Assembly: GCA_955652705.1 (NCBI GenBank)
Contig: CATPBK010000044.1
Span: 1-64,000 of the forward strand
Length of the DNA stretch: 64,000 nt
Reading direction: 5' to 3'
From: Candidatus Dormiibacterota bacterium
GTDB taxonomy: Bacteria > Chloroflexota > Dormibacteria > Dormibacterales > Dormibacteraceae
Each line of letters starts with the position of its first letter. Positions within the stretch are counted from its first letter, which is position 1. Of the stretch, positions 1 to 64,000 are shown piece after piece. Made by a program: the position numbers and the translations under genes. The notes below the pieces were generated by a model, which saw only the letters and a list, made by a program, of their open reading frames with translations, did no database searches and had not been told where the DNA came from.

Positions 1-2
1 AG

Positions 3-2060
3 TACGAGCAGCGCGACGCGCAGGTCCAGATGCTGCTGGCGGTCGCTCAAATCCTGGAGCGGGGCGGCCGCCTCGTCGTCGAGGCGGGCACCCGGACCGG
101 CAAGAGCGTCGCCTACCTGATACCCGCCCTCGCCCGCGCGCTGGCCCGCGGGGAGAAGGTGGTCGTCTCGACAGCCACACACACCCTCCAGGAGCAGCTT
201 GTCGCCAAGGACATCCCGTTCCTGAAGCAGTGGCTGCCCTGGGACTTCGAAGTCTGTCTCCTGAAGGGCCGCGCGAACTACGTCTCGCAGCGGCGCTGGC
301 GGCGCTATCTGGCGGAGCCCTGCGCCGAGGCGGAGGAGCTCAGGTTCAAGCTCAAGGTCCTGATCTGGATCAACCAGACTGAGAGCGGCGACCGCTCCGA
401 GCTTCGCCTGCAGGGTCGCGAGGAAGTGTTCTGGACCCGGATCGCGTCCGACCCGATGGACTGCGTGGGCGTCTACTGCACAGCCGAGGACTGCTACGTC
501 CACCGGGCACGGGCCGAGGCCGAGCGGGCGGACCTGGTGGTCGTCAACCACTCTCTCCTGCTGGCTGATGCTGCTCAAGGAGGTGGCGTCCTGCCGGACT
601 TCCAGCATCTGATCATCGACGAAGCCCACCATCTCGAGGACGCGGCCACGCAGGGTCTTCGCCGGGAGGTGGACGGACCAGGCCTCCGAGCCCTGCTCGA
701 ACGGCTGGCTGAGGAAAAGGAAGGGCGGCTCAGCGGGTTGGTGGCGGAGATCGTGGCCCAGCCCCGGCTCGGCGCCGGAGATGCCCTCGGCGACGCCGGT
801 CCGCTGGCGCTGGACACGAGGCGCCGGGTCGAAACGGTGTTTCAGGCGGCGAGCGACTTTGTCCAGCGCAGGGTCTTAACTGGGCTCGACTCCACCAGGG
901 GGGTGCATCCCCCTCGGAGCGACGAGAGCATGCGGTTGACGGCGGCGATCCGCCAGGCGCCGGGCTGGCAGGCCGTTGCCGGCCTCGGCGGCGACGCGGT
1001 CACCGCCCTGGCCGGCCTCGACGCCAGGCTCCGGCGCGCCGTCGGGGCCGGGCGCGACTGGCTTGGCGGTGAGGAGCCTGACCAATCGCTCCGCGAGCTG
1101 GAGATCATCCGCAGCCGGCTGGCGGAAGCGGCCGGCCTGCTCCGGGAGGCATTCTTGGAGCCGGATGCCAACCAGGTCTACTGGTTCGTGCTGCTGGCCA
1201 AGAGCTCCAACCTGATCGTCCGCTCGGCGCCGCTCAACGTCGGCTCGCTCCTGAAGGAGCACGTCTTCGACCCGCGCGCGACGGTGATCTTCACCTCCGC
1301 CTCTCTGGCTGTTGGTGGGAGCTTCGATTTCTTCCGGCAGCGTGTGGGACTCGACTCCGAGCCTGAGATGCTGATCCTGGGATCGCCCTTCGACTACTTG
1401 AATCAGGCGCTCATCTGCCTGCCGAGCGGTCTCCCCGATCCTCAGTCCGAGGACTTCCAACCCGCTGTGGTGCGCGTGATCTGGGACGTCGGGCGGCGGA
1501 TCGGCGGCCGGACGCTCGCGCTCTTCACCTCCCATCGCCAGCTTCGCGACACCTACTTCGACTTGAAGCAGCGAGCCGATCTGGACGACATCCTGATCCT
1601 GGGCCAGGGCCTCGACGGCCAGCGCCGGCAGGTCCTGAAGTCGTTCCAGGAGACGGAGCGCGCGCTCCTGCTCGGCACCTCCAGCTTCTGGGAGGGGATC
1701 GACGTGCCGGGCGACCGGCTCTCCTGCGTGGTCATGGTCAGGCTGCCGTTCCCGGTGCCCACCGAGCCGGTCTTCGCGGCGCGGGCCGAGCAGGTCGCCG
1801 ACCCCTTCTCTCACTATGCGCTGCCGCTTGCAGCACTTCGCTTGAAGCAGGGCTTCGGCCGGCTGATCCGGCGCAGCAGCGACCGCGGCGCCGTCGTCAT
1901 CCTCGACAACCGGATCTCGAGCCGCGACTACGGGCGGGCCTTCCTGGAGGTGCTCCCGCGGGCCGCCATGTACGACGGGCCGGTCCGGGGCGTGGGGGAG
2001 ACCATCCAGCGCTGGCTCAGCGCCGCGCCCGAGCCCGAGCCGGCCCGACGAGGGGGGTGA
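3..2060 (+). CDS. dinG: DinG-family ATP-dependent DNA helicase (5' end outside window)
   Basis: XPD/DinG-type superfamily 2 helicase, which in other bacteria unwinds DNA 5'->3' and removes R-loops. The frame is open from the window edge and the codons before the first ATG (position 30) read YEQRDAQVQ, a family-like N-terminus, so the real start lies upstream. Counted from that ATG: Walker A AGTRTGKS (19-26, with R where G is usual), DEAH box 197-200, SFWEGIDVPG and QGFGRLIRR near the C-terminus. Fe-S cysteines C145, C150 and C155 are present, but the usual first ligand (NYxC) reads NYVS. Around 897-925 a G/C-rich stretch encodes RGVHPPRSDE and looks repeat-derived. The stop codon lies inside the first family C repeat. 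Confidence 0.93.
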   Translation, partial: YEQRDAQVQMLLAVAQILERGGRLVVEAGTRTGKSVAYLIPALARALARGEKVVVSTATHTLQEQLVAKDIPFLKQWLPWDFEVCLLKGRANYVSQRRWRRYLAEPCAEAEELRFKLKVLIWINQTESGDRSELRLQGREEVFWTRIASDPMDCVGVYCTAEDCYVHRARAEAERADLVVVNHSLLLADAAQGGGVLPDFQHLIIDEAHHLEDAATQGLRREVDGPGLRALLERLAEEKEGRLSGLVAEIVAQPRLGAGDALGDAGPLALDTRRRVETVFQAASDFVQRRVLTGLDSTRGVHPPRSDESMRLTAAIRQAPGWQAVAGLGGDAVTALAGLDARLRRAVGAGRDWLGGEEPDQSLRELEIIRSRLAEAAGLLREAFLEPDANQVYWFVLLAKSSNLIVRSAPLNVGSLLKEHVFDPRATVIFTSASLAVGGSFDFFRQRVGLDSEPEMLILGSPFDYLNQALICLPSGLPDPQSEDFQPAVVRVIWDVGRRIGGRTLALFTSHRQLRDTYFDLKQRADLDDILILGQGLDGQRRQVLKSFQETERALLLGTSSFWEGIDVPGDRLSCVVMVRLPFPVPTEPVFAARAEQVADPFSHYALPLAALRLKQGFGRLIRRSSDRGAVVILDNRISSRDYGRAFLEVLPRAAMYDGPVRGVGETIQRWLSAAPEPEPARRGG

Positions 2061-2188
2061 GTCGCGAACGGCCGCCCGGAGCGACTCCTCAAGGGGGGAC
2101 GTCCCCCCAAGAAGAGGGGGGTGAGTCGCGAACGGCCGCCCGGAGCGACTAAGCCCCCTAAAGGGGGCGTCTACGTCCCCCCTAAGAA
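2052..2188 (+). repeat. Two tandem family C two-hairpin repeats between dinG and rsmI
   Basis: Two identical 35-nt cores (2052-2086 and 2116-2150) start GGGGGGTGAGTCGC and end GGAGCGACT. In each, AGTCGC pairs with GCGACT around a CGGCCG centre. Each core is followed by a second hairpin: GGGGGGAC/GTCCCCCC in the first copy, CCCCCTAAAGGGGG plus a C-run in the second. The first copy contains the dinG stop codon; the second ends two bases before the rsmI CTG. Related units occur at 9978, 18628 and, inverted, 47733. Confidence 0.85.
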
Positions 2189-2189
2189 A

Positions 2190-2855
2190 CTGAGCACCCT
2201 CTTTGTCGTCGGCACGCCGATCGGGAACCTGGAAGACGTTACCCAGCGCGCGTTGCGCGTGCTCGCCGAGGTGAGCGCGATCGCGGCCGAGGACACGAGG
2301 ATCACCTCCCGGCTGCTGGCCCGGTATGGCATCCGCAAGCCGTTCATCTCCTACCGGGCGCCCGTCGAGCGCCGTGCGCTGCCGGCAGTGCTCAAATCGC
2401 TCTCGAGGGGCGACGTGGCGCTCGTCTCGGATGCCGGCACGCCGACGCTCTCCGACCCGGGCCAGCGGCTGGTCGAGGCGGCGGTGGCAGGCGGCCATCG
2501 CGTCGTCCCCATCCCAGGCCCCAGCGCCATTACGGCCGCGCTCTCCATCGCCGGCTTCGCCGGTGGCGGCTTTGTCTTCCTCGGCTACCTCCCCCGCAAG
2601 CCGGGCGAGCTGCGCCGGCTCTTTGCGTCGCTGGCCGAGGAGCGGCGCCCGGCGGTCGCCTTCGAGTCCCCGCATCGGATCCTCAAGTCGCTGGCGGCGC
2701 TGGACGAGGTGCTGCCGGTGCGGCCGCTGGTCGTGGCTCGCGAGCTGACGAAGCTGCACGAGGAGGTGCTGCGCGGCACAGCCGCCGAGATCTCCTCGAC
2801 ACTGCGTACGCCCCGCGGCGAGTTCACGCTCGTGGTGGCGGGTTGCCCTTCGTAG
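2190..2855 (+). CDS. rsmI: 16S rRNA (cytidine1402-2'-O)-methyltransferase RsmI
   Basis: Tetrapyrrole-methylase-fold enzyme that uses S-adenosylmethionine to 2'-O-methylate C1402 in the ribosomal P site. With the start proposed here the protein begins STLFVVGTPIGNLED, exactly where the family begins. AEDTR (about 34), SDAGTPTLSDPG (about 80) and PGPSA (about 109) follow; about 221 residues, normal size. The start is inferred to be CTG at 2190: the only upstream canonical codon in frame is GTG at 2121, which would add 23 residues translated from the family C repeat. The 3' end overlaps tatD by 13 nt. Function is certain, start less so. Confidence 0.92.
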   Translation: MSTLFVVGTPIGNLEDVTQRALRVLAEVSAIAAEDTRITSRLLARYGIRKPFISYRAPVERRALPAVLKSLSRGDVALVSDAGTPTLSDPGQRLVEAAVAGGHRVVPIPGPSAITAALSIAGFAGGGFVFLGYLPRKPGELRRLFASLAEERRPAVAFESPHRILKSLAALDEVLPVRPLVVARELTKLHEEVLRGTAAEISSTLRTPRGEFTLVVAGCPS

Positions 2856-3595
2856 ACACGCACCTCCACCTGGAGGAGCTCGAGCACCCGGGCGAGGCCG
2901 TGACCGAAGCCGTGGAGGCGGGCGTCGGGCGCCTGGTCACCATGGGGACCGACCTCGCCACCAGCACGGGCGCCCTAGGACTGGCTGAGCAGCGACGGGA
3001 GGTCTACGCCGCAGTCGGTCACCATCCTCTGAACCGCGAGGCTCCGGACCTTGACGGGCTCCGGCGCCTGGCCGCCCATGAGAAGGCGGTCGCGATCGGC
3101 GAGGTGGGGTTGGACGGCGCCCACACAGAGCTCGCCGCGCTCCCCACCCAGATCGAATGGTTCGCGTCGCTGTGCGACCTGGCGCTGGAGCTCGGGCTGC
3201 CCGTCTGCGTACACACGCGCGACTCGGCCAAGGAGGTGCACGACGTGCTTCGGGAGCGGCCCGGGCTGACCGGCGTGATGCACTACTTCTCGCTCGACGA
3301 AGCCTGGGCGGGCCGCTTCCTGGAACTTGGCTTCCACCTGTCCTTCGCGGGTCTCCTCACCCGGCCCAGCCGGCAGGAGCTGCGCGAGGTGGCCCGGAGC
3401 TGCCCGCCCGATCGCCTCCTCCTGGAGACCGACGCCCCCTTTGGGACGCCGCACGGCCGGCGCGCGAAGCAGAACCGGCCGGCCTGGCTCCTCGACACTG
3501 CGACCGTGGTCGCCAAGCTGCGTGGGCTGAGCCTCGAGGAGCTGGCTGTGATCGAAGAAACAAATGCCAGATCGCTCTTTTCGAAGCTGGGCTGA
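2843..3595 (+). CDS. tatD: TatD-family metal-dependent deoxyribonuclease
   Basis: TIM-barrel metallohydrolase of the TatD family (3'-5' exonuclease and D-Tyr-tRNA-related roles reported in other species). Visible metal-binding motifs: DTHLHL at the N-terminus, GEVGLDG near 90, CVHTRDS near 130, MHYFS near 155 and LLETDAPFGTP near 200. 250 residues, standard length. The TTG start at 2843 overlaps the rsmI end, and the protein begins right at the first metal motif (PFVDTHLHL). The rsmI-tatD-3D protein-rsmA order resembles the tatD/rsmA clusters of Gram-positive bacteria, where a 3D-domain (YabE-like) gene is also a neighbour. Confidence 0.93.
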   Translation: MPFVDTHLHLEELEHPGEAVTEAVEAGVGRLVTMGTDLATSTGALGLAEQRREVYAAVGHHPLNREAPDLDGLRRLAAHEKAVAIGEVGLDGAHTELAALPTQIEWFASLCDLALELGLPVCVHTRDSAKEVHDVLRERPGLTGVMHYFSLDEAWAGRFLELGFHLSFAGLLTRPSRQELREVARSCPPDRLLLETDAPFGTPHGRRAKQNRPAWLLDTATVVAKLRGLSLEELAVIEETNARSLFSKLG

Positions 3596-3613
3596 TATAG
3601 TCGGCTGCCGGGT

Positions 3614-4207
3614 TTGGGGTTTGCCAAGGGGCCTATCCGCCTCAAGGGCTTGTTCGCCTACGGGTCGGTAGCTCTCGTGCTGGGGTACGCGTTGCCAACC
3701 TTGAACGTCGCTGCAACAGCAGCGCCGGCGGTGTCGCCTGCCCAGCCGGCCGCGAGCGAGCTGCTCGCCAGCCGCCGCCAGCCCGTTGGCACGCGGACGT
3801 ACGCGTCTCCAGCTCCGACTCAGACGCCCAGCGCGCCGGTCGCCGAGGACGCTGTCTGGCAACGGCCTGCACCGCTCGCCGCGCCGGTCGTGGCCGCGGC
3901 CGCGTCCGGGCCGGCGCCCGCCGGGGTGCCGACAGACAACATCCGCCAGGTCATCCAGGGCTCGGCCACCTCTTACTGCCTGACCGGGCATACGGCCACC
4001 GGGACGAACGCGGGTCCCGGCTCGATCGCGGTCGACCCGACAGTGATCCCGCTCGGGAGCCACCTCTACGTGACCGGCTACGGGTACGGCTGGGCGGTCG
4101 ACACGGGCGGCGCGATCAAGGGCACCCTCATCGACGTCTGGCTGACCTGTGACGCGGCCATCCGCTGGGGGCGGCGGGCGGTCGCGGTCTACGTGCTGAC
4201 CGCCTGA
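3614..4207 (+). CDS. Secreted 3D-domain (lytic-transglycosylase-like) protein
   Basis: Likely exported cell-wall protein. An N-terminal hydrophobic segment (about 13-33) is a signal peptide or anchor, followed by an Ala/Pro/Thr-rich linker to about residue 115 and a C-terminal 3D domain. Three conserved aspartates are in VDPTVIPLGSHLYV, AVDTGGAIKG and LIDVWL, the MltA/RpfB/YocH catalytic fold acting on peptidoglycan. No LysM or G5 domain is present. The TTG start at 3614 lies 12 nt after a TATAGT -10-like motif (3596-3601), suggesting its own promoter with almost no leader. The stop TGA (4205-4207) shares CTGA with the proposed rsmA start. Confidence 0.85.
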   Translation: MGFAKGPIRLKGLFAYGSVALVLGYALPTLNVAATAAPAVSPAQPAASELLASRRQPVGTRTYASPAPTQTPSAPVAEDAVWQRPAPLAAPVVAAAASGPAPAGVPTDNIRQVIQGSATSYCLTGHTATGTNAGPGSIAVDPTVIPLGSHLYVTGYGYGWAVDTGGAIKGTLIDVWLTCDAAIRWGRRAVAVYVLTA

Positions 4208-5040
4208 CCGAGCCGCTCGACCCGGCGGATCGAAGCCAGCTGGAAGCGCTGCTTGCCAGGCACCGCTTCAAGCCCGTCCACCGGCTCGGCCAGAACTTCC
4301 TGGTCGACCCGCGCCTCGCCGATGCGGTCGCCGAGGCAGTGGGCGCTGCTCCCGGTGACGAGGTGCTCGAAGTGGGCGCCGGTCCCGGCGCTCTGACCGT
4401 CCGCCTGGCCGGCCAGGCTCGCCGAGTCGTCGCTGTCGAGATCGACCGCCGCCTCGTCGCGATCCTCCGCGAGGTGACCGCCGGGCTCCCCGACGTCGAG
4501 ATCAGGGCGGCGGACGTGCTGAAAATGCCCCTGCCGTCGGTGCCCATCGTGGCCGGCAACATCCCCTACTACCTGACCGGGGCGCTGCTGCCGAAGCTGC
4601 TGGAGCGGCCGGACCCGCCCCGGCGCGTGTCGCTGGTCGTCCAGAAGGAGGTGGCGCGGCGCTGGACGCGGCCCGGTGACTGGAGCCTCGCCACGCTGGC
4701 GGTCCACCTCTTCGCCGTACCGCGTCTCGACCTCGAGCTGCCCCGCGACGCCTTCTGGCCCGCGCCCGAGGTGGACTCGGCGCTGGTGGTGATGGACGTC
4801 CGCTCCCGGCCGGCGGTCCCGGTCGACGACCTGCCTGGCCTGCTCCGCCTCGCCGAGAGGATCTTCCAATTCCGGCGCAAGCAGCTGGGCGCGGCCCTGA
4901 CCCGGATTGCCGGACCTGGCGCCGCCGAGCGTCTAGAGAGCCTGGGCATCGACCCGGCGCGGCGTCCCCAGACGCTTTCGCTCGAGGAGTGGAGCGCGCT
5001 CTACAGAGCGTTTTCAGGAACTGACGGAAAAACCGCCTAA
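4204..5040 (+). CDS. rsmA: 16S rRNA dimethyladenosine transferase RsmA (KsgA)
   Basis: Dimethylates two adjacent adenosines near the 3' end of 16S rRNA, a late step of 30S assembly. The reading frame contains RLGQNFLVD (family N-terminus), the SAM motif EVGAGPGALT, AADVLKMPL and the catalytic NIPYYLTG. Between the upstream in-frame stop (4150) and a GTG at 4339 there is no ATG, GTG or TTG; starting at 4339 would delete the conserved GQNFLVD segment. CTG at 4204 overlaps the previous stop (CTGA) and gives MTEPLDPADRSQLEALL, about 278 residues, a normal length. The family call is secure; the CTG start is inferred. Confidence 0.93.
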   Translation: MTEPLDPADRSQLEALLARHRFKPVHRLGQNFLVDPRLADAVAEAVGAAPGDEVLEVGAGPGALTVRLAGQARRVVAVEIDRRLVAILREVTAGLPDVEIRAADVLKMPLPSVPIVAGNIPYYLTGALLPKLLERPDPPRRVSLVVQKEVARRWTRPGDWSLATLAVHLFAVPRLDLELPRDAFWPAPEVDSALVVMDVRSRPAVPVDDLPGLLRLAERIFQFRRKQLGAALTRIAGPGAAERLESLGIDPARRPQTLSLEEWSALYRAFSGTDGKTA

Positions 5041-5044
5041 TCTG

Positions 5045-6352
5045 ATGCAGCAGATGACGGAAGCCGGACTCCTGAAGTCGCAGAACGGCTTCCGGTACGT
5101 GCTCAGCAAGCCGGCCTTCCGCCTTGTCTGGTTCGCCCAGGTCGCCTCCCAGACCGCCGACAAATTCGTCATGTTCTCGCTGATCATCCTTGCCTACAAG
5201 GTGACCGGCGCCAGCACCAACGTCGCCATCACGCTGCTCGCATACACGCTGCCGGCGCTCTTCATCCCACCCTTCGCGGGCGTCTTCGCCGACCGCCACA
5301 ACCGCAAGAACATCATGGTCTGGGCCAACGTCGGGCGCGGCGCCGCGGTAGCGCTGATCCCGATCGTCGCCCTCTGGCCGCCGATCCGCGGCGACGTCCT
5401 CCACCTGCTCCTGATCACGTTCATCTTCAGCTCGCTGGGCCAGTTCTTCAGCCCAGCCGAAGCCGCGGCCATCCCTTCGCTGCTGCCCAAGCGGGCGCTG
5501 CTGACCGCCAACTCGATGGTCATGATCACGATGGTCCTGACGCTCTTGGTGGGCGGCGCGCTGGCCCCGCTCGCAGCCCGTATCGACGCTTACCTGCCTT
5601 ACTGGATCGCGTCGGGCTTCTTCATCCTGGGCGCGCTCCTGATCCTCTTCAGCGAGATCCCGCGCAACCAGCCGGTGCGCGAGCAGACCAGCCGCAATGC
5701 CGCCCGCCAGCTGATCAACGAGCTCTACGAAGCACTGGCGTTCCTGCGCGCATCGGCCGTGCTGATGTCCTCCTTCGCGCAGCTCTCGCTGGCCGTCCTG
5801 GTGCTTTTCATGATGTTCACCCTGGCGCCCGCTTACGTTTCGACTGTGGTCGGGATCCAGGCCCAGGACAGCTACGTGATCCTGGTGCCGGCGACGGTCG
5901 GCGCAATGCTCAGCGCGCTGGCGCTCGGCCAGTTCGGCCGGCATGCCAAGCGCTCGCGCCTGCTGGTGGGCAGCCTGGTGTCAACCGGCTTGACGCTGAT
6001 CGCGCTGGCCAGCGTCCCCTTCGCGATGCGGCACGTACCGGGGGTGGCCGACTACACGCGGTACTTCGCGGCAGTCTTCGCCTTCGTGCTCGGCATCGAG
6101 TTCGGTTTCCTCATGATCCCGTCGCTGACCTACCTGCAAGAGCACACAACCGACGAGATCAGGGGCCGGATCTTCTCGCTCTTCTTCATGGCTTACAACG
6201 GCGCCACGGCGCTGCCGGTGCTGCTGGCGGCGGCACTGGCCGACATCTTCGGGACTGGCCGCGTCATCGGTGGGCTGGGCGTGGCGCTAGCGGTCACCGG
6301 CGCGGCGGTGGCGAGCGGCGCCTCGCGTGTCTACGGACCAGAAGAAGGCTGA
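5045..6352 (+). CDS. MFS transporter (MFS_3-like efflux type)
   Basis: Major facilitator superfamily membrane protein, about 435 residues with around 12 hydrophobic segments. The loop FADRHNRKNIM between segments 2 and 3 matches the MFS signature (DRxxRR-like). It resembles the enterobactin-exporter/drug-efflux branch, but no substrate can be read from sequence. ATG at 5045 is one base after a TAATCT motif (5038-5043); a second ATG at 5054 is 10 nt from it and would fit a leaderless transcript. The 3' end overlaps the convergent dedA gene by 59 nt. Confidence 0.88.
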   Translation: MQQMTEAGLLKSQNGFRYVLSKPAFRLVWFAQVASQTADKFVMFSLIILAYKVTGASTNVAITLLAYTLPALFIPPFAGVFADRHNRKNIMVWANVGRGAAVALIPIVALWPPIRGDVLHLLLITFIFSSLGQFFSPAEAAAIPSLLPKRALLTANSMVMITMVLTLLVGGALAPLAARIDAYLPYWIASGFFILGALLILFSEIPRNQPVREQTSRNAARQLINELYEALAFLRASAVLMSSFAQLSLAVLVLFMMFTLAPAYVSTVVGIQAQDSYVILVPATVGAMLSALALGQFGRHAKRSRLLVGSLVSTGLTLIALASVPFAMRHVPGVADYTRYFAAVFAFVLGIEFGFLMIPSLTYLQEHTTDEIRGRIFSLFFMAYNGATALPVLLAAALADIFGTGRVIGGLGVALAVTGAAVASGASRVYGPEEG

Positions 6353-6899
6353 CTCCGCCGACGACCACGATTCCCACGCCGAGGTAGCCCAGGCCCCGCA
6401 CGACGCGCTCCAGGAGCGGCCAGTTGTGGCCCAGGACGAAGCCGACGATCCCGAACGTCGTGGCCCAGGCGACGGCGCCGATCACGCTGTAGAGCTGGAA
6501 TCGCCAGAAAGGCATCCGGGCGACGCCGGCGAACATCGAGGCGTACGACCTCAGGCCCAGGACGAAGCGCCCCACCAGGATCGTCTTGTCACCGTGGTGG
6601 GCGAAGAAGACCTCCGCCTGGGCCAGGTGCGACGGGCTCAGGCGCAGCCAGCGGATGAGGCGCTCCAGGAACGGCCGGCCGCCGCGCAGGCCGATGAAGT
6701 AGCCGAGGTCGCCGCCGGCCACCGCGCCCACGGCGGCCAGGACGATGACCAGCACGATGTTGAGCCGGCCGGTGCCGGCGTAGGCCGCCACGGCGAGGAG
6801 CGTCAGCTCTCCCGGGAAGGGGAGGCCGGTGCTCTCGATGAGGATGCCGAGGGCCGCCGCGGGGTAGCCGATCGAGTCGGCAAGGGCGCGAATGTCCAT
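6294..6899 (-). CDS. DedA-family membrane protein
   Basis: DedA/VTT-domain integral membrane protein, about 201 residues. Members act as proton-motive-force-dependent transporters or lipid (undecaprenyl-phosphate) flippases. Conserved features: ESTGLPFPGE after the first helix, GDLGYFIGLRGG, and the signature GRFVLGLRSYASMFAG followed by ARMPFWRF. The ATG at 6897-6899 gives the family N-terminus MDIRALADSIG. The C-terminus is Arg-rich (RRHARRRS). Divergent from thrS with only 27 nt between starts, and tail-to-tail with the MFS gene. Confidence 0.9.
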   Translation of the reverse strand: MDIRALADSIGYPAAALGILIESTGLPFPGELTLLAVAAYAGTGRLNIVLVIVLAAVGAVAGGDLGYFIGLRGGRPFLERLIRWLRLSPSHLAQAEVFFAHHGDKTILVGRFVLGLRSYASMFAGVARMPFWRFQLYSVIGAVAWATTFGIVGFVLGHNWPLLERVVRGLGYLGVGIVVVGGVSLLLVRRHARRRSPPPRR

Positions 6900-6911
6900 G
6901 AAGCGTGTCGG

Positions 6912-6917
6912 TATTCT
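6912..6917 (+). promoter_or_regulatory. Putative -10 (TATTCT) of thrS
   Basis: TATTCT lies 9 nt before the thrS ATG in the 27-nt gap between the divergent dedA and thrS starts. There is no room for a conventional leader or Shine-Dalgarno, so thrS mRNA may be leaderless. No clear -35 is visible. Confidence 0.4.
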
Positions 6918-6926
6918 GAGTTGCCC

Positions 6927-8693
6927 ATGAGCCACGCCGCCGACCACGAAAGCAAAGAGCCGCTCGACGTGCTCCGCCACTCCACGGCGCACGTCCTGGC
7001 GGCGGCGGTCACCGAGCTCTTCCCCGGTGCCAAGTACGCGATCGGCCCGCCGATCGAGAACGGCTTCTACTACGACTTCGAGCTCGACCGCACGCTCACC
7101 CAGGAGGACCTGCCGGCGATCGAGAAGAAGATGCGCTCGATCATCGGGCGGAAGCTGCCCTTCCGGCAGGAGCTGGATGAAAAGGCGGAGGCGATCGCCA
7201 GGTTCGAGGCTCTAGGCCAGCCCTACAAGGTGGAGCTGATCCAGGAACGCGTGGCGGACGGCGAGAAGGTGAGCCTCTACTGGACCGGCGACTTCCTGGA
7301 CCTCTGCCGCGGACCGCACGTGGCCGACGCGGGCGAGATCAAGGCCTTCAAGCTGACGCGGCTGGCGGGCGCCTACTGGAAGGGCGACGAGCACAACCGC
7401 CAGCTGCAGCGCGTGTACGGCACGGCCTGGCCGTCCCAGAAGGACCTCGACGAGTATCTCCAGTTCCTGGCCGAGGCCGAGAAGCGCGACCACAAGCGCC
7501 TGGGGCGGGAGCTCAAGCTCTTCCTCTCCGACGAACGAACCGGCGCCGGACTGCCGATCTGGCTGCCCGACGGCGCCACCGTCCGCCGTGAGATCGAGCG
7601 CTGGATCATCGACGAGGAGCTGGCCCGGGGCTACAAGCACGTGCGCACACCCGACGTGGCGCGCCTGGAACTGTTCCAGAAGAGCGGCCACTGGGAGCGC
7701 TACCACGACAGCATGTATCCGCCGATGCGGTTCCAAGATTCGGGCGAGGTCCTGGAGCTGCGGCCGATGAACTGCCCGCACCACATCCTCGTCTACCAGT
7801 CAGAGCTGCACTCCTATCGCGACCTCCCGCTGCGCATCGCGGAAATCGGAAACAACTGGCGCTTCGAGAAATCCGGCGAGCTGCAGGGTCTGAATCGCGT
7901 GCGCGCATTCGCGCTCAATGACGCGCACATCTTCTGCACGCCTGAGCAGCTGGAGTCCGAGGTGAAAGGCTCCCTGGAGCTGGCGATGTACTTCTCGGGA
8001 GTGCTCGGCATCGACGAGTACTGGTACCGGCTTTCAGTCCGGGACGACGCGAAAGACAAATGGATCGGCCGGGAGGAACAGTGGGCCGCCGCTCAGGCGG
8101 CGCTGGCTTCGGCCCTCGAATCGCTCGACCAAACCTACCGGCTGGGACCGGGCGAGGCCGCGTTCTACGGTCCCAAGATCGACTTCCAGGTCCGCGACGC
8201 GATGCGCCGCGAGTTCACGAACTCGACGGTGCAGGTCGACTTCCAGCTGCCGGAGCTGTTCGACCTCGAGTACGTGGCGGAGGACGGCTCACGGCAGCGG
8301 CCGGTGATGGTGCACCGGGGCGCCGCCGGCGCGATGGAACGGCTCTTCGCTTACCTGATCGAGCGGTATGCGGGCGCTTTCCCGCTCTGGCTGGCGCCGG
8401 TCCAGACGGTCGTTCTGCCGATCACCGACGAGCAGGGTGCCTACGCGCAGCAGGTCGCCGCGCGACTGGCGGCCGCAAAGCTGCGGGTCGAGGTCGACAG
8501 CCGGTCCGAGCGCATCAACCGCAAGATCCGCGACGCCCAGGCGCGCAAGGTGCCGTACATGGCTGTGGTGGGGGCTCGGGAAGCGGAGGCCGGGCACGTC
8601 AACGTTCGGACCCGCGCCGGCGCGCAGTCGGACGAGGAGCTGGAGGCGTTCGCGCAGCGTCTGGTCGAGGAGGTCGCGTCTAAGCGGAGGTAG
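6927..8693 (+). CDS. thrS: Threonyl-tRNA synthetase (no TGS domain)
   Basis: Class II synthetase charging tRNA-Thr. From the ATG at 6927 the 588-residue protein starts directly in the second additional (editing) domain: RHSTAHVLAAAV, then DLCRGPHV, motif 2 around RFEKSGELQG, the zinc-site cysteine in MNCPHH, motif 3 GAMERLFAY, and a C-terminal anticodon-binding domain. The N-terminal TGS domain of most ThrRS (about 60 residues) is absent. The frame stays open upstream across the dedA shadow to 6327, but that extension shows no family similarity and is rejected. Confidence 0.95.
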   Translation: MSHAADHESKEPLDVLRHSTAHVLAAAVTELFPGAKYAIGPPIENGFYYDFELDRTLTQEDLPAIEKKMRSIIGRKLPFRQELDEKAEAIARFEALGQPYKVELIQERVADGEKVSLYWTGDFLDLCRGPHVADAGEIKAFKLTRLAGAYWKGDEHNRQLQRVYGTAWPSQKDLDEYLQFLAEAEKRDHKRLGRELKLFLSDERTGAGLPIWLPDGATVRREIERWIIDEELARGYKHVRTPDVARLELFQKSGHWERYHDSMYPPMRFQDSGEVLELRPMNCPHHILVYQSELHSYRDLPLRIAEIGNNWRFEKSGELQGLNRVRAFALNDAHIFCTPEQLESEVKGSLELAMYFSGVLGIDEYWYRLSVRDDAKDKWIGREEQWAAAQAALASALESLDQTYRLGPGEAAFYGPKIDFQVRDAMRREFTNSTVQVDFQLPELFDLEYVAEDGSRQRPVMVHRGAAGAMERLFAYLIERYAGAFPLWLAPVQTVVLPITDEQGAYAQQVAARLAAAKLRVEVDSRSERINRKIRDAQARKVPYMAVVGAREAEAGHVNVRTRAGAQSDEELEAFAQRLVEEVASKRR

Positions 8694-8705
8694 CTCGCCG
8701 GCTTC

Positions 8706-9845
8706 TCAGAGGCCGCCGGGCAGCCGGCCCAGGTAGGTGCCGGAGATGGCGACCGGGGTGACCTTCTTGGAGCTGGTGTCGTAGAGCACCGATTGCCCCT
8801 GGGGCCCCTGCCCGACCACCAGGAGGTGAGTCGCGTCGATCCAGCCGATGCTGCCCTGGGGCGCCGCGATCGTCGACGTGGCGCCGGACGGGTTCAGCAG
8901 CAGCGGACCGCTCTGGCCTTCGCAGCAGGCGAGGCCAAAGCCCGTGGGGGAGACCGCGTACTGGAAGAGCCCAGGGTCGGCCCAGGACGACTGCGCCCGG
9001 CCGTCCCAGCCGAGCAGGTTCAGGTGCTGCGTACGAGTGTCTTCGCAAAGGGCGCCCGCGGGAGACGGCAGGCTGACGGTGCGACAGCCATCGAGGGCGC
9101 CGATGGTTGCGTTGCGTGCGGCGGTCTGGGCATCGGCAACGTGGTACTCGACAGGGAAGGCGGTGAAGGGGCCGCCGCCCTGGGTGCAGGCGGGGACCTT
9201 GGCGACGACCACCTGGTCCGCATGCCAGCCGACCGGCCAGAGGCTGTAGGAGCGGTCCGTCGTGGAGTAGATCTGCGTCCCCGGCAGCGAGTGCAGCGGG
9301 CCGACGGAGAGCGCGATCTTGACCGGTTGCGCCGACGCGTCGATCGTGACGACCGCGATCCGGCTGTCGTCGGGGCTGACCGCGAAGACGGCCGCGCTGT
9401 TGACTCCGAAGGAAAGCTTGCCGATGGTGCTGACCTTGCCGTCTCGGCCGAAGGCCTTGACGCTGCCGTCGCCGTCCTCGAAGTAGACCTTGGAGTCGGA
9501 AGCGCTGACGGTGACCGGGGACGGCACTACGAGTGCCGCCTGGTCAGCCCCCAACTTGCAGGTGGGGCCCGACTGGCGCGTCGTCCCTTGCGCGGTCGCC
9601 ACCGCTTTGCCGGCCGCATCGACGAGGCTCAAAGTGAACGGCTGACCCACCGCCTGGAGCGGGCTGACCACGATTGCGTAAGGGCCCGCTGGGGCCGGGC
9701 CGGGGGTCTGCCCACCGCCCGGCGTGGGGGTGGCCCGCTTCTGCGAAGAGGTGGGCGAGGGCGACGGCTTGGCGCCGGCGGTGGAGCCGAGCGGCCCGCA
9801 AGCGGTCAGGATGAGTGCCACGACCAGTAGGGTCCGTGCCCGCAA
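8706..9845 (-). CDS. Lipoprotein with beta-propeller-like repeats
   Basis: Exported lipoprotein of unknown function. Start TTG (9843-9845), a short hydrophobic signal ending in the lipobox LILTAC, then a Pro/Ser/Thr-rich linker to about residue 55. The remaining 320 or so residues alternate short beta-type blades: AVSPDDSRIAVVTIDA, YAVSPTGFGLACC and GWIDATHLLVVG resemble WD40/TolB-like propeller strands. No catalytic motif is recognised. Convergent with thrS (12 nt between stops). It stands alone and is the least conserved gene of the first 20 kb. Confidence 0.75.
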   Translation of the reverse strand: MRARTLLVVALILTACGPLGSTAGAKPSPSPTSSQKRATPTPGGGQTPGPAPAGPYAIVVSPLQAVGQPFTLSLVDAAGKAVATAQGTTRQSGPTCKLGADQAALVVPSPVTVSASDSKVYFEDGDGSVKAFGRDGKVSTIGKLSFGVNSAAVFAVSPDDSRIAVVTIDASAQPVKIALSVGPLHSLPGTQIYSTTDRSYSLWPVGWHADQVVVAKVPACTQGGGPFTAFPVEYHVADAQTAARNATIGALDGCRTVSLPSPAGALCEDTRTQHLNLLGWDGRAQSSWADPGLFQYAVSPTGFGLACCEGQSGPLLLNPSGATSTIAAPQGSIGWIDATHLLVVGQGPQGQSVLYDTSSKKVTPVAISGTYLGRLPGGL

Positions 9846-9876
9846 GACGCCGGAATCATCGCCGATCGAGCTGGGT

Positions 9877-9904
9877 TTGTTACGACCGGAATTCTTGGTA
9901 CCAT
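9877..9904 (+). promoter_or_regulatory. Candidate promoter of the infC-rpmI-rplT operon
   Basis: TTGTTA (9877-9882), 16-nt spacer, TACCAT (9899-9904), oriented towards infC. Transcripts from here would carry a leader of about 205 nt that includes the family C hairpins and the terminator before the infC start. Confidence 0.45.
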
Positions 9905-9977
9905 TGGCCCTCGTTGAAGCAGGGCCCGCCCCTCACCTCCAGGCTTGCTTTCGCGCGCCGAAGAGGTTCACTAGACA

Positions 9978-10039
9978 GGGGGGTGCGCGACGAACCGGCT
10001 TGCACGGGCGTCGCGCCCGAGGGGGGACTCCCCCCTCGG
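9978..10039 (+). repeat. Family C two-hairpin repeat in the infC leader
   Basis: G-run followed by hairpin 1 with stem GCGCGACG/CGTCGCGC, then hairpin 2 with the perfect 10-bp stem CCGAGGGGGG (10017-10026)/CCCCCCTCGG (10030-10039) and a 3-nt loop. It has the architecture of the dinG/rsmI copies but different stem sequences that remain complementary. It abuts the terminator at 10041, so its second hairpin could act in the attenuation decision. Confidence 0.7.
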
Positions 10040-10040
10040 A

Positions 10041-10069
10041 GCGGACGGGCTTTGCCGTCCGCGTTTTTT
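10041..10069 (+). terminator. Intrinsic terminator in the infC leader (probable attenuator)
   Basis: Stem GCGGACGG (10041-10048)/CCGTCCGC (10055-10062), 6-nt loop, then T6 at 10064-10069. It lies inside the leader about 50 nt before infC, after the candidate promoter. The layout fits transcription attenuation of infC-rpmI-rplT, which in Bacillus subtilis is controlled by L20 binding its leader. No L20 target was identified here. Confidence 0.75.
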
Positions 10070-10117
10070 GTATTGGAGGTAGCTCGAGAGCTCTGAGACC
10101 GACAGAGGTAATGCCCG

Positions 10118-10675
10118 ATCGCGTTTAAGGAACTCCGCATCAACGATCAGATCCGCGCACAGGAGGTGCGCCTGATCGACGATCAAGGCAACCAGTTGGG
10201 AGTGCTCCCCTTGGAGACCGCGAAGCGGATCGCGAACGAAAAGGGCCTCGACCTCGTCGAGTTCGCGCCCCAGGCCAACCCGCCCGTCTGCCGGCTGATC
10301 GACTACGGCAAGTACAAGTTCGAGACGATCAAGAAGGAAAAGGACCAGCGGCGGCGGCAGAACGTGATCAAGCTGAAGGAGATGAAGCTGCGACCCAAGG
10401 TCGCGGAGCATGACTTCCAGACCAAGTTCAAGGGCGTCAAGCAATTCTTGGAGCAGGGCGAGAAGGTGAAGGTGACGATCATGTTCCGGGGCCGCGAGAT
10501 GGTCCACCAGGAGATCGGCCGGCGCATCCTCGATCGGGTCGCGGCTGAGGCCAAGGACATCGCGGTCGTGGAGCGGCAGCCGTTGATGGAGGGCCGCAAC
10601 CTCTTCATGATCCTGGCCCCCAACGCCAAGTCCGCCAAACAGGAACAACAAGAAGGAGCAGCCGCAAGTGCCTAA
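10118..10675 (+). CDS. infC: Translation initiation factor IF-3
   Basis: Binds the 30S subunit, blocks premature 50S joining and rejects non-canonical start codons. The family N-terminus ELRINDQIRAQEVRLID lies upstream of the first GTG (10166), and the frame opens after a stop at 10109. The only plausible start there is ATC at 10118, 8 nt after AGAGGT, giving MAFKELRIND. This matches the rare AUU/AUC start used for infC autoregulation elsewhere. An ATG at 10111 in another frame (MPDRV, stop at 10128) overlaps the start and could interfere. Both the N and C domains are complete; the tail is Gln/Ala-rich. Overlaps rpmI by 8 nt. Confidence 0.95.
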   Translation: MAFKELRINDQIRAQEVRLIDDQGNQLGVLPLETAKRIANEKGLDLVEFAPQANPPVCRLIDYGKYKFETIKKEKDQRRRQNVIKLKEMKLRPKVAEHDFQTKFKGVKQFLEQGEKVKVTIMFRGREMVHQEIGRRILDRVAAEAKDIAVVERQPLMEGRNLFMILAPNAKSAKQEQQEGAAASA

Positions 10676-10862
10676 GTTGAAGACCCGCAAGGGCATCGCC
10701 AAGCGGGTGCGCCTGACCGGCACCGGCAAGCTGATGCGCCGCCATGCCTGGAAAAGCCACCTCCTCGAGCACAAGTCCGCCAAGCGGAAGCGGGCCTACC
10801 GCGCCCTGAGCGCGGTCGACCGGACCGACAAGAAGATGGTCCGGCGGGCGCTGGGGGTTTAG
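10668..10862 (+). CDS. rpmI: 50S ribosomal protein L35
   Basis: Small basic large-subunit protein, 64 residues, starting PKLKTRKGIAKRVRLTGTGK and containing HLLEHKSAKRKR, both diagnostic of L35. GTG start at 10668 lies inside the end of infC, with a purine-rich AAGAAGGAG just upstream, so translation is probably coupled. Middle gene of the universally conserved infC-rpmI-rplT operon. Confidence 0.97.
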   Translation: MPKLKTRKGIAKRVRLTGTGKLMRRHAWKSHLLEHKSAKRKRAYRALSAVDRTDKKMVRRALGV

Positions 10863-10865
10863 GGA

Positions 10866-11219
10866 ATGTCTCGCGTCAAGCGCGGCGTCACCGCGCATCG
10901 GCGCCATAAGTCGATCCTGGAACGGGCGAAGGGATTCCGCCTCTCCAAGAAGCTGCTCTTCCGGCCCGCCAACGAAGCGGTTCTCCACGCGCTCGCCTAT
11001 GCGTTCCGCGACCGGCGACGCCGCAAGCGCGAGATGCGCCGGCTCTGGATCACGCGAATCAACGCCGCCTCCCGGCAGGGCGGCCTTCCTTACAACCGTT
11101 TCATGCACGGCCTGCGCCAGGCCGGGGTTGAGATCGATCGCAAAGTGCTCGCCGACCTGGCGGTACGCGACTCCGGCTCCTTTGCTCGGCTGGTAGAGGT
11201 TGCCAAGCAGAGCCTCTAG
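10866..11219 (+). CDS. rplT: 50S ribosomal protein L20
   Basis: L20 is essential for early 50S assembly and is the usual translational or transcriptional repressor of this operon. 117 residues: [17 protein letters not shown] at the N-terminus, then [27 protein letters not shown]-like [13 protein letters not shown], and [11 protein letters not shown] 3 nt after the L35 stop. The usual KGYRG tract reads KGFRL. Its stop codon TAG provides the first bases of the family A element that follows. Confidence 0.97.
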
Positions 11220-11432
11220 TGGACTGTGACGGCCATTCGGCGTGCATCCGCCGCCCCAGACCGCCGGGCGCCCTACGGGCGCTGATGCCGGTGTTACGGG
11301 AGCCGGGCGCTTCGTCGTCACGCATCCTCCAGATGCGCTCCTCGTCGCGCCACCCGCGCCTTGGCACCGACGGCCTGGGACGCCGGTCTTAGAGCCTCTG
11401 GCCTGCTGCGCGAACGTCCGTCACAGTCCACT
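11218..11432 (+). repeat. Family A structured element, copy 1 (rplT/rRNA methylase junction)
   Basis: 215-nt palindromic element. Its ends, AGTGGACTGTGACGG and CCGTCACAGTCCACT, are a perfect 15-bp inverted repeat, flanked by TA on both sides (the left TA is part of the rplT stop). Inside are CGCATC/GATGCG with a 5-nt loop (11321-11337) and a conserved GGCACCGACGGCCT block. Related copies lie at 27099-27310 and 50745-50957; inner terminal-stem bases differ between copies but remain paired. The following gene apparently initiates inside this element. Confidence 0.85.
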
Positions 11433-12158
11433 AAGCCGCTAAGAAGCCCGAACAACCCGCTAGTCCGCCGTCTTCGCCACCTCGCCACAAAGCGCGAGCC
11501 AGGTGTGGTACTTCTCGAAGGCCCGCGCGTCGTCCGGCAGGCCCAGGCGGCGGGCATTCAGCTCGAGCTCCTCGTCCTGCGCGAGGGGGAGAGGTTCGAC
11601 GTGGAGGCCGACCGTGTGCAGACCGTGACGAGGAAACTCTTCCAGAGCCTGAGCCAGACGGAGACGCCGCAGGGCGTGCTCGCGGTCGGCCGGGCCGCCC
11701 TCGCCACCCCCGCGGAGGCGCTCGAGTTGGCCCGCACCGCCGGCTGGCCCCTGGTCGTGCTCGACGGCGTCCAGGACCCCGGCAACGTGGGCACCATCGC
11801 CCGCACCGCAGCCGCCGCGGGCGCTCCCGCACTGGCCGTGCTGCCGGGCACGGCCGACCCCCACGGCGCCAAAGCCGTGCGCGCCTCCTCCGGGCACGTC
11901 TTCAACCTGGCCGTGGCGCGGGTCAGCTGGACGGACCTGGAGGGCCTTCAAGTGCTCGGCTCCGGCGTGGGCGGCCGGCCGCTCGAGGAGGTGGCGGTCG
12001 AGAAGGCCGAGGCGCTGGTGCTCGGCAGCGAGGCGCAGGGATTGAGCCGCCCACTGGAGTCCGTGGCGCTGCCGATGGCAGCAGGCGTCGAGTCGCTCAA
12101 CGTAGCCGCCGCGGCGGCCGTCCTTCTTTATGAAGTGCGTCGGAGACTCACCCGGTGA
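11361..12158 (+). CDS. SpoU/TrmH-family RNA 2'-O-methyltransferase
   Basis: SPOUT-fold SAM-dependent RNA ribose methylase, probably acting on 23S rRNA or tRNA. N-terminal substrate-binding part SPNNPLVRRLRHLATKR...LLEGPRVV, then the three SpoU motifs: VLDGVQDPGNVGTIARTA (about 133), LVLGSEAQGLS (about 215) and the C-terminal ESLNVAAAAAVLLYE. Family proteins start about where SPNNPLV begins, but no canonical start lies between the family A element and that point. TTG at 11361 (inside the element) or CTG at 11406 are the options. Ends in a GTGA overlap with pheS. Confidence 0.9.
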   Translation: MAPTAWDAGLRASGLLRERPSQSTKPLRSPNNPLVRRLRHLATKREPGVVLLEGPRVVRQAQAAGIQLELLVLREGERFDVEADRVQTVTRKLFQSLSQTETPQGVLAVGRAALATPAEALELARTAGWPLVVLDGVQDPGNVGTIARTAAAAGAPALAVLPGTADPHGAKAVRASSGHVFNLAVARVSWTDLEGLQVLGSGVGGRPLEEVAVEKAEALVLGSEAQGLSRPLESVALPMAAGVESLNVAAAAAVLLYEVRRRLTR

Positions 12159-13180
12159 CCGAGTTCGAGAACACCGTCGCCCACGGGCTCGAGCGGATCG
12201 CCAAAGCCACCAGCGACGACGACCTGGAGCGGCTGCGGATCGAGTATCTGGGCCGGAACTCATCCATCTCGCAGACCCTGTCCGGGCTCGCCGCGGAACC
12301 CAAAGAGAAGAGGGCGGAGATCGGCAAGGCTGGGAACGAGGCCAAGCAGAAGATCGGCGCCGCCCTGGAGGCCCGAGCCGGGGAGCTGGCCGCCACCAGG
12401 ATGGGCAAGCTGGCCGAGCTCGAGGCGATCGACGTCACCTTCCCCGCGCCGCCGCTCGACCGCGGCCACATACACGTCCTGAACCAGGTCCGCTCAGAGG
12501 TCGAAACCATCCTCGAGCGTCTCGGCTACCAGGTCGAGGAGGGCCCGGAGATCGAGACCGACTGGTACTGCTTCGAGGCGCTGAACCTGCCCAAGGGCCA
12601 CGCTTCGCGCGACCTCCAGGAGACCTTCTTCCTGGCGGAGGACGAGTCGATAGTGCTGCGCACCCACACTTCGTCGGTCCAGATCCGGGCGATGGAACGC
12701 CTCCGGACCCCGCCAATCTTCGTCATCGCCCCCGGGCGCGTCTACCGCCGCGACAACCTGGACGCGACCCACTTGCCCTACTTCATGCAGGTCGAGGGCC
12801 TGGCCGTCGACGAGGGCCTGACCGTGGGCGACCTCAAGGGCACCCTCCTCTACCTCGTGCAATCGCTGTTCGGGCCCGAGCGACGGGTGCGGATGCGGCC
12901 GACCTATTTCCCCTACACGGAACCCAGTTTCGAGTTCGACACGCTCTGCGGACGCTGCGGCGGGGCCGGCTGCCGGAGCTGCGGCAACCAGGGCTGGCTG
13001 GAGACGGGCGGCTGCGGCATGGTCCACCCGAACGTGCTCCGCAACGGTGGCCTCGATCCAGACCAGTACACCGGCTTCGCCTGGGGCTTCGGGATCGAGC
13101 GCATGACGCTGCTGAAGTACGACGTTGAGGACCTGCGCCTCTTCTACGAGAACGATTTGCGCTTCAACGAGCAGTTCTGA
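12155..13180 (+). CDS. pheS: Phenylalanyl-tRNA synthetase alpha subunit
   Basis: Catalytic subunit of the alpha2-beta2 enzyme charging tRNA-Phe. 341 residues: an N-terminal coiled-coil region (EFENTVAHGLERI..., roughly 1-85) that contacts tRNA, then the class II core with HPS-like THTSSVQIRAM, motif 2 FVIAPGRVYRRD and motif 3 GFAWGFGIERMTLLKY. A CxxCxGxGCxxC knuckle (CGRCGGAGCRSC) is present, as in many PheS. GTG start overlaps the upstream stop (GTGA). pheT follows after 8 nt. Confidence 0.97.
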   Translation: MTEFENTVAHGLERIAKATSDDDLERLRIEYLGRNSSISQTLSGLAAEPKEKRAEIGKAGNEAKQKIGAALEARAGELAATRMGKLAELEAIDVTFPAPPLDRGHIHVLNQVRSEVETILERLGYQVEEGPEIETDWYCFEALNLPKGHASRDLQETFFLAEDESIVLRTHTSSVQIRAMERLRTPPIFVIAPGRVYRRDNLDATHLPYFMQVEGLAVDEGLTVGDLKGTLLYLVQSLFGPERRVRMRPTYFPYTEPSFEFDTLCGRCGGAGCRSCGNQGWLETGGCGMVHPNVLRNGGLDPDQYTGFAWGFGIERMTLLKYDVEDLRLFYENDLRFNEQF

Positions 13181-13188
13181 AGTGACGA

Positions 13189-15564
13189 ATGAGAGTTAGC
13201 TACCGCTGGCTGGGCGACTTCGTCGACCTGGACGGCCTGCCCCCGCAGGAAGCCGCCAACCTGCTCACGATGTCAGGCAGCAAAGTCGAGTCGCTCCTCG
13301 TCATCGACCTCTCCGCGATCGTGGTGGGCAAGGTCCTGGAGCAGCGCCCGCACCCGAGCTCACGCGACCCCCTCTGGATCCACCAGGTCGACCTCGGCGC
13401 GGAGACCCGCCAGATCGTCGCCGGCGCCCCCAACGCGACTCCCGGGACCCTGGTGCCGGTCGCCCTCCCGGGCACCGTCGTCCCCAGCGGGAAGCAGGTC
13501 CGCGACGCCAAGATCGCGGGCGAGGAAGGCCGGGGGATGATGTGCTCCGCCGCCGAGCTGCTTCTCGGCGAGGACCACTCCGGGATCATGTTGCTGGCCG
13601 AGGGCAAGCCCGGGCAGTCCCTCGGCGAGCTCTTTCCGCTCGACGCCGTGCTCGACGTCGAGGTCACGCCGAACCGGCCCGACTGCCTCGGCCACATGGG
13701 CATCGGCCGGGAGCTGGCGGCGGTCAGCGGGCGGCCCATGAAGCGCGACTTCATGCCGCCCTTCATCGAAGGCGAGGACCCGCCCGCGGTCGACCTCATC
13801 AAGATCGCCATCGAGGAGCCTGACCTCTGCACGCGGTTCGTGGGGGCGCCGGTTACCGGCCTCAAGGTCGGGCCCTCTCCGGCCTGGGTCCAGGTCCGCC
13901 TCCGTCTCGCGGGCGTGCGCCCGATCAATAACGTGGTCGACGCCACGGCCTACGGCATGCTCGAGTACGGCAAGCCCACCCACGCCTTCGACCTCCGGCG
14001 GCTGCGCGGCGGCGAGCTGCGCGTCAGGCGCGCTCGCGACGGCGAGTCGCTGCTCTGCCTGGACGGACAGACCCGGCGCCTGAGCCCGGCCATGCTGGTC
14101 GTCGCCGACGGCGCGGGCCCGGTCGCCATCGGCGGCACCATCGGCGGCGAGGAATCGGCCGTGCAGGCGGACACGACGGACGTCCTCATCGAGTCGGCCG
14201 GCTGGAATGGCGTCAACATCCGCGGCACCTCCCGAGCGCTCGGCCTGCGCACCGAAGCCTCGGCGCGGCACGAGAAGGGACTCGCGCCCGAGCTGGCGCT
14301 GGCCGGCGCGCGCCGCGTCACGGCGCTGGTCAGGGAGTGGGCCGGAGGGACCGTCCACCGCGAGTGGATCGATCTCTACCCGCGGCCGCAGGAGCCGATC
14401 CGCGTCCACGTTACCCCGGAGAAGATCGACGCCCTGCTCGGCGCGCACGTGCCGCTCACCGAGTCGCGCGCCATCCTCGACCGGCTCGGCTTCCAGACGC
14501 GGGTCCAGGACGACGGCGACTGGGACGTGATGGTGCCCGTCTTCCGGCTCGACGTGGCCATCCCGGAGGATGTCGTCGAGGAGGTGGGCCGGATCTACGG
14601 TGTCGACCGCATCCCGCCGACCTTGCCGGGCCGCCGCCACGAACGCTGGACGCCAGCTCCGACCACGCGACCCCTGGAGACCATCCGCCAGGTGCTGGCC
14701 GGGGCCGGCTTCGCGGAGGCCGTCACGCCGGGGCTGGTCTCCTCCGCCCTGCTCGAGAAGCTCGGCCTGGCCGAACGGATGCGCCGGCTCCTGAATCCGA
14801 TGAGCGAGGAGCTGGACGCGATGCGGACTTCGCTGCTGCCGTCGCTCCTCCAGGTCGCCCGGCTGAACCAGAACCGTGGCCGTCCTCAGGTTCGCCTCTT
14901 CGAGGTGGCCCGCGTCTACCTGGCGCGCAGCCAGGACCCGACCGGACTGGCCGACGAGCCGCTGGCCCTGGCCGCGCTGGCCCACACCGGCGGTGCCCCG
15001 GCTGCGGGCCGGGAGGGATTCCTGCTCCTCAAGGCCGTCACCGATCGCCTCGCCCACGCCCTGAGCCTGCCGCTCCCGGCGTACGAGCGGGCCTCCGACG
15101 CGCTCTTCCATCCGGGCCGAACGGCAGCCGTCCTGCTTGACGGCGTTCGGGCCGGCGTCCTGGGCGAGCTGCACCCGTCCCTGGGCGCGGACTTCGACCT
15201 GGACGGGCGTGTCGTCGCTCTTCAGCTCGACCTGGAAACGCTCCTCGGCGCGGCCAAACCGCGCCAGGTCCGCCCGCTGCCGCGCTTCCCGGCGGTGCAG
15301 CGCGATCTTGCCGTGGTGCTGCCGGAGGGTCAACCGACCGCCGCCGTGCAGGCCGCCATCAGGGACGTGGCCGGCAGCCTGCTCGAGCTGGTCCGAGCGT
15401 TCGACGAGTACCGATCGCCGGAGCTTGGCGAGGGCGTCAAGAGCCTCGCCTTCGCCTTGACTTTCCGATCGCCCGAGCGCACTCTCACCGACTCGGAAGT
15501 GGATCAGCTCATGGACCAGACGCGGCGCAGGCTGGAAACCGAGTTCAAGGCCAAGAGCCGTTGA
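13189..15564 (+). CDS. pheT: Phenylalanyl-tRNA synthetase beta subunit
   Basis: Non-catalytic, editing and tRNA-binding partner of PheS. 791 residues in the standard order: N-terminal RVSYRWLGDFVDL, EMAP-like tRNA-binding domain (about 40-150, KVLEQRPHPSSRDPLW), B3/B4 editing domain (about 215-380, RPINNVVDATAYGMLE), B5 domain (about 405-475), the synthetase-like core, and the C-terminal FDX-ACB anticodon-binding domain (PRFPAVQRDLAVVLP). ATG start gives the family N-terminus. Ends in a TTGA overlap with cvpA. Confidence 0.97.
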   Translation: MRVSYRWLGDFVDLDGLPPQEAANLLTMSGSKVESLLVIDLSAIVVGKVLEQRPHPSSRDPLWIHQVDLGAETRQIVAGAPNATPGTLVPVALPGTVVPSGKQVRDAKIAGEEGRGMMCSAAELLLGEDHSGIMLLAEGKPGQSLGELFPLDAVLDVEVTPNRPDCLGHMGIGRELAAVSGRPMKRDFMPPFIEGEDPPAVDLIKIAIEEPDLCTRFVGAPVTGLKVGPSPAWVQVRLRLAGVRPINNVVDATAYGMLEYGKPTHAFDLRRLRGGELRVRRARDGESLLCLDGQTRRLSPAMLVVADGAGPVAIGGTIGGEESAVQADTTDVLIESAGWNGVNIRGTSRALGLRTEASARHEKGLAPELALAGARRVTALVREWAGGTVHREWIDLYPRPQEPIRVHVTPEKIDALLGAHVPLTESRAILDRLGFQTRVQDDGDWDVMVPVFRLDVAIPEDVVEEVGRIYGVDRIPPTLPGRRHERWTPAPTTRPLETIRQVLAGAGFAEAVTPGLVSSALLEKLGLAERMRRLLNPMSEELDAMRTSLLPSLLQVARLNQNRGRPQVRLFEVARVYLARSQDPTGLADEPLALAALAHTGGAPAAGREGFLLLKAVTDRLAHALSLPLPAYERASDALFHPGRTAAVLLDGVRAGVLGELHPSLGADFDLDGRVVALQLDLETLLGAAKPRQVRPLPRFPAVQRDLAVVLPEGQPTAAVQAAIRDVAGSLLELVRAFDEYRSPELGEGVKSLAFALTFRSPERTLTDSEVDQLMDQTRRRLETEFKAKSR

Positions 15565-16121
15565 TCGACATCCTGATCCTGGTGGCGATCATCCTCTACG
15601 GGGTGATCGGGTTCTACACCGGCCTGATCCACCGGATCGTCGGCTTCTTCGGCCTCTACCTGGGATTCCTCGTCGGGACCTACATCGCGCCCACCGCGGC
15701 GAGCGTCCTCCAGCAGTCGGTGCCCAACTGGAACACGCCCGATTCCCTCATCGTCTCCTACTTTGTCCTGGTCGCCTTCATCACGCTGCTCGTGGAAGGG
15801 TTCGCGGCCGGCCTGCACAAGCAGCTCCAGGTCACGTATGTGGCGTTCGACCACCTGCTCGGCCTGCTCGTCGGGCTGGCCACCGCGATCGCCGGTGTGA
15901 CGGTGACGCTAGCCCTGCTGGAGGCCTCCTCGCATCCGCCGGCGGGCTCCGCCGACGCGGCCGAGATCACGATGTCGACGCGGATCCACCAGTCGTCCCT
16001 GGCCCCGACCATCATCTCGGTCCTGGGCCAGCCGGTCTTGCTGCTCTTCTCTCCGGTCGTGCCGGGCGATCCCGCCGCCTGGTTCAACGGGATCGGGGTC
16101 TCCGCCAACCCGACCGGCTGA
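15561..16121 (+). CDS. CvpA-family membrane protein
   Basis: Integral membrane protein of the CvpA/colicin V production family, 186 residues. Four hydrophobic segments are visible in the first 120 residues (IDILILVAIILYGVIGFYTG, IVGFFGLYLGFLVG, SYFVLVAFITLLVEG, LGLLVGLATAIAGVTVTLAL) and a fifth near 150-165. Function is poorly defined in the family; links to envelope stress and to growth of diverse bacteria are reported. The TTG start overlaps the pheT stop (TTGA), implying translational coupling. Confidence 0.85.
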   Translation: MIDILILVAIILYGVIGFYTGLIHRIVGFFGLYLGFLVGTYIAPTAASVLQQSVPNWNTPDSLIVSYFVLVAFITLLVEGFAAGLHKQLQVTYVAFDHLLGLLVGLATAIAGVTVTLALLEASSHPPAGSADAAEITMSTRIHQSSLAPTIISVLGQPVLLLFSPVVPGDPAAWFNGIGVSANPTG

Positions 16122-16137
16122 CGATCTCCAGTCTCTC

Positions 16138-17298
16138 TTGGGGAGCGCACTGACGCCCGAGCAGCTCTGGGAACGGCTGCGCGCGCGCGCGGTCGAGATC
16201 CACGATGAAGCCAACCTCCGCCGCCGACTCCTGGCGGGGGAAAGATTGCGCGTCAAGCTGGGCCTCGACCCGACAGCGCCGGACATCCACGTCGGCCACC
16301 TGGTAGTTCTCGACATGCTCAGGGCCTTCCAGGACGCAGGCCACACGGCGGTGCTCATCGTGGGCGACTTCACCGCTTTGATCGGCGACCCGAGCGGGCG
16401 ATCCGAGACGCGGCCGGTCCTGAGCCGGGAGCAGGTGGACGCCAACGCCAAGACCTACTTCGCGCAGGCCTACAAGGTGCTCGATCCCAAGCGGGTCGAG
16501 GTCCGCGGCAACTCCGAGTGGCTGAGCGAGATGACCCTGGCTGACGTGATCAGGCTCCTCGGCACGGCGACTCTCCAGCAGGTGCTGCAGAGAGAAGACT
16601 TCGCCGCGCGGCTGCGCGGCGGACACGCCATCGGCGCTCAGGAGATCCTCTACCCGTTCAACCAGGCTTACGACTCGGTCGCTATCCGGGCCGACGTCGA
16701 GATCGGCGGGACCGACCAGCTCTTCAACCTGCTGTTCGGCCGCGATGTCCAGCGCGCCTACGGGCTGCCGCCGCAGGACGTCGCCGTCTTCCCGCTACTA
16801 GAGGGTGTGGACGGCACGCAGAAGATGAGCAAGTCGCTCAACAACTACATCGGGATCACCGAGCGGCCGGAGGAGATCTACGGCAAGGTGATGTCGCTGC
16901 CCGACGCGATGACGCCGAAGTACGCGCGCCTTCTGCTCGACGTGGAAGAGGCCGCCCTGCCGGCCCATCCCCGGGACGCCAAGGCGGAGGTCGCCCGGCG
17001 GCTTGTCGATCGCCTCCACGGCCCAGAGGCCGCAGCCCGCGCGGAGGCCGACTTCGACTCCAAGTTCCGTAAGCGGGAGATCCCTGACGAGATCGAGGAG
17101 CGCGCGGTTTCCAGCGCGGAGCTGGTCGCCGCGCTGGTCGAGCTGGGCCTGGCGGCCAGCCGAGGCGCGGCGCGCCGCCTGGCCGAGCAGGGCGGCGTGC
17201 GCGTGGGAGGCAAGAAGGTCGGAGCCGACGCTCGGCTTCAAAATGGAGACGTGCTCCAGGTCGGTCGCCGTCGTTTCGTACGGGTGAAGGTCGGTTAG
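16138..17298 (+). CDS. tyrS: Tyrosyl-tRNA synthetase
   Basis: Class I synthetase for tRNA-Tyr. Signature motifs: HIGH-type PDIHVGHL (about 46), GDFTALIGDPSGRSETRP, EIGGTDQLFNLLFGRD, and KMSKS in GTQKMSKSLNN (about 224); a C-terminal S4 RNA-binding domain begins near 325. About 386 residues. The lysine-type spacing in HVGHL and GDFTALIGDP fits the bacterial TyrZ-like subgroup. TTG at 16138 is taken as start; CTG at 16150 (CTGACGCCC, 4 nt after GGGGAG) is a real alternative given the CTG starts elsewhere in this window. Confidence 0.96.
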   Translation: MGSALTPEQLWERLRARAVEIHDEANLRRRLLAGERLRVKLGLDPTAPDIHVGHLVVLDMLRAFQDAGHTAVLIVGDFTALIGDPSGRSETRPVLSREQVDANAKTYFAQAYKVLDPKRVEVRGNSEWLSEMTLADVIRLLGTATLQQVLQREDFAARLRGGHAIGAQEILYPFNQAYDSVAIRADVEIGGTDQLFNLLFGRDVQRAYGLPPQDVAVFPLLEGVDGTQKMSKSLNNYIGITERPEEIYGKVMSLPDAMTPKYARLLLDVEEAALPAHPRDAKAEVARRLVDRLHGPEAAARAEADFDSKFRKREIPDEIEERAVSSAELVAALVELGLAASRGAARRLAEQGGVRVGGKKVGADARLQNGDVLQVGRRRFVRVKVG

Positions 17299-17331
17299 AA
17301 TGCCACCCGAAATTATGTTCGGAGGGATCGC

Positions 17332-18087
17332 ATGAGCGGCCACTCGAAGTGGGCCGGCATCAAGCACAAGAAGGCGATCGTCGACGCCAAGCGCGGCCAG
17401 GCCTTCACCAAGGTGGCGCGTGAGATCACGATCGCCGCCAAGGAAGGCGGCGGGAACACGGACGGCAACTTCCGGCTCCGGCTCGCGGTCCAGAAGGCAC
17501 GCGAAGCCAACATGCCCGCCGACAAGATCAAGTCGGCGATCGACCGCGGCACCGGCGCCGCCGCGGGGGAGAGGCTGGAGGAGGTCCGTTACGAGGGCTA
17601 CGGCCCCGCCGGTGTGGCCATCATGGTCGACGCCGTCACCGACAACCGGAACCGGACCTCGGCCTCCTTGAAGCACCTCTTCTCGAAGCACGGCGGTAAC
17701 CTCGGCGAGTCCAACTCGGTCGCCTGGATGTTCGAGCGCAAGGGCGTGCTCGACGTCGACGCCGGCAAGCAGGACCCGGACGAGGTCAGCCTCGCCGCCA
17801 TCGAGGCGGGGGCGGAGGACATCCAGGTCGAAGGCAAGTCGATCGAGATCGCCACCAAGCCGAACGACTTCGAGAAGGTCCGTCAGGCGGTCGAGGCCCA
17901 GGGCGTCAAAGTGGAGAACGCCGAGCTCACGATGCAGCCGAAGACCACGGTCGCCGTGGAGGAGGACAAAGCTCCCGCGGTTCTGCGCCTCATGGAGGCG
18001 CTGGAGGAGGACGACGACGTCCAGCAGGTCTACGCCAACTTCGACATCCCAGCCGACGTCCTTGAACGAGTCTCAGCCCAGGTCTAA
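17332..18087 (+). CDS. yebC: YebC/PmpR-family transcriptional regulator / translation factor
   Basis: YebC-type protein (DUF28), 251 residues. Members bind DNA as regulators, and some relieve ribosome stalling at polyproline. Begins SGHSKWAGIKHKKAIVDAKR, with the acidic C-terminal ALEEDDDVQQVYANFD, both diagnostic. ATG preceded by GGAGGG at about 8 nt. A good -10-like TAGAAT (17296-17301) overlaps the tyrS stop, so it may have its own promoter. It precedes ruvCAB, a widely conserved arrangement (yebC-ruvC-ruvA-ruvB). Confidence 0.95.
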   Translation: MSGHSKWAGIKHKKAIVDAKRGQAFTKVAREITIAAKEGGGNTDGNFRLRLAVQKAREANMPADKIKSAIDRGTGAAAGERLEEVRYEGYGPAGVAIMVDAVTDNRNRTSASLKHLFSKHGGNLGESNSVAWMFERKGVLDVDAGKQDPDEVSLAAIEAGAEDIQVEGKSIEIATKPNDFEKVRQAVEAQGVKVENAELTMQPKTTVAVEEDKAPAVLRLMEALEEDDDVQQVYANFDIPADVLERVSAQV

Positions 18088-18144
18088 GAACCCCACGGAA
18101 TCTGGCGATTTCGCGGGGTCGCCTGACCACCTGCTCCGGACCCG

Positions 18145-18693
18145 ATGTCCGGGCTGACGCTCGGCGTCGACCCAGGCTTGGCGGCCACGGGCTACGCATT
18201 CCTGCGCGACCCGCCCGAGGTGCTCGCCTGCGGGACGATCAAGACGGCGGCCGGGCTGAGCTCCGGCCGGCGCTTGCTCCAGATCCAGCGCGAGCTGGAG
18301 CGCCTTCTGGACGGGACGCCTGTCCAGGAGGCGGCGCTCGAAGAGGTCTTCATGGGCAGCAACCGCACTTCCGTCATCGGCGTGGCCCAAGCCCGCGGGG
18401 TGGTCCTGGCCCTGCTCGAAGCCCGCGGCGTCACGGTGCACGAGTACAAGCCGGCCCAGGTCAAGGTCACCATGACCGGCTACGGCATGGCCGGCAAAGC
18501 CCAGATGGCGCGCATGCTCGCGGTGCAGCTGCGCGTGGACCCGGCTCCGGGCTCCGACCACGCGGTGGACGCCATCGCGATCGCCATCTGCCACCTGCGC
18601 AGCCGGCGCCTGCGAACGGTCGCGACAGGGGGGAGCCCGGGGGGAAGGGCTCTGCCCGGCCCGGGCGAAGGGGGGATTCTCCCCTCAAATTGA
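18145..18693 (+). CDS. ruvC: Holliday junction resolvase RuvC
   Basis: Dimeric endonuclease that cuts Holliday junctions delivered by RuvAB. Acidic active-site residues are visible: D in GVDPGLAATGY (about residue 8), E in ALEEVFMG (about 68), and the pair in SDHAVDAIAIAICH (about 140). The catalytic domain ends near residue 152. The remaining 30 or so residues (VATGGSPGGRALPGPGE...) are not RuvC-like and are translated from a family C repeat at 18628-18686. Overlaps ruvA by TTGA. Confidence 0.95.
   Translation: MSGLTLGVDPGLAATGYAFLRDPPEVLACGTIKTAAGLSSGRRLLQIQRELERLLDGTPVQEAALEEVFMGSNRTSVIGVAQARGVVLALLEARGVTVHEYKPAQVKVTMTGYGMAGKAQMARMLAVQLRVDPAPGSDHAVDAIAIAICHLRSRRLRTVATGGSPGGRALPGPGEGGILPSN
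18628..18686 (+). repeat. Family C two-hairpin repeat in the 3' end of ruvC
   Basis: G-run, then hairpin 1 with stem GCCCGGG/CCCGGGC (perfect 7 bp), then a second G-run hairpin GGGGA/TCCCC. Same order as the copies at 2052 and 9978 but with different stem sequences. It is read in the RuvC frame as a Gly/Pro-rich tail and ends 4 nt before the ruvC stop. Confidence 0.6.
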
Positions 18694-19292
18694 TCGGATA
18701 TCTCCGCGGCCGCGTCAAGCGGCTGACGCCAGAGGAGCTTCTGCTCGACGTCAACGGCGTCGGCTACCTGCTCAGCCTGACCCTGTCGGCGCGAGAGCGC
18801 CTGCCCGCGACCGGAGGCGAGACGGAGGTCTTCGTCCACACCCACGTCCGCGAGGACCAGCTCGCCCTCTACGGCTTCGCCACGCCAGAAGAGTTGGAGA
18901 TGTTCGAGCTGCTGATCGAGGTGGACGGCGTCGGGCCGAAGGTCGGCCTGGCGATCCTCAGCTCGGCCAACCTCGACCTTTTGAAGCGGGCCATCCTGGC
19001 TGAGGACGTGGCGCCAATCAGGCGAGCACCCGGAGTCGGGCCGCGCACCGCCCAGAAGGTGATCATCGACCTGAAGCCCAAGCTCGAGGCCGAAGAGGCA
19101 CTGCTCGCTCTGCCCAGGGCCGCTGCCGTGGCCGGCGACGGCCAGCTCCCCAAGCAGATCGAGGAGACGCTCCGCGGCCTCGGCTTCAGCGCCCAGGAGG
19201 CGCGCGCCGGCCTCGAGTCGGTCGACTGGGGCGCCCAGCCCACCGCGCACGAGGCTCTGGCGCACGCACTCAAATCCCTGGGTCGTCGTTGA
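18690..19292 (+). CDS. ruvA: Holliday junction DNA helicase subunit RuvA
   Basis: Tetrameric junction-binding subunit that loads the RuvB motor. 200 residues: OB-fold N-terminus MIGYLRGRV...LLLDVNGVGYLL, helix-hairpin-helix pair around VDGVGPKVGLAILS and PGVGPRTAQKVIIDLK, and the mobile C-terminal RuvB-interacting domain (about 150-200, ETLRGLGFSAQEAR). TTG start overlaps the ruvC stop. Its own stop overlaps a TTG (TTGA at 19289) that opens the 62-codon frame of the family B element. Confidence 0.96.
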   Translation: MIGYLRGRVKRLTPEELLLDVNGVGYLLSLTLSARERLPATGGETEVFVHTHVREDQLALYGFATPEELEMFELLIEVDGVGPKVGLAILSSANLDLLKRAILAEDVAPIRRAPGVGPRTAQKVIIDLKPKLEAEEALLALPRAAAVAGDGQLPKQIEETLRGLGFSAQEARAGLESVDWGAQPTAHEALAHALKSLGRR

Positions 19293-19477
19293 GAAACACC
19301 CCCGGGATCACCGCCGGATCTGCGTCGCCCATGCGGGCCGCTGCCGGTGCGTTTGATTCCGCTCCTCAGTCGCGCACCCGCAAGTGCGCTTCTTCCGGTG
19401 CTCATCCAACGCAAGACGGCATCGGGCCACCTGGTTCGTCGCATCTCTCGGCGTCGCCCCCGGGGGTGTTCCTCTGA
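19289..19477 (+). ncRNA. Family B structured element, copy 1 (ruvA/ruvB)
   Basis: 189-nt element, 75% identical without gaps to 23678-23866 (141/189 by my count). Terminal stem AACACCCCCGGG (19295-19306)/CCCGGGGGTGTT (19459-19470), perfect 12 bp. Internal stem GCGTTTGAT (19349-19357)/ATCCAACGC (19404-19412). An inner hairpin GCGCAC/GTGCGC follows. The same span is also an open 62-codon frame from TTG (overlapping the ruvA stop) to TGA (overlapping the ruvB CTG). Substitutions between the copies favour stem pairing rather than third codon positions, so an RNA role is preferred. Confidence 0.7.
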
Positions 19478-20502
19478 GCGACGACCGTCTCGTCAGCAGC
19501 GCGGCGACGCCCGAGGAGGACCAGCTCGACCAGAGCCTGCGCCCGCGAAGCCTCGACGAGTACGTCGGCCAGGAGGCGGTGCGCGAGCAGCTCTCCATCC
19601 AGCTCGAGGCGGCCAAGCGGCGGGGCGAGCCGGTCGAGCACGTGCTCCTGGCCGGGCCGCCCGGCCTCGGCAAGACCACCCTCGCGAACATCGTCGCCAA
19701 TGAGCTCGGCGTCTCCATCCGCACCACGTCCGGACCGGCCATCGATCACGCCGGCGCGCTGGGCTCGATCCTGATGAACCTGTCCGAGCGGGACGTCTTC
19801 TTCATCGACGAGATCCACCGCCTGCAGCGCGTGGTGGAGGAGTCGCTCTACCCGGCGATGGAGGACTTCGTCTTCGACACGGTGCTCGGCAAGGGCGTCG
19901 GCGCGAGCACCGCGCGCATCCCCTTGAACCGCTTCACCTGCGTCGGCGCGACCACCCGGCAGGGCCTGCTCAGCTCGCCGCTGCGGGACCGCTTCGGCGC
20001 CACCTACCGGCTCGACTTCTACACGCGCGACGAGCTGGCCAGGATCGTCCGGCGTTCGGCCCGGATCCTGGCGCTCGACGTCGAGGAGGCGGCCGTCGAC
20101 GAGATCGCCCGGCGCTCGCGGGGCACCCCTCGAATCGCCAACCGGCTGCTGCGCCGCGTCCGTGACTACGCCCAGGTGCGGGCCCAGGGCGCCGCCTCGC
20201 TGGAGGTGACGCAGAAGGCACTCTCAATGCTCGACATCGACGCTCAGGGCCTGGACCAGCTCGACCGCCGGATCCTGGAGACGATCATCCACAAGTTCGC
20301 CGGGGGACCGGTCGGGCTGGACACCATCGCCACCGCGCTCAGCGAAGAGCCGGAGACCATCGAGGACGTCTACGAGCCGTTCCTCATGCAGAGCGGGTTC
20401 ATCCAGCGCACCAGCCGGGGCCGGACCGCCACCGCGCTGGCCTACCGCCACCTCGGCCTCGAGCCCCCAGGCCCGACCGTCCAACAGACGTCGCTACTCT
20501 GA
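19474..20502 (+). CDS. ruvB: Holliday junction branch-migration ATPase RuvB
   Basis: Hexameric AAA+ motor of branch migration. Walker [10 protein letters not shown], Walker [10 protein letters not shown], sensor [18 protein letters not shown] and the C-terminal winged helix ending [18 protein letters not shown]. The family N-terminus (DRLxS...LRPxxLDEYxGQ) is matched if translation starts at CTG 19474: [20 protein letters not shown]. No canonical codon is near; a GTG at 19384 inside the family B element would add 30 residues that closely resemble a spurious extension possible on NusA, so it is rejected. Length about 342, normal. Confidence 0.94.
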
Positions 20503-20506
20503 AAGG

Positions 20507-20713
20507 GTGGATACAGTCGGCAGGTCCCTCGTCTTCTTCGGCGTGGTCATCGCCGTGGTCGGGGCCGTCCTCATGCTCACCGGCCGGCTCGGACTCCCGG
20601 GCGACATCACCGTCCGGCGCGGCGGCTTCACCCTCTACGCACCGCTCGGCACGTCGATCCTGATCTCCATCGTCCTGACCGTGGTTTTGAACCTCTTCCT
20701 ACGGGCTAAGTAG
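20507..20713 (+). CDS. DUF2905 small membrane protein
   Basis: 68-residue protein of the DUF2905 family: two hydrophobic helices (about 8-27 and 46-64) separated by GRLGLPGDITVRRGGFTLYAPL, whose LPGDI and YAPLGTS residues are the family hallmark. Function unknown; such genes commonly follow ruvB or queA in Gram-positive-type and Chloroflexota genomes. GTG start 4 nt after ruvB, preceded by GAAAGG; TACTCT lies 6 nt upstream. Confidence 0.85.
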   Translation: MDTVGRSLVFFGVVIAVVGAVLMLTGRLGLPGDITVRRGGFTLYAPLGTSILISIVLTVVLNLFLRAK

Positions 20714-20716
20714 ACT
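20687..20716 (+). promoter_or_regulatory. Candidate secDF promoter
   Basis: TTGAAC (20687-20692), 18-nt spacer, TAGACT (20711-20716). The secD GTG begins 9 nt after the -10, so transcription would start at or near the first codon (leaderless). The motif overlaps the 3' end of the DUF2905 gene. Confidence 0.5.
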
Positions 20717-20725
20717 TTCACACTC

Positions 20726-22207
20726 GTGCAGCTAGTCCTTGGTTGGCCCGTCCGCATCATCGTGCTCACCCTCCTGGCGATCTCGCTTTTCGTGGACGGG
20801 GCGGGCTACCTGTACCGATACACCAACCACTACCCGCTGACCGGCCCGGTGTCCGAGTTCCAGGCCGGCGGCCACCCGCACTTCGACTGGTGGCCGCTCA
20901 ACAGCGGCCAGATCTACATCGTCCGCGGTCTCGACCTCCAGGGTGGCAGCCACCTCGTCATCCAGCTCATCGACATCCCGCCCGGCCGCACGAAGGCGGA
21001 CGTCCAGTCCACCGCCGTCTCCGTGTTCCAGAACCGGCTCAACCGGCTTGGCGTCAGCGAACCTTCGATCCAGCCCGAAGGCTCGGATCGCATCGTGGTC
21101 GACCTCGCCGGGGTCAACAGCGCGCGCGCCCAGGAGGTCCTCGGCCAGACCGCGCACCTCGACTTCGTGAAGTGGGTGGAAGATCCGAATGCGCCCGCGA
21201 CGGGCCAGAGCTCGGCAGGGTTCAAACCGCAGAAGACGGGCCTGGGCAGCTCCCAGGTCACGAGCGCGACCTCCGGGCTCGACACGAACGGCCTGCAGTA
21301 CCAGGTGCTGCTCAGCTTCAACGCGGACGGCGCCAACACGTTCTCGACGCTCACGACCGATGCGGTCAACCAATGCTCCGGCGCGGGCAACGACTGCCCG
21401 AAGCGGCATATCGCGATCTTCGAGGACCTGACCGACCAGGACATCGCCAGCTGGGACACGCAGGCGACGAAGGTGGCGCTGCCACCGGACCAAGGCGGCA
21501 AGCTGCTGACGAATCCCACCATCCAGAACCCGATCCCGGGCGGCCAGGCCTCGATCACCGGCAGCTTCACGGCCCAGTCGGCGGCGACGCTCGCACTCCA
21601 GATCAACTCCGGCGCGCTGCCGGCCAACGTGAAGGTGCTGTCGTCGACCGATGTCAGCGCCAGCCTCGGCGCCGACTCGGTCAAGCGCAGCCTGGCGGCC
21701 GGCCTGATCGGCCTGGCCATCGTGGTGCTCTTCATGATCCTGTACTACCGCCTGCCCGGCCTGCTCGCGAGCACCGCGCTGATCGGCTACGCCGCGATCA
21801 CGCTGGCGGTCTTCAAGTCGCTCCCCGTGACCATGACGCTCTCCGGCCTGGCCGGCTTCATCCTCTCCGTCGGCATGGCCGTCGACGCCAACGTGCTGAT
21901 CTTCGAACGCTTCAAGGAAGAGATGCGGGCCGGCCGCACCATCGGCGCCGCCGTCGACGCGGCGGTCCGGCGAGCCTGGCCCGCCATCCGCGACTCCAAT
22001 ACGTCGACGCTGATCACCTGCATCGTGCTGGCCTACTTCGGGACGGGCCCGGTGAAAGGGTTCGCCATCACCCTGGGCATCGGCGTCGCCGTGAGCCTGA
22101 TTTCCTCGATTGTCATCACCCACAACCTGCTGGCGATCGTCCTCAACCTGGGAGGCGGCTTCCGCAACATCCGCCTGCTCGGCGTGACTCGTGGCGCGGC
22201 CGCCTGA
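20726..22207 (+). CDS. secD: Protein translocase subunit SecD
   Basis: Membrane subunit of SecDF, which uses proton motive force to pull exported proteins outward. 493 residues: N-terminal helix (about 5-27), large extracytoplasmic P1 domain containing RGLDLQGGSHLVIQ and the repeat ALQINSGALPANVKVLSS, then five helices (about 315-480) with GFILSVGMAVDANVLIFERF and DSNTSTLITCIVL, the conserved RND-like motifs. GTG start gives the usual short cytoplasmic N-terminus. Overlaps secF by 17 nt. Confidence 0.96.
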   Translation: MQLVLGWPVRIIVLTLLAISLFVDGAGYLYRYTNHYPLTGPVSEFQAGGHPHFDWWPLNSGQIYIVRGLDLQGGSHLVIQLIDIPPGRTKADVQSTAVSVFQNRLNRLGVSEPSIQPEGSDRIVVDLAGVNSARAQEVLGQTAHLDFVKWVEDPNAPATGQSSAGFKPQKTGLGSSQVTSATSGLDTNGLQYQVLLSFNADGANTFSTLTTDAVNQCSGAGNDCPKRHIAIFEDLTDQDIASWDTQATKVALPPDQGGKLLTNPTIQNPIPGGQASITGSFTAQSAATLALQINSGALPANVKVLSSTDVSASLGADSVKRSLAAGLIGLAIVVLFMILYYRLPGLLASTALIGYAAITLAVFKSLPVTMTLSGLAGFILSVGMAVDANVLIFERFKEEMRAGRTIGAAVDAAVRRAWPAIRDSNTSTLITCIVLAYFGTGPVKGFAITLGIGVAVSLISSIVITHNLLAIVLNLGGGFRNIRLLGVTRGAAA

Positions 22208-23195
22208 GACCCGGACCAGGTCCGACGAAACGGAAGACTTAGCCGAGGTCGCGCCGCTCCCGCGGCGGCCCCGGACGCTGGACCTGGTCGGAAAGCGGAA
22301 CTGGTTCTTCCTGCTCTCGCTGTTGATCATCATCCCGGGCATCGTCTCCCTGGTCACCCAGGGCTTCCTGCTCGGGATCGACTTCTCGGGCGGGACTTCC
22401 TTCGATGTCACCTTCGGTCGCCAGGTGACGCTGGCCGAGGTCCAGAGCGCCGTTGACCAGCAGTTCGGCGGCGGCCTCGTCCAGCAGGCCGGCAACGGCG
22501 ACTACATCATCCGGACGCAGTCCCTGGACCCCATCCAGCAGAAGACCTTCGAGGACCGGCTGGGCAAGGCGCTCAACACGACCGTCAACGTGAAGTCGGT
22601 CGACAACGTCGGTCCGACGATCGCCAACGAGATCATCACCGGAGCATTGCTGGCTCTGATCACGGCGTCGCTCGCCATCCTCTTCTACCTGACCTTCCGC
22701 TTCCGGCGCGTCCAGGGCGGCGGCTGGGCCGGGCTCCAGTTCGGCGGCTCGGCGCTGCTCGCCCTGCTGCACGACGTCTTCCTGCTGACCGGCGTCTTCT
22801 CGATCCTCGGCAAGGGGATCCCCTTCCTCGGTTGGCACGGCAGCCAGCTCGGCCAGGTCGACAGCCTCTTTCTGACCGCGGTGCTCACGGTCGTGGGCTT
22901 TTCTGTCCACGACACGATCGTCATCTTCGACCGGATCCGCGAGAACATGATCGTCGCCCAGCGACTCACCTTCGAACAGATCGTGAACCTGAGCATCATG
23001 CAGTCGGCCGCAAGGTCGATCATCACCAGCTTCACGGTCGTCCTGGTGCTGCTCTCGCTCTTCCTCTTCGGCGGCGACACGCTGAAGGGCTTCGTGCTGG
23101 CGCTGCTGATCGGGATCATCTCCGGCACCTACAGCTCGATCTTCAACGCCGCGCCGCTGCTGGTCGTCATGCGGAGGCTCTGGCCCGTCCGGTAA
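22191..23195 (+). CDS. secF: Protein translocase subunit SecF
   Basis: Partner of SecD. 334 residues with a longer than usual charged N-terminus (about 40 residues), first helix FFLLSLLIIIPGIVSLVTQG, the signature GIDFSGGTSFDVTF, and five C-terminal helices including VVGFSVHDTIVIFDRIREN and SIITSFTVVLVLLSLFLFGG. GTG at 22191 within the end of secD implies coupled translation. A weak GAAACTC segment precedes rimP 24 nt after its stop. Confidence 0.95.
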   Translation: MARPPETRTRSDETEDLAEVAPLPRRPRTLDLVGKRNWFFLLSLLIIIPGIVSLVTQGFLLGIDFSGGTSFDVTFGRQVTLAEVQSAVDQQFGGGLVQQAGNGDYIIRTQSLDPIQQKTFEDRLGKALNTTVNVKSVDNVGPTIANEIITGALLALITASLAILFYLTFRFRRVQGGGWAGLQFGGSALLALLHDVFLLTGVFSILGKGIPFLGWHGSQLGQVDSLFLTAVLTVVGFSVHDTIVIFDRIRENMIVAQRLTFEQIVNLSIMQSAARSIITSFTVVLVLLSLFLFGGDTLKGFVLALLIGIISGTYSSIFNAAPLLVVMRRLWPVR

Positions 23196-23219
23196 CGTCG
23201 GACATCGGAAACTCTTGAC

Positions 23220-23681
23220 ATGCCAGGCTGGCCAATAGCGGAGATCGGGAAGCTGCTCGCGCCCACCTTGAAGCACATGGGCTATGACATCTATGCCATC
23301 GAGCAGCTCGGCCCCGGCGGGCGGATTCTGCGCATCTCGATCGACAGGCCGGCCGGACGCGTCGGCATCGACGACTGCGAGCGCGTCAGCGAGGTGAGCG
23401 GGCCGCTCCTCGATCAGGCCGGCCTCGTCTCCGGTCCCTACACGCTCGAGGTCTCCTCACCGGGCGCGGAGCGGCCGCTTCGCAACCGCCAGGAGTACGA
23501 GCGCTTCGCCGGCCAGAAGGTCAACGTCCGCTACCGGTACGGCGAGACCAGCGAGGGCGTCCTCGAAGGAGTGCTGGCCCGCGTGGATGACGAGGGGATC
23601 TCGGTAGAAGCCAAGGGCGGGCGGCTGGTCGAGATCGGCTGGGACGACGTCCGCACAGCCAGGCTCACTGTAAGCCTATGA
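23220..23681 (+). CDS. rimP: Ribosome maturation factor RimP
   Basis: Assists 30S maturation; always the first gene of the nusA-infB operon. 153 residues: LGPGGRILRISIDRP, GIDDCERVSEVSGPLLDQ and LEVSSPGAERPLRNRQEYERFAGQKV are family blocks. The C-terminal SH3-like domain runs from about 88 to 150. ATG at 23220. Its stop TGA overlaps the ATG (ATGA, 23678) that opens the 62-codon frame of the second family B element. Confidence 0.95.
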   Translation: MPGWPIAEIGKLLAPTLKHMGYDIYAIEQLGPGGRILRISIDRPAGRVGIDDCERVSEVSGPLLDQAGLVSGPYTLEVSSPGAERPLRNRQEYERFAGQKVNVRYRYGETSEGVLEGVLARVDDEGISVEAKGGRLVEIGWDDVRTARLTVSL

Positions 23682-23866
23682 GGACGGACCCCCGCCCGAC
23701 AGCCGGATCTGGAACGCCCATGCGGGCCGCTGCCGGTGCCGGTTGCTCCGCTCCTCACTCACGTAGCTGCAGGTGCGCTCGTTCCGGTGCTCGCAACCGG
23801 CAGGACGGCATCGGGCCACCTGGCTCGCCCCATCTCTCGGCGTCGGACGGGAGGGCCGTCCTCTGA
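23678..23866 (+). ncRNA. Family B structured element, copy 2 (rimP/nusA)
   Basis: Same length (189 nt) as copy 1. Internal stem GCCGGTTGC (23738-23746)/GCAACCGGC (23793-23801) is a perfect 9 bp; relative to copy 1, five of the nine pairs are changed on both sides with pairing kept. Terminal stem begins AGGACGG (23681-23687)/CCGTCCT (23856-23862) and continues imperfectly inward. It covers the GGGAGGG (23849-23855) that would serve as Shine-Dalgarno for nusA at 23863. Also an open 62-codon frame joined by ATGA to rimP and by CTGA to nusA; about 64% identical in translation to copy 1. Confidence 0.72.
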
Positions 23867-24870
23867 ACAACGAGTTCCTGGCCGCGCTCCAGCAGCTCCA
23901 CGAGGAGCTCGGCATCCCCATGGACGAGCTGCTGCGGACTGTCGAGCAGGCGCTCGCCGACGCCTACCGTCGAGCCTTCGACCCCCCTGGCTACATCACG
24001 GTCCGGATCGACCCCAGCAGCGCGGCCCTCGACGTCCAGGCTCGCGAGGTCGATGCGGAAGGCGTCGAGCACCTCCGCGCGCTGCCCACCGAGGACTTCG
24101 CCCGCCTGGCGGCCCAGACCGCCAAGCAGGCGGTCCTGCGCCACATTCGCAACCTGGAGCGGGACCGGACGCTGCAGGAGGTGGCCGAGCACCGCGGCGA
24201 GCTGGCCAACGGCGTCATCGACCGGATCGAAGCGGGGACCGTCTACCTCGACCTGGGCGGCCGCGCCGAAGGAGTCCTGCCGCCCGAAGAGCAGATCCCG
24301 GGCGAGGAGCTCCGGCCGGGCAGGCCGCTGACGGTGGTGATTCTGGACGCCAAGCGCTACGGGTCCCAGGCGCAGGTTCAGGTCTCCCGCGCCAGCCGGC
24401 TTTTCGTGCGGCGGCTGCTGGAGGCCGAGGTGCCGGAGATCAAATCCGGCTCCGTTGAAATCAGGGCCATCGCCCGCGAGCCCGGGTTGCGGACCAAGGT
24501 GGCCGTCGCCAGCGACGTCCCCGGGATCGACCCGGTGGGTGCCTGCGTGGGACCGAAGGGTGTCCGGCATCATTCCCTTCTGAGCGAGCTCGGCCAGGAG
24601 CATGTCGACATCGTCGCCTGGTCGGACGACCCCGCCACGTTCGCGGCCGCCGCCCTGGGGCCGGCTCGAGTGCTGGACGTCAAGCTCGACCGCACGACCA
24701 ACACCGCCACCCTGATGGTGCCGCGGGGCCAGCTCTCGCTGGCGATCGGCAAGGACGGCCAGAATGCCCGCCTGGCCGCAAAGCTGACCGGCTGGCGCAT
24801 CGACATCAAGCCGGCGCCGGAGGAGCAGGAGGGGGAGGTCGAGAACCACCACGCCGAAGCGAAGCCGTGA
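23863..24870 (+). CDS. nusA: Transcription termination/antitermination factor NusA
   Basis: RNA-polymerase-associated factor controlling pausing, termination and antitermination. N-terminal domain [17 protein letters not shown] (family start is MNxEFLEAL), S1 domain about 125-195 ([16 protein letters not shown]), KH1 around [18 protein letters not shown] and KH2 around [21 protein letters not shown]. About 335 residues; no acidic C-terminal repeats. CTG at 23863 is the only codon that starts where the family starts; GTG at 23773 would add 30 element-derived residues. A Shine-Dalgarno-like GGGAGGG lies 7 nt upstream, in the element stem. Confidence 0.95.
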
Positions 24871-25114
24871 TCCGGTCCGCACCTGCGTCGGCTGTCGCCA
24901 GGAGGGCGGGCGGCGCGGGCTGGTCCGGCTGGTTCGGGACGATCGCGGAATCGTCGTTCCCGACCCGACCGGCCGGGCTCCGGGGCGGGGGGCCTACCTG
25001 CATGCAGATCCGGCTTGTGCAGACCTCGCCCGCAAGCGCCGCAGCCTGGAGCGGGCGCTGGGCGGAGGTGTGGATCCGGAGGTGTGGGGGATAATCCTTA
25101 GTTCGGGCCGATGA
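24851..25114 (+). CDS. ylxR: YlxR-family RNA-binding protein, non-canonical start
   Basis: About 87 residues that the usual start codons miss. Translation reads [17 protein letters not shown], then [21 protein letters not shown] and [19 protein letters not shown], the YlxR (DUF448) fold with its paired cysteines. It lies, as always, between nusA and infB. From the in-frame stop at 24785 to the conserved CVGC there is no NTG codon at all; ACG at 24851, 12 nt after GGAGG, is the best start. The stop overlaps the infB ATG (ATGA at 25111), and the intact frame and coupling argue that this is a real gene. Confidence 0.85.
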
Positions 25115-27099
25115 GAGCAGTAGAACTCGCGCGAGAACTCGGAATCAACCAGAAGGAGCTGGTCAACTTCCTGCAGCAAAGGAAGCTGACCCGCAACGTC
25201 AACGCGCCCCTCTCGCCCAAGGCCCTGGAGGCTGCCCGGCGCCAGTTCGCCACGAACGTGGCGGTCAAGGCCCAACCCAACGGTGAACGCAAGATCGAGC
25301 TGCCCCAGAGCGTGTCGGTCAAGGACCTCGCCGAAAACCTCGGGATCGCGCCAGTCGAGGTTCAGAAGAAGCTGATCTCGATGGGGACCATGGCGACGAT
25401 CAACCAGGTCATCGACTTCGAGACCGCCTCCATCGTCGCCGACGAGTTCGGGGCCACGGTCGAGCCTATCGCCGCCGGCGAGTCGGTGGCGGCGGTCCAG
25501 GAGGATGGGGCGGGGGAGGGCAAGGTGCACCTCACCAGTCGCGAGGAGTTCTTCTCATCGCTGGCTCGCGAGGACTCGTCCAGCCTGCAGCCTCGGCCTC
25601 CGGTCGTAACCGTCCTCGGCCACGTCGACCACGGCAAGACCTCGATCCTGGACGCCATCCGCAAAACCCGGGTCGCGTCCGGCGAGGCGGGCGGCATCAC
25701 GCAGCGGATCGGTGCTTACAAGATCGAGACGGAGGACGGCCACCCGATCGTCTTCATCGACACACCCGGCCATGAAGCGTTCAGCGCCATGCGCGCCCGG
25801 GGCGCCCAGGTCACTGACCTGGTCGTGCTCGTGGTGGCGGCCGACGACGGCGTGATGCCGCAGACCATCGAGGCGATCCAGCACGCCCGGGCCGCCAAGG
25901 TCCCGATCATCGTCGCCATCAACAAGATCGACAAGGACAACGCCAACGTCGACCGCGTCCACGCCGAGCTCGCCGAGCAGGGCATCGTGACGCGGCACTA
26001 CGGCGGCGAGTACGAGTGCGTGCACGTGTCCGCCAAGACCGGTGTGGGCCTGGACGACCTGCTCACCACGATCGTGCTGGCGACCGAGATCGAAGAGCTG
26101 AAGGCGAATCCCAACCGGAACGCGATCGGCACCATCATCGACGCGCACGTGGAGCGGGGCCGGGGCCCGGTCGCCACCGTGCTCGTGCAGGCCGGCACGT
26201 TGAAAGTGGGCGACGACTTCGTGGTCGGCCACATCTACGGCCGGGTGCGAGCGCTCACCGACGATCGCGGCCAGAGCGTCCAGGAAGCCGGGCCGGCCAC
26301 GCCGGTCGTGGTCACCGGTCTGCCCGAAGTGCCCACGGCGGGCGAGATCCTCCAGGTGGTGGGCTCCGAGAAGGTCGCCCGCCAGCTCGCCCTCAGCAAG
26401 CTCCAGGAGAAGCGCGTCCAGGAGGCCGCGGTGGCCTCGGCGCCGCGCGTCACGCTCGAAGAGATGGCCCGGCGCGCCAAGGAGGGCGAGGCCAAGGAGC
26501 TCTACCTGGTGATCAAGTCCGACGCTCAGGGCACTCTGGAGGCCGTCCGGAGCGCGCTCCAGAAGATCGAGGACCCGATCGTCAGCATCAAGATCGTCGG
26601 CGAGGGCGTGGGCCCTGTGAACGACAGCGACGTGCTGCTGGCGTCCGTCTCCAACGCGATCATCGTCTGCTTCAACCTGAAGCCCACGCCGGCCGCCGAG
26701 AAGGCCGCCGAGCGGGAGAAGGTCGAGGTCCGCTACTACGACGTCATCTACAAGCTGACCGAGGACGTCGAGCGCGCCGCCAAAGGCCTGCGCGAACCCA
26801 CGTACCGGCAGGTCTGGGAAGGCCGCGTCGAGGTCATCATGCCGATCAAGATCCCGCGGCTGGGCATCATCGCCGGCAGCCGGGTGGTGGAGGGCAAGGT
26901 CACGCGGGGCGGCTGGGTGAAGCTGGTCCGCGGCAAGGAGCAGATTTACGAAGGGCGGATCACCTCGCTCAAGCATTTCAAGGAGGACGTCCGCGAGATG
27001 GTCGCGGGCCAGGAATGCGGCATCGGCCTCGAGGGCTGGGAAGACTTCGTAGCCGGCGACGTCATGGAGTGCTTCCGGCTCGAACGGGAAGAGGTCTAA
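25111..27099 (+). CDS. infB: Translation initiation factor IF-2
   Basis: GTPase that brings initiator tRNA to the 30S complex. 662 residues: two short IF2_N modules ([19 protein letters not shown] at 1-50 and [20 protein letters not shown] at about 70-120), G domain from about 165 with [17 protein letters not shown] and NKID, then domains II-IV (C-terminal [17 protein letters not shown]). Shorter N-terminus than enterobacterial IF2. ATG overlaps the ylxR stop. Its TAA stop forms the left edge of family A copy 2. Confidence 0.97.
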
Positions 27100-27310
27100 G
27101 TGAACCGACCCGGCATGATGCCCGGCATCCAGCCGCCGATTTCCGTCGGGCGCCTGACGGCGCTGATGCCGTTGTCTGGGGGCCCGGCGCGCGTCGTCGC
27201 GCATCTTCGGATGCGCTGCCTAGCGCACCACCCCATCCTAGGCACCGACGGCCTCGACGGCCGGTCGAAGCCCCTCCGGGCTGCTCGGGCATCAGCCCGG
27301 CCGGTCCACT
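27099..27310 (+). repeat. Family A structured element, copy 2 (infB/rbfA)
   Basis: 212-nt element beginning in the infB stop codon. Left end AGTGAACCGACCCGGCATGA and right end GCCCGGCCGGTCCACT pair with a few mismatches; GATGCCCG/CGGGCATC extends the stem. Internal hairpin GCGCATC-TTCG-GATGCGC (27199-27216) has a UUCG tetraloop, and GCCTAG/CTAGGC encloses a CACCCCATC loop. The outermost bases are flanked by TA as in the other copies. Confidence 0.85.
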
Positions 27311-27319
27311 AGTTCCCCT

Positions 27320-27700
27320 GTGGGCTACCGCGTCGACCAGGTGGCCGGCCAGGTCCGCCAGGAGGTCATGGAAATCATCCAGCGCGACCTCAAAGATCCC
27401 CGGATCGGCTTTATGAGCATCACCTCGGTGCGCATGTCGCCGGATCTCCGGCAGGCCCGCGTGAGGGTCAGCGTCTACGGCGCCCAGGAGGAGCAGGAAG
27501 AGACGCTGCGGGGTCTGAACAGCGCCAAAGGGCTGATCCGGCACGAGCTCGGCCGCCGGCTGAGCAACCTGCGCTTCACGCCGGACCTCCACTTCGAGCT
27601 GGACCCGTCGATCGAGTACAGCGTCCACATCTCCAAGAGGCTGCGCGAGGTGCTGCCTGAAGGCGAGGAGCAGAGGGAGGAAGGCTCATCCAGAAGCTGA
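27320..27700 (+). CDS. rbfA: Ribosome-binding factor A
   Basis: KH-like 30S assembly factor. 126 residues: YRVDQVAGQVRQEVMEIIQRDLKDPRIG, then SVRMSPDLRQARVRVSVYG and LRFTPDLHFELDPSIEYSVHISK, all family blocks. GTG start 10 nt after the family A element, with no evident Shine-Dalgarno, so initiation may depend on the element or on coupling. The last codons overlap nrnA through CTGA (27697-27700). Confidence 0.95.
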   Translation: MGYRVDQVAGQVRQEVMEIIQRDLKDPRIGFMSITSVRMSPDLRQARVRVSVYGAQEEQEETLRGLNSAKGLIRHELGRRLSNLRFTPDLHFELDPSIEYSVHISKRLREVLPEGEEQREEGSSRS

Positions 27701-28731
27701 AGAAGCTTTTCGACCAGGTCGGCGAGCTGATCGAGGCCAACCAGGAGGTCTTGATCTTCGGTCACAAGGACGCTGACGGCGACACCCTCGGATGCAGCCT
27801 CGCTTTCGCCGAGGCGTTGCGGACCAAGGGCAAGCAGGTCTGGGTGGTGATCCCGCCGCCGCTCCCGATGATGTACGAGTGGCTGCCCGGTTTCGACCAG
27901 GTCTCTGACCGGCCACCTCCCAATGCGGACCCGGCCCTGGTTTTGTTCTTCGACGCCGGCAACATGGAACGTTCCGGCAGCGCGGTGCGCCACATCGCCA
28001 CTCACGCGACGATCGTCAACATCGACCACCACCTGTCGAACACGAGGTTCGGAGACATCAACATCATCGACCCCGACGCTTCGGCGGTCGGCGAGATGGT
28101 GATCGCCATGCTCGACGCGTACGGCTGCCCGATCACGGCGACGATGGCGACCAACCTCTACACCTCGCTGATGACCGACACCGGCGGCTTCCGCCACGAG
28201 AACACGACGCCCGCCTGCCTGGAGGCCGCCGCCCGGCTGGCGCGCCTCGGCGCCGACCCGGGGCATATCGCGACGATGGTCTACAAGTCACGGCCGCTGA
28301 CCACCCTGCGGCTCTCGGCGCTGAGCCTGGCCGCCATGCACGTGGAGGCAGACGGCAGGCTGGTCTGGTCGCGCGTGACGCGCGGCATGCTGCGTGACGC
28401 GGGAGCGGAGATGGCCGAGTCGGAGGGCATCATCGACACGCTCAACAGCATCGCCGGGATGGAGATGGCGATCCTCTTCAAAGAGGTCGGTCCCACGCTC
28501 ACCAAGATCAGCGTCCGCAGCCGGGGCGCCATTGACGCGGCGGCTCTGACCGCCGAGTTCGGCGGTGGCGGTCACCTGCGGGCGGCCGGCGCGGAGATCG
28601 AGGCGCCCATGGACAAGGCGGTGCAGATGGTCCTCACCAAGGCGCTGGAGGCGATCGCAGGCACCAACGGCCGCCAGCCACCTTCAGTAGGAAGGACGTC
28701 CGGTGCGGGCCGGGGTCCTCAACCTCGATAA
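27697..28731 (+). CDS. nrnA: DHH/DHHA1 phosphoesterase, NrnA-type oligoribonuclease/pAp phosphatase
   Basis: Bifunctional-type enzyme degrading short RNA oligonucleotides and 3'-phosphoadenosine-5'-phosphate. DHH motifs: FGHKDADGDTLG, FFDAGNMER, NIDHHLSNTRFGD, LMTDTGGFRHENT; the DHHA1 domain ends in FGGGGHLRAAGA. CTG at 27697 overlaps the rbfA stop (CTGA) and gives MKKLFDQVGELIEANQEVLIF, the expected first helix. The next canonical codon (TTG 27751) would start inside the first strand, and none exists between it and the upstream stop at 27658. The tail (about residues 325-344) is unrelated low-complexity sequence overlapping truB. Confidence 0.92.
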   Translation: MKKLFDQVGELIEANQEVLIFGHKDADGDTLGCSLAFAEALRTKGKQVWVVIPPPLPMMYEWLPGFDQVSDRPPPNADPALVLFFDAGNMERSGSAVRHIATHATIVNIDHHLSNTRFGDINIIDPDASAVGEMVIAMLDAYGCPITATMATNLYTSLMTDTGGFRHENTTPACLEAAARLARLGADPGHIATMVYKSRPLTTLRLSALSLAAMHVEADGRLVWSRVTRGMLRDAGAEMAESEGIIDTLNSIAGMEMAILFKEVGPTLTKISVRSRGAIDAAALTAEFGGGGHLRAAGAEIEAPMDKAVQMVLTKALEAIAGTNGRQPPSVGRTSGAGRGPQPR

Positions 28732-29584
28732 GGCACCCGGCGCGACCTCGTTCACGATGGTCCGCCGGCTCCGCGAGTTGACGGGCGCCCACCGGGTGGG
28801 CCACGCGGGGACGCTCGATCCGCTGGCGACCGGGGTGCTCCCCATCCTCTTTGAGTCGGCGACGCGGCTGGCCGACTTCGCGCACCGGCTGCCCAAGACC
28901 TACCTGGCCGACATCCACCTCGGATTCACCACCGGGACCGACGACGCCGAGGGTCAGCCAGTGCCGGGCGCGGACCCGAGCGGGCTCGACGCCGAACAGG
29001 TCGCCGGAGCGCTGGCCGGGTTCGTCGGCCGGATCATGCAGCGGCCGCCCGCCTACTCGGCGGTCAAGCTGGCTGGCAAGCGCGCTTATGAGCTGGCCCG
29101 GCAGGGCGAGGACCTGCGGCCGGAGGCCAGAGAGGTGGAGGTCTTCTCGGCCCGCCTGCTGGACTTCCGGCCTGGACCGAAAGCGGTCGCCTCGATCGAG
29201 GTCGTGTGCGGCAGCGGCACCTACCTGCGCGCGCTGGCCCGAGACCTGGGCGAGCGGCTGGGAGTGGGCGGCTTCCTGGGCCGGCTGGTGAGATCGGCCT
29301 ATGGAGAGCTGCGGCTGCTGGACTCGGCCAGCCTGGATGACCTGGCAGATGGCGCAGCTGTGGAGGCGCGCCTGCTCCCGTGCGAGTCGATCCTGCCGGC
29401 GATGGAACGCGTGCGGCTCACGATCGAGCTGGAGGCGATGGTCCGGCAGGGGCGGCAGGTGCGCGTCCTGCCCGAACCCGGCCCCGGCCCGCTTCGCGCC
29501 CACGCCGAGGACGGCCGGCTGGTCGCCCTCGGGCACGCCGACCCGCTCCGGCGCACCTTCGTGCCCGACAAAGTCCTGACGTGA
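28703..29584 (+). CDS. truB: tRNA pseudouridine-55 synthase TruB
   Basis: Makes pseudouridine 55 in the tRNA T-loop. 293 residues: LNLDKAPGATSFTMVRRLRE, catalytic Asp in GHAGTLDPLATGVLP, QRPPAYSAVKLAGKRAYE, VEVVCGSGTYLRALARDLG, then a C-terminal PUA-like domain. GTG start lies 29 nt inside nrnA. The stop overlaps the ribF GTG (GTGA). Confidence 0.96.
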   Translation: MRAGVLNLDKAPGATSFTMVRRLRELTGAHRVGHAGTLDPLATGVLPILFESATRLADFAHRLPKTYLADIHLGFTTGTDDAEGQPVPGADPSGLDAEQVAGALAGFVGRIMQRPPAYSAVKLAGKRAYELARQGEDLRPEAREVEVFSARLLDFRPGPKAVASIEVVCGSGTYLRALARDLGERLGVGGFLGRLVRSAYGELRLLDSASLDDLADGAAVEARLLPCESILPAMERVRLTIELEAMVRQGRQVRVLPEPGPGPLRAHAEDGRLVALGHADPLRRTFVPDKVLT

Positions 29585-30495
29585 TCCGCCACCGAGGCAT
29601 CCCGGCGGCTGGCATCGGCAGGGTCGTCCTCACCATCGGGAGCTTTGACGGCGTCCACCTCGGGCACCAGGCGGTGCTGGCCAGAGTCCGCGAGGAGGCG
29701 GCCCGGGCCCGCTGCGAGACCGCGGTCATCACCTTCGAGCCGCACCCGCGCTGCATCGTCGACCCGCTCAATTGCCCGCCCGCCCTGACGACGCAGGACG
29801 AGAAGCTGGAGCTCCTGGCGGCTCTCGGCCTCGACCATGCGATAGTGCTCAGCTTCACGCCCCAGGTCGCCAAGCAGCCGGCCGCGGACTTCATCGCCGA
29901 GCTCCAACAAGGCATGACGATCTGCCGGCTCGTCTGCGGCCCGGACTTTGCCCTCGGCCACAAGCGGCAAGGCGACGTGGCCTGGCTGCGCGAGCACGGC
30001 CTCGACGTGGTCGTGACTCCGCCGTTTGAGCTCGACGGCAAGGAGTTGCACAGCTCAGACATCCGCCGGCTCCTCGGCGAAGGCGACATCCCCGGGGCCA
30101 ACCGCCTCCTGGGCCGGCCGTTCGTACTCCGCGGGACTGTCGAGCGCGGCGCTCAGATCGGCCGGGCCTTCGGGTTCCCGACCGCCAATCTGGCGGTGCA
30201 GCTCAACAAGCTGGTTCCCCTGCGCGGCGTCTACGCGGTGAAGGTCAAGAGCCCCTTCGGCGACCACGCGGGGGCCCTCAACGTCGGCTACCGGCCGACC
30301 TTCGGGGGCGACCGCCTCACGGTGGAGATCTACCTGCTCGACTTCGATGGGGACCTCTACGGCACGCAGCTGGAAGCGGCCTTCGTAGCCAGGCTCCGGG
30401 ACGAGGAGAAGTTCACCTCGGCGGAAGAGCTCGCCGAGCAGATCGCGCGGGACGTCGAACAGACGCGGCGCATCCTCACCAGTGGACCGTCATGA
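29581..30495 (+). CDS. ribF: Bifunctional riboflavin kinase / FAD synthetase
   Basis: Converts riboflavin to FMN and FAD. 304 residues: N-terminal adenylyltransferase with TIGSFDGVHLGHQAVL and FEPHPR, GPDFALGHKRQGD, SSDIRRLL; C-terminal flavokinase with GRAFGFPTANL, GVYAVKV and NVGYRPTFGG. GTG at 29581 overlaps the truB stop. Last gene of the conserved nusA-infB operon before the inserted lipid-type genes; its stop overlaps the next ATG (ATGA). Confidence 0.96.
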   Translation: MIRHRGIPAAGIGRVVLTIGSFDGVHLGHQAVLARVREEAARARCETAVITFEPHPRCIVDPLNCPPALTTQDEKLELLAALGLDHAIVLSFTPQVAKQPAADFIAELQQGMTICRLVCGPDFALGHKRQGDVAWLREHGLDVVVTPPFELDGKELHSSDIRRLLGEGDIPGANRLLGRPFVLRGTVERGAQIGRAFGFPTANLAVQLNKLVPLRGVYAVKVKSPFGDHAGALNVGYRPTFGGDRLTVEIYLLDFDGDLYGTQLEAAFVARLRDEEKFTSAEELAEQIARDVEQTRRILTSGPS

Positions 30496-31643
30496 CGCAG
30501 GTCCTGGTCGTGGGCGGCGGGCTGGCGGGCTGCTGGGCCGCTGTCACCGCCGCCGAGAAGGGCGCCGGCGTCACCCTCGTCAGCCGAGCTCCGGGCGCGA
30601 CGGCGCTCTACGCCGGTGCGATGGAGATCGCCCCGGATCTGGAACAGCTGATGATGACCGAGCCCTACCACCCCTACCGGCGTCTCTATCGCGACCACCT
30701 GCGCCTGGCGGCCGACCTGGAGACCGTGACCCAGGAGTTCAAGGCGAGGCTGGGCCGGGTCGGCTTCCGGCTGGCCGGGGCCTGGAACCGGGAGGGCCGG
30801 TTCCCAGACCTGCACGGCGGGCTGCGCCGCGGCCAGCTGGTGCCGGCCTCCGTCGAGCCCGGCGAGGTGGGCGGGCTGCGCGGCAAGCGGGTGGCCATCG
30901 TCGGTGTGGAGGGCGTCGGCGACTACGACGCCGAGGCGATCGCGGCCGGCTTGAGCGAGGTGGGGCTGAAAGTGAGCCACGTCAGCGTGCGGCTGAAGGA
31001 GCTGCCCGCCGGCGCGGCGCTGGCCGACCTCTACGACCGGCTGCCACCGGCCGTCCGGACGACCGCCGAGGTGGTGGCTTACCCACCGGGCTTTGCCTCC
31101 CTCCCGGAGAAGGCGTTCGAGCTGCTGGCTTCGCCGCCCTCTCCGCATGGGTGGCGGCTTCAGAAAGCTCTCGAGAAGGCGGTCGAGGCGGCTGGTGTGG
31201 AGGTGGTCCGAGCCGAGGTGACGGGCTTCGAGCGTGATGGCGGGCGGCTGACGGCGGCTCTCGTCGCGGAGCGGCGCCTGGCAGCCTCGGCGTTCGTCCT
31301 GGCGACCGGACGTTTCATCGGCGGCGGCCTCCTGAAGACGCGCCTTGTCAGCGAGGCCCTCCTCGACCTCGCCGTGTACTACCAGGGCGAGACGATCCAG
31401 GCGGCTTATCCCCGGGTCCGCCACCTCGAGTACGTGAACCCGGAGGCCGCCTTCCGGACCGGTCTCCTGACCGATCCCGAATGCCGCCCGATGGACGACC
31501 TCGGCCGGCCCGCTTTCGAGAACCTCTACGCGGCCGGTTCCGTGCTTGGCGGCTACGACTATGGCGGGGGCGGCTGCGGCTTCGGCGTGCCGCTCTTGAC
31601 CGGCCGCCTGGCGGGCCTGCACGCGGCGGCAACGCGTGGCTGA
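30492..31643 (+). CDS. GlpB-like glycerol-3-phosphate dehydrogenase subunit B
   Basis: FAD-dependent oxidoreductase resembling the GlpB subunit of anaerobic glycerol-3-phosphate dehydrogenase. Dinucleotide-binding N-terminus VLVVGGGLAGCWAAVTAAEKG, SRAPGATALYAGAMEIAPD, and the C-terminal NLYAAGSVLGGYDYGGGGCGFGVPL that closes the FAD site. 383 residues. No glpA or glpC is adjacent, so it is unlikely to form a standard GlpABC complex; the next gene is another FAD enzyme acting on a glycerol-phosphate-type substrate. ATG overlaps the ribF stop. Confidence 0.75.
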   Translation: MTQVLVVGGGLAGCWAAVTAAEKGAGVTLVSRAPGATALYAGAMEIAPDLEQLMMTEPYHPYRRLYRDHLRLAADLETVTQEFKARLGRVGFRLAGAWNREGRFPDLHGGLRRGQLVPASVEPGEVGGLRGKRVAIVGVEGVGDYDAEAIAAGLSEVGLKVSHVSVRLKELPAGAALADLYDRLPPAVRTTAEVVAYPPGFASLPEKAFELLASPPSPHGWRLQKALEKAVEAAGVEVVRAEVTGFERDGGRLTAALVAERRLAASAFVLATGRFIGGGLLKTRLVSEALLDLAVYYQGETIQAAYPRVRHLEYVNPEAAFRTGLLTDPECRPMDDLGRPAFENLYAAGSVLGGYDYGGGGCGFGVPLLTGRLAGLHAAATRG

Positions 31644-31646
31644 CCG

Positions 31647-32948
31647 GTGAGGGACCTCTGGCCGCTCGGGCTCATCAGGCGGCGGGCCGCCGCGACGGAG
31701 GCTGACGTCGAGCTCCTCCGCCCGGCTGCTTACGAGGAGATCGCCACCCTGCTCGGCTCGGGTCGCCGGGTCGTCCCCATGGGTGGTCGCTCCGGTGTCT
31801 GCGGGGCCGTGGAGGTGCGCCCGGGCGAAGTCGGCCTGGACCTGACCAGCCTGGACCGAATCCTGGAGGTCAACGAGACGAACTTGACGGTCCGGGTACA
31901 GGCGGGCGCCAACGGCCTCACGCTCGAAGAGGAGCTCAACCGTCGCGGCCTGACGCTGGGCCACTACCCGAGCTCCCTGCCCGACGCGACCGTCGGCGGC
32001 CTCATCTCGACCCGTTCCTCGGGCCAGCAATCGACGCTTTACGGGAATATCGAGGACATGCTTCTGTCGCTCAAGGTGGTGCTGCCCGACGGGACGGTGG
32101 CCGAGCCTCGGTCCGCTCCCCGCTCTGCTGTCGGACCCGCCCTGCACCAGCTCTTCGTCGGAGCCGAAGGCGCACTCGGAATCATCCTGGAGGCGGTGTT
32201 CCGGGTGCACCGCCTGCCGGCCTCGAGCCTCGGCCACGGCTACGACGTGGCGAGCGTCGAGGCGGGCCTGGAGATGATGCGCGCGATCGTCCAGGCGGGC
32301 CTGCGACCGCTGATCATGCGCCTTTACGACCGGGAGGACACGGCGTTCCAGGGCTCGGCGGCCGAGAGCTGTCTGCTCGTCATCGGACTGGCCGGCGAGC
32401 CGGAAGTGACCGCTGCTGAAGAAGTTGTCGTGAAGAGGCTCGCCGGCGGTGCGCGCGACCTCGGCCCGGGCGAGTTCGACGGCTGGCGGGAAGGCCGCTT
32501 CAAGCTCTCGGCGGACCGTCTCCGGCAGTCTCTCGAGCCGCCCGGCTCGTTCGTCGACACGATCGAGCTGGCCGCCGGTTGGGATCGCCTGCCCGCCCTC
32601 CATGCCGAGGTGAAGGAGGTGCTTGGCGGGGAAGGGATCGCGCTCTGCCACTTCAGCCACGCCTACCTCTCCGGCTGCTGCGCCTACTTCACGTTCGCCG
32701 GTTCCGCGGCGGACGATGCGGCCGCGGAAGCGGCCTACCGCCGCTGCTGGGAAGGTGCGATGGCCGCCGCCCTGCGCCAGGGCGCTACCATCGGGCATCA
32801 CCACGGGACCGGGCAGGTCCGGGCGCCGTGGGTCCGGCAGGAGATGGGTGAGTGGTGGACGCTATGGGAAAAGTTAAGGGCGGCCGTCGACCCCGGCGGC
32901 ATCATGAACCCGAACGCCCTCGGGGGACGCGACAAGACGCCCTGGTGA
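31647..32948 (+). CDS. FAD-binding oxidase of the alkyl-dihydroxyacetone-phosphate synthase type
   Basis: VAO/PCMH-fold flavoenzyme, 433 residues. FAD-binding part: VVPMGGRSGVCG, HYPSSLPDATVGGLISTRSS, GQQSTLYGNIEDMLLSLKVV and GAEGALGIILEAVFRV. The C-terminal IGHHHGTGQVRAPW matches the His-rich active-site loop of alkylglycerone-phosphate synthase, which forms the ether bond of ether lipids. The family also contains D-lactate/glycolate-type dehydrogenases, so ether-lipid synthesis is a hypothesis. GTG start, 3 nt after the GlpB-like gene; GTGA overlap with the following kinase. Confidence 0.78.
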   Translation: MRDLWPLGLIRRRAAATEADVELLRPAAYEEIATLLGSGRRVVPMGGRSGVCGAVEVRPGEVGLDLTSLDRILEVNETNLTVRVQAGANGLTLEEELNRRGLTLGHYPSSLPDATVGGLISTRSSGQQSTLYGNIEDMLLSLKVVLPDGTVAEPRSAPRSAVGPALHQLFVGAEGALGIILEAVFRVHRLPASSLGHGYDVASVEAGLEMMRAIVQAGLRPLIMRLYDREDTAFQGSAAESCLLVIGLAGEPEVTAAEEVVVKRLAGGARDLGPGEFDGWREGRFKLSADRLRQSLEPPGSFVDTIELAAGWDRLPALHAEVKEVLGGEGIALCHFSHAYLSGCCAYFTFAGSAADDAAAEAAYRRCWEGAMAAALRQGATIGHHHGTGQVRAPWVRQEMGEWWTLWEKLRAAVDPGGIMNPNALGGRDKTPW

Positions 32949-33853
32949 TCGTCAACCCGGCCGCCGCCGCGGGCCGGGTCGGGCGCAGCTGGCCAGGTGT
33001 CGCAGCGACCCTCCGGCAGGCCGGGCTCAAGTTCGCCGAAGCGCTGACGACCGGGCCGGGCGAGGCGACCACGATCGCCCGGGAAGCGGTCAAACGGTCG
33101 CAGCCCCTGGTCGTGGCGCTCGGCGGCGATGGAACGCTGAACGAGGTCCTGAACGGGTTCTTCGAGGCGGGCGAGCCGCTCCCGACAGAGTCGGTACTCG
33201 GCCTCGTCCCATTCGGGACCGGCGGCGACACCAGACGGACGTTGGGCATCCCGGCCGACATCGCCGGGGCCGCCCGCATCCTGGTCGAGGGCAGGCCGCG
33301 CCGGCTTGACGCGGGCAGGGTGTGGCTCGACGGCAAGACGCTGCACTTCATCGACGTCGCGGAAGCCGGCCTGGGCGCCGTGGTCTCCGACCAGGTCAAC
33401 CGGGCGCCGAAGTACCTCGGCGGAAAGGCCAGCTTCTACATCGGCACGTTGCGCGGCCTCCTGGCCTGGCGCCACCAGCTGATGCGCGTCGTGGTCGATG
33501 CGAGCGCGCCGCGTGAGCTCCTGGCGCAGGGGGTGGCCATCGCCAACTGCCAGTACTACGGCGGAGGCATGCGCATCGCCCCCGACGCGGTGCCCGACGA
33601 CGGCCTCTTCGACGTGGTGATCCGGGGCGCGATCGGCACGGTCGAAGGGCTCGTCAACTTCGGCAAGCTCTACGACGGGTCTTACGCGAAGAACGCCAAG
33701 CTGATGGAGAAGATCGAGATCGTCCGCGGCCAGCGAGTCGAGATCACGTCGCCCGAGTCGGTGCTCGTCCAGATCGAGGGCGAGGTGGTGGGCAAGCTGC
33801 CCGCGGTGTTCGAAGTAATGCCCGCCGTGATCAGCTTCATGGTTCCCAGGTGA
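32945..33853 (+). CDS. Diacylglycerol kinase-family lipid kinase
   Basis: DAGK catalytic-domain (YegS/LCB5-type) kinase, 302 residues. Starts at the family position with IVNPAAAAGRVGRSW, then the nucleotide-binding VVALGGDGTLNEVLNG and GTGGDTRRTLGIP (family GTGNDFAR), and a C-terminal domain with NCQYYGGGMRIAPDA and DGLFDVVI. Phosphorylates a lipid hydroxyl, perhaps diacyl- or alkylacylglycerol given the neighbour. GTG at 32945 overlaps the previous stop; upstream frame extension to 32852 is rejected. Confidence 0.88.
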   Translation: MIVNPAAAAGRVGRSWPGVAATLRQAGLKFAEALTTGPGEATTIAREAVKRSQPLVVALGGDGTLNEVLNGFFEAGEPLPTESVLGLVPFGTGGDTRRTLGIPADIAGAARILVEGRPRRLDAGRVWLDGKTLHFIDVAEAGLGAVVSDQVNRAPKYLGGKASFYIGTLRGLLAWRHQLMRVVVDASAPRELLAQGVAIANCQYYGGGMRIAPDAVPDDGLFDVVIRGAIGTVEGLVNFGKLYDGSYAKNAKLMEKIEIVRGQRVEITSPESVLVQIEGEVVGKLPAVFEVMPAVISFMVPR

Positions 33854-35352
33854 CCCGGGGCGTCGTGGCGACGCCCCACTACCTCGCCACCGAAGCCGGC
33901 GCCGAGGTCCTTCGCGACGGCGGCAACGCCGTTGACGCCGCCGTCGCCGCGAACGCCGTCCTCTGTGTCGTCTACCCACACATGACCTCGCTCGGCGGGG
34001 ACCTCTTCGCCCTGGTCTGGCCGGCGGGTGCCATGCAGCCGGTGGGGGTGGAAGGAGCCGGCCGCTCCGGCGAGGCCGCCAGCCTCGAGGCGATGCGAGA
34101 GCGCGGCTTCGACCGTGTCATGCCCGCGCGCGGCGCCCTGACGGTTACGGTGCCCGGCACCGTCCAGGCCTGGGGCCGGATGGTAGAGCGCTTCGGCCGG
34201 TTCGGAATGGGGCGGCTCCTGGAGCCCGCCGCTGCGCTCGCCCGGGACGGCTACCCGGTCACGCAGAAGCTCTCGGCCTTCCTGACCAGGTACGCCAACG
34301 TGCTGGCGGCCGACCCGGCCGCGGCTCCGCTGTACCCACCGATGAAGGGCGGCATGACGCTGCGCAACCCGGACCTGGCGACGGTCTTGAGCCTGCTGGG
34401 CCGCAAGGGGTTCGGCGCCTTTTACTTCGGCGAGGTGGGCGCGGCCATCGCCGAAGCGATCCAGCGCCGGAACGGGTTCCTGACGCAGGGCGACATGGCG
34501 ATGCACCGGGCCGGCTTTGTGGACGGGATCCCTTTCGAATATCGCGACGTCACCGTGTACGGGATGCCGCCGCCGACGCAGGGCCTGGTCGCGCTCGGGA
34601 TGCTGGCGCGGCTCGCTCGAGTGCCTGGCGCCGAGCTGCGTGCAGGACCGGAGTTTGCGGGCCGCATGCGCACGCTGCGCGATGTCACCTACGTGCTGCG
34701 TGACAGGTACATCTCGGACCCGCTGTTCAGCCCGGTTCCCCCGGAACCGTTCCTTGATCCGGACTGCGTCATCGAGGGCACGGTGCGTCAATTGCCGGAA
34801 GGCGACACCATCCACCTCTGCACGGCCGACGAGCAGGGGAATGTGGTCTCGCTGACGCAGAGCCTCGCCTACTCATTCGGGTCGGGGATCGTGGCCGAGG
34901 GCACCGGCATCCTCCTCCACAACCGCGGCTGCTACTTCAGCCTGGACCCGGCGGACGTCAACCGGCTCGAGCCGCGGAAGCGGACGCTGCATACCTTGAT
35001 CCCGGCCCTGGCCGCGCGGAACGGGCGGCCCTGGGCGGCTTTCGGGACCATGGGTGGTGAAGGGCAGCCCCAGATTCTGACGCAGGTTGCAGTCAACCTG
35101 ATCGACCATGGCCTGGGCCCGCCTGAGGCGGTGGCCGCGCCGCGCGTCCGCGTCGCTCCGGGCGGCGGCCGGCTCTGGGTCGAAGCCGACTACCCGGGCG
35201 CCGCTCTGCTCAACAAGGGTGGCGGCGACGCCGAGCTGCTCCCGCCCTTGGACAGCCGGCTTGGCCACGCTCAAGCCGTCCTGGTCGACGGTCCGAGCGC
35301 CTGGCGGGGCGGCGCCGACCCGCGTTCGGACGGCTCCGTCGAGATCGTCTGA
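33850..35352 (+). CDS. ggt: Gamma-glutamyltransferase-family protein
   Basis: Ntn-hydrolase precursor of the gamma-glutamyltranspeptidase family, 500 residues. ATPHYLATEAGAEVLRDGGNAVDAA is split here as TEAGAEVLRDGGNAVDAA; MTSLGGDLFALVW and RGALTVTVPGTVQAW follow. The self-cleavage Thr is in GDTIHLCTADEQGNVVSLTQ, and oxyanion-loop-like LTQSLAYSFGSGI comes next. No signal peptide is visible, so it is probably cytoplasmic, as in many GGT-like acylases; substrate unknown. GTG overlaps the kinase stop (GTGA), so the four genes from 30492 form one coupled unit. Confidence 0.85.
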   Translation: MTRGVVATPHYLATEAGAEVLRDGGNAVDAAVAANAVLCVVYPHMTSLGGDLFALVWPAGAMQPVGVEGAGRSGEAASLEAMRERGFDRVMPARGALTVTVPGTVQAWGRMVERFGRFGMGRLLEPAAALARDGYPVTQKLSAFLTRYANVLAADPAAAPLYPPMKGGMTLRNPDLATVLSLLGRKGFGAFYFGEVGAAIAEAIQRRNGFLTQGDMAMHRAGFVDGIPFEYRDVTVYGMPPPTQGLVALGMLARLARVPGAELRAGPEFAGRMRTLRDVTYVLRDRYISDPLFSPVPPEPFLDPDCVIEGTVRQLPEGDTIHLCTADEQGNVVSLTQSLAYSFGSGIVAEGTGILLHNRGCYFSLDPADVNRLEPRKRTLHTLIPALAARNGRPWAAFGTMGGEGQPQILTQVAVNLIDHGLGPPEAVAAPRVRVAPGGGRLWVEADYPGAALLNKGGGDAELLPPLDSRLGHAQAVLVDGPSAWRGGADPRSDGSVEIV

Positions 35353-35356
35353 CGAT

Positions 35357-35713
35357 TCAGCGCGGCTCCAGGGCGACGACGACGAACGCCGGTCCTACGA
35401 GAAGGATCCAGAGCGTCGGAAAGACGAACAGGGCGGTGATCCCGAGCGATGCGAACCGCCGCGCGGACCAGCTCCAGGTGCCTCTGTCCACCCACCAGGC
35501 CGCGCCGACGCCGAGTGCCTCGAGCACTACTCCGAGTGCCAGCAGGGCGAGACCGAGCGAGCTGCCCAGCAGCGGCCTGAAGTGGCTCGGACTGAGAACG
35601 CTCAGGGCCACGCCGATCACGATCGGCAGCGCCAGAACGACTCCGATACCCGTGCGGTAAGCCTTCTGCGGGTCAGGCGGCCGGATCGGCCCGGGCGGAC
35701 CTTTTGGAGCCAT
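35357..35713 (-). CDS. Small membrane protein, unknown function
   Basis: 118 residues: Pro-rich N-terminus ([15 protein letters not shown]), then about three hydrophobic helices ([56 protein letters not shown]). No family recognised. ATG (35711-35713) preceded on this strand by GGGAGGA at about 10 nt, supporting a real gene. Convergent with ggt (4 nt between) and divergent from rpsO. Confidence 0.6.
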
Positions 35714-35776
35714 CTACCGGAAGTCCTCCCAACTCGTCGCGGGGCCCGCCATGAAGGGGGAAATGGTAGGCCTGGG

Positions 35777-35782
35777 TATACT
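35777..35782 (+). promoter_or_regulatory. Putative -10 (TATACT) of rpsO-pnp
   Basis: TATACT ends 16 nt before the rpsO TTG; transcription would begin about 8-10 nt before the start codon. The -35 region is unclear. It marks a restart of transcription after the inserted lipid-type operon. Confidence 0.5.
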
Positions 35783-35798
35783 TACGGGCGAAAAAGTT

Positions 35799-36068
35799 TT
35801 GGCAGTCGAGCAAGAAGTCAAGGGAAATCTGATCGCGGAGCACAGGCTCCACGAGTCGGATACAGGTTCGCCAGAAGTCCAGGTGGCTATCTTCAGCACG
35901 CGCATCAACCAGCTGACCGAGCATCTGAAGACGAACCCGAAAGACCACCACTCGCGCCGCGGCCTCCTTCTCTTGGTGGGCAAGCGGCGCCGGCTGCTGA
36001 ACTACCTGAGCCGCAACGACGTCGGGCGCTACCGCTCGATCATCGGAAAGCTCGGGATCCGGAGATAG
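35799..36068 (+). CDS. rpsO: 30S ribosomal protein S15
   Basis: Primary 16S-binding protein of the central domain and bridge to 23S rRNA. From TTG at 35799 the protein has 89 residues: [62 protein letters not shown] and [12 protein letters not shown]. The frame continues to an ATG at 35751, but the extra 16 residues have no counterpart in S15. rpsO-pnp is the universal order. Confidence 0.96.
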
Positions 36069-36086
36069 TTCGGGAGCAGACCGGCG

Positions 36087-36181
36087 GGCCTCGTCGCGGG
36101 GTCAGGCCTTTAGCAGCTCTCTTCGAGGCCGAACGGGCTTGGAAGGCAGCTTTTAGAGACCTGGCACCGGATGCAGCCAGG
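36087..36181 (+). promoter_or_regulatory. Structured pnp leader with two hairpins
   Basis: In the 145-nt rpsO-pnp gap, GGCCT (36087-36091)/AGGCC (36104-36108) and CCTGGC (36160-36165)/GCCAGG (36176-36181) can each form a hairpin. pnp leaders in enterobacteria carry RNase III-cut hairpins used for autoregulation; whether that applies here is inference. Confidence 0.4.
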
Positions 36182-36213
36182 CTGAGCCGCGCTCCTGTTT
36201 GGAGGTTTGTGGA

Positions 36214-38475
36214 GTGGCGGTAGTGACCAAGACGAAGGAATTCGACAGCACGCGCCTGAGCCTGGAGACCGGCAAGCTCGCCGGGCAGGCCAACGGCGCC
36301 GTCCTGATCAGGCAGGGGGACACGGTCATTCTGGCCACGGCCGTGATGGCCGACCCGCGGGAGGGGATCGACTTCTTCCCGCTGACCTGCGATTACGAGG
36401 AGCGGCTCTATGCCGCCGGCAAGATCCCCGGTGGCTTCATCCGCCGCGAAGGCCGGCCGAGCGAGATCGCGATCCTTTCCAGCCGGCTGATCGACCGGCC
36501 GGTCCGGCCTCTCTTTCCGGACGGCTTCCGCAACGAGATCCAGGTCGTCGCGACAGTGCTGAGCGTCGATCAGGAGAACGACCCGACCATCCTCGCGATC
36601 AACGGTGCCTCGGCGGCGCTGACGATCTCGGAGATCCCTTTCCAGGGCCCGATCGGCGCGGTCCGCATGGGCTACATCGACGGCCACCTGATGGTCAACC
36701 CGCCCATGCCGGACATGGAGAAGAGCGACCTCGACCTGATCGTGGCCGGCAGCAAGGACGCCATCCTGATGGTCGAGGCCGGCGCCAAGGGTGTTTCCGA
36801 GGAGGTCGTCCTCCAGGCCCTGGACCTGGCCCAGGAGCGGATCGTCCTGCTCTGCGCCCTGCAGGAGGACCTGCGCGCTGAGGTTGGCCGGGCCAAGTAC
36901 GAGTTCACGGCTCCCTCTTACCCAGAAGATCTGGTGGCGGCGGTCAACGACTACCTCGCGTCCAGGCTTGACCAGTACATCTACAACCCCGACAAGTCCA
37001 CCCGAGAGGACAGCACCAAAGAGCTCCGCAACGAGACCATCGCGGCGCTCTCGGAGAGGTTTCCCGAGCAGGAAGACCTGATCAAGAAGATCTTCGAGAA
37101 GAAGGTCAAGGACCGCGTCCGCCAGCGGGTGATCGAGGAGGGCGTGCGCGCCGACGGTCGCGGCCTGAAGGACATCCGGGACATCTCAGTCGAGGTCGGG
37201 GTGCTCCCTCGCACGCACGGCTCCGGTCTCTTCACGCGCGGTCAGACGCAGGCGCTCACGATCCTCACGCTGGGCTCGATCTCCGACCAGCAGAAGCTGG
37301 ACGGGCTGGGCCTCGACGAGTTCAAGCGCTACATGCATCACTACAACTTCCCGCCGTTCTCGGTCGGTGAGGCGCGGCCGCTGCGGTCGCCCGGCCGCCG
37401 CGAGATCGGTCACGGGGCCCTCGCCGAGCGCGCCCTGCTCTCAGTCATTCCGAGCGTCGAGGAGTGGCCGTACACGATGCGCCTCGTCTCCGAGATCCTG
37501 AGCTCGAACGGGTCCACCTCGATGGCCTCGGTCTGCGGCTCCACCCTGGCCCTGATGGACGCCGGCGTGCCCTTGAAGGCGCCGGTCGCGGGCATCGCGA
37601 TGGGCCTTGTGACCCGCGAGGGCAAGCACGCGGTCATGACCGACATCCAGGGCATCGAGGACGCCCTCGGCGACATGGACTTCAAGGTGGCCGGGACCCG
37701 CGAGGGGATCACCGCGCTCCAGATGGATATCAAGATCAAGGGCCTCTCCCACGAGATCATGGAGACCGCGCTGGCGCAGGCCCGAGAGGCGCGCCTCTTC
37801 GTGCTCGACAAGATGCTGGAGGTGATCCCCAAGCCGCGCGCCGAGATGAGCGCCTACGCGCCCCGCATCACCACCATCCACATCAACCCCGACAAGATCC
37901 GCGACATCATCGGCCCGGGAGGCAAGGTCATCCGCAAGATCGTCGAGGAGACCGGGGTCCAGATCGATGTCGAGGACGACGGTCGCGTGTACATCGCCTC
38001 CTCGGACCAGGACGGCGCCAGGCGCGCGATCGAGTGGATCAAGGGCCTCACCGACGAGGTCGAGGTGGGCAAGATCTACAAAGGAAAGGTGGTCCGGATC
38101 ATGCCCTTCGGAGCTTTCGTCGAAGTCCTTCCGAACCAGGACGGGCTGGTGCACATCTCGCAGCTGACCGACCATCGCGTCGACAAGGTCGAGGACGTGA
38201 TCAACGTGGGCGACGAGATCGTGGTGAAAGCTGTCGAGATCGACAAGCAGGGCCGGCTGAACCTGAGCCGGCAGGCGGCGCTCGACGAGCTCCAGGCGCG
38301 CGGCGAGCAGCCCGACGAGCACATCGACCAGGAGGCGGTCGCCGCCGCGATAGCGGCAGGGCCGCCGCCGCCCCGCGAGGCAGGCAGCTTCAGCGGTGGC
38401 GGCCGGCGCGACGGAGGCGGCGGGCGGGACCGCGAGCGCCGCAACGGCGGCGGGTTCCGCGGAGGCCGGCGCTAG
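36214..38475 (+). CDS. pnp: Polyribonucleotide nucleotidyltransferase (PNPase)
   Basis: Phosphorolytic 3'-5' exoribonuclease, core of RNA decay. About 753 residues: first RNase PH domain ([21 protein letters not shown]), helical linker, second catalytic RNase PH domain ([58 protein letters not shown]), KH domain ([18 protein letters not shown]), S1 domain ([17 protein letters not shown]), and a Gly/Arg-rich tail. GTG at 36214 is 7 nt after GGAGGT and is preferred to TTG 36199. Confidence 0.97.
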
Positions 38476-38505
38476 ACGTCAGCCGAGGAGCGCAAGGCTG
38501 AACGG

Positions 38506-39240
38506 ATCCGGGTCGCCGTCGCCGGCTACCGCGGCAAGGTCGGCGCCGAGATGGCGCGCGCAGCCGAATCGGCCTCCGACCTCGACTACGTAGGCGGCGT
38601 GGAGGTCGGCGACGACCTGCACGCCTTCCTGGAGTCCAAGCGTCCCCACGTGCTGATCGACTTCACGCACCCCTCGGCCGCGCTGGGCAACGCGCTCCAT
38701 GCCGTGAAGCACGGCGCCTCGCCTGTCGTGGGCACCACCGGCATCCCCGCCGAAGGCATCGACGAGCTGGAGAGGGCCTGCGGCGAAGCCGGCCTGGGCG
38801 GGATCGTGGCGCCCAACTTCTCGGTCGGCGCGGTGCTGATGATGCACCTGGCCGAGCTCGCGGCGCCGTTCTTCCCGGCCGTCGAAGTGATCGAGATGCA
38901 TCACGCCACCAAGGCCGACGCGCCCTCCGGCACCGCGCTCGCCACGGCCCGGCGGCTGGCCGCGCGCCGCAAGTTCGAGCACAGCACGCCGGAGAGGGTC
39001 ACGCTGGCCAACACGCGCGGCGGGGAGGAGGGGGCCGTCGCCGTCCACTCCGTCCGGTTGCCGGGAGTCGTCGCCGACCAGGAGGTGATCTTCGGCCTGA
39101 CCGGCCAGACGCTCACGATCGCCCATCGGACGACCTCCCGCGAAGCCTTCGTGCCGGGCGTCCTGCTGGCGGTGCGGCGGGTGGTGGGGGAGCCGCGCTT
39201 CTATCGCGCCCTGGACGAGCTGCTGGGGCTGCGGGCGTAG
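38506..39240 (+). CDS. dapB: 4-hydroxy-tetrahydrodipicolinate reductase
   Basis: Second committed step of diaminopimelate/lysine synthesis (NAD(P)H-dependent). N-terminus RVAVAGYRGKVGAEM matches actinobacterial DapB (MRVGVLGAKGKVG) residue for residue; IDFTHPSAALGN, VVGTTG, IVAPNFSVGAVLMM, the catalytic HH pair in EMHHATKADAPSGTA and a C-terminal GRTTSR-like HRTTSREAF follow. The frame is open back to the pnp stop but holds no NTG before ATG 38551, which would remove the nucleotide-binding loop. ATC at 38506 aligns exactly with the family start; ACG at 38476 is the alternative. Confidence 0.93.
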   Translation: MRVAVAGYRGKVGAEMARAAESASDLDYVGGVEVGDDLHAFLESKRPHVLIDFTHPSAALGNALHAVKHGASPVVGTTGIPAEGIDELERACGEAGLGGIVAPNFSVGAVLMMHLAELAAPFFPAVEVIEMHHATKADAPSGTALATARRLAARRKFEHSTPERVTLANTRGGEEGAVAVHSVRLPGVVADQEVIFGLTGQTLTIAHRTTSREAFVPGVLLAVRRVVGEPRFYRALDELLGLRA

Positions 39241-39510
39241 TCAACGCCGCCGCCGGCGCCGCCGGCGCGGGGCCTGCTGCTGGGCAGCGGGCGCTCGCTG
39301 AGGTTCAGAGCGTGCCGGAGGTGGGGCCGGCCGCTCGCGGTCCTCGCGGACTTCCGGTCCCGGGTTCAAGGCAGGCTCGTCGGTCCGCAGCGTGTAGATC
39401 GTCCAGCGCCGGAAAAGCACCAGGTAGCCGATGTAGCCCGCTGCCGCCAGGAGCATCGCGATCGGGGTCAGCACTGCGATCGTGATGAGGATGTCGACGA
39501 TGTTCAGCAC
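39241..39510 (-). CDS. Small membrane protein with Arg-rich tail
   Basis: 89 residues: one long hydrophobic region (about 5-33, possibly two helices), RRWTIYTLRT, then a Pro/Gln/Ala-rich stretch ending in eight or more consecutive arginines. GTG start. Stop codon directly abuts the dapB stop. No family recognised. The basic tail could bind nucleic acid or membrane. Alternatively it may be an antisense frame in a GC-rich gap, but the hydrophobic segment and the lack of any other gene here favour a real one. Confidence 0.5.
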   Translation of the reverse strand: MLNIVDILITIAVLTPIAMLLAAAGYIGYLVLFRRWTIYTLRTDEPALNPGPEVREDRERPAPPPARSEPQRAPAAQQQAPRRRRRRRR

Positions 39511-39593
39511 GCAGGTCGAAATGATCGGCGTTATCGCCGCGGAGCGTCGTGGGAGCGGCGACGCGGGAGACCTGGGTCTTTAAACTGGTGGCC

Positions 39594-40616
39594 GTGAACT
39601 CCTCCCGCCGCTTCAACGTCGCGGTCGTCGGGGCGACCGGGGTGGTCGGCCAGGAGATGCTGAAGGTGCTGTATCAGCGGCATTTCCCAGCGGCCCAGGT
39701 GCGCCCTCTCGCCTCTGAGCGATCGCGCGGCAAGAAGCTCGCTTACAACGGCAGCGAGCTCGAAGTCCGAGTTCTCGACCAGGAGGCCTTCGACGGCATC
39801 GACATCGCTCTCTTCAGCGCCGGGGCCGGCGTGTCCCGCGAGTTCGCCCCGATTGCGGCCGAGGCGGGCGCGCTCGTGGTCGACAACAGCAGCGCCTGGC
39901 GGCTGGCCGAGAATGTGCCGCTGGTCGTCCCCGAGGTCAACGCCGAGACGATCCGCGACAACGAGGGCATCATCGCCAACCCGAACTGCTGCGCCATCCC
40001 GCTGACGATGGTGGTCGACGCCATCCGGCGGCAGGTCGGTATCAAGCGCGTCGTGGTTGCCACCTACCAGTCCGCTTCCGGCGCGGGCAAGCGCCTGGTC
40101 GACGAGCTTCAGGAGCAGACCCGGGCGATCGCCGCCGGCCAGGAGCCCACGGCCACCGTCTACCCGCACCAGCTCGCGTACAACGTGGTGCCCGGCGGCT
40201 GGAAGCCGGCCGCCGACGGATACAACGAAGAAGAGGCCAAGATCATGGCCGAGACGAGGAAGATCCTCGGGCAGCCGGACCTCAAGATCGCGGTCACCTG
40301 CGTCCGGGTGCCGGTCCCGGTCTCGCATGGGGAGGCGGTCTTCCTCGAGACGGACCGTGGGATGACGCCGGATAAGGCGCGCGAGGTCCTGGCCGGCGCC
40401 GCCGGCATCGCGGTCCAGGACGACTACGCGAATCAGGTTTACCCGACCCCGGCCGCCGCGGTTGGTCGCGACGAGGTGTTCGTCGGCCGCATCCGCCGGG
40501 ACGCCTCGGTCGAGCACGGTCTCGCGCTCTGGCTGGTGTCCGACAACCTGCGCAAGGGCGCGGCGCTGAACGCGGTCCAGGTCGCCGAGCGGGCGATCGA
40601 GATGGGGGTGATCTAG
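39594..40616 (+). CDS. asd: Aspartate-semialdehyde dehydrogenase
   Basis: Reduces aspartyl phosphate to the semialdehyde, shared by lysine/DAP, threonine and methionine pathways. FNVAVVGATGVVGQEML (NADP loop), DNSSAWRL, catalytic Cys in IIANPNCCAIPL (CC in place of the usual CS), ASGAGKRLVDEL, and the His in VPVPVSHGEAVF. About 340 residues. GTG 39594 lies 7 nt after TAAACT (39581-39586), suggesting a leaderless mRNA; GTG 39588 is the alternative. Groups with dapB and dapA. Confidence 0.96.
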   Translation: MNSSRRFNVAVVGATGVVGQEMLKVLYQRHFPAAQVRPLASERSRGKKLAYNGSELEVRVLDQEAFDGIDIALFSAGAGVSREFAPIAAEAGALVVDNSSAWRLAENVPLVVPEVNAETIRDNEGIIANPNCCAIPLTMVVDAIRRQVGIKRVVVATYQSASGAGKRLVDELQEQTRAIAAGQEPTATVYPHQLAYNVVPGGWKPAADGYNEEEAKIMAETRKILGQPDLKIAVTCVRVPVPVSHGEAVFLETDRGMTPDKAREVLAGAAGIAVQDDYANQVYPTPAAAVGRDEVFVGRIRRDASVEHGLALWLVSDNLRKGAALNAVQVAERAIEMGVI

Positions 40617-40621
40617 AAGAA

Positions 40622-41536
40622 ATGGCTGCAGACATCGGACGCTTGCTGACGGCGATGATCACGCCGTTCAAGGCCGACGGCGCGATCGACTACGAGGCCG
40701 CCCAGCGCCTGGCCAAGCTGCTCACCACGAGCGGATCGGACGGCGTGGTCGTCTTCGGAACGACCGGCGAGGCCCCGGCTTTGACCGACGAGGAGAAGGT
40801 CGAGCTCTGCCGCGCCGTCAGGCAGGCGATTCCCGACAAGACCGTCATCGCCGGCGCCGGGTCCAACAGCACCCAGCACTCGGTCCACCTCACCGAAGCG
40901 TCGATCAAGGCCGGCGCGGACGGCATCCTGGCGGTTGTTCCCTACTACAACAAGCCGCCTCAGGAAGGCATGTACCGGCACTTCAAGGCGATCGCCGAAG
41001 CGGCCGGCGGCAAGCCCGTGATCATGTACAACATCCAGGGCCGCACCGGCGTGAACATGACCGCCGCCACCACCATCAGATGCGCGGAGATCCCGGGGAT
41101 CGTGGGTGTCAAGGAGGCCAGCGGAGACATGGACCAGATGGGCCTCGTCTGCGCCGGCAAACCAGCCGGGTTCCGGGTCTGGTCGGGTGACGACAGCTTC
41201 ACGCTGCCGCTGCTGGCGGTGGGCGGCTACGGGGTCATCTGCGTCGTGTCGCATATCGCCGGGCCGGCGATGAAGGCGATGATCGAGGCGTTTCTGAAGG
41301 GCGACCACGAGGGGGCGGCCAAGATCCACCAGAGCCTGCTGCCGGTCATCAAAGCCCTGATGACGACCGCCAGCAACCCCATCCCCATCAAGACGGCGAT
41401 CAACCGGTTGGGCTTCCCGGCCGGGCCCTTCCGGCTGCCTCTGGCACCCCTGGCGGACGGCGACGCGGATCGCCTGATGGGAGTCATCAAGGGCGCCGGA
41501 GAGCTCATCAGCTTCTCGCCGGTCGGTGTCGCTTAG
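40622..41536 (+). CDS. dapA: 4-hydroxy-tetrahydrodipicolinate synthase
   Basis: Condenses aspartate semialdehyde with pyruvate. 304 residues, TIM barrel: LLTAMITPFKADGAIDYEAA, GTTGEAPALTDEEK, active-site Tyr in VPYYNKPPQEGMYRHF, YNIQGRTGVNM, and the Schiff-base Lys in GIVGVKEASGDM. ATG 5 nt after asd with GAAGAA upstream. Overlaps udg by 11 nt. With asd, dapB and dapL (60159) it indicates the one-step aminotransferase route to DAP. Confidence 0.96.
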   Translation: MAADIGRLLTAMITPFKADGAIDYEAAQRLAKLLTTSGSDGVVVFGTTGEAPALTDEEKVELCRAVRQAIPDKTVIAGAGSNSTQHSVHLTEASIKAGADGILAVVPYYNKPPQEGMYRHFKAIAEAAGGKPVIMYNIQGRTGVNMTAATTIRCAEIPGIVGVKEASGDMDQMGLVCAGKPAGFRVWSGDDSFTLPLLAVGGYGVICVVSHIAGPAMKAMIEAFLKGDHEGAAKIHQSLLPVIKALMTTASNPIPIKTAINRLGFPAGPFRLPLAPLADGDADRLMGVIKGAGELISFSPVGVA

Positions 41537-42164
41537 TCAAACGCCGGAGGCCCTCCAGGTCCTGCACCGGGAGGTGCTCTCCTGCCAGAAGTGCGGCCTC
41601 CACGCGACCCGCACCAACGCGGTCCCGGGAACTGGGCCCTGTCCCGCCGACGTGATGATCGTGGGCGAGGCGCCCGGGTTCAACGAGGACATGCAGGGCA
41701 AGCCGTTCGTGGGTGCGGCGGGCAAGCTGCTCGACACCCTCCTGGCCGGCATCGGGCTCCGCCGGGAGGACGTCTACGTCACCAACGTCCTGAAATGCCG
41801 GCCGCCCCAAAACCGCGATCCGATGCCCAACGAGGCGGAGACTTGCGCACCGTACCTGGAGCGGCAGCTGCGACTGATCCAGCCGAAGGTCGTCCTCATC
41901 CTCGGCCGCCACGCCCTGGAGCGGCTGCTGCCCGGCCACGGTCCGATCAGCCGCGTCCACGGGCGGATGGTCGAGAAGGGAGGCGTGAAGTACGTGGCGC
42001 TCTTCCACCCGGCGGCCGCCCTCCACAACGCGAGTCTCGTCGACGACCTCCAGCGCGATTTCGACGGGGTCAAGCGCTACCTCGACGAGGTGCTCGCGCC
42101 GCAGCCTGCTCCGGAGCCGGAGCCCGAGCCGGAGATCGACCCGGAGCAGCTGACGCTGCTTTGA
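41526..42164 (+). CDS. Type-4 (Fe-S) uracil-DNA glycosylase
   Basis: Family 4 UDG removing uracil from DNA. Fe-S cysteines in SCQKCGLH (about 20-23) and LKCRPPQNRDP...AETCAPYL (about 90-105); catalytic-site VGEAPGFNEDMQGKPFVG and the C-terminal FHPAAALHN motif. 212 residues, the last 20 being a Pro/Glu repeat (APEPEPEPEIDPE). GTG start inside the end of dapA. Typical of thermophiles, Actinobacteria and Chloroflexota. Confidence 0.92.
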   Translation: MSLSQTPEALQVLHREVLSCQKCGLHATRTNAVPGTGPCPADVMIVGEAPGFNEDMQGKPFVGAAGKLLDTLLAGIGLRREDVYVTNVLKCRPPQNRDPMPNEAETCAPYLERQLRLIQPKVVLILGRHALERLLPGHGPISRVHGRMVEKGGVKYVALFHPAAALHNASLVDDLQRDFDGVKRYLDEVLAPQPAPEPEPEPEIDPEQLTLL

Positions 42165-42165
42165 G

Positions 42166-43812
42166 TTGAAGGCACTCCGCTACATCCCCCTCGGCGGTCT
42201 GGGGGAGGTCGGCCGCAACATCTGGGCCCTGGAGTGGGAGTCGCAGCTGCTGGTGGTCGACGCCGGGCTGATGTTCCCGCAGGAGGAGATGCACGGAGTC
42301 GACCTCGTGATCCCGGACATCGCCTATCTGCTCGAACCAGGCAAGAAGGTGCTCGGCATCGTGCTCACCCACGGTCATGAGGACCACATCGGTGCCCTGC
42401 CGTACGTGCTCAAGCGCCTGAACGTCCCGGTCTACGGCACCCGCCTGACGCTGGGCCTGGTCAAGCCCAAACTCAAGGAGCACCGGATCCTGCGGGAGGC
42501 GAACCTGCGCGAGGTCCGGCTGGGCGACCGCGTCCAGCTCGGGCCCTTCAGCGTCGAGTTCATCCGCGTCTACCACAGCATCCCCGACGCCACCGCCCTG
42601 GCGATCAAGACCCCCGTCGGGAGGGTCATCTACACCGGCGACTTCAAGCTTGACGACGACCCGCCCATGGGCGCGCCCACCGACCTCAACCGCTTCCGCC
42701 AGCTTGGCCGGGAGGGCGTCCTGCTGCTGCTTAGCGATTCCACAAACGCTGAGCGCGCGGGTCACAGTGGCTCAGAACGCGATCTCGTCGGCTCCTTCGA
42801 GCGGATCTTCCGGGAGGCGCCCGGCCGGATCGTGGCGGCCACCTTCGCCTCCAACATCCAGCGCATCCAGCGCTTCCTGGACCTGGCCGTAGAGTTCGAA
42901 AGGCGCGTGGCGGTGGCCGGCCGCAGCCTCCAGCAGAATGTGAAAACGGCCCAGGAGCTCGGCCATCTGAAAGTCAAGCCGGGGCTCCTCGTCAAGCTCG
43001 AGAAGGTGGAGGAGGTGCCGCCCTCCAAGCTGCTCATCCTGACCGCGGGCAGCCAGGGCGAGCCGCTTTCGGCTCTGTCGCGTTTCGCGGGCCAGCGCCA
43101 CCCGTTCGTCAACGTCCGGAAGGGCGACCGGGTGCTCATCTCGGCGACGCCCATCCCGGGCAACGAGCGGCTCGTGCACCAGATCATCAACAACCTCTAC
43201 AAGCACGGCGCCGAGGTGTACTACTCCCAGGTCGACCAGGTCCACGTTTCCGGCCACGCTTATCAGGACGAGCTCCGCACGGTCCTGGAGGCCGTGCAAC
43301 CGAAGTACTTCATCCCGGTTCACGGCGAGTACCGACAGCTCATCCATCACGCTCGGATCGCGACCGCAGTGGGCATGTCCGAGGACCGGGTGCTGATCGT
43401 GGAGGACGGTGAGGTGGTCGAGCTGACCGCCGATTCGATTCAGCGCGACGGCACCGTGCCGGCGGGCAACGTGTTCGTAGACGGGCTCGGGATCGGCGAC
43501 GTGGAGGACGTGGTGCTGCGCGACCGCGGCCGGCTCGCCCAGGACGGCATGGTGATCGTCACGCTGGCGGTCGACCGCAGCGGGGAGCTGCGGAGCGGGC
43601 CGGAGCTCATCTCACGCGGTTTCGCCGAACCTGGCGTGAGCGGCGAGGTCCTGGAGGAGGCACGGCAGGCCGTCCTGCGGGACCTCCAGAAGTCCAGCGG
43701 TGAGCCGGAGACGGCGCTCATCAAGGAAACCGTGCATGACGCGGTCGCGGCGGTGATCCGGCGGCGGACCAAGCGGCACCCGATGGTGATCCCAGTGGTG
43801 ACGGAGCTATGA
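42166..43812 (+). CDS. rnj: Ribonuclease J
   Basis: Metallo-beta-lactamase/beta-CASP RNase with 5'-3' exo- and endonuclease activity, partner of RNase Y in RNA decay. 548 residues: LGGLGEVGRNIWALE, metal-binding LTHGHEDHIGALPYV, YTGDFKLDDDP, SDSTNAERAGHSGSE, TAGSQGEPLSALSRFA, VSGHAYQDELR and HGEYRQLIHHARIA; C-terminal domain from about 470. TTG start. dapA-rnj adjacency is widespread. Confidence 0.95.
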   Translation: MKALRYIPLGGLGEVGRNIWALEWESQLLVVDAGLMFPQEEMHGVDLVIPDIAYLLEPGKKVLGIVLTHGHEDHIGALPYVLKRLNVPVYGTRLTLGLVKPKLKEHRILREANLREVRLGDRVQLGPFSVEFIRVYHSIPDATALAIKTPVGRVIYTGDFKLDDDPPMGAPTDLNRFRQLGREGVLLLLSDSTNAERAGHSGSERDLVGSFERIFREAPGRIVAATFASNIQRIQRFLDLAVEFERRVAVAGRSLQQNVKTAQELGHLKVKPGLLVKLEKVEEVPPSKLLILTAGSQGEPLSALSRFAGQRHPFVNVRKGDRVLISATPIPGNERLVHQIINNLYKHGAEVYYSQVDQVHVSGHAYQDELRTVLEAVQPKYFIPVHGEYRQLIHHARIATAVGMSEDRVLIVEDGEVVELTADSIQRDGTVPAGNVFVDGLGIGDVEDVVLRDRGRLAQDGMVIVTLAVDRSGELRSGPELISRGFAEPGVSGEVLEEARQAVLRDLQKSSGEPETALIKETVHDAVAAVIRRRTKRHPMVIPVVTEL

Positions 43813-44672
43813 AGCTGCCGCCAGCCGCGCTCACCGCGCCGAGCCTCTGCCCCCGCTGCGACGCGCCAGCCATGTACCTGGATCGCTGCGGGAGCTGCGA
43901 GCTGCCGCTCCGCCAGTGCGCCGCCTGCCTTGGAGTGGCCGGCCCCTTCGATCGCTTCTGCGGCTTCTGCGGGCACGATCTCTCCACCGGGGAGACACGG
44001 TCCGGCGCCTGGCGGCTCTGGCTCCTCGTGGCGATGATCCCGCTGCTGGCCGGCATCGGGTTCGGGATCTCGCCGCTGAGCCAGCCCCTGGCGACGAAAG
44101 TGGCCGCGGTGATCTTCCGGCCGGCGCCCCAGCCGACCCCGACCGCGACGCCGGGCAAGAGCTGGCGCAGCAAGAACTTGAAGGTCCAGTACACGCTCCC
44201 CACCGACTGGTCGGGCTTCGACTACTCGCTTGACAAGTCGAAACCCCAGAAGCTGGTCGTCGTCGCGCGCATGCAGTCCGAGGCAACCCCGGTCGCGCAG
44301 GCCTCGGGCGATTTGCTGGGCGCCAAGCCCAGCAGCGCCGTCATGACGCTCGGCCCGACGACCGCCACCGACACCGAGCCGGGCATCCTGCTCGCCTTCC
44401 AGCTCGGGCAGCTGCTCGCCCAGCCCCCGGCCGGCACCAAGGTCGAGATCACGAGGCAGGTGCAGAGCGTCGTCCTCGACGGCCACCCGGCGGCCGAGGC
44501 GGTGGTCAAGATCACCCGCCCGGAAGGCGTTTGGTACCTCGAGCGGGCGTACATCTCGGGTCCCGGCTCGCCGCCTCTCTTCGAGATCCAGGCCCTGGTC
44601 CCGCAGGCGGACTGGGAGTCAGGGGATTCGGCACGGGCCGAGTCGGTCATCCAGTCGATCAGCTTGACTTAG
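43809..44672 (+). CDS. Zinc-ribbon, membrane-anchored protein of unknown function
   Basis: 287 residues. N-terminal cysteine pairs LCPRCDAP, RCGSCELP, QCAACLG and FCGFCGHDL form two zinc-ribbon-like modules (14-60). One transmembrane helix (about 70-92, WLLVAMIPLLAGIGFGISPL), a Pro/Thr linker, then an extracytoplasmic domain of about 165 residues (NLKVQYTLPTDWSGFDY...) resembling the DcrB/PsbP-like fold of bacterial lipoproteins. Substrate unknown. ATG overlaps the rnj stop (ATGA). Confidence 0.72.
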   Translation: MKLPPAALTAPSLCPRCDAPAMYLDRCGSCELPLRQCAACLGVAGPFDRFCGFCGHDLSTGETRSGAWRLWLLVAMIPLLAGIGFGISPLSQPLATKVAAVIFRPAPQPTPTATPGKSWRSKNLKVQYTLPTDWSGFDYSLDKSKPQKLVVVARMQSEATPVAQASGDLLGAKPSSAVMTLGPTTATDTEPGILLAFQLGQLLAQPPAGTKVEITRQVQSVVLDGHPAAEAVVKITRPEGVWYLERAYISGPGSPPLFEIQALVPQADWESGDSARAESVIQSISLT

Positions 44673-44676
44673 CCCT

Positions 44677-44979
44677 CTAATCCTGGCGGGTGAGGCCGGC
44701 GCCGCACTCCACGCAGAAGCTATGCCTGGTCAGGTTGTGGTACCCGCACTGCGGACAGACGAGCCGCCGGGGCGGATTGGCCGTGATCCAGCGATCGTGC
44801 TCCCGGCGATGCCACTGGCCGTCCTCCGGGCCCAGGATCCATTCCCGACCTTCCCCGTCCTTGACCGATAGGGCGCGCACCGCGGACCGGAAGGCGCGGT
44901 GATCGAGCCGCCCAGACTTCCGGGCGGCGACGAGCTCGAGGTAGCGAAGCTCGGCGTCGGCGAAGGGTTCGACGGCCAC
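44677..44979 (-). CDS. Zinc-ribbon protein with Chloroflexota-type YxxL/WxxG domain
   Basis: 100 residues from GTG 44977-44979. FADAELRYLELVAARKSGRLD followed by ALSVKDGEGREWILGPEDGQW and RWITANPP, an arrangement common in Chloroflexota regulatory or zinc-ribbon proteins. C-terminal zinc ribbon CPQCGYHNLTRHSFCVECG. The frame stays open upstream to 45201, and an ATG exists at 45052-45054, overlapping the ftsK ATG in a CATG; the shorter form is preferred because the ftsK promoter lies between. Tail-to-tail with the previous zinc-ribbon gene. Confidence 0.7.
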   Translation of the reverse strand: MAVEPFADAELRYLELVAARKSGRLDHRAFRSAVRALSVKDGEGREWILGPEDGQWHRREHDRWITANPPRRLVCPQCGYHNLTRHSFCVECGAGLTRQD

Positions 44980-45011
44980 CGGGAAAGGGTAGCGACGTCG
45001 CTCGTCGGCCC

Positions 45012-45017
45012 TATAAT
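45012..45017 (+). promoter_or_regulatory. Consensus -10 (TATAAT) of ftsK
   Basis: Perfect TATAAT, 35 nt before the ftsK ATG, in the gap between divergent genes. The -35 is weak (TAGCGA at 44990-44995, 16-nt spacer). Start of a probable ftsK-rodZ-pgsA/cinA transcript. Confidence 0.55.
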
Positions 45018-45052
45018 CGGCGCGACCCTTCCGCCACCGAGGGTTCCCCAGC

Positions 45053-47254
45053 ATGCGTCGCAGCACATCTAGAGGTACACGCCGGACGAGCTCTCGCTCG
45101 TATTCCCGGCGAAGAGGACCCAAGCGCCCGCTCCTGACGCCCCAGCAAGCCCGCGAGGCTTCGGGCGTGCTCATCATCGGGGGCGGGCTGCTGCTCGTCA
45201 TCGCCTTCGCTCCGGAGCTCTGGAGCGCCTTCGGCTGGGGCTGGCCGCTGGTGCTCGCGATCGCCCTGGGCGTCGGCCTTTACCTGATCTGGCCCGAGGC
45301 GCCGGTGCTGCGGCTGATCGACGCGCTGAGCCTGGTCGTGACCGGAGCCGCGACGCTCGGCCTGCTCGCGCTGACCCACATCGGAGGCGGGGTGGCGGGC
45401 GCCGATCTCGCCCGCTACCTGGCCGCGCACGTCGGCGTCTGGGGAGCTGGCGTGGTGATGGCCACAGCGCTGGTCTTGAGCCTCATCGTCGTTTTCCACT
45501 TCAGTCCCGCCGCCACGCTGGCGGGGGTCGCCGCGGCGCTGCAGGCCACCCACGCCGAGCGCGAGCGCTTGAACCGGCTGGTCATGAGATCGGGCGCGCA
45601 GGGGGCGAAGGCACCCATGGCGCCCAAGGCGGCTCCGCAGGCGGTCAGGCCCGAGCCGGACGCAGCGCCCGAACCGGATGTGCCGCGCGCCTTTTTGAAC
45701 CTCGACGAGACGGTTGAGGAGCCGGAGCCGGCCCCCCGGGCGGCGCTCTCTCCCTACGCCGAGCGCCCGGCCATGCGCGTCGTCGCCGAGCCCCAGGACG
45801 ATGCACCAGAGATCGACTGGAAGCTGCCGAGCGTCGCACTCCTGGACTCGATCACAGCGCGCAAGGAGAAGATGCAGGAGGAGATCAAGCACAACGTCAA
45901 GGTCATCGAGCACACGCTCGGCACCTTCGGCGTCCAGGCGCGCGTCGTGGGCGTCAACCCAGGGCCCGCCGTAACTCAATACGAGGTCCAGCCCGCCGAA
46001 GGCGTGCCGGTCCGGCGGATAGTCACGCTCCACAACGACCTCGCCCTGGCGTTGGCCGCGTCGCCGCTGCGGATTGAGGCGCCCATCCCAGGCAAGTCGG
46101 CGGTCGGCATCGAGGTTCCCAACAAGTCGGCCAGCCTGGTCTCGCTGCGCGAGGTGATCCAGGGTCCGAACTTCCAGGCGACCGGCTTTCACCTGCCTCT
46201 CGCGCTTGGCAATGACGTCTCCGGCGCCCCCATCGCCGGCGACCTGACGCGAATGCCGCACCTGCTCATCGCGGGCGCCACCGGGCAGGGGAAGAGCGTC
46301 TGCATCAACGCGCTCATCTCCAGTCTGCTGTTCACGAGCACGCCCGACCGTCTGCGCCTCATGCTCATCGACCCGAAGCGCGTCGAGATGTCCGGCTACA
46401 ACGGCCTCCCTCACCTGATGGTGCCGGTGATGGTCGAGACTCACCAGGCCGCCGCCGCCCTGCGCTGGGCGGTGGCCGAGATGGACCGCCGCTACAAGCT
46501 GCTCTCGGCCGCCGGGGTGCGGAACATCCAGGGCTACAACGAGAAGGCGATGGCCCAGAGCGCCAAGCCCATGGCCTACATCGTCATCGTCGTCGACGAG
46601 CTGGCCGACCTGATGATGGTCGCCGCAGGTGAGATGGAGGAGCTGATCTGCCGCATCGCGCAGCTGGCCCGGGCGGTGGGCATCCATCTGATCGTGGCCA
46701 CCCAGCGCCCGTCGACCGACATCATCACGGGGCTGATCAAGGCGAACATCCCTTCGCGGATCGCCTTCGCGGTGGGGTCGCAGGTGGACAGCCGCGTGAT
46801 CCTCGACCAGGGCGGCGCCGAGAAGCTGCTCGGCCGCGGCGACATGCTCTACATGCCGGTCGACGCCGGCAAGGCGACCCGCCTCCAGGGCGCTTTCGTT
46901 AGCGACAAGGAGGTCGACGCCATCGTCGGCTGGTGGAAAGGGCAGGGCGAGCCGCGGTTCATGGAGGAGGTCCTGGGCGACGCCCAGACCGCCGACTACG
47001 GGGACGTCGAACCAGGCGGTCGCAAGCTCGATCCCCTTTTCGCCCGCGCGGCGCGCGCGGTCGCGGCAGAGGGCGGTGCGTCCGTGTCGCTGGTCCAGCG
47101 CAAGTTCAACGTCGGCTACTCGCGGGCCGGCCGAATCGTCGACCAGCTCGCCGAGCACCGGGTGATCGGCGGCTACCAGGGCAGCAAGTCGCGCGAGGTC
47201 CTGATGAACCTGCCTGACGTCGACGACCTGCTCGAGCGCCTGGGCATCGAATGA
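45053..47254 (+). CDS. ftsK: DNA translocase FtsK/SpoIIIE
   Basis: Septal DNA pump that clears chromosomes during division. 733 residues: Arg/Ser-rich N-terminus, about four membrane helices (38-165), Pro-rich linker, then the motor with LPSVALLD, PGPAVTQYEVQPAEGV, Walker A GATGQGKSVCIN and Walker B IVIVVDELADLMM, followed by ATQRPSTDIITGLIKANIPS. C-terminal winged-helix gamma domain (SLVQRKFNVGYSRAGRIVDQ) recognises orientation (KOPS/SRS-type) sequences. ATG overlaps nothing on its strand; the stop overlaps rodZ (ATGA). Confidence 0.96.
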   Translation: MRRSTSRGTRRTSSRSYSRRRGPKRPLLTPQQAREASGVLIIGGGLLLVIAFAPELWSAFGWGWPLVLAIALGVGLYLIWPEAPVLRLIDALSLVVTGAATLGLLALTHIGGGVAGADLARYLAAHVGVWGAGVVMATALVLSLIVVFHFSPAATLAGVAAALQATHAERERLNRLVMRSGAQGAKAPMAPKAAPQAVRPEPDAAPEPDVPRAFLNLDETVEEPEPAPRAALSPYAERPAMRVVAEPQDDAPEIDWKLPSVALLDSITARKEKMQEEIKHNVKVIEHTLGTFGVQARVVGVNPGPAVTQYEVQPAEGVPVRRIVTLHNDLALALAASPLRIEAPIPGKSAVGIEVPNKSASLVSLREVIQGPNFQATGFHLPLALGNDVSGAPIAGDLTRMPHLLIAGATGQGKSVCINALISSLLFTSTPDRLRLMLIDPKRVEMSGYNGLPHLMVPVMVETHQAAAALRWAVAEMDRRYKLLSAAGVRNIQGYNEKAMAQSAKPMAYIVIVVDELADLMMVAAGEMEELICRIAQLARAVGIHLIVATQRPSTDIITGLIKANIPSRIAFAVGSQVDSRVILDQGGAEKLLGRGDMLYMPVDAGKATRLQGAFVSDKEVDAIVGWWKGQGEPRFMEEVLGDAQTADYGDVEPGGRKLDPLFARAARAVAAEGGASVSLVQRKFNVGYSRAGRIVDQLAEHRVIGGYQGSKSREVLMNLPDVDDLLERLGIE

Positions 47255-48027
47255 GCCCAGGCGAGCGGCTGAGCACAGCTCGCACCGCTCGGCAGCTCTC
47301 GATTGCTCAAGCCGCCGCCGCCACCCGGATCCGGCAGCGGCACCTGGAGGCGCTCGAATCCGAGCGCTGGGACGACCTCCCCGCGCCGGCTTACATCCGG
47401 GGCTACCTGCGAACCTATGCGGCCTACCTTGACCTGGACGCCGCCGAGCTGCTGGAGGCGTATGAGCAGGCTGCCGGCCGTGGCTCCCGGGGCCTGGCCA
47501 TCCGGCCCTTCAGCTCCCTGGCCGGCGCGCCGGGGCTGGTCGTCACCGCACCCGCAGCCGGCGCGATCGGGCTCGGGCTTCTCGTCCTCGCCTTCACGGG
47601 CTACGTCTACCACGAGGTCGACAGCCTGCGAACGCCACCCGCCACGCCCGCCCCGGCCGCGACCACGGTCCCATCGCCCTCCGCTGCGCCCTCTCCGACG
47701 CCGATCCCTTCGCCGACGCCCGTCTGGGAGGGAGTTCCCCCCTTGAGCCGTCGCTCCGGGCGGCCGTTCGCGACGGACCCCCCCAACCGCGTGAAGCTGG
47801 TGCTGAGAGCGACGGGCACGGTCTGGATCGACGTGCAGGTCGACGGCAAGCCTGAGTGGGGCGATTCGGGCAAGGTTCTGCAGCCGGGCGACACCGTCTC
47901 CTTCGACGGGATCAAGTTCAAGGTCACGAGCGGGAGGGCGGCCAACACGCTGGTCACCGTCAACGGGCGCGACCTCGGCGCGCTGGGCGACGGGGTGGTA
48001 ACCCGCGAGTTCACCGCCCAGACTTAG
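47251..48027 (+). CDS. RodZ-like cell-shape protein (HTH_25 + DUF4115)
   Basis: Links the cytoskeleton to the elongasome in other bacteria. N-terminal helix-turn-helix (GERLSTARTARQLSIAQAAA, RQRHLEALESERWDDLPAPA), one transmembrane helix (about 97-117), a Pro/Ala/Ser/Thr linker (about 128-158), then a C-terminal DUF4115-type beta domain (KLVLRATGTVWIDVQVDGK, GKVLQPGDTVSFDG). Within the linker, residues about 161-178 (VPPLSRRSGRPFATDPPN) are encoded by an inverted family C repeat inserted in frame. ATG overlaps the ftsK stop. 258 residues. Confidence 0.85.
   Translation: MSPGERLSTARTARQLSIAQAAAATRIRQRHLEALESERWDDLPAPAYIRGYLRTYAAYLDLDAAELLEAYEQAAGRGSRGLAIRPFSSLAGAPGLVVTAPAAGAIGLGLLVLAFTGYVYHEVDSLRTPPATPAPAATTVPSPSAAPSPTPIPSPTPVWEGVPPLSRRSGRPFATDPPNRVKLVLRATGTVWIDVQVDGKPEWGDSGKVLQPGDTVSFDGIKFKVTSGRAANTLVTVNGRDLGALGDGVVTREFTAQT
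47733..47783 (-). repeat. Family C repeat translated inside the rodZ-like gene
   Basis: Reverse-complement copy of the dinG/rsmI unit: the core at 47749-47783 matches 32 of 35 positions. One of the changes is compensatory: the outer A-T pair of the AGTCGC/GCGACT stem is C-G here. The companion G-run (GGGGGGAACTC on the - strand) lies at 47732-47742. It stays in frame with the host gene. Confidence 0.85.
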
Positions 48028-48036
48028 CCTCGAATC

Positions 48037-49101
48037 TTGAACCTCCCGAACCTGCTGACCCTGAGCCGGCTGGCGGCCATCCCCGTCCTGATGGCCCTCC
48101 TCCTGGTGCACTTTGCGAACCACGACCAGATCGCCGCGGCCGTCTTCCTGCTCTTCTCGCTGACGGACACCCTGGACGGTCAGCTCGCCCGCCGGCGGGG
48201 CGACGTGACCGAGCTCGGCAAGTTCCTCGACCCCCTGGCGGACAAGCTCTTCATCCTCTCCGTGCTGGCCGTCCTGGTGCAGGAGAGCCTGCTGCCGGCG
48301 TGGGTGGCGATCGTCATCCTCGGTCGGGAGCTGTTGATTACGATCCTCCGCTCGGTGGGGCTCGGCCAGGGCCGCGTGATCGCAGCCAGCGGCCTCGGCA
48401 AGACCAAGACGGTGAGCCAGATGGCGGCCGTCCTGCTGGTGATCCTGGCCCGTCCCTACCCGGTCCTGCATCCGCTGGCGACCCTGGCGGTGGCGCTGAC
48501 CGTGGTGGTAACCGTTTACAGCGGGCTCGATTACCTGTGGCGGTTCCGGTTCGTCCTCTCCGGGAGACCACCCCGTCCGGCGCTGGAGCCGCTGCCGATA
48601 GGCGGCGGCAGGTCGGACGGCCACGTCGCCCGCCGGCTGGGCGAGCGGCTGCTGGAGGCCAACTTGAAGCTGGCGGTCGCCGAGTCGTGCACCGGCGGCA
48701 TGCTCGCCGCCGCCCTGACCGAGATGTCGGGCAGCTCGCGCTACTTCGAGGGTGGCGTGGTCCCCTACTCGAACGAGCTGAAGGAGAGGCTGCTCGGCGT
48801 GACGGCCGAGCTCCTCCGGACGCGCGGAGCGGTGAGCGCCGAGGTCGCCGCCGCCATGGCCGAGGGGGCCCGGACGCGCCTGGGGGCGGACCTCGCCATC
48901 TCGGTGACGGGCATCGCCGGACCCGATGCGGACGGCTCCGACAAACCCGTGGGTCTGACGTTCATAGGCGTGGCCGCGCAGGGCCTGCTCACGGTCAAGC
49001 AGTTCAATTGGAAAGGCAACCGGGCGGAGAACCGTCGCCAGAGCGTCGACGCCGCCCTCCAGCTCGGGCTGGATGCGATCGACCAGGTGAAGAAGACTTG
49101 A
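48037..49101 (+). CDS. PgsA-CinA fusion: phosphatidylglycerophosphate synthase + nicotinamide-nucleotide amidase domain
   Basis: 354 residues joining two usually separate neighbours. Residues 1-175: CDP-alcohol phosphatidyltransferase with the motif D-x2-DG-x2-AR-x8-G-x3-D-x3-D in TDTLDGQLARRRGDVTELGK and FLDPLADK, and about five helices; it makes phosphatidylglycerol phosphate. Residues about 195-354: CinA C-terminal (PncC) domain, VAESCTGGMLAAALTEMSGSS, YSNELKERLLGV, ISVTGIAGPDADGSDKPVG, which deamidates nicotinamide mononucleotide. pgsA-cinA-recA is a common order, here fused. TTG start. Confidence 0.9.
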   Translation: MNLPNLLTLSRLAAIPVLMALLLVHFANHDQIAAAVFLLFSLTDTLDGQLARRRGDVTELGKFLDPLADKLFILSVLAVLVQESLLPAWVAIVILGRELLITILRSVGLGQGRVIAASGLGKTKTVSQMAAVLLVILARPYPVLHPLATLAVALTVVVTVYSGLDYLWRFRFVLSGRPPRPALEPLPIGGGRSDGHVARRLGERLLEANLKLAVAESCTGGMLAAALTEMSGSSRYFEGGVVPYSNELKERLLGVTAELLRTRGAVSAEVAAAMAEGARTRLGADLAISVTGIAGPDADGSDKPVGLTFIGVAAQGLLTVKQFNWKGNRAENRRQSVDAALQLGLDAIDQVKKT

Positions 49102-49126
49102 CTCCACGAACAATTGTTCGTATGGT
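49098..49126 (+). promoter_or_regulatory. recA promoter with LexA (SOS) box in the spacer
   Basis: TTGACT (49098-49103), 17-nt spacer, TATGGT (49121-49126). The perfect palindrome CGAACAATTGTTCG (49107-49120) fills the spacer, so LexA binding would occlude RNA polymerase. The box is the Gram-positive type CGAAC-N4-GTTCG. The mRNA leader is about 75 nt. Confidence 0.88.
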
Positions 49127-49207
49127 TGGCCGACTCTGCTTTACAGACCCGCTTGATCTTGCACCCGCACCGGTACAAGACTTGCTGCACTTAAATTCTT
49201 GGAGAGG

Positions 49208-50290
49208 ATGACGAAGTTGGACAACAAAGAAAAAGCGCTCAGCACCGCGGTCGCGCAGATCAAGAAGGAGCACGGAGAAGGCGCGATCATGTTTCTCGGA
49301 GAGGCGGCGAAGCAGCGTGAGGTCCTGGTCATACCGACCGGAGCCCTTCCGCTCGACTTGGCGCTCGGAGTGGGGGGGATCCCGCGAGGCAGGGTCGTGG
49401 AGATCTACGGCCCCGAGTCGGCGGGCAAGACCACGCTTGCGCTGCACGTGATCGCCGAGGCGCAAAAGCTCGGTGGGGTGGCGGCTTTCGTCGACGCCGA
49501 GCACGCCCTCGATCCCATCTACGCGGCCCGCATCGGGGTCAAGATCGACGAGCTCCTGATCAGCCAGCCCGACACTGGAGAGCAGGCGCTCGAGATCGTC
49601 GAGGTGCTGGTCCGGAGCAACGCCGTCGACGTGGTCGTCATCGACTCGGTCGCGGCCCTGGTCCCCAAGGCCGAGATCGAGGGTGACATGGGCGACTCGC
49701 ACATGGGACTCCAGGCTCGCCTGATGTCGCAGGCAATGCGCAAGCTGACCGCCTTCATCTCCAAGTCCAACTGCTCAGTGATCTTCCTGAACCAGCTCCG
49801 TGAGAAGGTCGGGATCATGTTCGGCAACCCGGAGACGCAGCCGGGCGGCCGGGCGCTCAAGTTCTACTCATCCATCCGCCTGGACATCCGCAAGGTCGAG
49901 GTGATCAAGTCCGGGCTCGACTCGATCGGCGCGCGCGTCAAGGTGAAGGTCGTCAAGAACAAGGTCGCGCCGCCGTTCCGCTCGGCCGAGTTCGACATCC
50001 TGGCCGACGGCATCTCCCGCGAGGGCGCCATCATCGACGCTGCGATCGAGCACGGGATCGTCGACAAGAGCGGCTCCTGGCTGTCCTACGGCGACGCCCG
50101 GCTGGGCCAAGGCCGCGAGGGCGTGCGCAACTACCTGCGCGAGAACCCGTCGCTGGCGGCCGAAATCGAAGGCAAGGTGCGGGCCAAGGTGGCCGATGCG
50201 GCCGCCCCGCTCGCGAGCGGATCCAATGGAGCCCGGCCTGCCGCGGCCCCGAGCGACCAGGAGACAGAAGGAGCCCCGGTCGAGCTCTGA
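49208..50290 (+). CDS. recA: Recombinase RecA
   Basis: Forms filaments on single-stranded DNA for strand exchange and LexA self-cleavage. Walker [25 protein letters not shown]-type [65 protein letters not shown]-terminal domain to about 325, then an Ala/Pro/Ser tail. ATG 49208 abuts GGAGAGG too closely; TTG at 49217 (9 nt after [22 protein letters not shown]) is probably the true start and matches the family N-terminus. Confidence 0.97.
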
Positions 50291-50735
50291 CCCGGGTCCC
50301 GGCGCCTACGACGTCGGGATGCGACTCCTGGCGGTGAGGCCGCATTCGACGGCCGAGCTGCGCCGCAAGCTGGCGCGGCGGGGCTTCGCAGCGGACGACG
50401 TTCAGGCCACACTGACGCGACTTCTCGAACGCGGCTACCTGGACGACGCCGCTTACTCCCGGGCCCTGGTCAGGCGACGGGCGGAGAGCCGGGGCGCCCG
50501 CGCGATCGGAGCCGAGCTCTTCGCGAAGGGCATCGGCCGGGAGGTCGCCGGCGCGGCCCTGGCTGGTCTCGACCGCCTAGTGGAGCTGGAGGCGGCCGAA
50601 CGCCTCGTCCGCCGGCTTGGTCGCGGACTCGCCGGAAATGAGCTCCTGCAGTCGGTCGGCCCGAAGCTGCTGCGCCGAGGCTTTGCGCCTCACCTCGTTC
50701 GGGAGGCCTGCCGCAGGGCCGACCGGCCGGGGTAG
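50226..50735 (+). CDS. recX: Regulatory protein RecX
   Basis: Modulates RecA filaments. About 169 residues with three-helix repeats: [52 protein letters not shown] split across the first two repeats, then a shortened third repeat ending [21 protein letters not shown] 50226 lies within the recA 3' end (another frame); its first 30 or so residues are basic and not conserved. The recA-recX-rny order is typical of Gram-positive-type genomes. Confidence 0.9.
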
Positions 50736-51077
50736 TCGGCGTTAAGTGGACGGTAGCGGCGGAAAGACGGGCGTCCGACCTCCCAGGCCGCCGGGCGCCC
50801 CATCGGCCGCTGATGCCTTTGTCGAGGGGCCCGGCGCGCGTCGTCACGCATCTCTGGATGCGCTGCCTAGCGCGCCACCCCATCCTCGGCACCGACGGCC
50901 TGGACGGCCGGCCTTCGGCCCCTTGGGCCGCTACGCCTTCCGCCGCAACCGTCCACTAGAATTCGAGAGTCCGTTTCAGCTCCGCTGAGCGGTCTTCAAG
51001 TGTCCTGACCCCGCGCCGGGCCCACGCCCTGCGCCGGTTGAGCACCTTCACAACCGAATACGAGGTGACAGCGAACT
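50736..51077 (+). other. recX-rny gap: family A element plus about 120 nt of leader
   Basis: 342 nt without a gene. 50745-50957 is family A copy 3. The remaining 50958-51077 holds no conserved frame; TTGAGC at 51038 followed by a TACGAG-like segment is too weak to call a promoter, and GAGGTG about 10 nt before the rny ATG is a possible Shine-Dalgarno. Confidence 0.6.
50745..50957 (+). repeat. Family A structured element, copy 3 (recX/rny)
   Basis: 213 nt with ends AGTGGACGGTAGCGGCGGAA and TTCCGCCGCAACCGTCCACT, paired over about 20 positions with one mismatch. Internal hairpin CGCATC-TCTG-GATGCG (50847-50862), then GCCTAG and CACCCCATCC and the conserved GGCACCGACGGCCTG block shared with copy 2. 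Flanked by TA on both sides. Unlike the other copies it begins 9 nt after the upstream stop rather than overlapping it. Confidence 0.85.
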
Positions 51078-52619
51078 ATGACCAACATCGTTCTGGTCAC
51101 GGCCGTCGTCGTGCTCGCGCTGATCGCGCTTGGGCTCGGCGCCGGTCTGATCTTCCTACTCACGCGACCGCGCATCACCGCGCCGCCCATCGATGCGGAG
51201 GAGCTGCGCAGGCAGGTCCACTCCGAGATCGAAGCCTCCATGAAGGACCGGCTGCTGGAAGCCAAGGAGGAGGCGGTCCGAATCCGGACCGAGGGGGACC
51301 GGGAAGCGCGCGAAACCAAGGCGCAGGCCCAGCAAGTCGAGCGCCGCCTCCTGCAGAAAGAGGAGAACCTCGACCGCCGCTCCGAGGAGCTGAACCGGCG
51401 CGAGCAGTCGCTCAGCGACAAGGAGAAGCACCTGGATGAGCTGCGTGAGCAGCTCGAGATGGCCGGGAAACAGCGTCTCGCCGAACTGGAGCGGGTCGCC
51501 AACATGACCCGCCAGGAAGCGCAAGGCGTCCTCATGAGCGAGCTCGAGCAGGAGCTTCGCAACGAGATCGCCCGCAAGGTCCGGGAGGCCGACCTGGCCG
51601 CCCGCGACGAAAGCGAGAAGCGGGCGCGCAAGATCGTAACCGAGGTAATCCAGCGGGTGGCCGCCGACCAGACGGCGGAAACTTCCGTTTCCGTCCTGCC
51701 GCTGCCGTCAGAGGATATGAAGGGCAGGATCATCGGGCGGGAGGGTCGGAACATCCGAGCGCTCCAGCAAGCGACCGGGATCGACATCATCGTCGACGAC
51801 ACCCCCGAGGCCGTGATCATCAGCGGCTTCGACCCGGTCCGGCGGGAAGTCGCCCGCGCCACCTTGAACAAGCTCATCGTCGACGGCCGGATCCATCCGG
51901 CCCGCATCGAAGAAACCGTCGTCAAGGCTCGCCAGGAAGTCCAGCAGCGGATCAAAGAGGAGGGCGAAGCAGCCGTCCTCGAGGTCGGTCTGCAGGGGCT
52001 GCACCCCGAGGTGGTCCGCCACCTGGGGATCCTCCGCTTCCGGACCAGCTACGGGCAGCAGGTCCTGAGCCATTCAAAGGAGGTCGCCCACCTCGCCGCC
52101 ATGATGGCGAGCGAGATCGGGGCCGACGTTCGCATCTCGAAGATGTCTGGACTGCTCCACGACATCGGTAAAGCGATCGACCATGAGGTCGAGGGATCAC
52201 ACGCCGTGATCGGCGCCGACCTCCTCCAGCGCCACGGCGTGCCCGCGCCGGTGGTGCACGCGGTGCGGGCCCACCACTACGACGAGGAGCCGCACACGCT
52301 CGAGGCTCTCCTCCTGATCGCGGCGGACGCCATCTCGGCGGCACGGCCGGGAGCCCGCCGGGAAACCCTCGAGGCCTACATCAAGCGCCTCGAGAAGCTC
52401 GAGGAGATCGCCAACTCGTTCGAAGGCGTCGAGCAGAGCTACGCGATCCAGGCCGGACGCGAGGTCCGGATCCTGGTCAAGCCGGACTCGATCGACGACA
52501 CTCAGGCTCAGCTCATGGCTCGCGACATCGCGAACCGCATCGAGCGCGAGCTCAGCTACCCGGGCCAGATCCGGGTCACTGTCGTCCGCGAAACGCGCGC
52601 TATCGAGTACGCAAAGTGA
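51078..52619 (+). CDS. rny: Ribonuclease Y
   Basis: Membrane-anchored endoribonuclease that initiates mRNA decay. 513 residues: N-terminal helix (about 3-30), long coiled coil (about 40-200, very rich in E/K/R), KH domain ([20 protein letters not shown]), HD domain with [19 protein letters not shown] and the metal-binding [18 protein letters not shown], and the C-terminal [23 protein letters not shown] at 51078. With RNase J (42166) and PNPase it completes a Gram-positive-type degradosome set. Confidence 0.96.
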
Positions 52620-52620
52620 A

Positions 52621-52740
52621 AATGCCTGGGGGTACCCCGATGGTTCCCTCAGGGAACCCCTTCCGCTCGGCACGCCATAAGGCATCGATTAGTACAACTC
52701 AATCGGCCGGGATAAACCCGGCCTACGCACGACGTCTCAA
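52621..52740 (+). other. Structured 3' region of rny, unknown RNA
   Basis: Several hairpins in series before the terminator: ATGCCT (52622-52627)/AGGCAT closing a domain that holds GGGGTACCCC and GGTTCCC-TCA-GGGAACC, then CGATT/AATCG, then GGCCGGG-ATAAA-CCCGGCC (52704-52722). Read on the - strand, GTTGTACTAATCGATGCC and the preceding bases resemble the extreme 3' end of 23S rRNA, but only over a short span. Confidence 0.45.
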
Positions 52741-52747
52741 GTAAGGA

Positions 52748-52783
52748 AAAGGGGATCCCGCTCGCGGGGTCCCCTTTGTTTTT
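52748..52783 (+). terminator. Strong intrinsic terminator after rny
   Basis: 13-bp stem AAAGGGGATCCCG (52748-52760)/CGGGGTCCCCTTT (52765-52777) with one G-U pair and loop CTCG, followed by T5 at 52779-52783. Ends the recA-recX-rny unit. Confidence 0.93.
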
Positions 52784-52803
52784 GATCACTAGACTGAGCG
52801 GCT

Positions 52804-53592
52804 GTGCCGGACCCCTTCAAGCTCTTGTTCGTCGCCGACGTCGTCGGCAAGCCGGGCCGTGAGGCACTCACCGCGATCCTCCCCGAGCTGAAGCGGGAGT
52901 TCCGGCCGAGTCTCGTGATCGTCAACGGTGAGAACTCTGCCGGCGGCTTCGGGCTCACCGCCGCCACCATCCAAGAGATGAAGTCGGCGGGCGCCGAAGT
53001 CATCACGACCGGCAACCACGTCTTCGACCAGCGGGACTTCGTTCCGGTCCTGCCGGAGCAGGACCGCGTGCTCAGGCCGGCCAACTACCCGCCCGGCGCG
53101 CCTGGCGTCGGCCACTGCCTCGTCGATGCCGACGGCGAGAAGGTGCTCGTTCTGAACCTCATGGGCCGGCTCTTCATGACCGACACCGACGACCCTTTCC
53201 GAGCCGCCGACGCGATCCTGGCCGGCGCACCGGAGCACAAGATCTCGATCTGCGACATGCATGGCGAGGCGACTTCCGAGAAGATCGCGATGGGCTGGTA
53301 TCTGGACGGCCGGGTGAGCGCCGTCGTGGGCACGCACACTCACGTGGCGACCGCCGACAGTCGCATCCTGCCTGGCGGTACCGCCTATGTCAGCGACGTC
53401 GGCATGGTGGGTCCCCGCGACAGCGTTATCGGCATGGAGGTGAAGGGAGTTCTACGCCGGTTTCTGACCGGCGTCCCCCAGCGCTGGAAGGTCGCAGATG
53501 GACCCGTGACATTCAATTCGGTATTGATTACGATTGACAGGCTCACGGGCCGGGCCTTAACGATCCAGCGCATCGATCGAGAACACAAGTGA
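52804..53592 (+). CDS. ymdB: YmdB-family metallophosphoesterase
   Basis: TIGR00282 cyclic-nucleotide phosphodiesterase-type enzyme, 262 residues. KLLFVADVVGKPGREAL, metal-binding VNGENSAGGFGLT, ITTGNHVFDQRD, DMHGEATSEKIAMGWYLDGR and VGTHTHVATADSRILPGGTAYVSD. In Bacillus it controls late adaptive responses and follows rny and precedes spoVS, as here. GTG 8 nt after TAGACT (52790-52795), so probably leaderless from its own promoter just past the terminator. Confidence 0.94.
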   Translation: MPDPFKLLFVADVVGKPGREALTAILPELKREFRPSLVIVNGENSAGGFGLTAATIQEMKSAGAEVITTGNHVFDQRDFVPVLPEQDRVLRPANYPPGAPGVGHCLVDADGEKVLVLNLMGRLFMTDTDDPFRAADAILAGAPEHKISICDMHGEATSEKIAMGWYLDGRVSAVVGTHTHVATADSRILPGGTAYVSDVGMVGPRDSVIGMEVKGVLRRFLTGVPQRWKVADGPVTFNSVLITIDRLTGRALTIQRIDREHK

Positions 53593-53608
53593 CGTGGGGG
53601 TTTCAGCA

Positions 53609-53893
53609 ATGACCGGGGAGGGGCGCGCGCCAGTGGAGATCCTGAAGGTCTCCGCGACGTCGAAGCCTGTCGCGGTGGCTGGCGCGATCGCGGGCGTCAT
53701 CCGCAGCGCGTCCCGGGTTGAAGTCCAGGCCATCGGCGCCGGCGCTATCAACCAGGCCGTGAAGGCCATCGCCATCAGCCGAGGCTACGTGGCTCCCGGC
53801 GGACTCGACATCGTCTGCATCCCCTCGTTCATCGACATTTCGATCGATGGCGAGGAGAGGACGGGCATCCGCCTCCTGGTCGAGGTCCGCTGA
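53609..53893 (+). CDS. spoVS: Stage V sporulation protein S-like (SpoVS)
   Basis: Small Alba-like putative nucleic-acid-binding protein found in spore-formers and in Thermus/Chloroflexota that do not form endospores. EILKVSATSKPVAVAGAIAGV, VEVQAIGAGAINQAVKAIAISRGYV, GGLDIVCIPSFIDISIDGEERTG match the family across its length. ATG at 53609 gives 94 residues; an upstream GTG 53594 is possible. Its stop forms CTGA with the proposed miaB start. The conserved block ymdB-spoVS-miaB suggests co-expression. Confidence 0.95.
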   Translation: MTGEGRAPVEILKVSATSKPVAVAGAIAGVIRSASRVEVQAIGAGAINQAVKAIAISRGYVAPGGLDIVCIPSFIDISIDGEERTGIRLLVEVR

Positions 53894-55173
53894 AGAACAG
53901 AGACAGCGCGGCCCGCACCTTCCACGTCTGGACGATCGGCTGCCAGATGAACGCGGCCGACTCTGAGAACCTCGCCCGCCGGCTCCTGGCGGCCGGGTTC
54001 CAGGAGGCCCCGCTGGAGCGGGCCGACGTGGCGGTGCTGAACACCTGCTGCGTGCGCCAGGCCTCGGAAGACAAGGTCTACTCCAAGCTGCACGAGCTCC
54101 GGCCCTGGAAGACAGGCGACCGTCTGATTGCGCTGACCGGCTGCCTCGGAGTCAAGGAGGGTCAAGGGCTCCAGGCACGCTTCCCGCAGCTCGACGCCGT
54201 TCTCCCGATCGGCGACTACGACGGCTTCATCGCCGACCTCGAGGCACGGTACGACTACTCGCTGGGCGAGCCGCTGCCGGCCGCCGGCCGCACCGGCGTC
54301 AGCCACTACGTGAGCGTGATCCACGGCTGCAACCACAACTGCACTTTCTGCATCGTGCCGCGGGTCCGCGGACGGGAGCGTTCCGTGCCGATCGCCGACG
54401 TCGTGAGCGAGTGCGTCGAAGCGGTCGCCGACGGGGCCCGGGAGGTCGTTCTGCTGGGCCAGAACGTCGACGCCTACCGGGATCCCGGCGGACGCGGCGG
54501 GCTGGCTGCCCTGATGGGCCAGGTAGAGGCAATACCCGGACTCCGGCGGGCCCGGTTCTTGACCTCGCATCCGCGCGACCTCGAGCCCGAGCTGCTGGAG
54601 GTGATGGCGGCCAGCGATGTGATCTGTCGCGAGCTGCAGCTGCCGATCCAGTCGGGCGACGACCGGTTGCTGAAGCGGATGGCGCGCGGTTACCTGACTC
54701 GCGACTACCTCTCCATCATCGAGCGCGCCCGGGCCCGGATGCCCGACCTCGGCCTTGCCACCGACGTGATCGTGGGCTTCCCTGGTGAGACCGAAGAGAT
54801 GTACCTGAACACTCGGCGCCTCGTCGAGCAAGTCGAGTTCGACGTCGTCCACATCGCGATGTACTCGCCAAGGCCCGGCACCTACTCCGGAGACAGGCTG
54901 GCCGACGACGTCCCCGCGGATGAGAAGCGGCGCCGCATCAACGATCTGCTGGTGGTGCAGAAGGGCATCGCCGCCGGCAAGACCGCTGGCTGGGTGGGGA
55001 AGAGGGTGGAGGTGCTGATCGAAGGGTTCGACGAGCTGGGCCGGGCTTACGGGCGCAGCCGACAGGGCAAGCGGGTAACGGTGAAACGTGCCCGCTGCCA
55101 ACCGGGCGACATGGTCCAGGTGCTGGTCGAGGACGCGGCTCCGGGCCACCTCTCCGGACCCCTGGCCGCTTGA
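53890..55173 (+). CDS. miaB: tRNA-2-methylthio-N6-dimethylallyladenosine synthase MiaB
   Basis: Radical-SAM methylthiotransferase modifying A37 of tRNA. The N-terminal UPF0004 cluster needs three cysteines: WTIGCQMNAADSEN, NTCCVRQ and TGCLGVKEG. The radical-SAM motif is IHGCNHNCTFCIVP, and the TRAM domain lies near the C-terminus. ATG 53947 would start after the first cluster cysteine; no ATG, GTG or TTG precedes it in frame. CTG 53890 overlaps the spoVS stop (CTGA) and gives MKNRDSAARTFHVWTIGCQM, the expected N-terminus. 427 residues. Confidence 0.95.
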   Translation: MKNRDSAARTFHVWTIGCQMNAADSENLARRLLAAGFQEAPLERADVAVLNTCCVRQASEDKVYSKLHELRPWKTGDRLIALTGCLGVKEGQGLQARFPQLDAVLPIGDYDGFIADLEARYDYSLGEPLPAAGRTGVSHYVSVIHGCNHNCTFCIVPRVRGRERSVPIADVVSECVEAVADGAREVVLLGQNVDAYRDPGGRGGLAALMGQVEAIPGLRRARFLTSHPRDLEPELLEVMAASDVICRELQLPIQSGDDRLLKRMARGYLTRDYLSIIERARARMPDLGLATDVIVGFPGETEEMYLNTRRLVEQVEFDVVHIAMYSPRPGTYSGDRLADDVPADEKRRRINDLLVVQKGIAAGKTAGWVGKRVEVLIEGFDELGRAYGRSRQGKRVTVKRARCQPGDMVQVLVEDAAPGHLSGPLAA

Positions 55174-55180
55174 CAACCGC

Positions 55181-57649
55181 ATGACCGACTCCCCGGTCAT
55201 GCGCCAGTGGCAGGACGCCAAGAGCCACTACCCCGACGCCATCGTGCTCTTCCGGCTGGGCGACTTCTACGAGGTCTTCTTCGATGACGCAGTCGACGCG
55301 GCGCCCATCATGGGCGTGCAGCTGACGTCGCGGCCGCTGGGCAAAGCGGGCCGCCATCCGATGTGCGGAGTTCCCTACCACGCGTGGCAGAGCTATGCAG
55401 GCAAGCTGCTTCGAGCCGGGCGCAAGGTCGTGATCTGCGACCAGGTGGAAGCCGCGACCGGCAAGGGAATCGTCAAGCGCGAGGTCACGCGCGTGCTGAC
55501 ACCGGGCACGGTTGTCGAGGAGGCTTACCTGGAGCCCAAGACGGCCAACTTCCTGGTCGCGGCCTGGACGAAGGGCGCCGAGAGCGGCCTGGCCGCCGCC
55601 GACATCTCGACCGGCGAGATGCTGCTCTGCCAGGTGCCGGCCGACCGCCTGGACGCCGAACTGAGCCGCCTGCAGCCGGCTGAGCTGCTCCAACCGCCTG
55701 CTGTCGAGGCCTACAAGTTCGACCCTGACCGCGGCCGGCAGCGGCTTCGACAGGTCCTCGGAATCACGTTCGAGGACTCGGTGGGCGCGGGTTCGGCGCC
55801 ACTCGCCGTCGGCGCCGCCGGCGTCCTCCTCGACTACCTCCAGGCAAACCAGGTCAAGGTCGGCCCGGGCGTGTTCCGGGTCCACACATACTCGCCCGAA
55901 GCGGCGATGCAGCTCGACGCGCCCACGGTTCGCAACCTGGAGCTGGACGCGCTGACCAGGCTCGTCGACCGCACCGCGACTCCGATCGGGGCGCGCCGCC
56001 TGCGAGCCTGGCTCAAGGCCCCGCTCAGGGACGTCGAGGCGATCCAGCTCCGCCTGGGGGCCGTCGACGAGCTGGTTCGCGTACCGGTTCTGGAGGTCCG
56101 GCTCCGACAAGCGTTGAGCGCGGTGGGCGACCTCGAACGGCTCACCTCCCGCGCCGTTCAGGGCCACGCCGCGCCGCGCGAGCTGGTGGCCCTGCGGCGC
56201 TCGCTGGAAGCCCTGCCGCCGGTCCAGGGCGCCCTGGCCGGCGTCGAGTCGCTGGCCTTGAAGGACGTCGCCATGAGGCTTGACCCCCAGCCCGAGCTGG
56301 CCCGCCTGCTGGCAGAGGCGCTGGTCGACGACCCGCCGGCCAGCTTGCGTGAAGCGGGCGCCATCCGGCCCGGCTGCGACGGCCAGCTGGACTCGATCTG
56401 GGAAGCCTCGCGCTCCGCGCGCGAGTGGATCGCCGGCCTGGAGACGGCGGAGCGGCAGCGAACGGGGATCAAGACGCTCAAGGTCGGCTACAACCGGGTC
56501 TTCGGCTACTACATCGAGGTCTCCGCCGGGGCTGCGGCGCAGGTTCCGGAGGACTACGTCCGCAAGCAGACGCTGACCGGGGCCGAGCGCTACCTGACGC
56601 CGGAGCTCAAGGAGCGCGAAGCGATCGTCCTGAACGCCGAGCAGGACATGCTGGCCCGCGAGGTCGAGGTGCTGCGGGAGCTCTCGGGTCGCGTGGCCGA
56701 ATCGGCGGCAGGGATCCTGGCCACCGCGCAAGCGCTTGGTGAGGGCGACGCGCTGCGCAGCCTGGCTGACGCTGCGCGGGACCTCGACTGGTGCCGTCCC
56801 GAGGTCAACGAGGGGCTGCGGTTGGCCGTGACCGGCGGCCGCCACCCTCTGGTGGAGGCAGCCCTGCCGGCCGGCACCTTCGTTCCCAACGACCTCCTGC
56901 TCGACCCCGACGGCGCCCAGGTCGTGATCTTGACCGGGCCGAACATGGCGGGAAAGTCAACCTACCTCCGCCAGGCCGCGCTGATCGTCCTGCTGGGTCA
57001 GGCCGGCAGCTTCGTGCCCGCCCGCTCCTGCTCCATCGGGCTCTGTGACCGCGTCTTTACGCGCGTGGGCGCGCACGACGATCTGGCGCGCGGCATGTCG
57101 ACCTTCATGGTCGAGATGACCGAGACAGCCAGCATCCTGAACCACGCAACTCGGGCCTCGCTGGTCGTTTTCGACGAGGTGGGGAGGGGGACTTCCACGT
57201 ACGACGGGATGTCGATCGCGCAGTCAGTCGTCGAGTACATCCACGAGGCTCCCAGACTCGGCTGCCGGACGCTCTTCGCGACTCACTACCACGAGCTGAC
57301 GGCGCTGGCCGACCGCCTGCCCAGGGTGCGCAATGAGCGCGTCGAGGTTCTGGAAGAGGGCGAGACGGTCACGTTCCTGCACCGCGTCGTGCCGGGCGGC
57401 GCCGATCGCTCTTACGGCATCCACGTGGCCGCGCTGGCCGGCCTGCCGCCGACCGTCATCGCACGGGCTCGAGAGGTGCTGCGCGAGCTGGAACGGCAGC
57501 GGCCCCTGGAGCCGCCGGCCACCCAGCTCGGGCTCCCGCTGGAGGTCCCGCCGGACCCGCTCCTGAGTGAGCTCGAAGGTCTCCAGCTCGACCAGTTGAG
57601 CCCGCTCGAGGCGCTTCAGAAGCTCTACGAGCTGAAGGCCAGGCTCTAG
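55181..57649 (+). CDS. mutS: DNA mismatch repair protein MutS
   Basis: Mismatch-recognition ATPase, 822 residues. Domain I has the mismatch-reading FRLGDFYEVFFDDA (F-x-E motif), then connector, lever (about 250-530) and ATPase domain with TGPNMAGKSTYLRQ, FDEVGRGTSTYDGMSIA and LFATHYHELTALA; the C-terminal dimer helix ends at 822. A GTSTYDG/TH pair as in standard MutS1. ATG at 55181, 7 nt after miaB. A small hairpin separates it from mutL. Confidence 0.96.
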   Translation: MTDSPVMRQWQDAKSHYPDAIVLFRLGDFYEVFFDDAVDAAPIMGVQLTSRPLGKAGRHPMCGVPYHAWQSYAGKLLRAGRKVVICDQVEAATGKGIVKREVTRVLTPGTVVEEAYLEPKTANFLVAAWTKGAESGLAAADISTGEMLLCQVPADRLDAELSRLQPAELLQPPAVEAYKFDPDRGRQRLRQVLGITFEDSVGAGSAPLAVGAAGVLLDYLQANQVKVGPGVFRVHTYSPEAAMQLDAPTVRNLELDALTRLVDRTATPIGARRLRAWLKAPLRDVEAIQLRLGAVDELVRVPVLEVRLRQALSAVGDLERLTSRAVQGHAAPRELVALRRSLEALPPVQGALAGVESLALKDVAMRLDPQPELARLLAEALVDDPPASLREAGAIRPGCDGQLDSIWEASRSAREWIAGLETAERQRTGIKTLKVGYNRVFGYYIEVSAGAAAQVPEDYVRKQTLTGAERYLTPELKEREAIVLNAEQDMLAREVEVLRELSGRVAESAAGILATAQALGEGDALRSLADAARDLDWCRPEVNEGLRLAVTGGRHPLVEAALPAGTFVPNDLLLDPDGAQVVILTGPNMAGKSTYLRQAALIVLLGQAGSFVPARSCSIGLCDRVFTRVGAHDDLARGMSTFMVEMTETASILNHATRASLVVFDEVGRGTSTYDGMSIAQSVVEYIHEAPRLGCRTLFATHYHELTALADRLPRVRNERVEVLEEGETVTFLHRVVPGGADRSYGIHVAALAGLPPTVIARAREVLRELERQRPLEPPATQLGLPLEVPPDPLLSELEGLQLDQLSPLEALQKLYELKARL

Positions 57650-57667
57650 TGGCCGGTGACAGCCACT
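57648..57667 (+). repeat. 20-nt hairpin at the mutS/mutL junction
   Basis: AGTGGC (57648-57653), 8-nt loop, GCCACT (57662-57667), starting in the mutS stop codon and ending just before the mutL GTG. Position and outer sequence (TAGTGG...CCACT) match the ends of family A elements, so it may be a deletion remnant. Confidence 0.4.
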
Positions 57668-57668
57668 C

Positions 57669-59291
57669 GTGACCATCCGGGCGCTTTCGGCCGCCGTGGC
57701 GGACGCGATCGCCGCCGGCGAGGTCGTCGAGCGACCGGCATCGGTCGTGAAAGAGCTGGTCGAGAACTCGCTGGACGCGGGCGCCACCCGGGTCGGCGTC
57801 GAAATCCGGGGAGCGGGGAGGACGCTGATCCGGATCGTCGACGACGGCGCCGGCATTCCGCCCGCTGAGCTGCGCCTCGCCTTCCAGCGGCACGCCACCA
57901 GCAAGCTGCAGAACCTGTCCGACCTGGAAGCAATCGGCACCCTGGGCTTTCGGGGCGAGGCGCTGGCCAGTATCGCCGCGGTCTCCGACCTGGAAGCGAC
58001 GACCTCTGGACGCCGACTCCGCCTACGGGCCGGGGCGGTCCTGGAGGAAGGCGCAGCCGGGCCGGCGCCGGGCCTGGTCATCGAGGTCCGCGACCTCTTC
58101 GCCAACACTCCGGCTCGCCTCCGCTTCCTGAAGTCCGACGCGACGGAGACCGCCGCCTGCCTGGCCGCGGTCCAGCGGTATGCTCTCCTCTACCCGGCGG
58201 TTCGCTTCCGCGTCATCGTCGAGGGCCGGACCGCACTCGCCACCGACGGCCATGACCCGCTGGCGGCGGTCTACGGCGCCGCGGTCTCGCGCGAGATGCT
58301 GCCTGTCGACCACCTGAACGTCCGCGGCGCGGTCTCACCGCCCAAGCTGAGCCGCGGCAGTCGTGACGCGATGCTGCTGGCCGTGAACCGGCGGCCGATT
58401 GCGTCAAGGACGCTCGCTTTCGCGCTCGAAGAGTGCTACCGCGGCGCACTGGAGCGAGGCCGCTATCCGGTCGCGGTGCTCAACGTCGAGATCTCGCCGG
58501 ACGCGGTCGACGTCAATGTGCATCCGACCAAGCGAGAGGTCAAGTTCCGTGACGAAGGCGCCGTGTTCGCCGCGCTGCAGCGAGCGGTGCGGTCGGCGAT
58601 CGGCACCGGTGAAGCAACCCGGCCGCCGCTGCCCGCCGAGCCGGCACCCGCCGCCGAGCGCGCTTTGCGTCAGCTCGAGATCCACGAGCCGGCGCTGACG
58701 ATCGACCATCAGGTACCGCGCCCAGCCAGCACCAGCGGGTTCCTGCGCCCGGTCGGGCAGGTCCTCGATAGCTACCTGGTGGCGGAGAGTCTCGACGGGA
58801 TGGTGCTGATCGACCAGCACGCGGCGCACGAGCGAGTCCTTTTCAACCGCTTCCAAAGCTGTCTGGAGGGAGCGGCGGCGGTCAGCCAGCACCTCTTGAT
58901 GGCCATGACGCTCGACGTCGAGCCGGCCCTCGCCGCCGCTGTCGCGGACCACGAGGCCGATCTCCGCTCGCTCGGCTTCGAAGTCGAGCCCTTCGGGCCG
59001 CGGGCGATCCGGATTCTGGCCGGTCCCGCGGAGACCCCGCCGGCCAGCCTGGAGGCGGCGTTCCGCGAGGTTCTGGCCGGCCTCCGAGCACGTTCGGTCG
59101 ATGACGCGCTGGCCTCGCTGGCCTGTCACTCCGCCGTCCGCTTCGGCGATGCGCTCGACCTGGCTGAGCAGCGCCGCCTGCTCCAGGACGTGGAGAGCCT
59201 GAGCCCCGACGTCACCTGCCCGCACGGGCGGCCTGTGCGGCTGCTTCTGGACTGGCAGCAGCTGAAGCGGCACTTCCGCCGCAACTATTGA
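57669..59291 (+). CDS. mutL: DNA mismatch repair protein MutL
   Basis: GHKL ATPase that couples MutS to strand incision. 540 residues: IAAGEVVERPASVVKELVENS, DDGAGI, TLGFRGEALASIA, DLFANTPARLRFLK, VNVHPTKREVKFRD. C-terminal endonuclease-type domain: DQHAAHERVLFNR (the usual last Glu of DQHAx2Ex4E is Asn), LACHSAVRFGD and CPHGRPV. GTG start. Downstream miaA overlaps by TTGA. Endonuclease activity is likely but the altered residue makes it uncertain. Confidence 0.95.
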   Translation: MTIRALSAAVADAIAAGEVVERPASVVKELVENSLDAGATRVGVEIRGAGRTLIRIVDDGAGIPPAELRLAFQRHATSKLQNLSDLEAIGTLGFRGEALASIAAVSDLEATTSGRRLRLRAGAVLEEGAAGPAPGLVIEVRDLFANTPARLRFLKSDATETAACLAAVQRYALLYPAVRFRVIVEGRTALATDGHDPLAAVYGAAVSREMLPVDHLNVRGAVSPPKLSRGSRDAMLLAVNRRPIASRTLAFALEECYRGALERGRYPVAVLNVEISPDAVDVNVHPTKREVKFRDEGAVFAALQRAVRSAIGTGEATRPPLPAEPAPAAERALRQLEIHEPALTIDHQVPRPASTSGFLRPVGQVLDSYLVAESLDGMVLIDQHAAHERVLFNRFQSCLEGAAAVSQHLLMAMTLDVEPALAAAVADHEADLRSLGFEVEPFGPRAIRILAGPAETPPASLEAAFREVLAGLRARSVDDALASLACHSAVRFGDALDLAEQRRLLQDVESLSPDVTCPHGRPVRLLLDWQQLKRHFRRNY

Positions 59292-60166
59292 GCCGGCGGC
59301 GGGTCCCGACCATCCTCGGCCCGACCGCGGTCGGCAAGTCGGCGGTCGCTTTCCGGCTGGCGCAGGTTCTGGGGGGCGAGATCGTGGTCGCCGACTCGCG
59401 TCAGCTCTACCGCAGACTCGAGATCGCCACCAACAAGCCTTCGCCGGAGGAGCGCGCGGCGGTTCGCTACCACTGCCTAGATCTTGTGGACCCCGAGGAT
59501 TCCTTCAACGTCTTCGAGTTCGTGCGGGCCGCCACAGACGCGCTGCATCGGAGCGAACGTCCGATCCTGGAAGGCGGCACGAATCTCTACGTCGACGCGT
59601 TGCTTGACGGCCTTAGCCTGGGCGGCGTCCCGCCCAGCCCGGAGCGGCGGCGAGAGCTGGAGCGACTGCCGGTGCAGGAACTGGCGGGGATGGTCCGGGA
59701 ACTCGATCCGGAGATCGCCATCGACTTCCGCAACCCCGTTCGTCTGGTCCGGGCAATCGAGGTCCTGGAGGTGACGGGCCCGCCCTGGAGCCGGCTGCGG
59801 ACCCACCGCCCGACCGCCTGGGACGGGATCCGGATCGGCCTCGACCTGCCCCGGGAGGTGCTCGACGAGCGCATCCTGGCGCGTTGCCGGCGCCAGCTCG
59901 AGCGCGGACTGGTGGAAGAAACACGGGCAGCATTGGAGGCGGGCGTGGCGCCCGGCTCACAGGCCCTGACCGGCACCGGTTACGCGGAGACAGTCGCCTA
60001 TCTGCAAGGCAAGGTGAGCGAGCAGCAGCTGCCGGAGCTGATGGCCCGCAACAACCGGCGCCTGGCGCGGCGGCAGCTGACCTGGCTCAAGCGCGACTCG
60101 CGGATCCGCTGGTTCAGCGCGGTCGCCGACCCCCTGCCGGATATCCTCAGGTATCTCGATGGGTGA
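59288..60166 (+). CDS. miaA: tRNA dimethylallyltransferase MiaA
   Basis: Adds the dimethylallyl group to A37, the substrate MiaB then methylthiolates. 292 residues: P-loop LGPTAVGKSAVAFRLA, DSRQLYRRLEIATNKPS, HHCLDLVDP-type YHCLDLVDPEDSFNVFEF, GGTNLYVDALLDG, RNPVRLVRAIEVLEVTG and LTGTGYAETVAYLQG. TTG start overlaps the mutL stop. Overlaps dapL by 8 nt. mutS-mutL-miaA is a conserved trio. Confidence 0.95.
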   Translation: MSRRRVPTILGPTAVGKSAVAFRLAQVLGGEIVVADSRQLYRRLEIATNKPSPEERAAVRYHCLDLVDPEDSFNVFEFVRAATDALHRSERPILEGGTNLYVDALLDGLSLGGVPPSPERRRELERLPVQELAGMVRELDPEIAIDFRNPVRLVRAIEVLEVTGPPWSRLRTHRPTAWDGIRIGLDLPREVLDERILARCRRQLERGLVEETRAALEAGVAPGSQALTGTGYAETVAYLQGKVSEQQLPELMARNNRRLARRQLTWLKRDSRIRWFSAVADPLPDILRYLDG

Positions 60167-61334
60167 GACGACGATTGGCACAGCGAAGCGGATGTCGCGC
60201 ATCCCGCCTTACCTCTTCGCCGAGATCGACCGCAAGGTCCGGGAGAAGAAAGCGGCCGGGATCGACGTGATCAGCCTCGGCATCGGTGACCCGGACCTGC
60301 CCACGCCGGGCCGCATCGTAAGCGTCGCCCAGGAAGCCGTGGCCGACCCGGCCAATCACAAATACCCGTCGTACCTCGGCCTCCGGGAACTGCGGGAAGC
60401 CATCGCCGACTGGTACGGCGGGCGCTTCGGCGTGCGGCTCGACCCGGACAGCGAGGTGCTTCCGACCCTGGGCTCGAAGGACGGCATCAGCCACGTCCCG
60501 TTCGCGTTCGTGGACCCGGGAGACGCGGTGCTGGCGCCCGATCCCGGGTACACGCCCTACGCGACAGGGGCGATCATGGCCGAGGGCGAGCCACACTTGC
60601 TGCCGCTCACGCCTCAGAACGGCTGGCTGCCGGACCTCGACGCCGTCCCGACCGACATCCGCCGGCGCGCCAAGCTGCTCTGGCTGAACTACCCGAACAA
60701 CCCGACCGCGGCCACGGCGCCAGACACCTTCTTCGAGCAAGCGATCGCGTTCTGCCGCGAGAACGGGATCATCCTCTGTCATGACGCGCCTTACTCCGAG
60801 ATTGCGTTCGAGGGTTACCGGCCGCCCAGCCTGCTCCAGTTTCCCGGCGCGATGGAGCTCGGCCTCGAGTTTCATTCCGTTTCCAAGACCTACAACATGA
60901 CCGGCTGGCGCCTGGGCTGGATCTGCGGCAACGCCGACCTGGTTCGCGCGGTCGGGCAGCTGAAGACCAACCTCGACTCGGGCATCTTCCAGGCGGTGCA
61001 ATGGGCGTCCGTCGAGGCGCTTCGCGGTGGCGAGCAGGACACCAAGGCGGCCAACGCCGTCTACTACCGGCGCCACCAAAAGGTGGCGGAGGTGCTGAAC
61101 CGCCTCGGCTGGGACATCCGGCCGCCGCGCGCCACGTTCTACGTCTGGGCGCCCGTGCCGCCCGGCTACGACTCGATCGGCTTCGCCGCCCAGGTGCTCG
61201 ACGAGGCCGCCGTGAACCTCACGCCGGGCGTCGGTTTCGGGCCACATGGAGAGGGGTACTTCAGACTCTCAGTGACCACACCCGATGCCCGTCTCGAGGA
61301 GGCGCTCGGCCGCCTGGAGAAACTCACCTTCTGA
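60159..61334 (+). CDS. dapL: LL-diaminopimelate aminotransferase (class I/II aminotransferase)
   Basis: PLP enzyme that converts tetrahydrodipicolinate directly to LL-DAP. 391 residues: SRIPPYLFAEIDRKVREKKAAG, VISLGIGDPDLPTP, LGSKDGISHVPFAFVDPGD, NYPNNPTAATA, HDAPYSEIAFEG, Schiff-base Lys in HSVSKTYNMTGWRLGW. With dapA and dapB in the window and no dapC/D/E seen, the DapL route is the natural reading; other class I/II aminotransferase substrates cannot be excluded. The stop forms CTGA with hflX. Confidence 0.85.
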   Translation: MGETTIGTAKRMSRIPPYLFAEIDRKVREKKAAGIDVISLGIGDPDLPTPGRIVSVAQEAVADPANHKYPSYLGLRELREAIADWYGGRFGVRLDPDSEVLPTLGSKDGISHVPFAFVDPGDAVLAPDPGYTPYATGAIMAEGEPHLLPLTPQNGWLPDLDAVPTDIRRRAKLLWLNYPNNPTAATAPDTFFEQAIAFCRENGIILCHDAPYSEIAFEGYRPPSLLQFPGAMELGLEFHSVSKTYNMTGWRLGWICGNADLVRAVGQLKTNLDSGIFQAVQWASVEALRGGEQDTKAANAVYYRRHQKVAEVLNRLGWDIRPPRATFYVWAPVPPGYDSIGFAAQVLDEAAVNLTPGVGFGPHGEGYFRLSVTTPDARLEEALGRLEKLTF

Positions 61335-62632
61335 CGACGGCCCCCCGTCTGATCTCGACGGAGACCCGCCCGGAGCGGGCTTACCTGATCGGCGTACTCC
61401 TGCCTGGAATGCCGCAGGCAGGCCTCGAGGGCCAGCTGAACGAGCTCCGTGACCTGACGCGCACCGCCGGCGGCGAGGTGGTCGGCTTCGACATCCAGCG
61501 CCGCCCAGAGATCGACCCTGCGCTTTACGTCGGCCGGGGCAAAGTCGACGAGCTGCGTGAGCTTCACCTCGGCGGCGAGTACGACCTCTTAATCTGCAAT
61601 GAGGATCTGAGCCCGCGCCAGCAGCGCAACCTGGAGCGGGAGCTCAAGACCCGAGTGGTCGACCGGACCGAGCTGATTCTCGACATCTTCGCCCAGCAGG
61701 CCAGGACCCGCGAAGGCCGGCTGCAGGTCGAGACGGCTCAGCTCCATCACCTGCTCCCGCGCCTGATCGGCGCCTGGGACTACCACCGGCAGGGGGGCGG
61801 GATCGGCACCCGGGGCGGTCCTGGTGAGCAGCAGATCGAGGTCGAGCGCCGCCGCATTCGCCGCCGGCTGAAGGACCTCGAGAAGGAGATCGCCGATGTC
61901 CATCGCCAGCGCCAGCAGCAGCGCGCGGGACGCCACCGGTCGGAGCTGCAGACGGTGGCCATCGTCGGCTATACGAACGCCGGCAAGTCAACGTTGCTCA
62001 ACGGGCTCACCAACGCCGGCGTGCGCGCCGAGAACCGCCTCTTCGCAACCCTGGACCCGACCACCCGCCGCTTACGGCTCCCTTCCGGGCGCGAGCTCCT
62101 GCTGACCGACACCGTCGGCTTCATCCAGAAGCTCCCAACCGACGTGGTGGCGGCGTTCAGGGCGACCCTCGAGGAGGTCACCTACGCTGACGTGGTGCTC
62201 CAGGTCCTTGACCTCGGCGACCCGGCCGCCGAGCAGCAGGCGGCGACTGTGGAACAGGTCCTCGGCCAGCTCGAGGCGGCCGACAAGCCGCGCGTCGTGG
62301 CTCTCAACAAGGTCGACCTGCTGGGCCCGGCAAGCCGCCGCCGAGCGATTCAGGCGATCCGTGATCGCTACCCAGCGGCGGTTCCGATCTCGGCTCGCGC
62401 GCGCACTGGGGAGTCAGACCTCCTGGCGGCCCTGGACCAGGTCAGCCGCCAGGACGTCGTGGAGGTCCACCTCCTCGTGCCCTACGGCCGGGAGCAGGTC
62501 CTCAACGACCTTCGCCAGGTGGGCGGCCTGGAGCGGACCGAGTACGTCGCCGCGGGCACGAAAGCGTGGGGCTGGGTGCCGCGACGCGCACTCCATCGGT
62601 TCGAGGGGTACTCGGTTCAGCCGCCCGCTTAG
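61331..62632 (+). CDS. hflX: GTPase HflX
   Basis: Ribosome-associated GTPase that splits stalled or heat-damaged 70S. N-terminal domain with RAYLIGVLLP, YVGRGKVDELRELH, NEDLSPRQQRNLE and DRTELILDIFAQQARTREG; a coiled segment at about 165-200; G domain GYTNAGKSTLLN, DTVGFIQKLP, NKVD. The frame is open far upstream, but only CTG 61331 (CTGA with the dapL stop; MTTAPRLISTETRPERAYL) starts near the family N-terminus; the nearest upstream canonical codon lies about 110 codons inside dapL. About 433 residues. Confidence 0.95.
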   Translation: MTTAPRLISTETRPERAYLIGVLLPGMPQAGLEGQLNELRDLTRTAGGEVVGFDIQRRPEIDPALYVGRGKVDELRELHLGGEYDLLICNEDLSPRQQRNLERELKTRVVDRTELILDIFAQQARTREGRLQVETAQLHHLLPRLIGAWDYHRQGGGIGTRGGPGEQQIEVERRRIRRRLKDLEKEIADVHRQRQQQRAGRHRSELQTVAIVGYTNAGKSTLLNGLTNAGVRAENRLFATLDPTTRRLRLPSGRELLLTDTVGFIQKLPTDVVAAFRATLEEVTYADVVLQVLDLGDPAAEQQAATVEQVLGQLEAADKPRVVALNKVDLLGPASRRRAIQAIRDRYPAAVPISARARTGESDLLAALDQVSRQDVVEVHLLVPYGREQVLNDLRQVGGLERTEYVAAGTKAWGWVPRRALHRFEGYSVQPPA

Positions 62633-63246
62633 TTAAGGATCCGGATGACGGCCTTGACGTCGCCGACGAGGGAGACGTGGTCGCTGATGATGGGCTCGTA
62701 GGCCGGGTTCTCGGCCACCAGCTCAACCTTTCCGTTCACGCGGTGGAGTCGCTTGACGGTGGCCTCGTCCTGGTCGACGAGGGCCACGACGATGGTCCCG
62801 TTGGGTGCCTCCTGCCGTGGACGGACCAGCACGAGATCGCCGTCCAGGATGCCGGCGTTGATCATGGAATCGCCGCGGACTTTGACCAGGAACCAGCCCT
62901 CCTGCGCGATGTCAGGCGAGAGGAGGAGGTGGTCCTCGATGTTCTGCTCCGCGAGGATGGGTTGGCCGGCAGCTACATGGCCGAGCAGCGGCACCGCGAC
63001 GGCATTGCGCCGCTTCTCATCGATCGGCTGGTCCTGGACCAGCTGGACCGTACGCGACTTGCTGGCGTCGCGGTGGATGAGGCCTTTGCGCTCGAGCTGG
63101 TTCAGGTGGTTGTGCACCGTCGAGCTGGAGGAAAGGCCGACTGCCTCGCCGATCTCGCGAACGCTCGGCGGGTAGTTGCGAACCTTGGTCACATGGCGGA
63201 TGTAGTCAAGGATCTTGCCCTGGCGTTCGCTCAAATCTTCGGTCAT
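62629..63246 (-). CDS. lexA: SOS repressor LexA
   Basis: DNA-binding repressor that self-cleaves when RecA is activated. 205 residues: winged helix (LSERQGKILDYIRHVTKVRNYPPSVREIG, split as PPSVREIGEAVGLSSSSTVH), cleavage site around LLGHVAAGQPILAEQ (Ala-Gly), catalytic Ser in VRGDSMINAGI and Lys in DQDEATVKRLHR. ATG (63244-63246) with AAAGGAG 5-6 nt upstream. Convergent with hflX (stops overlap). Its promoter carries its own SOS box. Confidence 0.96.
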   Translation of the reverse strand: MTEDLSERQGKILDYIRHVTKVRNYPPSVREIGEAVGLSSSSTVHNHLNQLERKGLIHRDASKSRTVQLVQDQPIDEKRRNAVAVPLLGHVAAGQPILAEQNIEDHLLLSPDIAQEGWFLVKVRGDSMINAGILDGDLVLVRPRQEAPNGTIVVALVDQDEATVKRLHRVNGKVELVAENPAYEPIISDHVSLVGDVKAVIRILN

Positions 63247-63285
63247 CTGCACTCCTTTCAGAGAGGTCCCCGCTGCCGAAAATCG

Positions 63286-63325
63286 ATGCTAGCACCTCCC
63301 GACCGGGAGTGCAAACTTTTGTTCG
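63286..63325 (-). promoter_or_regulatory. lexA promoter with SOS box
   Basis: On the - strand: TTGCAC, 17-nt spacer, TAGCAT (63286-63291 on +). The box CGAACAAAAGTTTG (63312-63325) overlaps the -35, one mismatch from CGAAC-N4-GTTCG. Predicts LexA autoregulation. Confidence 0.8.
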
Positions 63326-63374
63326 GGGACCGTGAATTACGACGAGGTGGGGTGGGGAATTCTCCTCGTCAGGT

Positions 63375-63391
63375 GTCAGGCTCGGCCTGAC
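63375..63391 (+). other. Hairpin in the lexA/LysM intergenic region
   Basis: GTCAGGC-TCG-GCCTGAC, a perfect 7-bp stem, followed on the + strand by CGCTTCTTTT. A partner half (GTCAGG...CCTG) recurs at 63419-63434. Could be a weak terminator or part of a small RNA; no gene lies here. Confidence 0.4.
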
Positions 63392-63443
63392 CGCTTCTTT
63401 TCGTGTGAAGGGTACCCCGTCAGGTCGGCGCCTGTGACACTGT

Positions 63444-63489
63444 TTGACAGCGAACGCTTGTTCGCTCTATCCTTTCGAACAAATGTACG
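63444..63489 (+). promoter_or_regulatory. SOS-controlled promoter of the LysM gene with two LexA boxes
   Basis: TTGACA (63444-63449), 18-nt spacer, TATCCT (63468-63473). Perfect box CGAACGCTTGTTCG (63451-63464) fills the spacer; a second, CGAACAAATGTACG (63476-63489, one mismatch), covers the ATG at 63483. The -10 to ATG distance (9 nt) suggests a leaderless mRNA. Confidence 0.88.
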
Positions 63490-63800
63490 CTGCGCGCGAT
63501 GTGTGGTCCTACCGGCGCCTCCGGCCTCGCAGCCCGTGGCCGGGCCGGCTTGCCCGCACGGGCCTTGTGTTTGGCGCCGCGGTGGTGCTCTCGCTGGGCC
63601 TGGCCCGGGCGGTTGATGGGCAGGCGCCGGCGTCCTACGAGGCGGTCACCGTGCAGCCGGGAGACACGCTCTGGTCCATCGCCGCAGCGCGCTACCCAGG
63701 CTCGGACGTGCGTGCAAAGATCTGGGATATCGAGCAGGCGAACCACCTCCAGTCGCCGCTGATCGAGGTGGGGCAGACCCTCGAGATTCCGAGCCGCTGA
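63483..63800 (+). CDS. SOS-induced LysM protein, YneA-like cell-division inhibitor candidate
   Basis: 105 residues: basic N-terminus (YRRLRPRSPWPGRLAR), one transmembrane helix (about 30-48, TGLVFGAAVVLSLGLARAV), then a single LysM domain (EAVTVQPGDTLWSIAAARYP to VGQTLEIPS). This is the architecture of YneA/DivS-type SOS division suppressors, which are also encoded divergently from lexA in Bacillus and Actinobacteria. Two LexA boxes in front support that role. Sequence similarity to YneA itself cannot be judged by eye; a peptidoglycan-binding role is certain only at the domain level. Confidence 0.8.
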   Translation: MYAARDVWSYRRLRPRSPWPGRLARTGLVFGAAVVLSLGLARAVDGQAPASYEAVTVQPGDTLWSIAAARYPGSDVRAKIWDIEQANHLQSPLIEVGQTLEIPSR

Positions 63801-63822
63801 CCGCTGGTAGGCTCTGACCGCT

Positions 63823-64000
63823 GTGCGGGTTGAGCTGGTGACGCGCAAGGGCTGCCACCTCTGCGACGAAGCCCAGGCCACCCTGGAGGCCGCCGGGGTC
63901 GAGGTCGTGCCGCTCGACGTCGATGCCGATGCAGAGCTGCTCCGGCTCTACGACTTCAGGGTCCCGGTCGTCCTCCGCCACGGAAGAGTCGCCGCCGAGG
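63823..64000 (+). CDS. Glutaredoxin/thioredoxin-like protein (3' end outside window)
   Basis: First 59 residues of a DUF836/glutaredoxin-like protein: VELVTRKGCHLCDEAQATLE with a C-x2-C pair (CHLC), then a beta-alpha unit and LYDFRVPVVLRHGR containing the cis-Pro of the thioredoxin fold (RVPVV). GTG start lies 10 nt after TAGGCT (63807-63812), so it may be leaderless. Cut by the window edge; substrate unknown. Confidence 0.75.
   Translation, partial: MRVELVTRKGCHLCDEAQATLEAAGVEVVPLDVDADAELLRLYDFRVPVVLRHGRVAAE

Follow-up and report, generated by a model that had tools for sequence, protein, structure and literature searches.

A three-box LexA control region common to lexA and a divergent YneA-like LysM gene in Dormibacteria

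Genes next to lexA that encode a transmembrane (TM) segment, or a TM segment with LysM, are a hallmark of the SOS division inhibitors of Gram-positive bacteria (PMC6851548). In YneA of Bacillus subtilis the TM segment localises to TM7 of FtsW, the contacting residues being K5, E6, F10, V11 and F14 (PMC13396833). The block that YneA imposes on septal synthesis depends on peptidoglycan binding through its LysM domain (D46, T47, I81) (PMC13396833). ChiZ (Rv2719c) of Mycobacterium tuberculosis is an SOS-controlled TM-plus-LysM protein encoded beside lexA, and SosA of Staphylococcus aureus and DivS of Corynebacterium glutamicum are small single-TM SOS division inhibitors with the same gene neighbour (PMC6851548). 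In Caulobacter, SidA is an SOS-induced small membrane protein that inhibits division at the septal synthase (PMC13396833).

The window, ie the 64,000-nt stretch of DNA analysed here, was described in a first-pass annotation as carrying a LysM gene divergent from lexA, and the pair was likened to the YneA arrangement. The likeness holds. A predicted single TM segment is followed by a C-terminal LysM domain, the gene adjoins lexA in divergent orientation under LexA boxes, and the same synteny is found for the characterised inhibitors (PMC6851548). As in YneA of B. subtilis and other Firmicutes (NF010723), the protein has about 100 amino acids, one N-terminal hydrophobic helix, and the conserved D and T of the LysM ligand loop. 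It differs from YneA in a longer, basic N-terminal tail and in a score under the equivalog cut-off (45.3 against 60 bits), and its gene is probably leaderless, with the start codon in the proximal LexA box, whereas in several Firmicutes loci (L057, L065) that box lies just 5' of the Shine-Dalgarno (SD) sequence and start codon. ChiZ and SidA are likened to it by description; the hydrolase activity reported for ChiZ has no visible counterpart domain in the 105-residue window protein, and no LysM domain is described for SidA. SosA and DivS lack the LysM domain that the window protein has. We regard the protein as YneA-like and of a known type, the unusual aspects being the apparent overlap of operator and start codon and the uncharacterised lineage. 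Taken as a whole, the locus is read here as a two-gene SOS control point with a YneA-like division inhibitor, at a probability of about three in four.

The control region and its conservation

Boxes were scored with the pattern CGAACN4GTTCG, and the features of the locus are given in Table 1. The common SOS region of three boxes that had been annotated is present, with one perfect and two one-mismatch sites, and their placement is also as annotated, one on the lexA -35 element and two at the LysM gene, one of which covers its ATG. The reversed pattern, used as a control, gave 147 sites at one mismatch or fewer in the 2.79-Mb MAG, and from that density the Poisson chance of three or more boxes in the stretch 63312-63489 is about 1e-7. 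The probable start of lexA, as read from the sequence, is the ATG at 63246, with the SD sequence AAAGGAG at 63258-63252.

Table 1. Positions of the features of the lexA/LysM locus and of the recA control in the window
Feature	Position	Strand	Description
recA box	49107..49120	.	perfect LexA box 5' of recA; internal control for LexA motif identity
recA	49199-50290	+	PF00154, 435 bits
lexA	62629..63252	-	TIGR00498, 204.1 bits (cut-off 110.95); LexA_DNA_bind and Peptidase_S24
lexA promoter	63286..63314	-	by sequence; -35 TTGCAC 63314-63309, 17-bp spacer, -10 TAGCAT 63291-63286
LexA box 1	63312-63325	.	CAAACTTTTGTTCG, 1 mismatch; overlaps lexA -35
LysM-gene promoter	63444..63473	+	by sequence; -35 TTGACA 63444-63449, 18-bp spacer, -10 TATCCT 63468-63473
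LexA box 2	63451-63464	.	CGAACGCTTGTTCG, perfect; within the -35/-10 spacer of the LysM gene
LexA box 3	63476-63489	.	CGAACAAATGTACG = CGAACAA-ATG-TAC-G, 1 mismatch; spans LysM-gene ATG at 63483
YneA-like LysM gene	63483..63800	+	105 aa; basic N-terminal tail, one hydrophobic helix, LysM; Pfam LysM 46.5 bits
Hydrophobic helix	63546..63617	+	aa ~22-45; Kyte-Doolittle maximum 1.83; H22-45 in AlphaFold model
LysM domain	63648..63791	+	C-terminal; beta-alpha-alpha-beta; Pfam and AlphaFold, pLDDT about 88
Glutaredoxin-like gene	63823..64000	+	3' of LysM gene; extends beyond the window end

The identity of the motif is indicated by the genes that it precedes. Besides recA, perfect boxes in the same genome lie 5' of a gene for a RecA-like protein (possibly ImuA), a DEAD-box helicase gene and a DUF222 gene, and one-mismatch boxes precede genes for a Y-family polymerase and an SbcD-like nuclease. 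The pattern thus appears to be the LexA motif of this genome, an operator common to recA and other SOS genes; the regulon annotation covers selected stretches of the genome. Nine perfect boxes were found, where about five would be expected with the control count divided equally among the 31 variants, and several of the nine may be due to chance. One perfect box (L009:2670-2683, G000:C93:5169) precedes an mraZ-like gene and genes of the division cluster at a distance of about 385 bp; it too may be a chance site and was left out of the regulon count, and it would be of interest if conserved.

Conservation of the lexA/LysM pair, proposed in the first-pass annotation as a check, is borne out. A search with LexA, which in the window is 96% identical to that of VBGR01000033 ('Chloroflexi bacterium CF_83') and has many Dormibacteria among its next-best matches, gave 80 lexA loci, and almost all of those from Dormibacteria have a short TM-LysM ORF divergent from lexA together with three boxes. 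When 12 relatives were aligned, the boxes, the -35 and -10 elements and ATGTACG made up nearly all the invariant columns, at a mean column identity of 43%; the columns around the lexA -10 (TGCTAGCA) were invariant or nearly so. Box 1 was present in all the family-f1 Dormibacteria loci examined, f1 being the family to which the window belongs. Among 35 f1 promoters, box 2 lies 30-35 nt 5' of the ATG, with no mismatch in 27 and one in eight. It is abutted by TTGAC in 33, and in 33 a TANNNT -10 element ends 9-13 nt before the ATG of the LysM gene. The exact two-box pattern is present in 51 of 110 genomes of the class (37/42 in f1 and 14/18 in f4), and the reversed-pattern control gave no hits. 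Because of this conservation across relatives, the three boxes are real beyond doubt.

The LysM protein and its probable role

The start of the LysM gene was placed at the ATG at 63483, where homology and conservation begin; an upstream TTG at 63444 was rejected on those grounds. The gene is evidently under purifying selection (dN 0.024, dS 0.55 and dN/dS about 0.04 in comparison with L014). In the AlphaFold model of the product the mean pLDDT is 71 and the N-terminal tail is disordered. Across 27 homologues G60, D61, W64, I66 and N87 of the LysM domain are invariant, and T62 is kept in at least 90% of the homologue alignment; D61 and T62 match the D and T with which YneA binds peptidoglycan, the equivalent of I81 being judged by its position in the LysM tail only. 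At the exit from the helix, A44-x-G46, the glycine is invariant and the alanine is found in at least 90% of the 27. Firmicutes homologues have a shorter and less basic N-terminal tail, and the region is too divergent for the FtsW-contact residues of YneA to be aligned.

Among NCBIfam families, YneA gave the best match to each of the 27 Dormibacteria homologues tested. The score of the window protein itself (E 6.4e-12) does not reach the curated value, and the protein is therefore not filed as a YneA equivalog; the proteins encoded next to lexA in Firmicutes score 55-71 bits against the same family.

Inhibition of division is the leading hypothesis for the LysM protein, and we hold it to be likely. 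At box 1 LexA would repress its own gene; at box 2, within the promoter spacer, and at box 3, over the ATG and the probable transcription start, it would repress the divergent, probably leaderless YneA-like gene. RecA-triggered cleavage of LexA would derepress both genes. The helix would then insert the short protein into the membrane and leave the LysM domain on the outer side. If the protein acts as YneA does in B. subtilis, its place would be at the septal peptidoglycan synthase (FtsW/FtsI) with LysM on the nascent glycan, and it would delay septation until the DNA is repaired. Septal FtsW is the most likely target; two SEDS proteins (FtsW/RodA) are encoded in the genome.

The hydrophobic helix could be a TM anchor or a cleavable signal peptide. 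As the A44-x-G46 sequence is compatible with cleavage by signal peptidase, the protein may be secreted in its mature form; alternatively, processing at this site could end the activity. This bears on the strongest alternative, an SOS-induced LysM protein, secreted or bound to peptidoglycan, which would serve to protect or remodel the wall, or to activate a hydrolase, and would not inhibit division, its helix being a cleaved signal peptide. The conserved A-x-G immediately after the helix would suit such a protein, LysM is a generic glycan binder, ChiZ of M. tuberculosis has been reported to have hydrolase activity (as cited by PMC6851548), and in family f3 the GDT motif of LysM reads GQ(S/T). 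Yet every homologue has YneA as its best-matching family, the plan of about 100 residues with a TM segment and LysM beside lexA is that of the characterised division inhibitors, and the LysM protein has no catalytic domain, which together make the wall-binding or secreted role unlikely. The change of the GDT motif is to GQS in the f3 loci L171, L172, L183, L195, L196, L199 and L200, and to GQ(S/T) when f3 is taken with some f2 members; glycan or ligand binding may be altered in those homologues.

Probable operators of the LysM gene and the start codon in box 3

In Dormibacteria the simplest reading of the ATG inside the LexA box is that it acts as a leaderless start. No SD-like motif was found 5' of the LysM gene in any of the 35 f1 promoters, and given also the short distance from the -10 element to the ATG, the gene is probably leaderless. 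The f1 operator has the form CGAACNN-ATG-TAC-G. Its non-coding half sits precisely at -7 and reads CGAAC or CAAAC in each of the 35 promoters, and codon 2 is TAC in all 35 sequences; box 3 always has one mismatch. In family f4, box 3 is mostly perfect (CGAACNC/A-ATG-TTC-G) and codon 2 is Phe. It is rather probable, at lower confidence than for the role in division, that a single 14-bp sequence serves as operator, transcription start region and leaderless translation start of an SOS division inhibitor, constraining the protein to begin with Met-Tyr, or with Met-Phe in the case of a perfect box, and that it is conserved throughout the class even after the gene has left lexA. Such an overlap would offer a clear, testable case of an operator over a leaderless gene start.

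Box 3 might instead be no operator, ATGTACG being kept only because it encodes Met-Tyr and the left half being a motif of the transcription start. The fixed mismatch, GTACG for GTTCG in 35/35 f1 sequences, speaks for this. We nevertheless think it improbable, as the left half CGAAC is non-coding and yet fixed at -7, f4 has a perfect box at the same position (ATGTTCG) with codon 2 changed to Phe, and f2 keeps its proximal box despite a different coding start.

The start of the f2 genes has a further peculiarity. In several genomes (L168, L174, L175, L178, L180, L182, L164, L167) a conserved ORF of nine codons (MEHPFGAGT-like) begins at the ATG next to the proximal LexA box, and its stop overlaps the LysM start (ATGA/GTGA), resembling a translationally coupled leader peptide; in L162 the MEHPFGAGT-like stretch and the LysM gene form one continuous reading frame. 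Start codons at LexA boxes are also seen at other genes. The DUF222 gene of the window's genome likewise has its ATG inside a perfect box, CGAACATGCGTTCG (L010:1129-1142, G000:C137). In genus g2 (L108, L109, L113, L114, L117, L121) a DEAD-box helicase gene shows this promoter layout too, with two LexA boxes and the ATG at the second; the helicase gene in the window's genome (L006) also has an SOS box.

The gene served by boxes 2 and 3 can be told from loci at which the LysM gene has moved or been lost. In family f2 the gene is convergent with lexA, 0.8-3.2 kb away, and its promoter still has one or more boxes of its own, and in f3 it lies 0.2-6.4 kb from lexA, with a box retained at the start in most loci. 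In genus g3, the LysM gene has disappeared from L047/L219 together with both its boxes, and what remains is lexA, the box on the lexA side and the glutaredoxin-like gene downstream; in L220 the LysM copy is broken, with a disrupted frame, and the boxes have decayed. Boxes 2 and 3 move with the LysM gene and vanish with it, and hence belong to it; these movements and losses separate the assignments of operators to genes, and control of the LysM gene by LexA is strongly supported by the sequence comparisons. That the boxes serve lexA autoregulation only, with the LysM gene an unrelated neighbour, would suit the intergenic region that both genes have in common in this window, but is very improbable and was rejected on the f2 and f3 relocations, which boxes 2 and 3 accompany, on the loss in g3, where L047 has box 1 and neither of the others, and on the position of box 2 within the LysM-gene promoter.

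The glutaredoxin-like gene directly follows the LysM gene in 33 of the 35 f1 loci examined and is absent from its vicinity in f2-f4. It is probably an accessory cotranscript of the LysM gene; a role as functional partner of the LysM protein was rejected because the two are not neighbours in f2-f4.

Distribution in the class and the phylum

The LysM profile matches 97 of 110 Dormibacteria genomes, and LexA is likewise matched in 97 of the 110. The same profile was run against 400 Chloroflexota genomes, of which about 340 were sampled outside the class; no full short LysM homologue was found in that search outside Dormibacteria, the only matches outside the class being three weak ones of 38-43 bits, all in long ORFs. 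The YneA proteins encoded next to lexA in Firmicutes are scored at 42-60 bits by this profile, so most such proteins in other Chloroflexota should have been detected.

The first-pass annotation had also called the lineage uncharacterised for such an inhibitor, and the literature, as far as it was covered (coverage is incomplete), held nothing linking lexA with Dormibacter. The locus would thus extend the lexA-linked, LysM-type SOS checkpoint proteins, so far of Firmicutes and Actinobacteria, to a soil class in which seemingly no SOS response has been described, and the Dormibacteria homologues supply about 100 natural variants.

Neither of two genus-g25 genomes (G022, G023) has a full LexA match or a LysM homologue, and the two parts of the checkpoint may have been lost together. 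Although the sequence JAJPKS010000179.1 (L047) bears the title 'Bacillota bacterium Centralia_MAG_97', it is assigned to Dormibacteria by its lexA (70% identity) and by synteny; the contig recurs as G086 within the family of the window.
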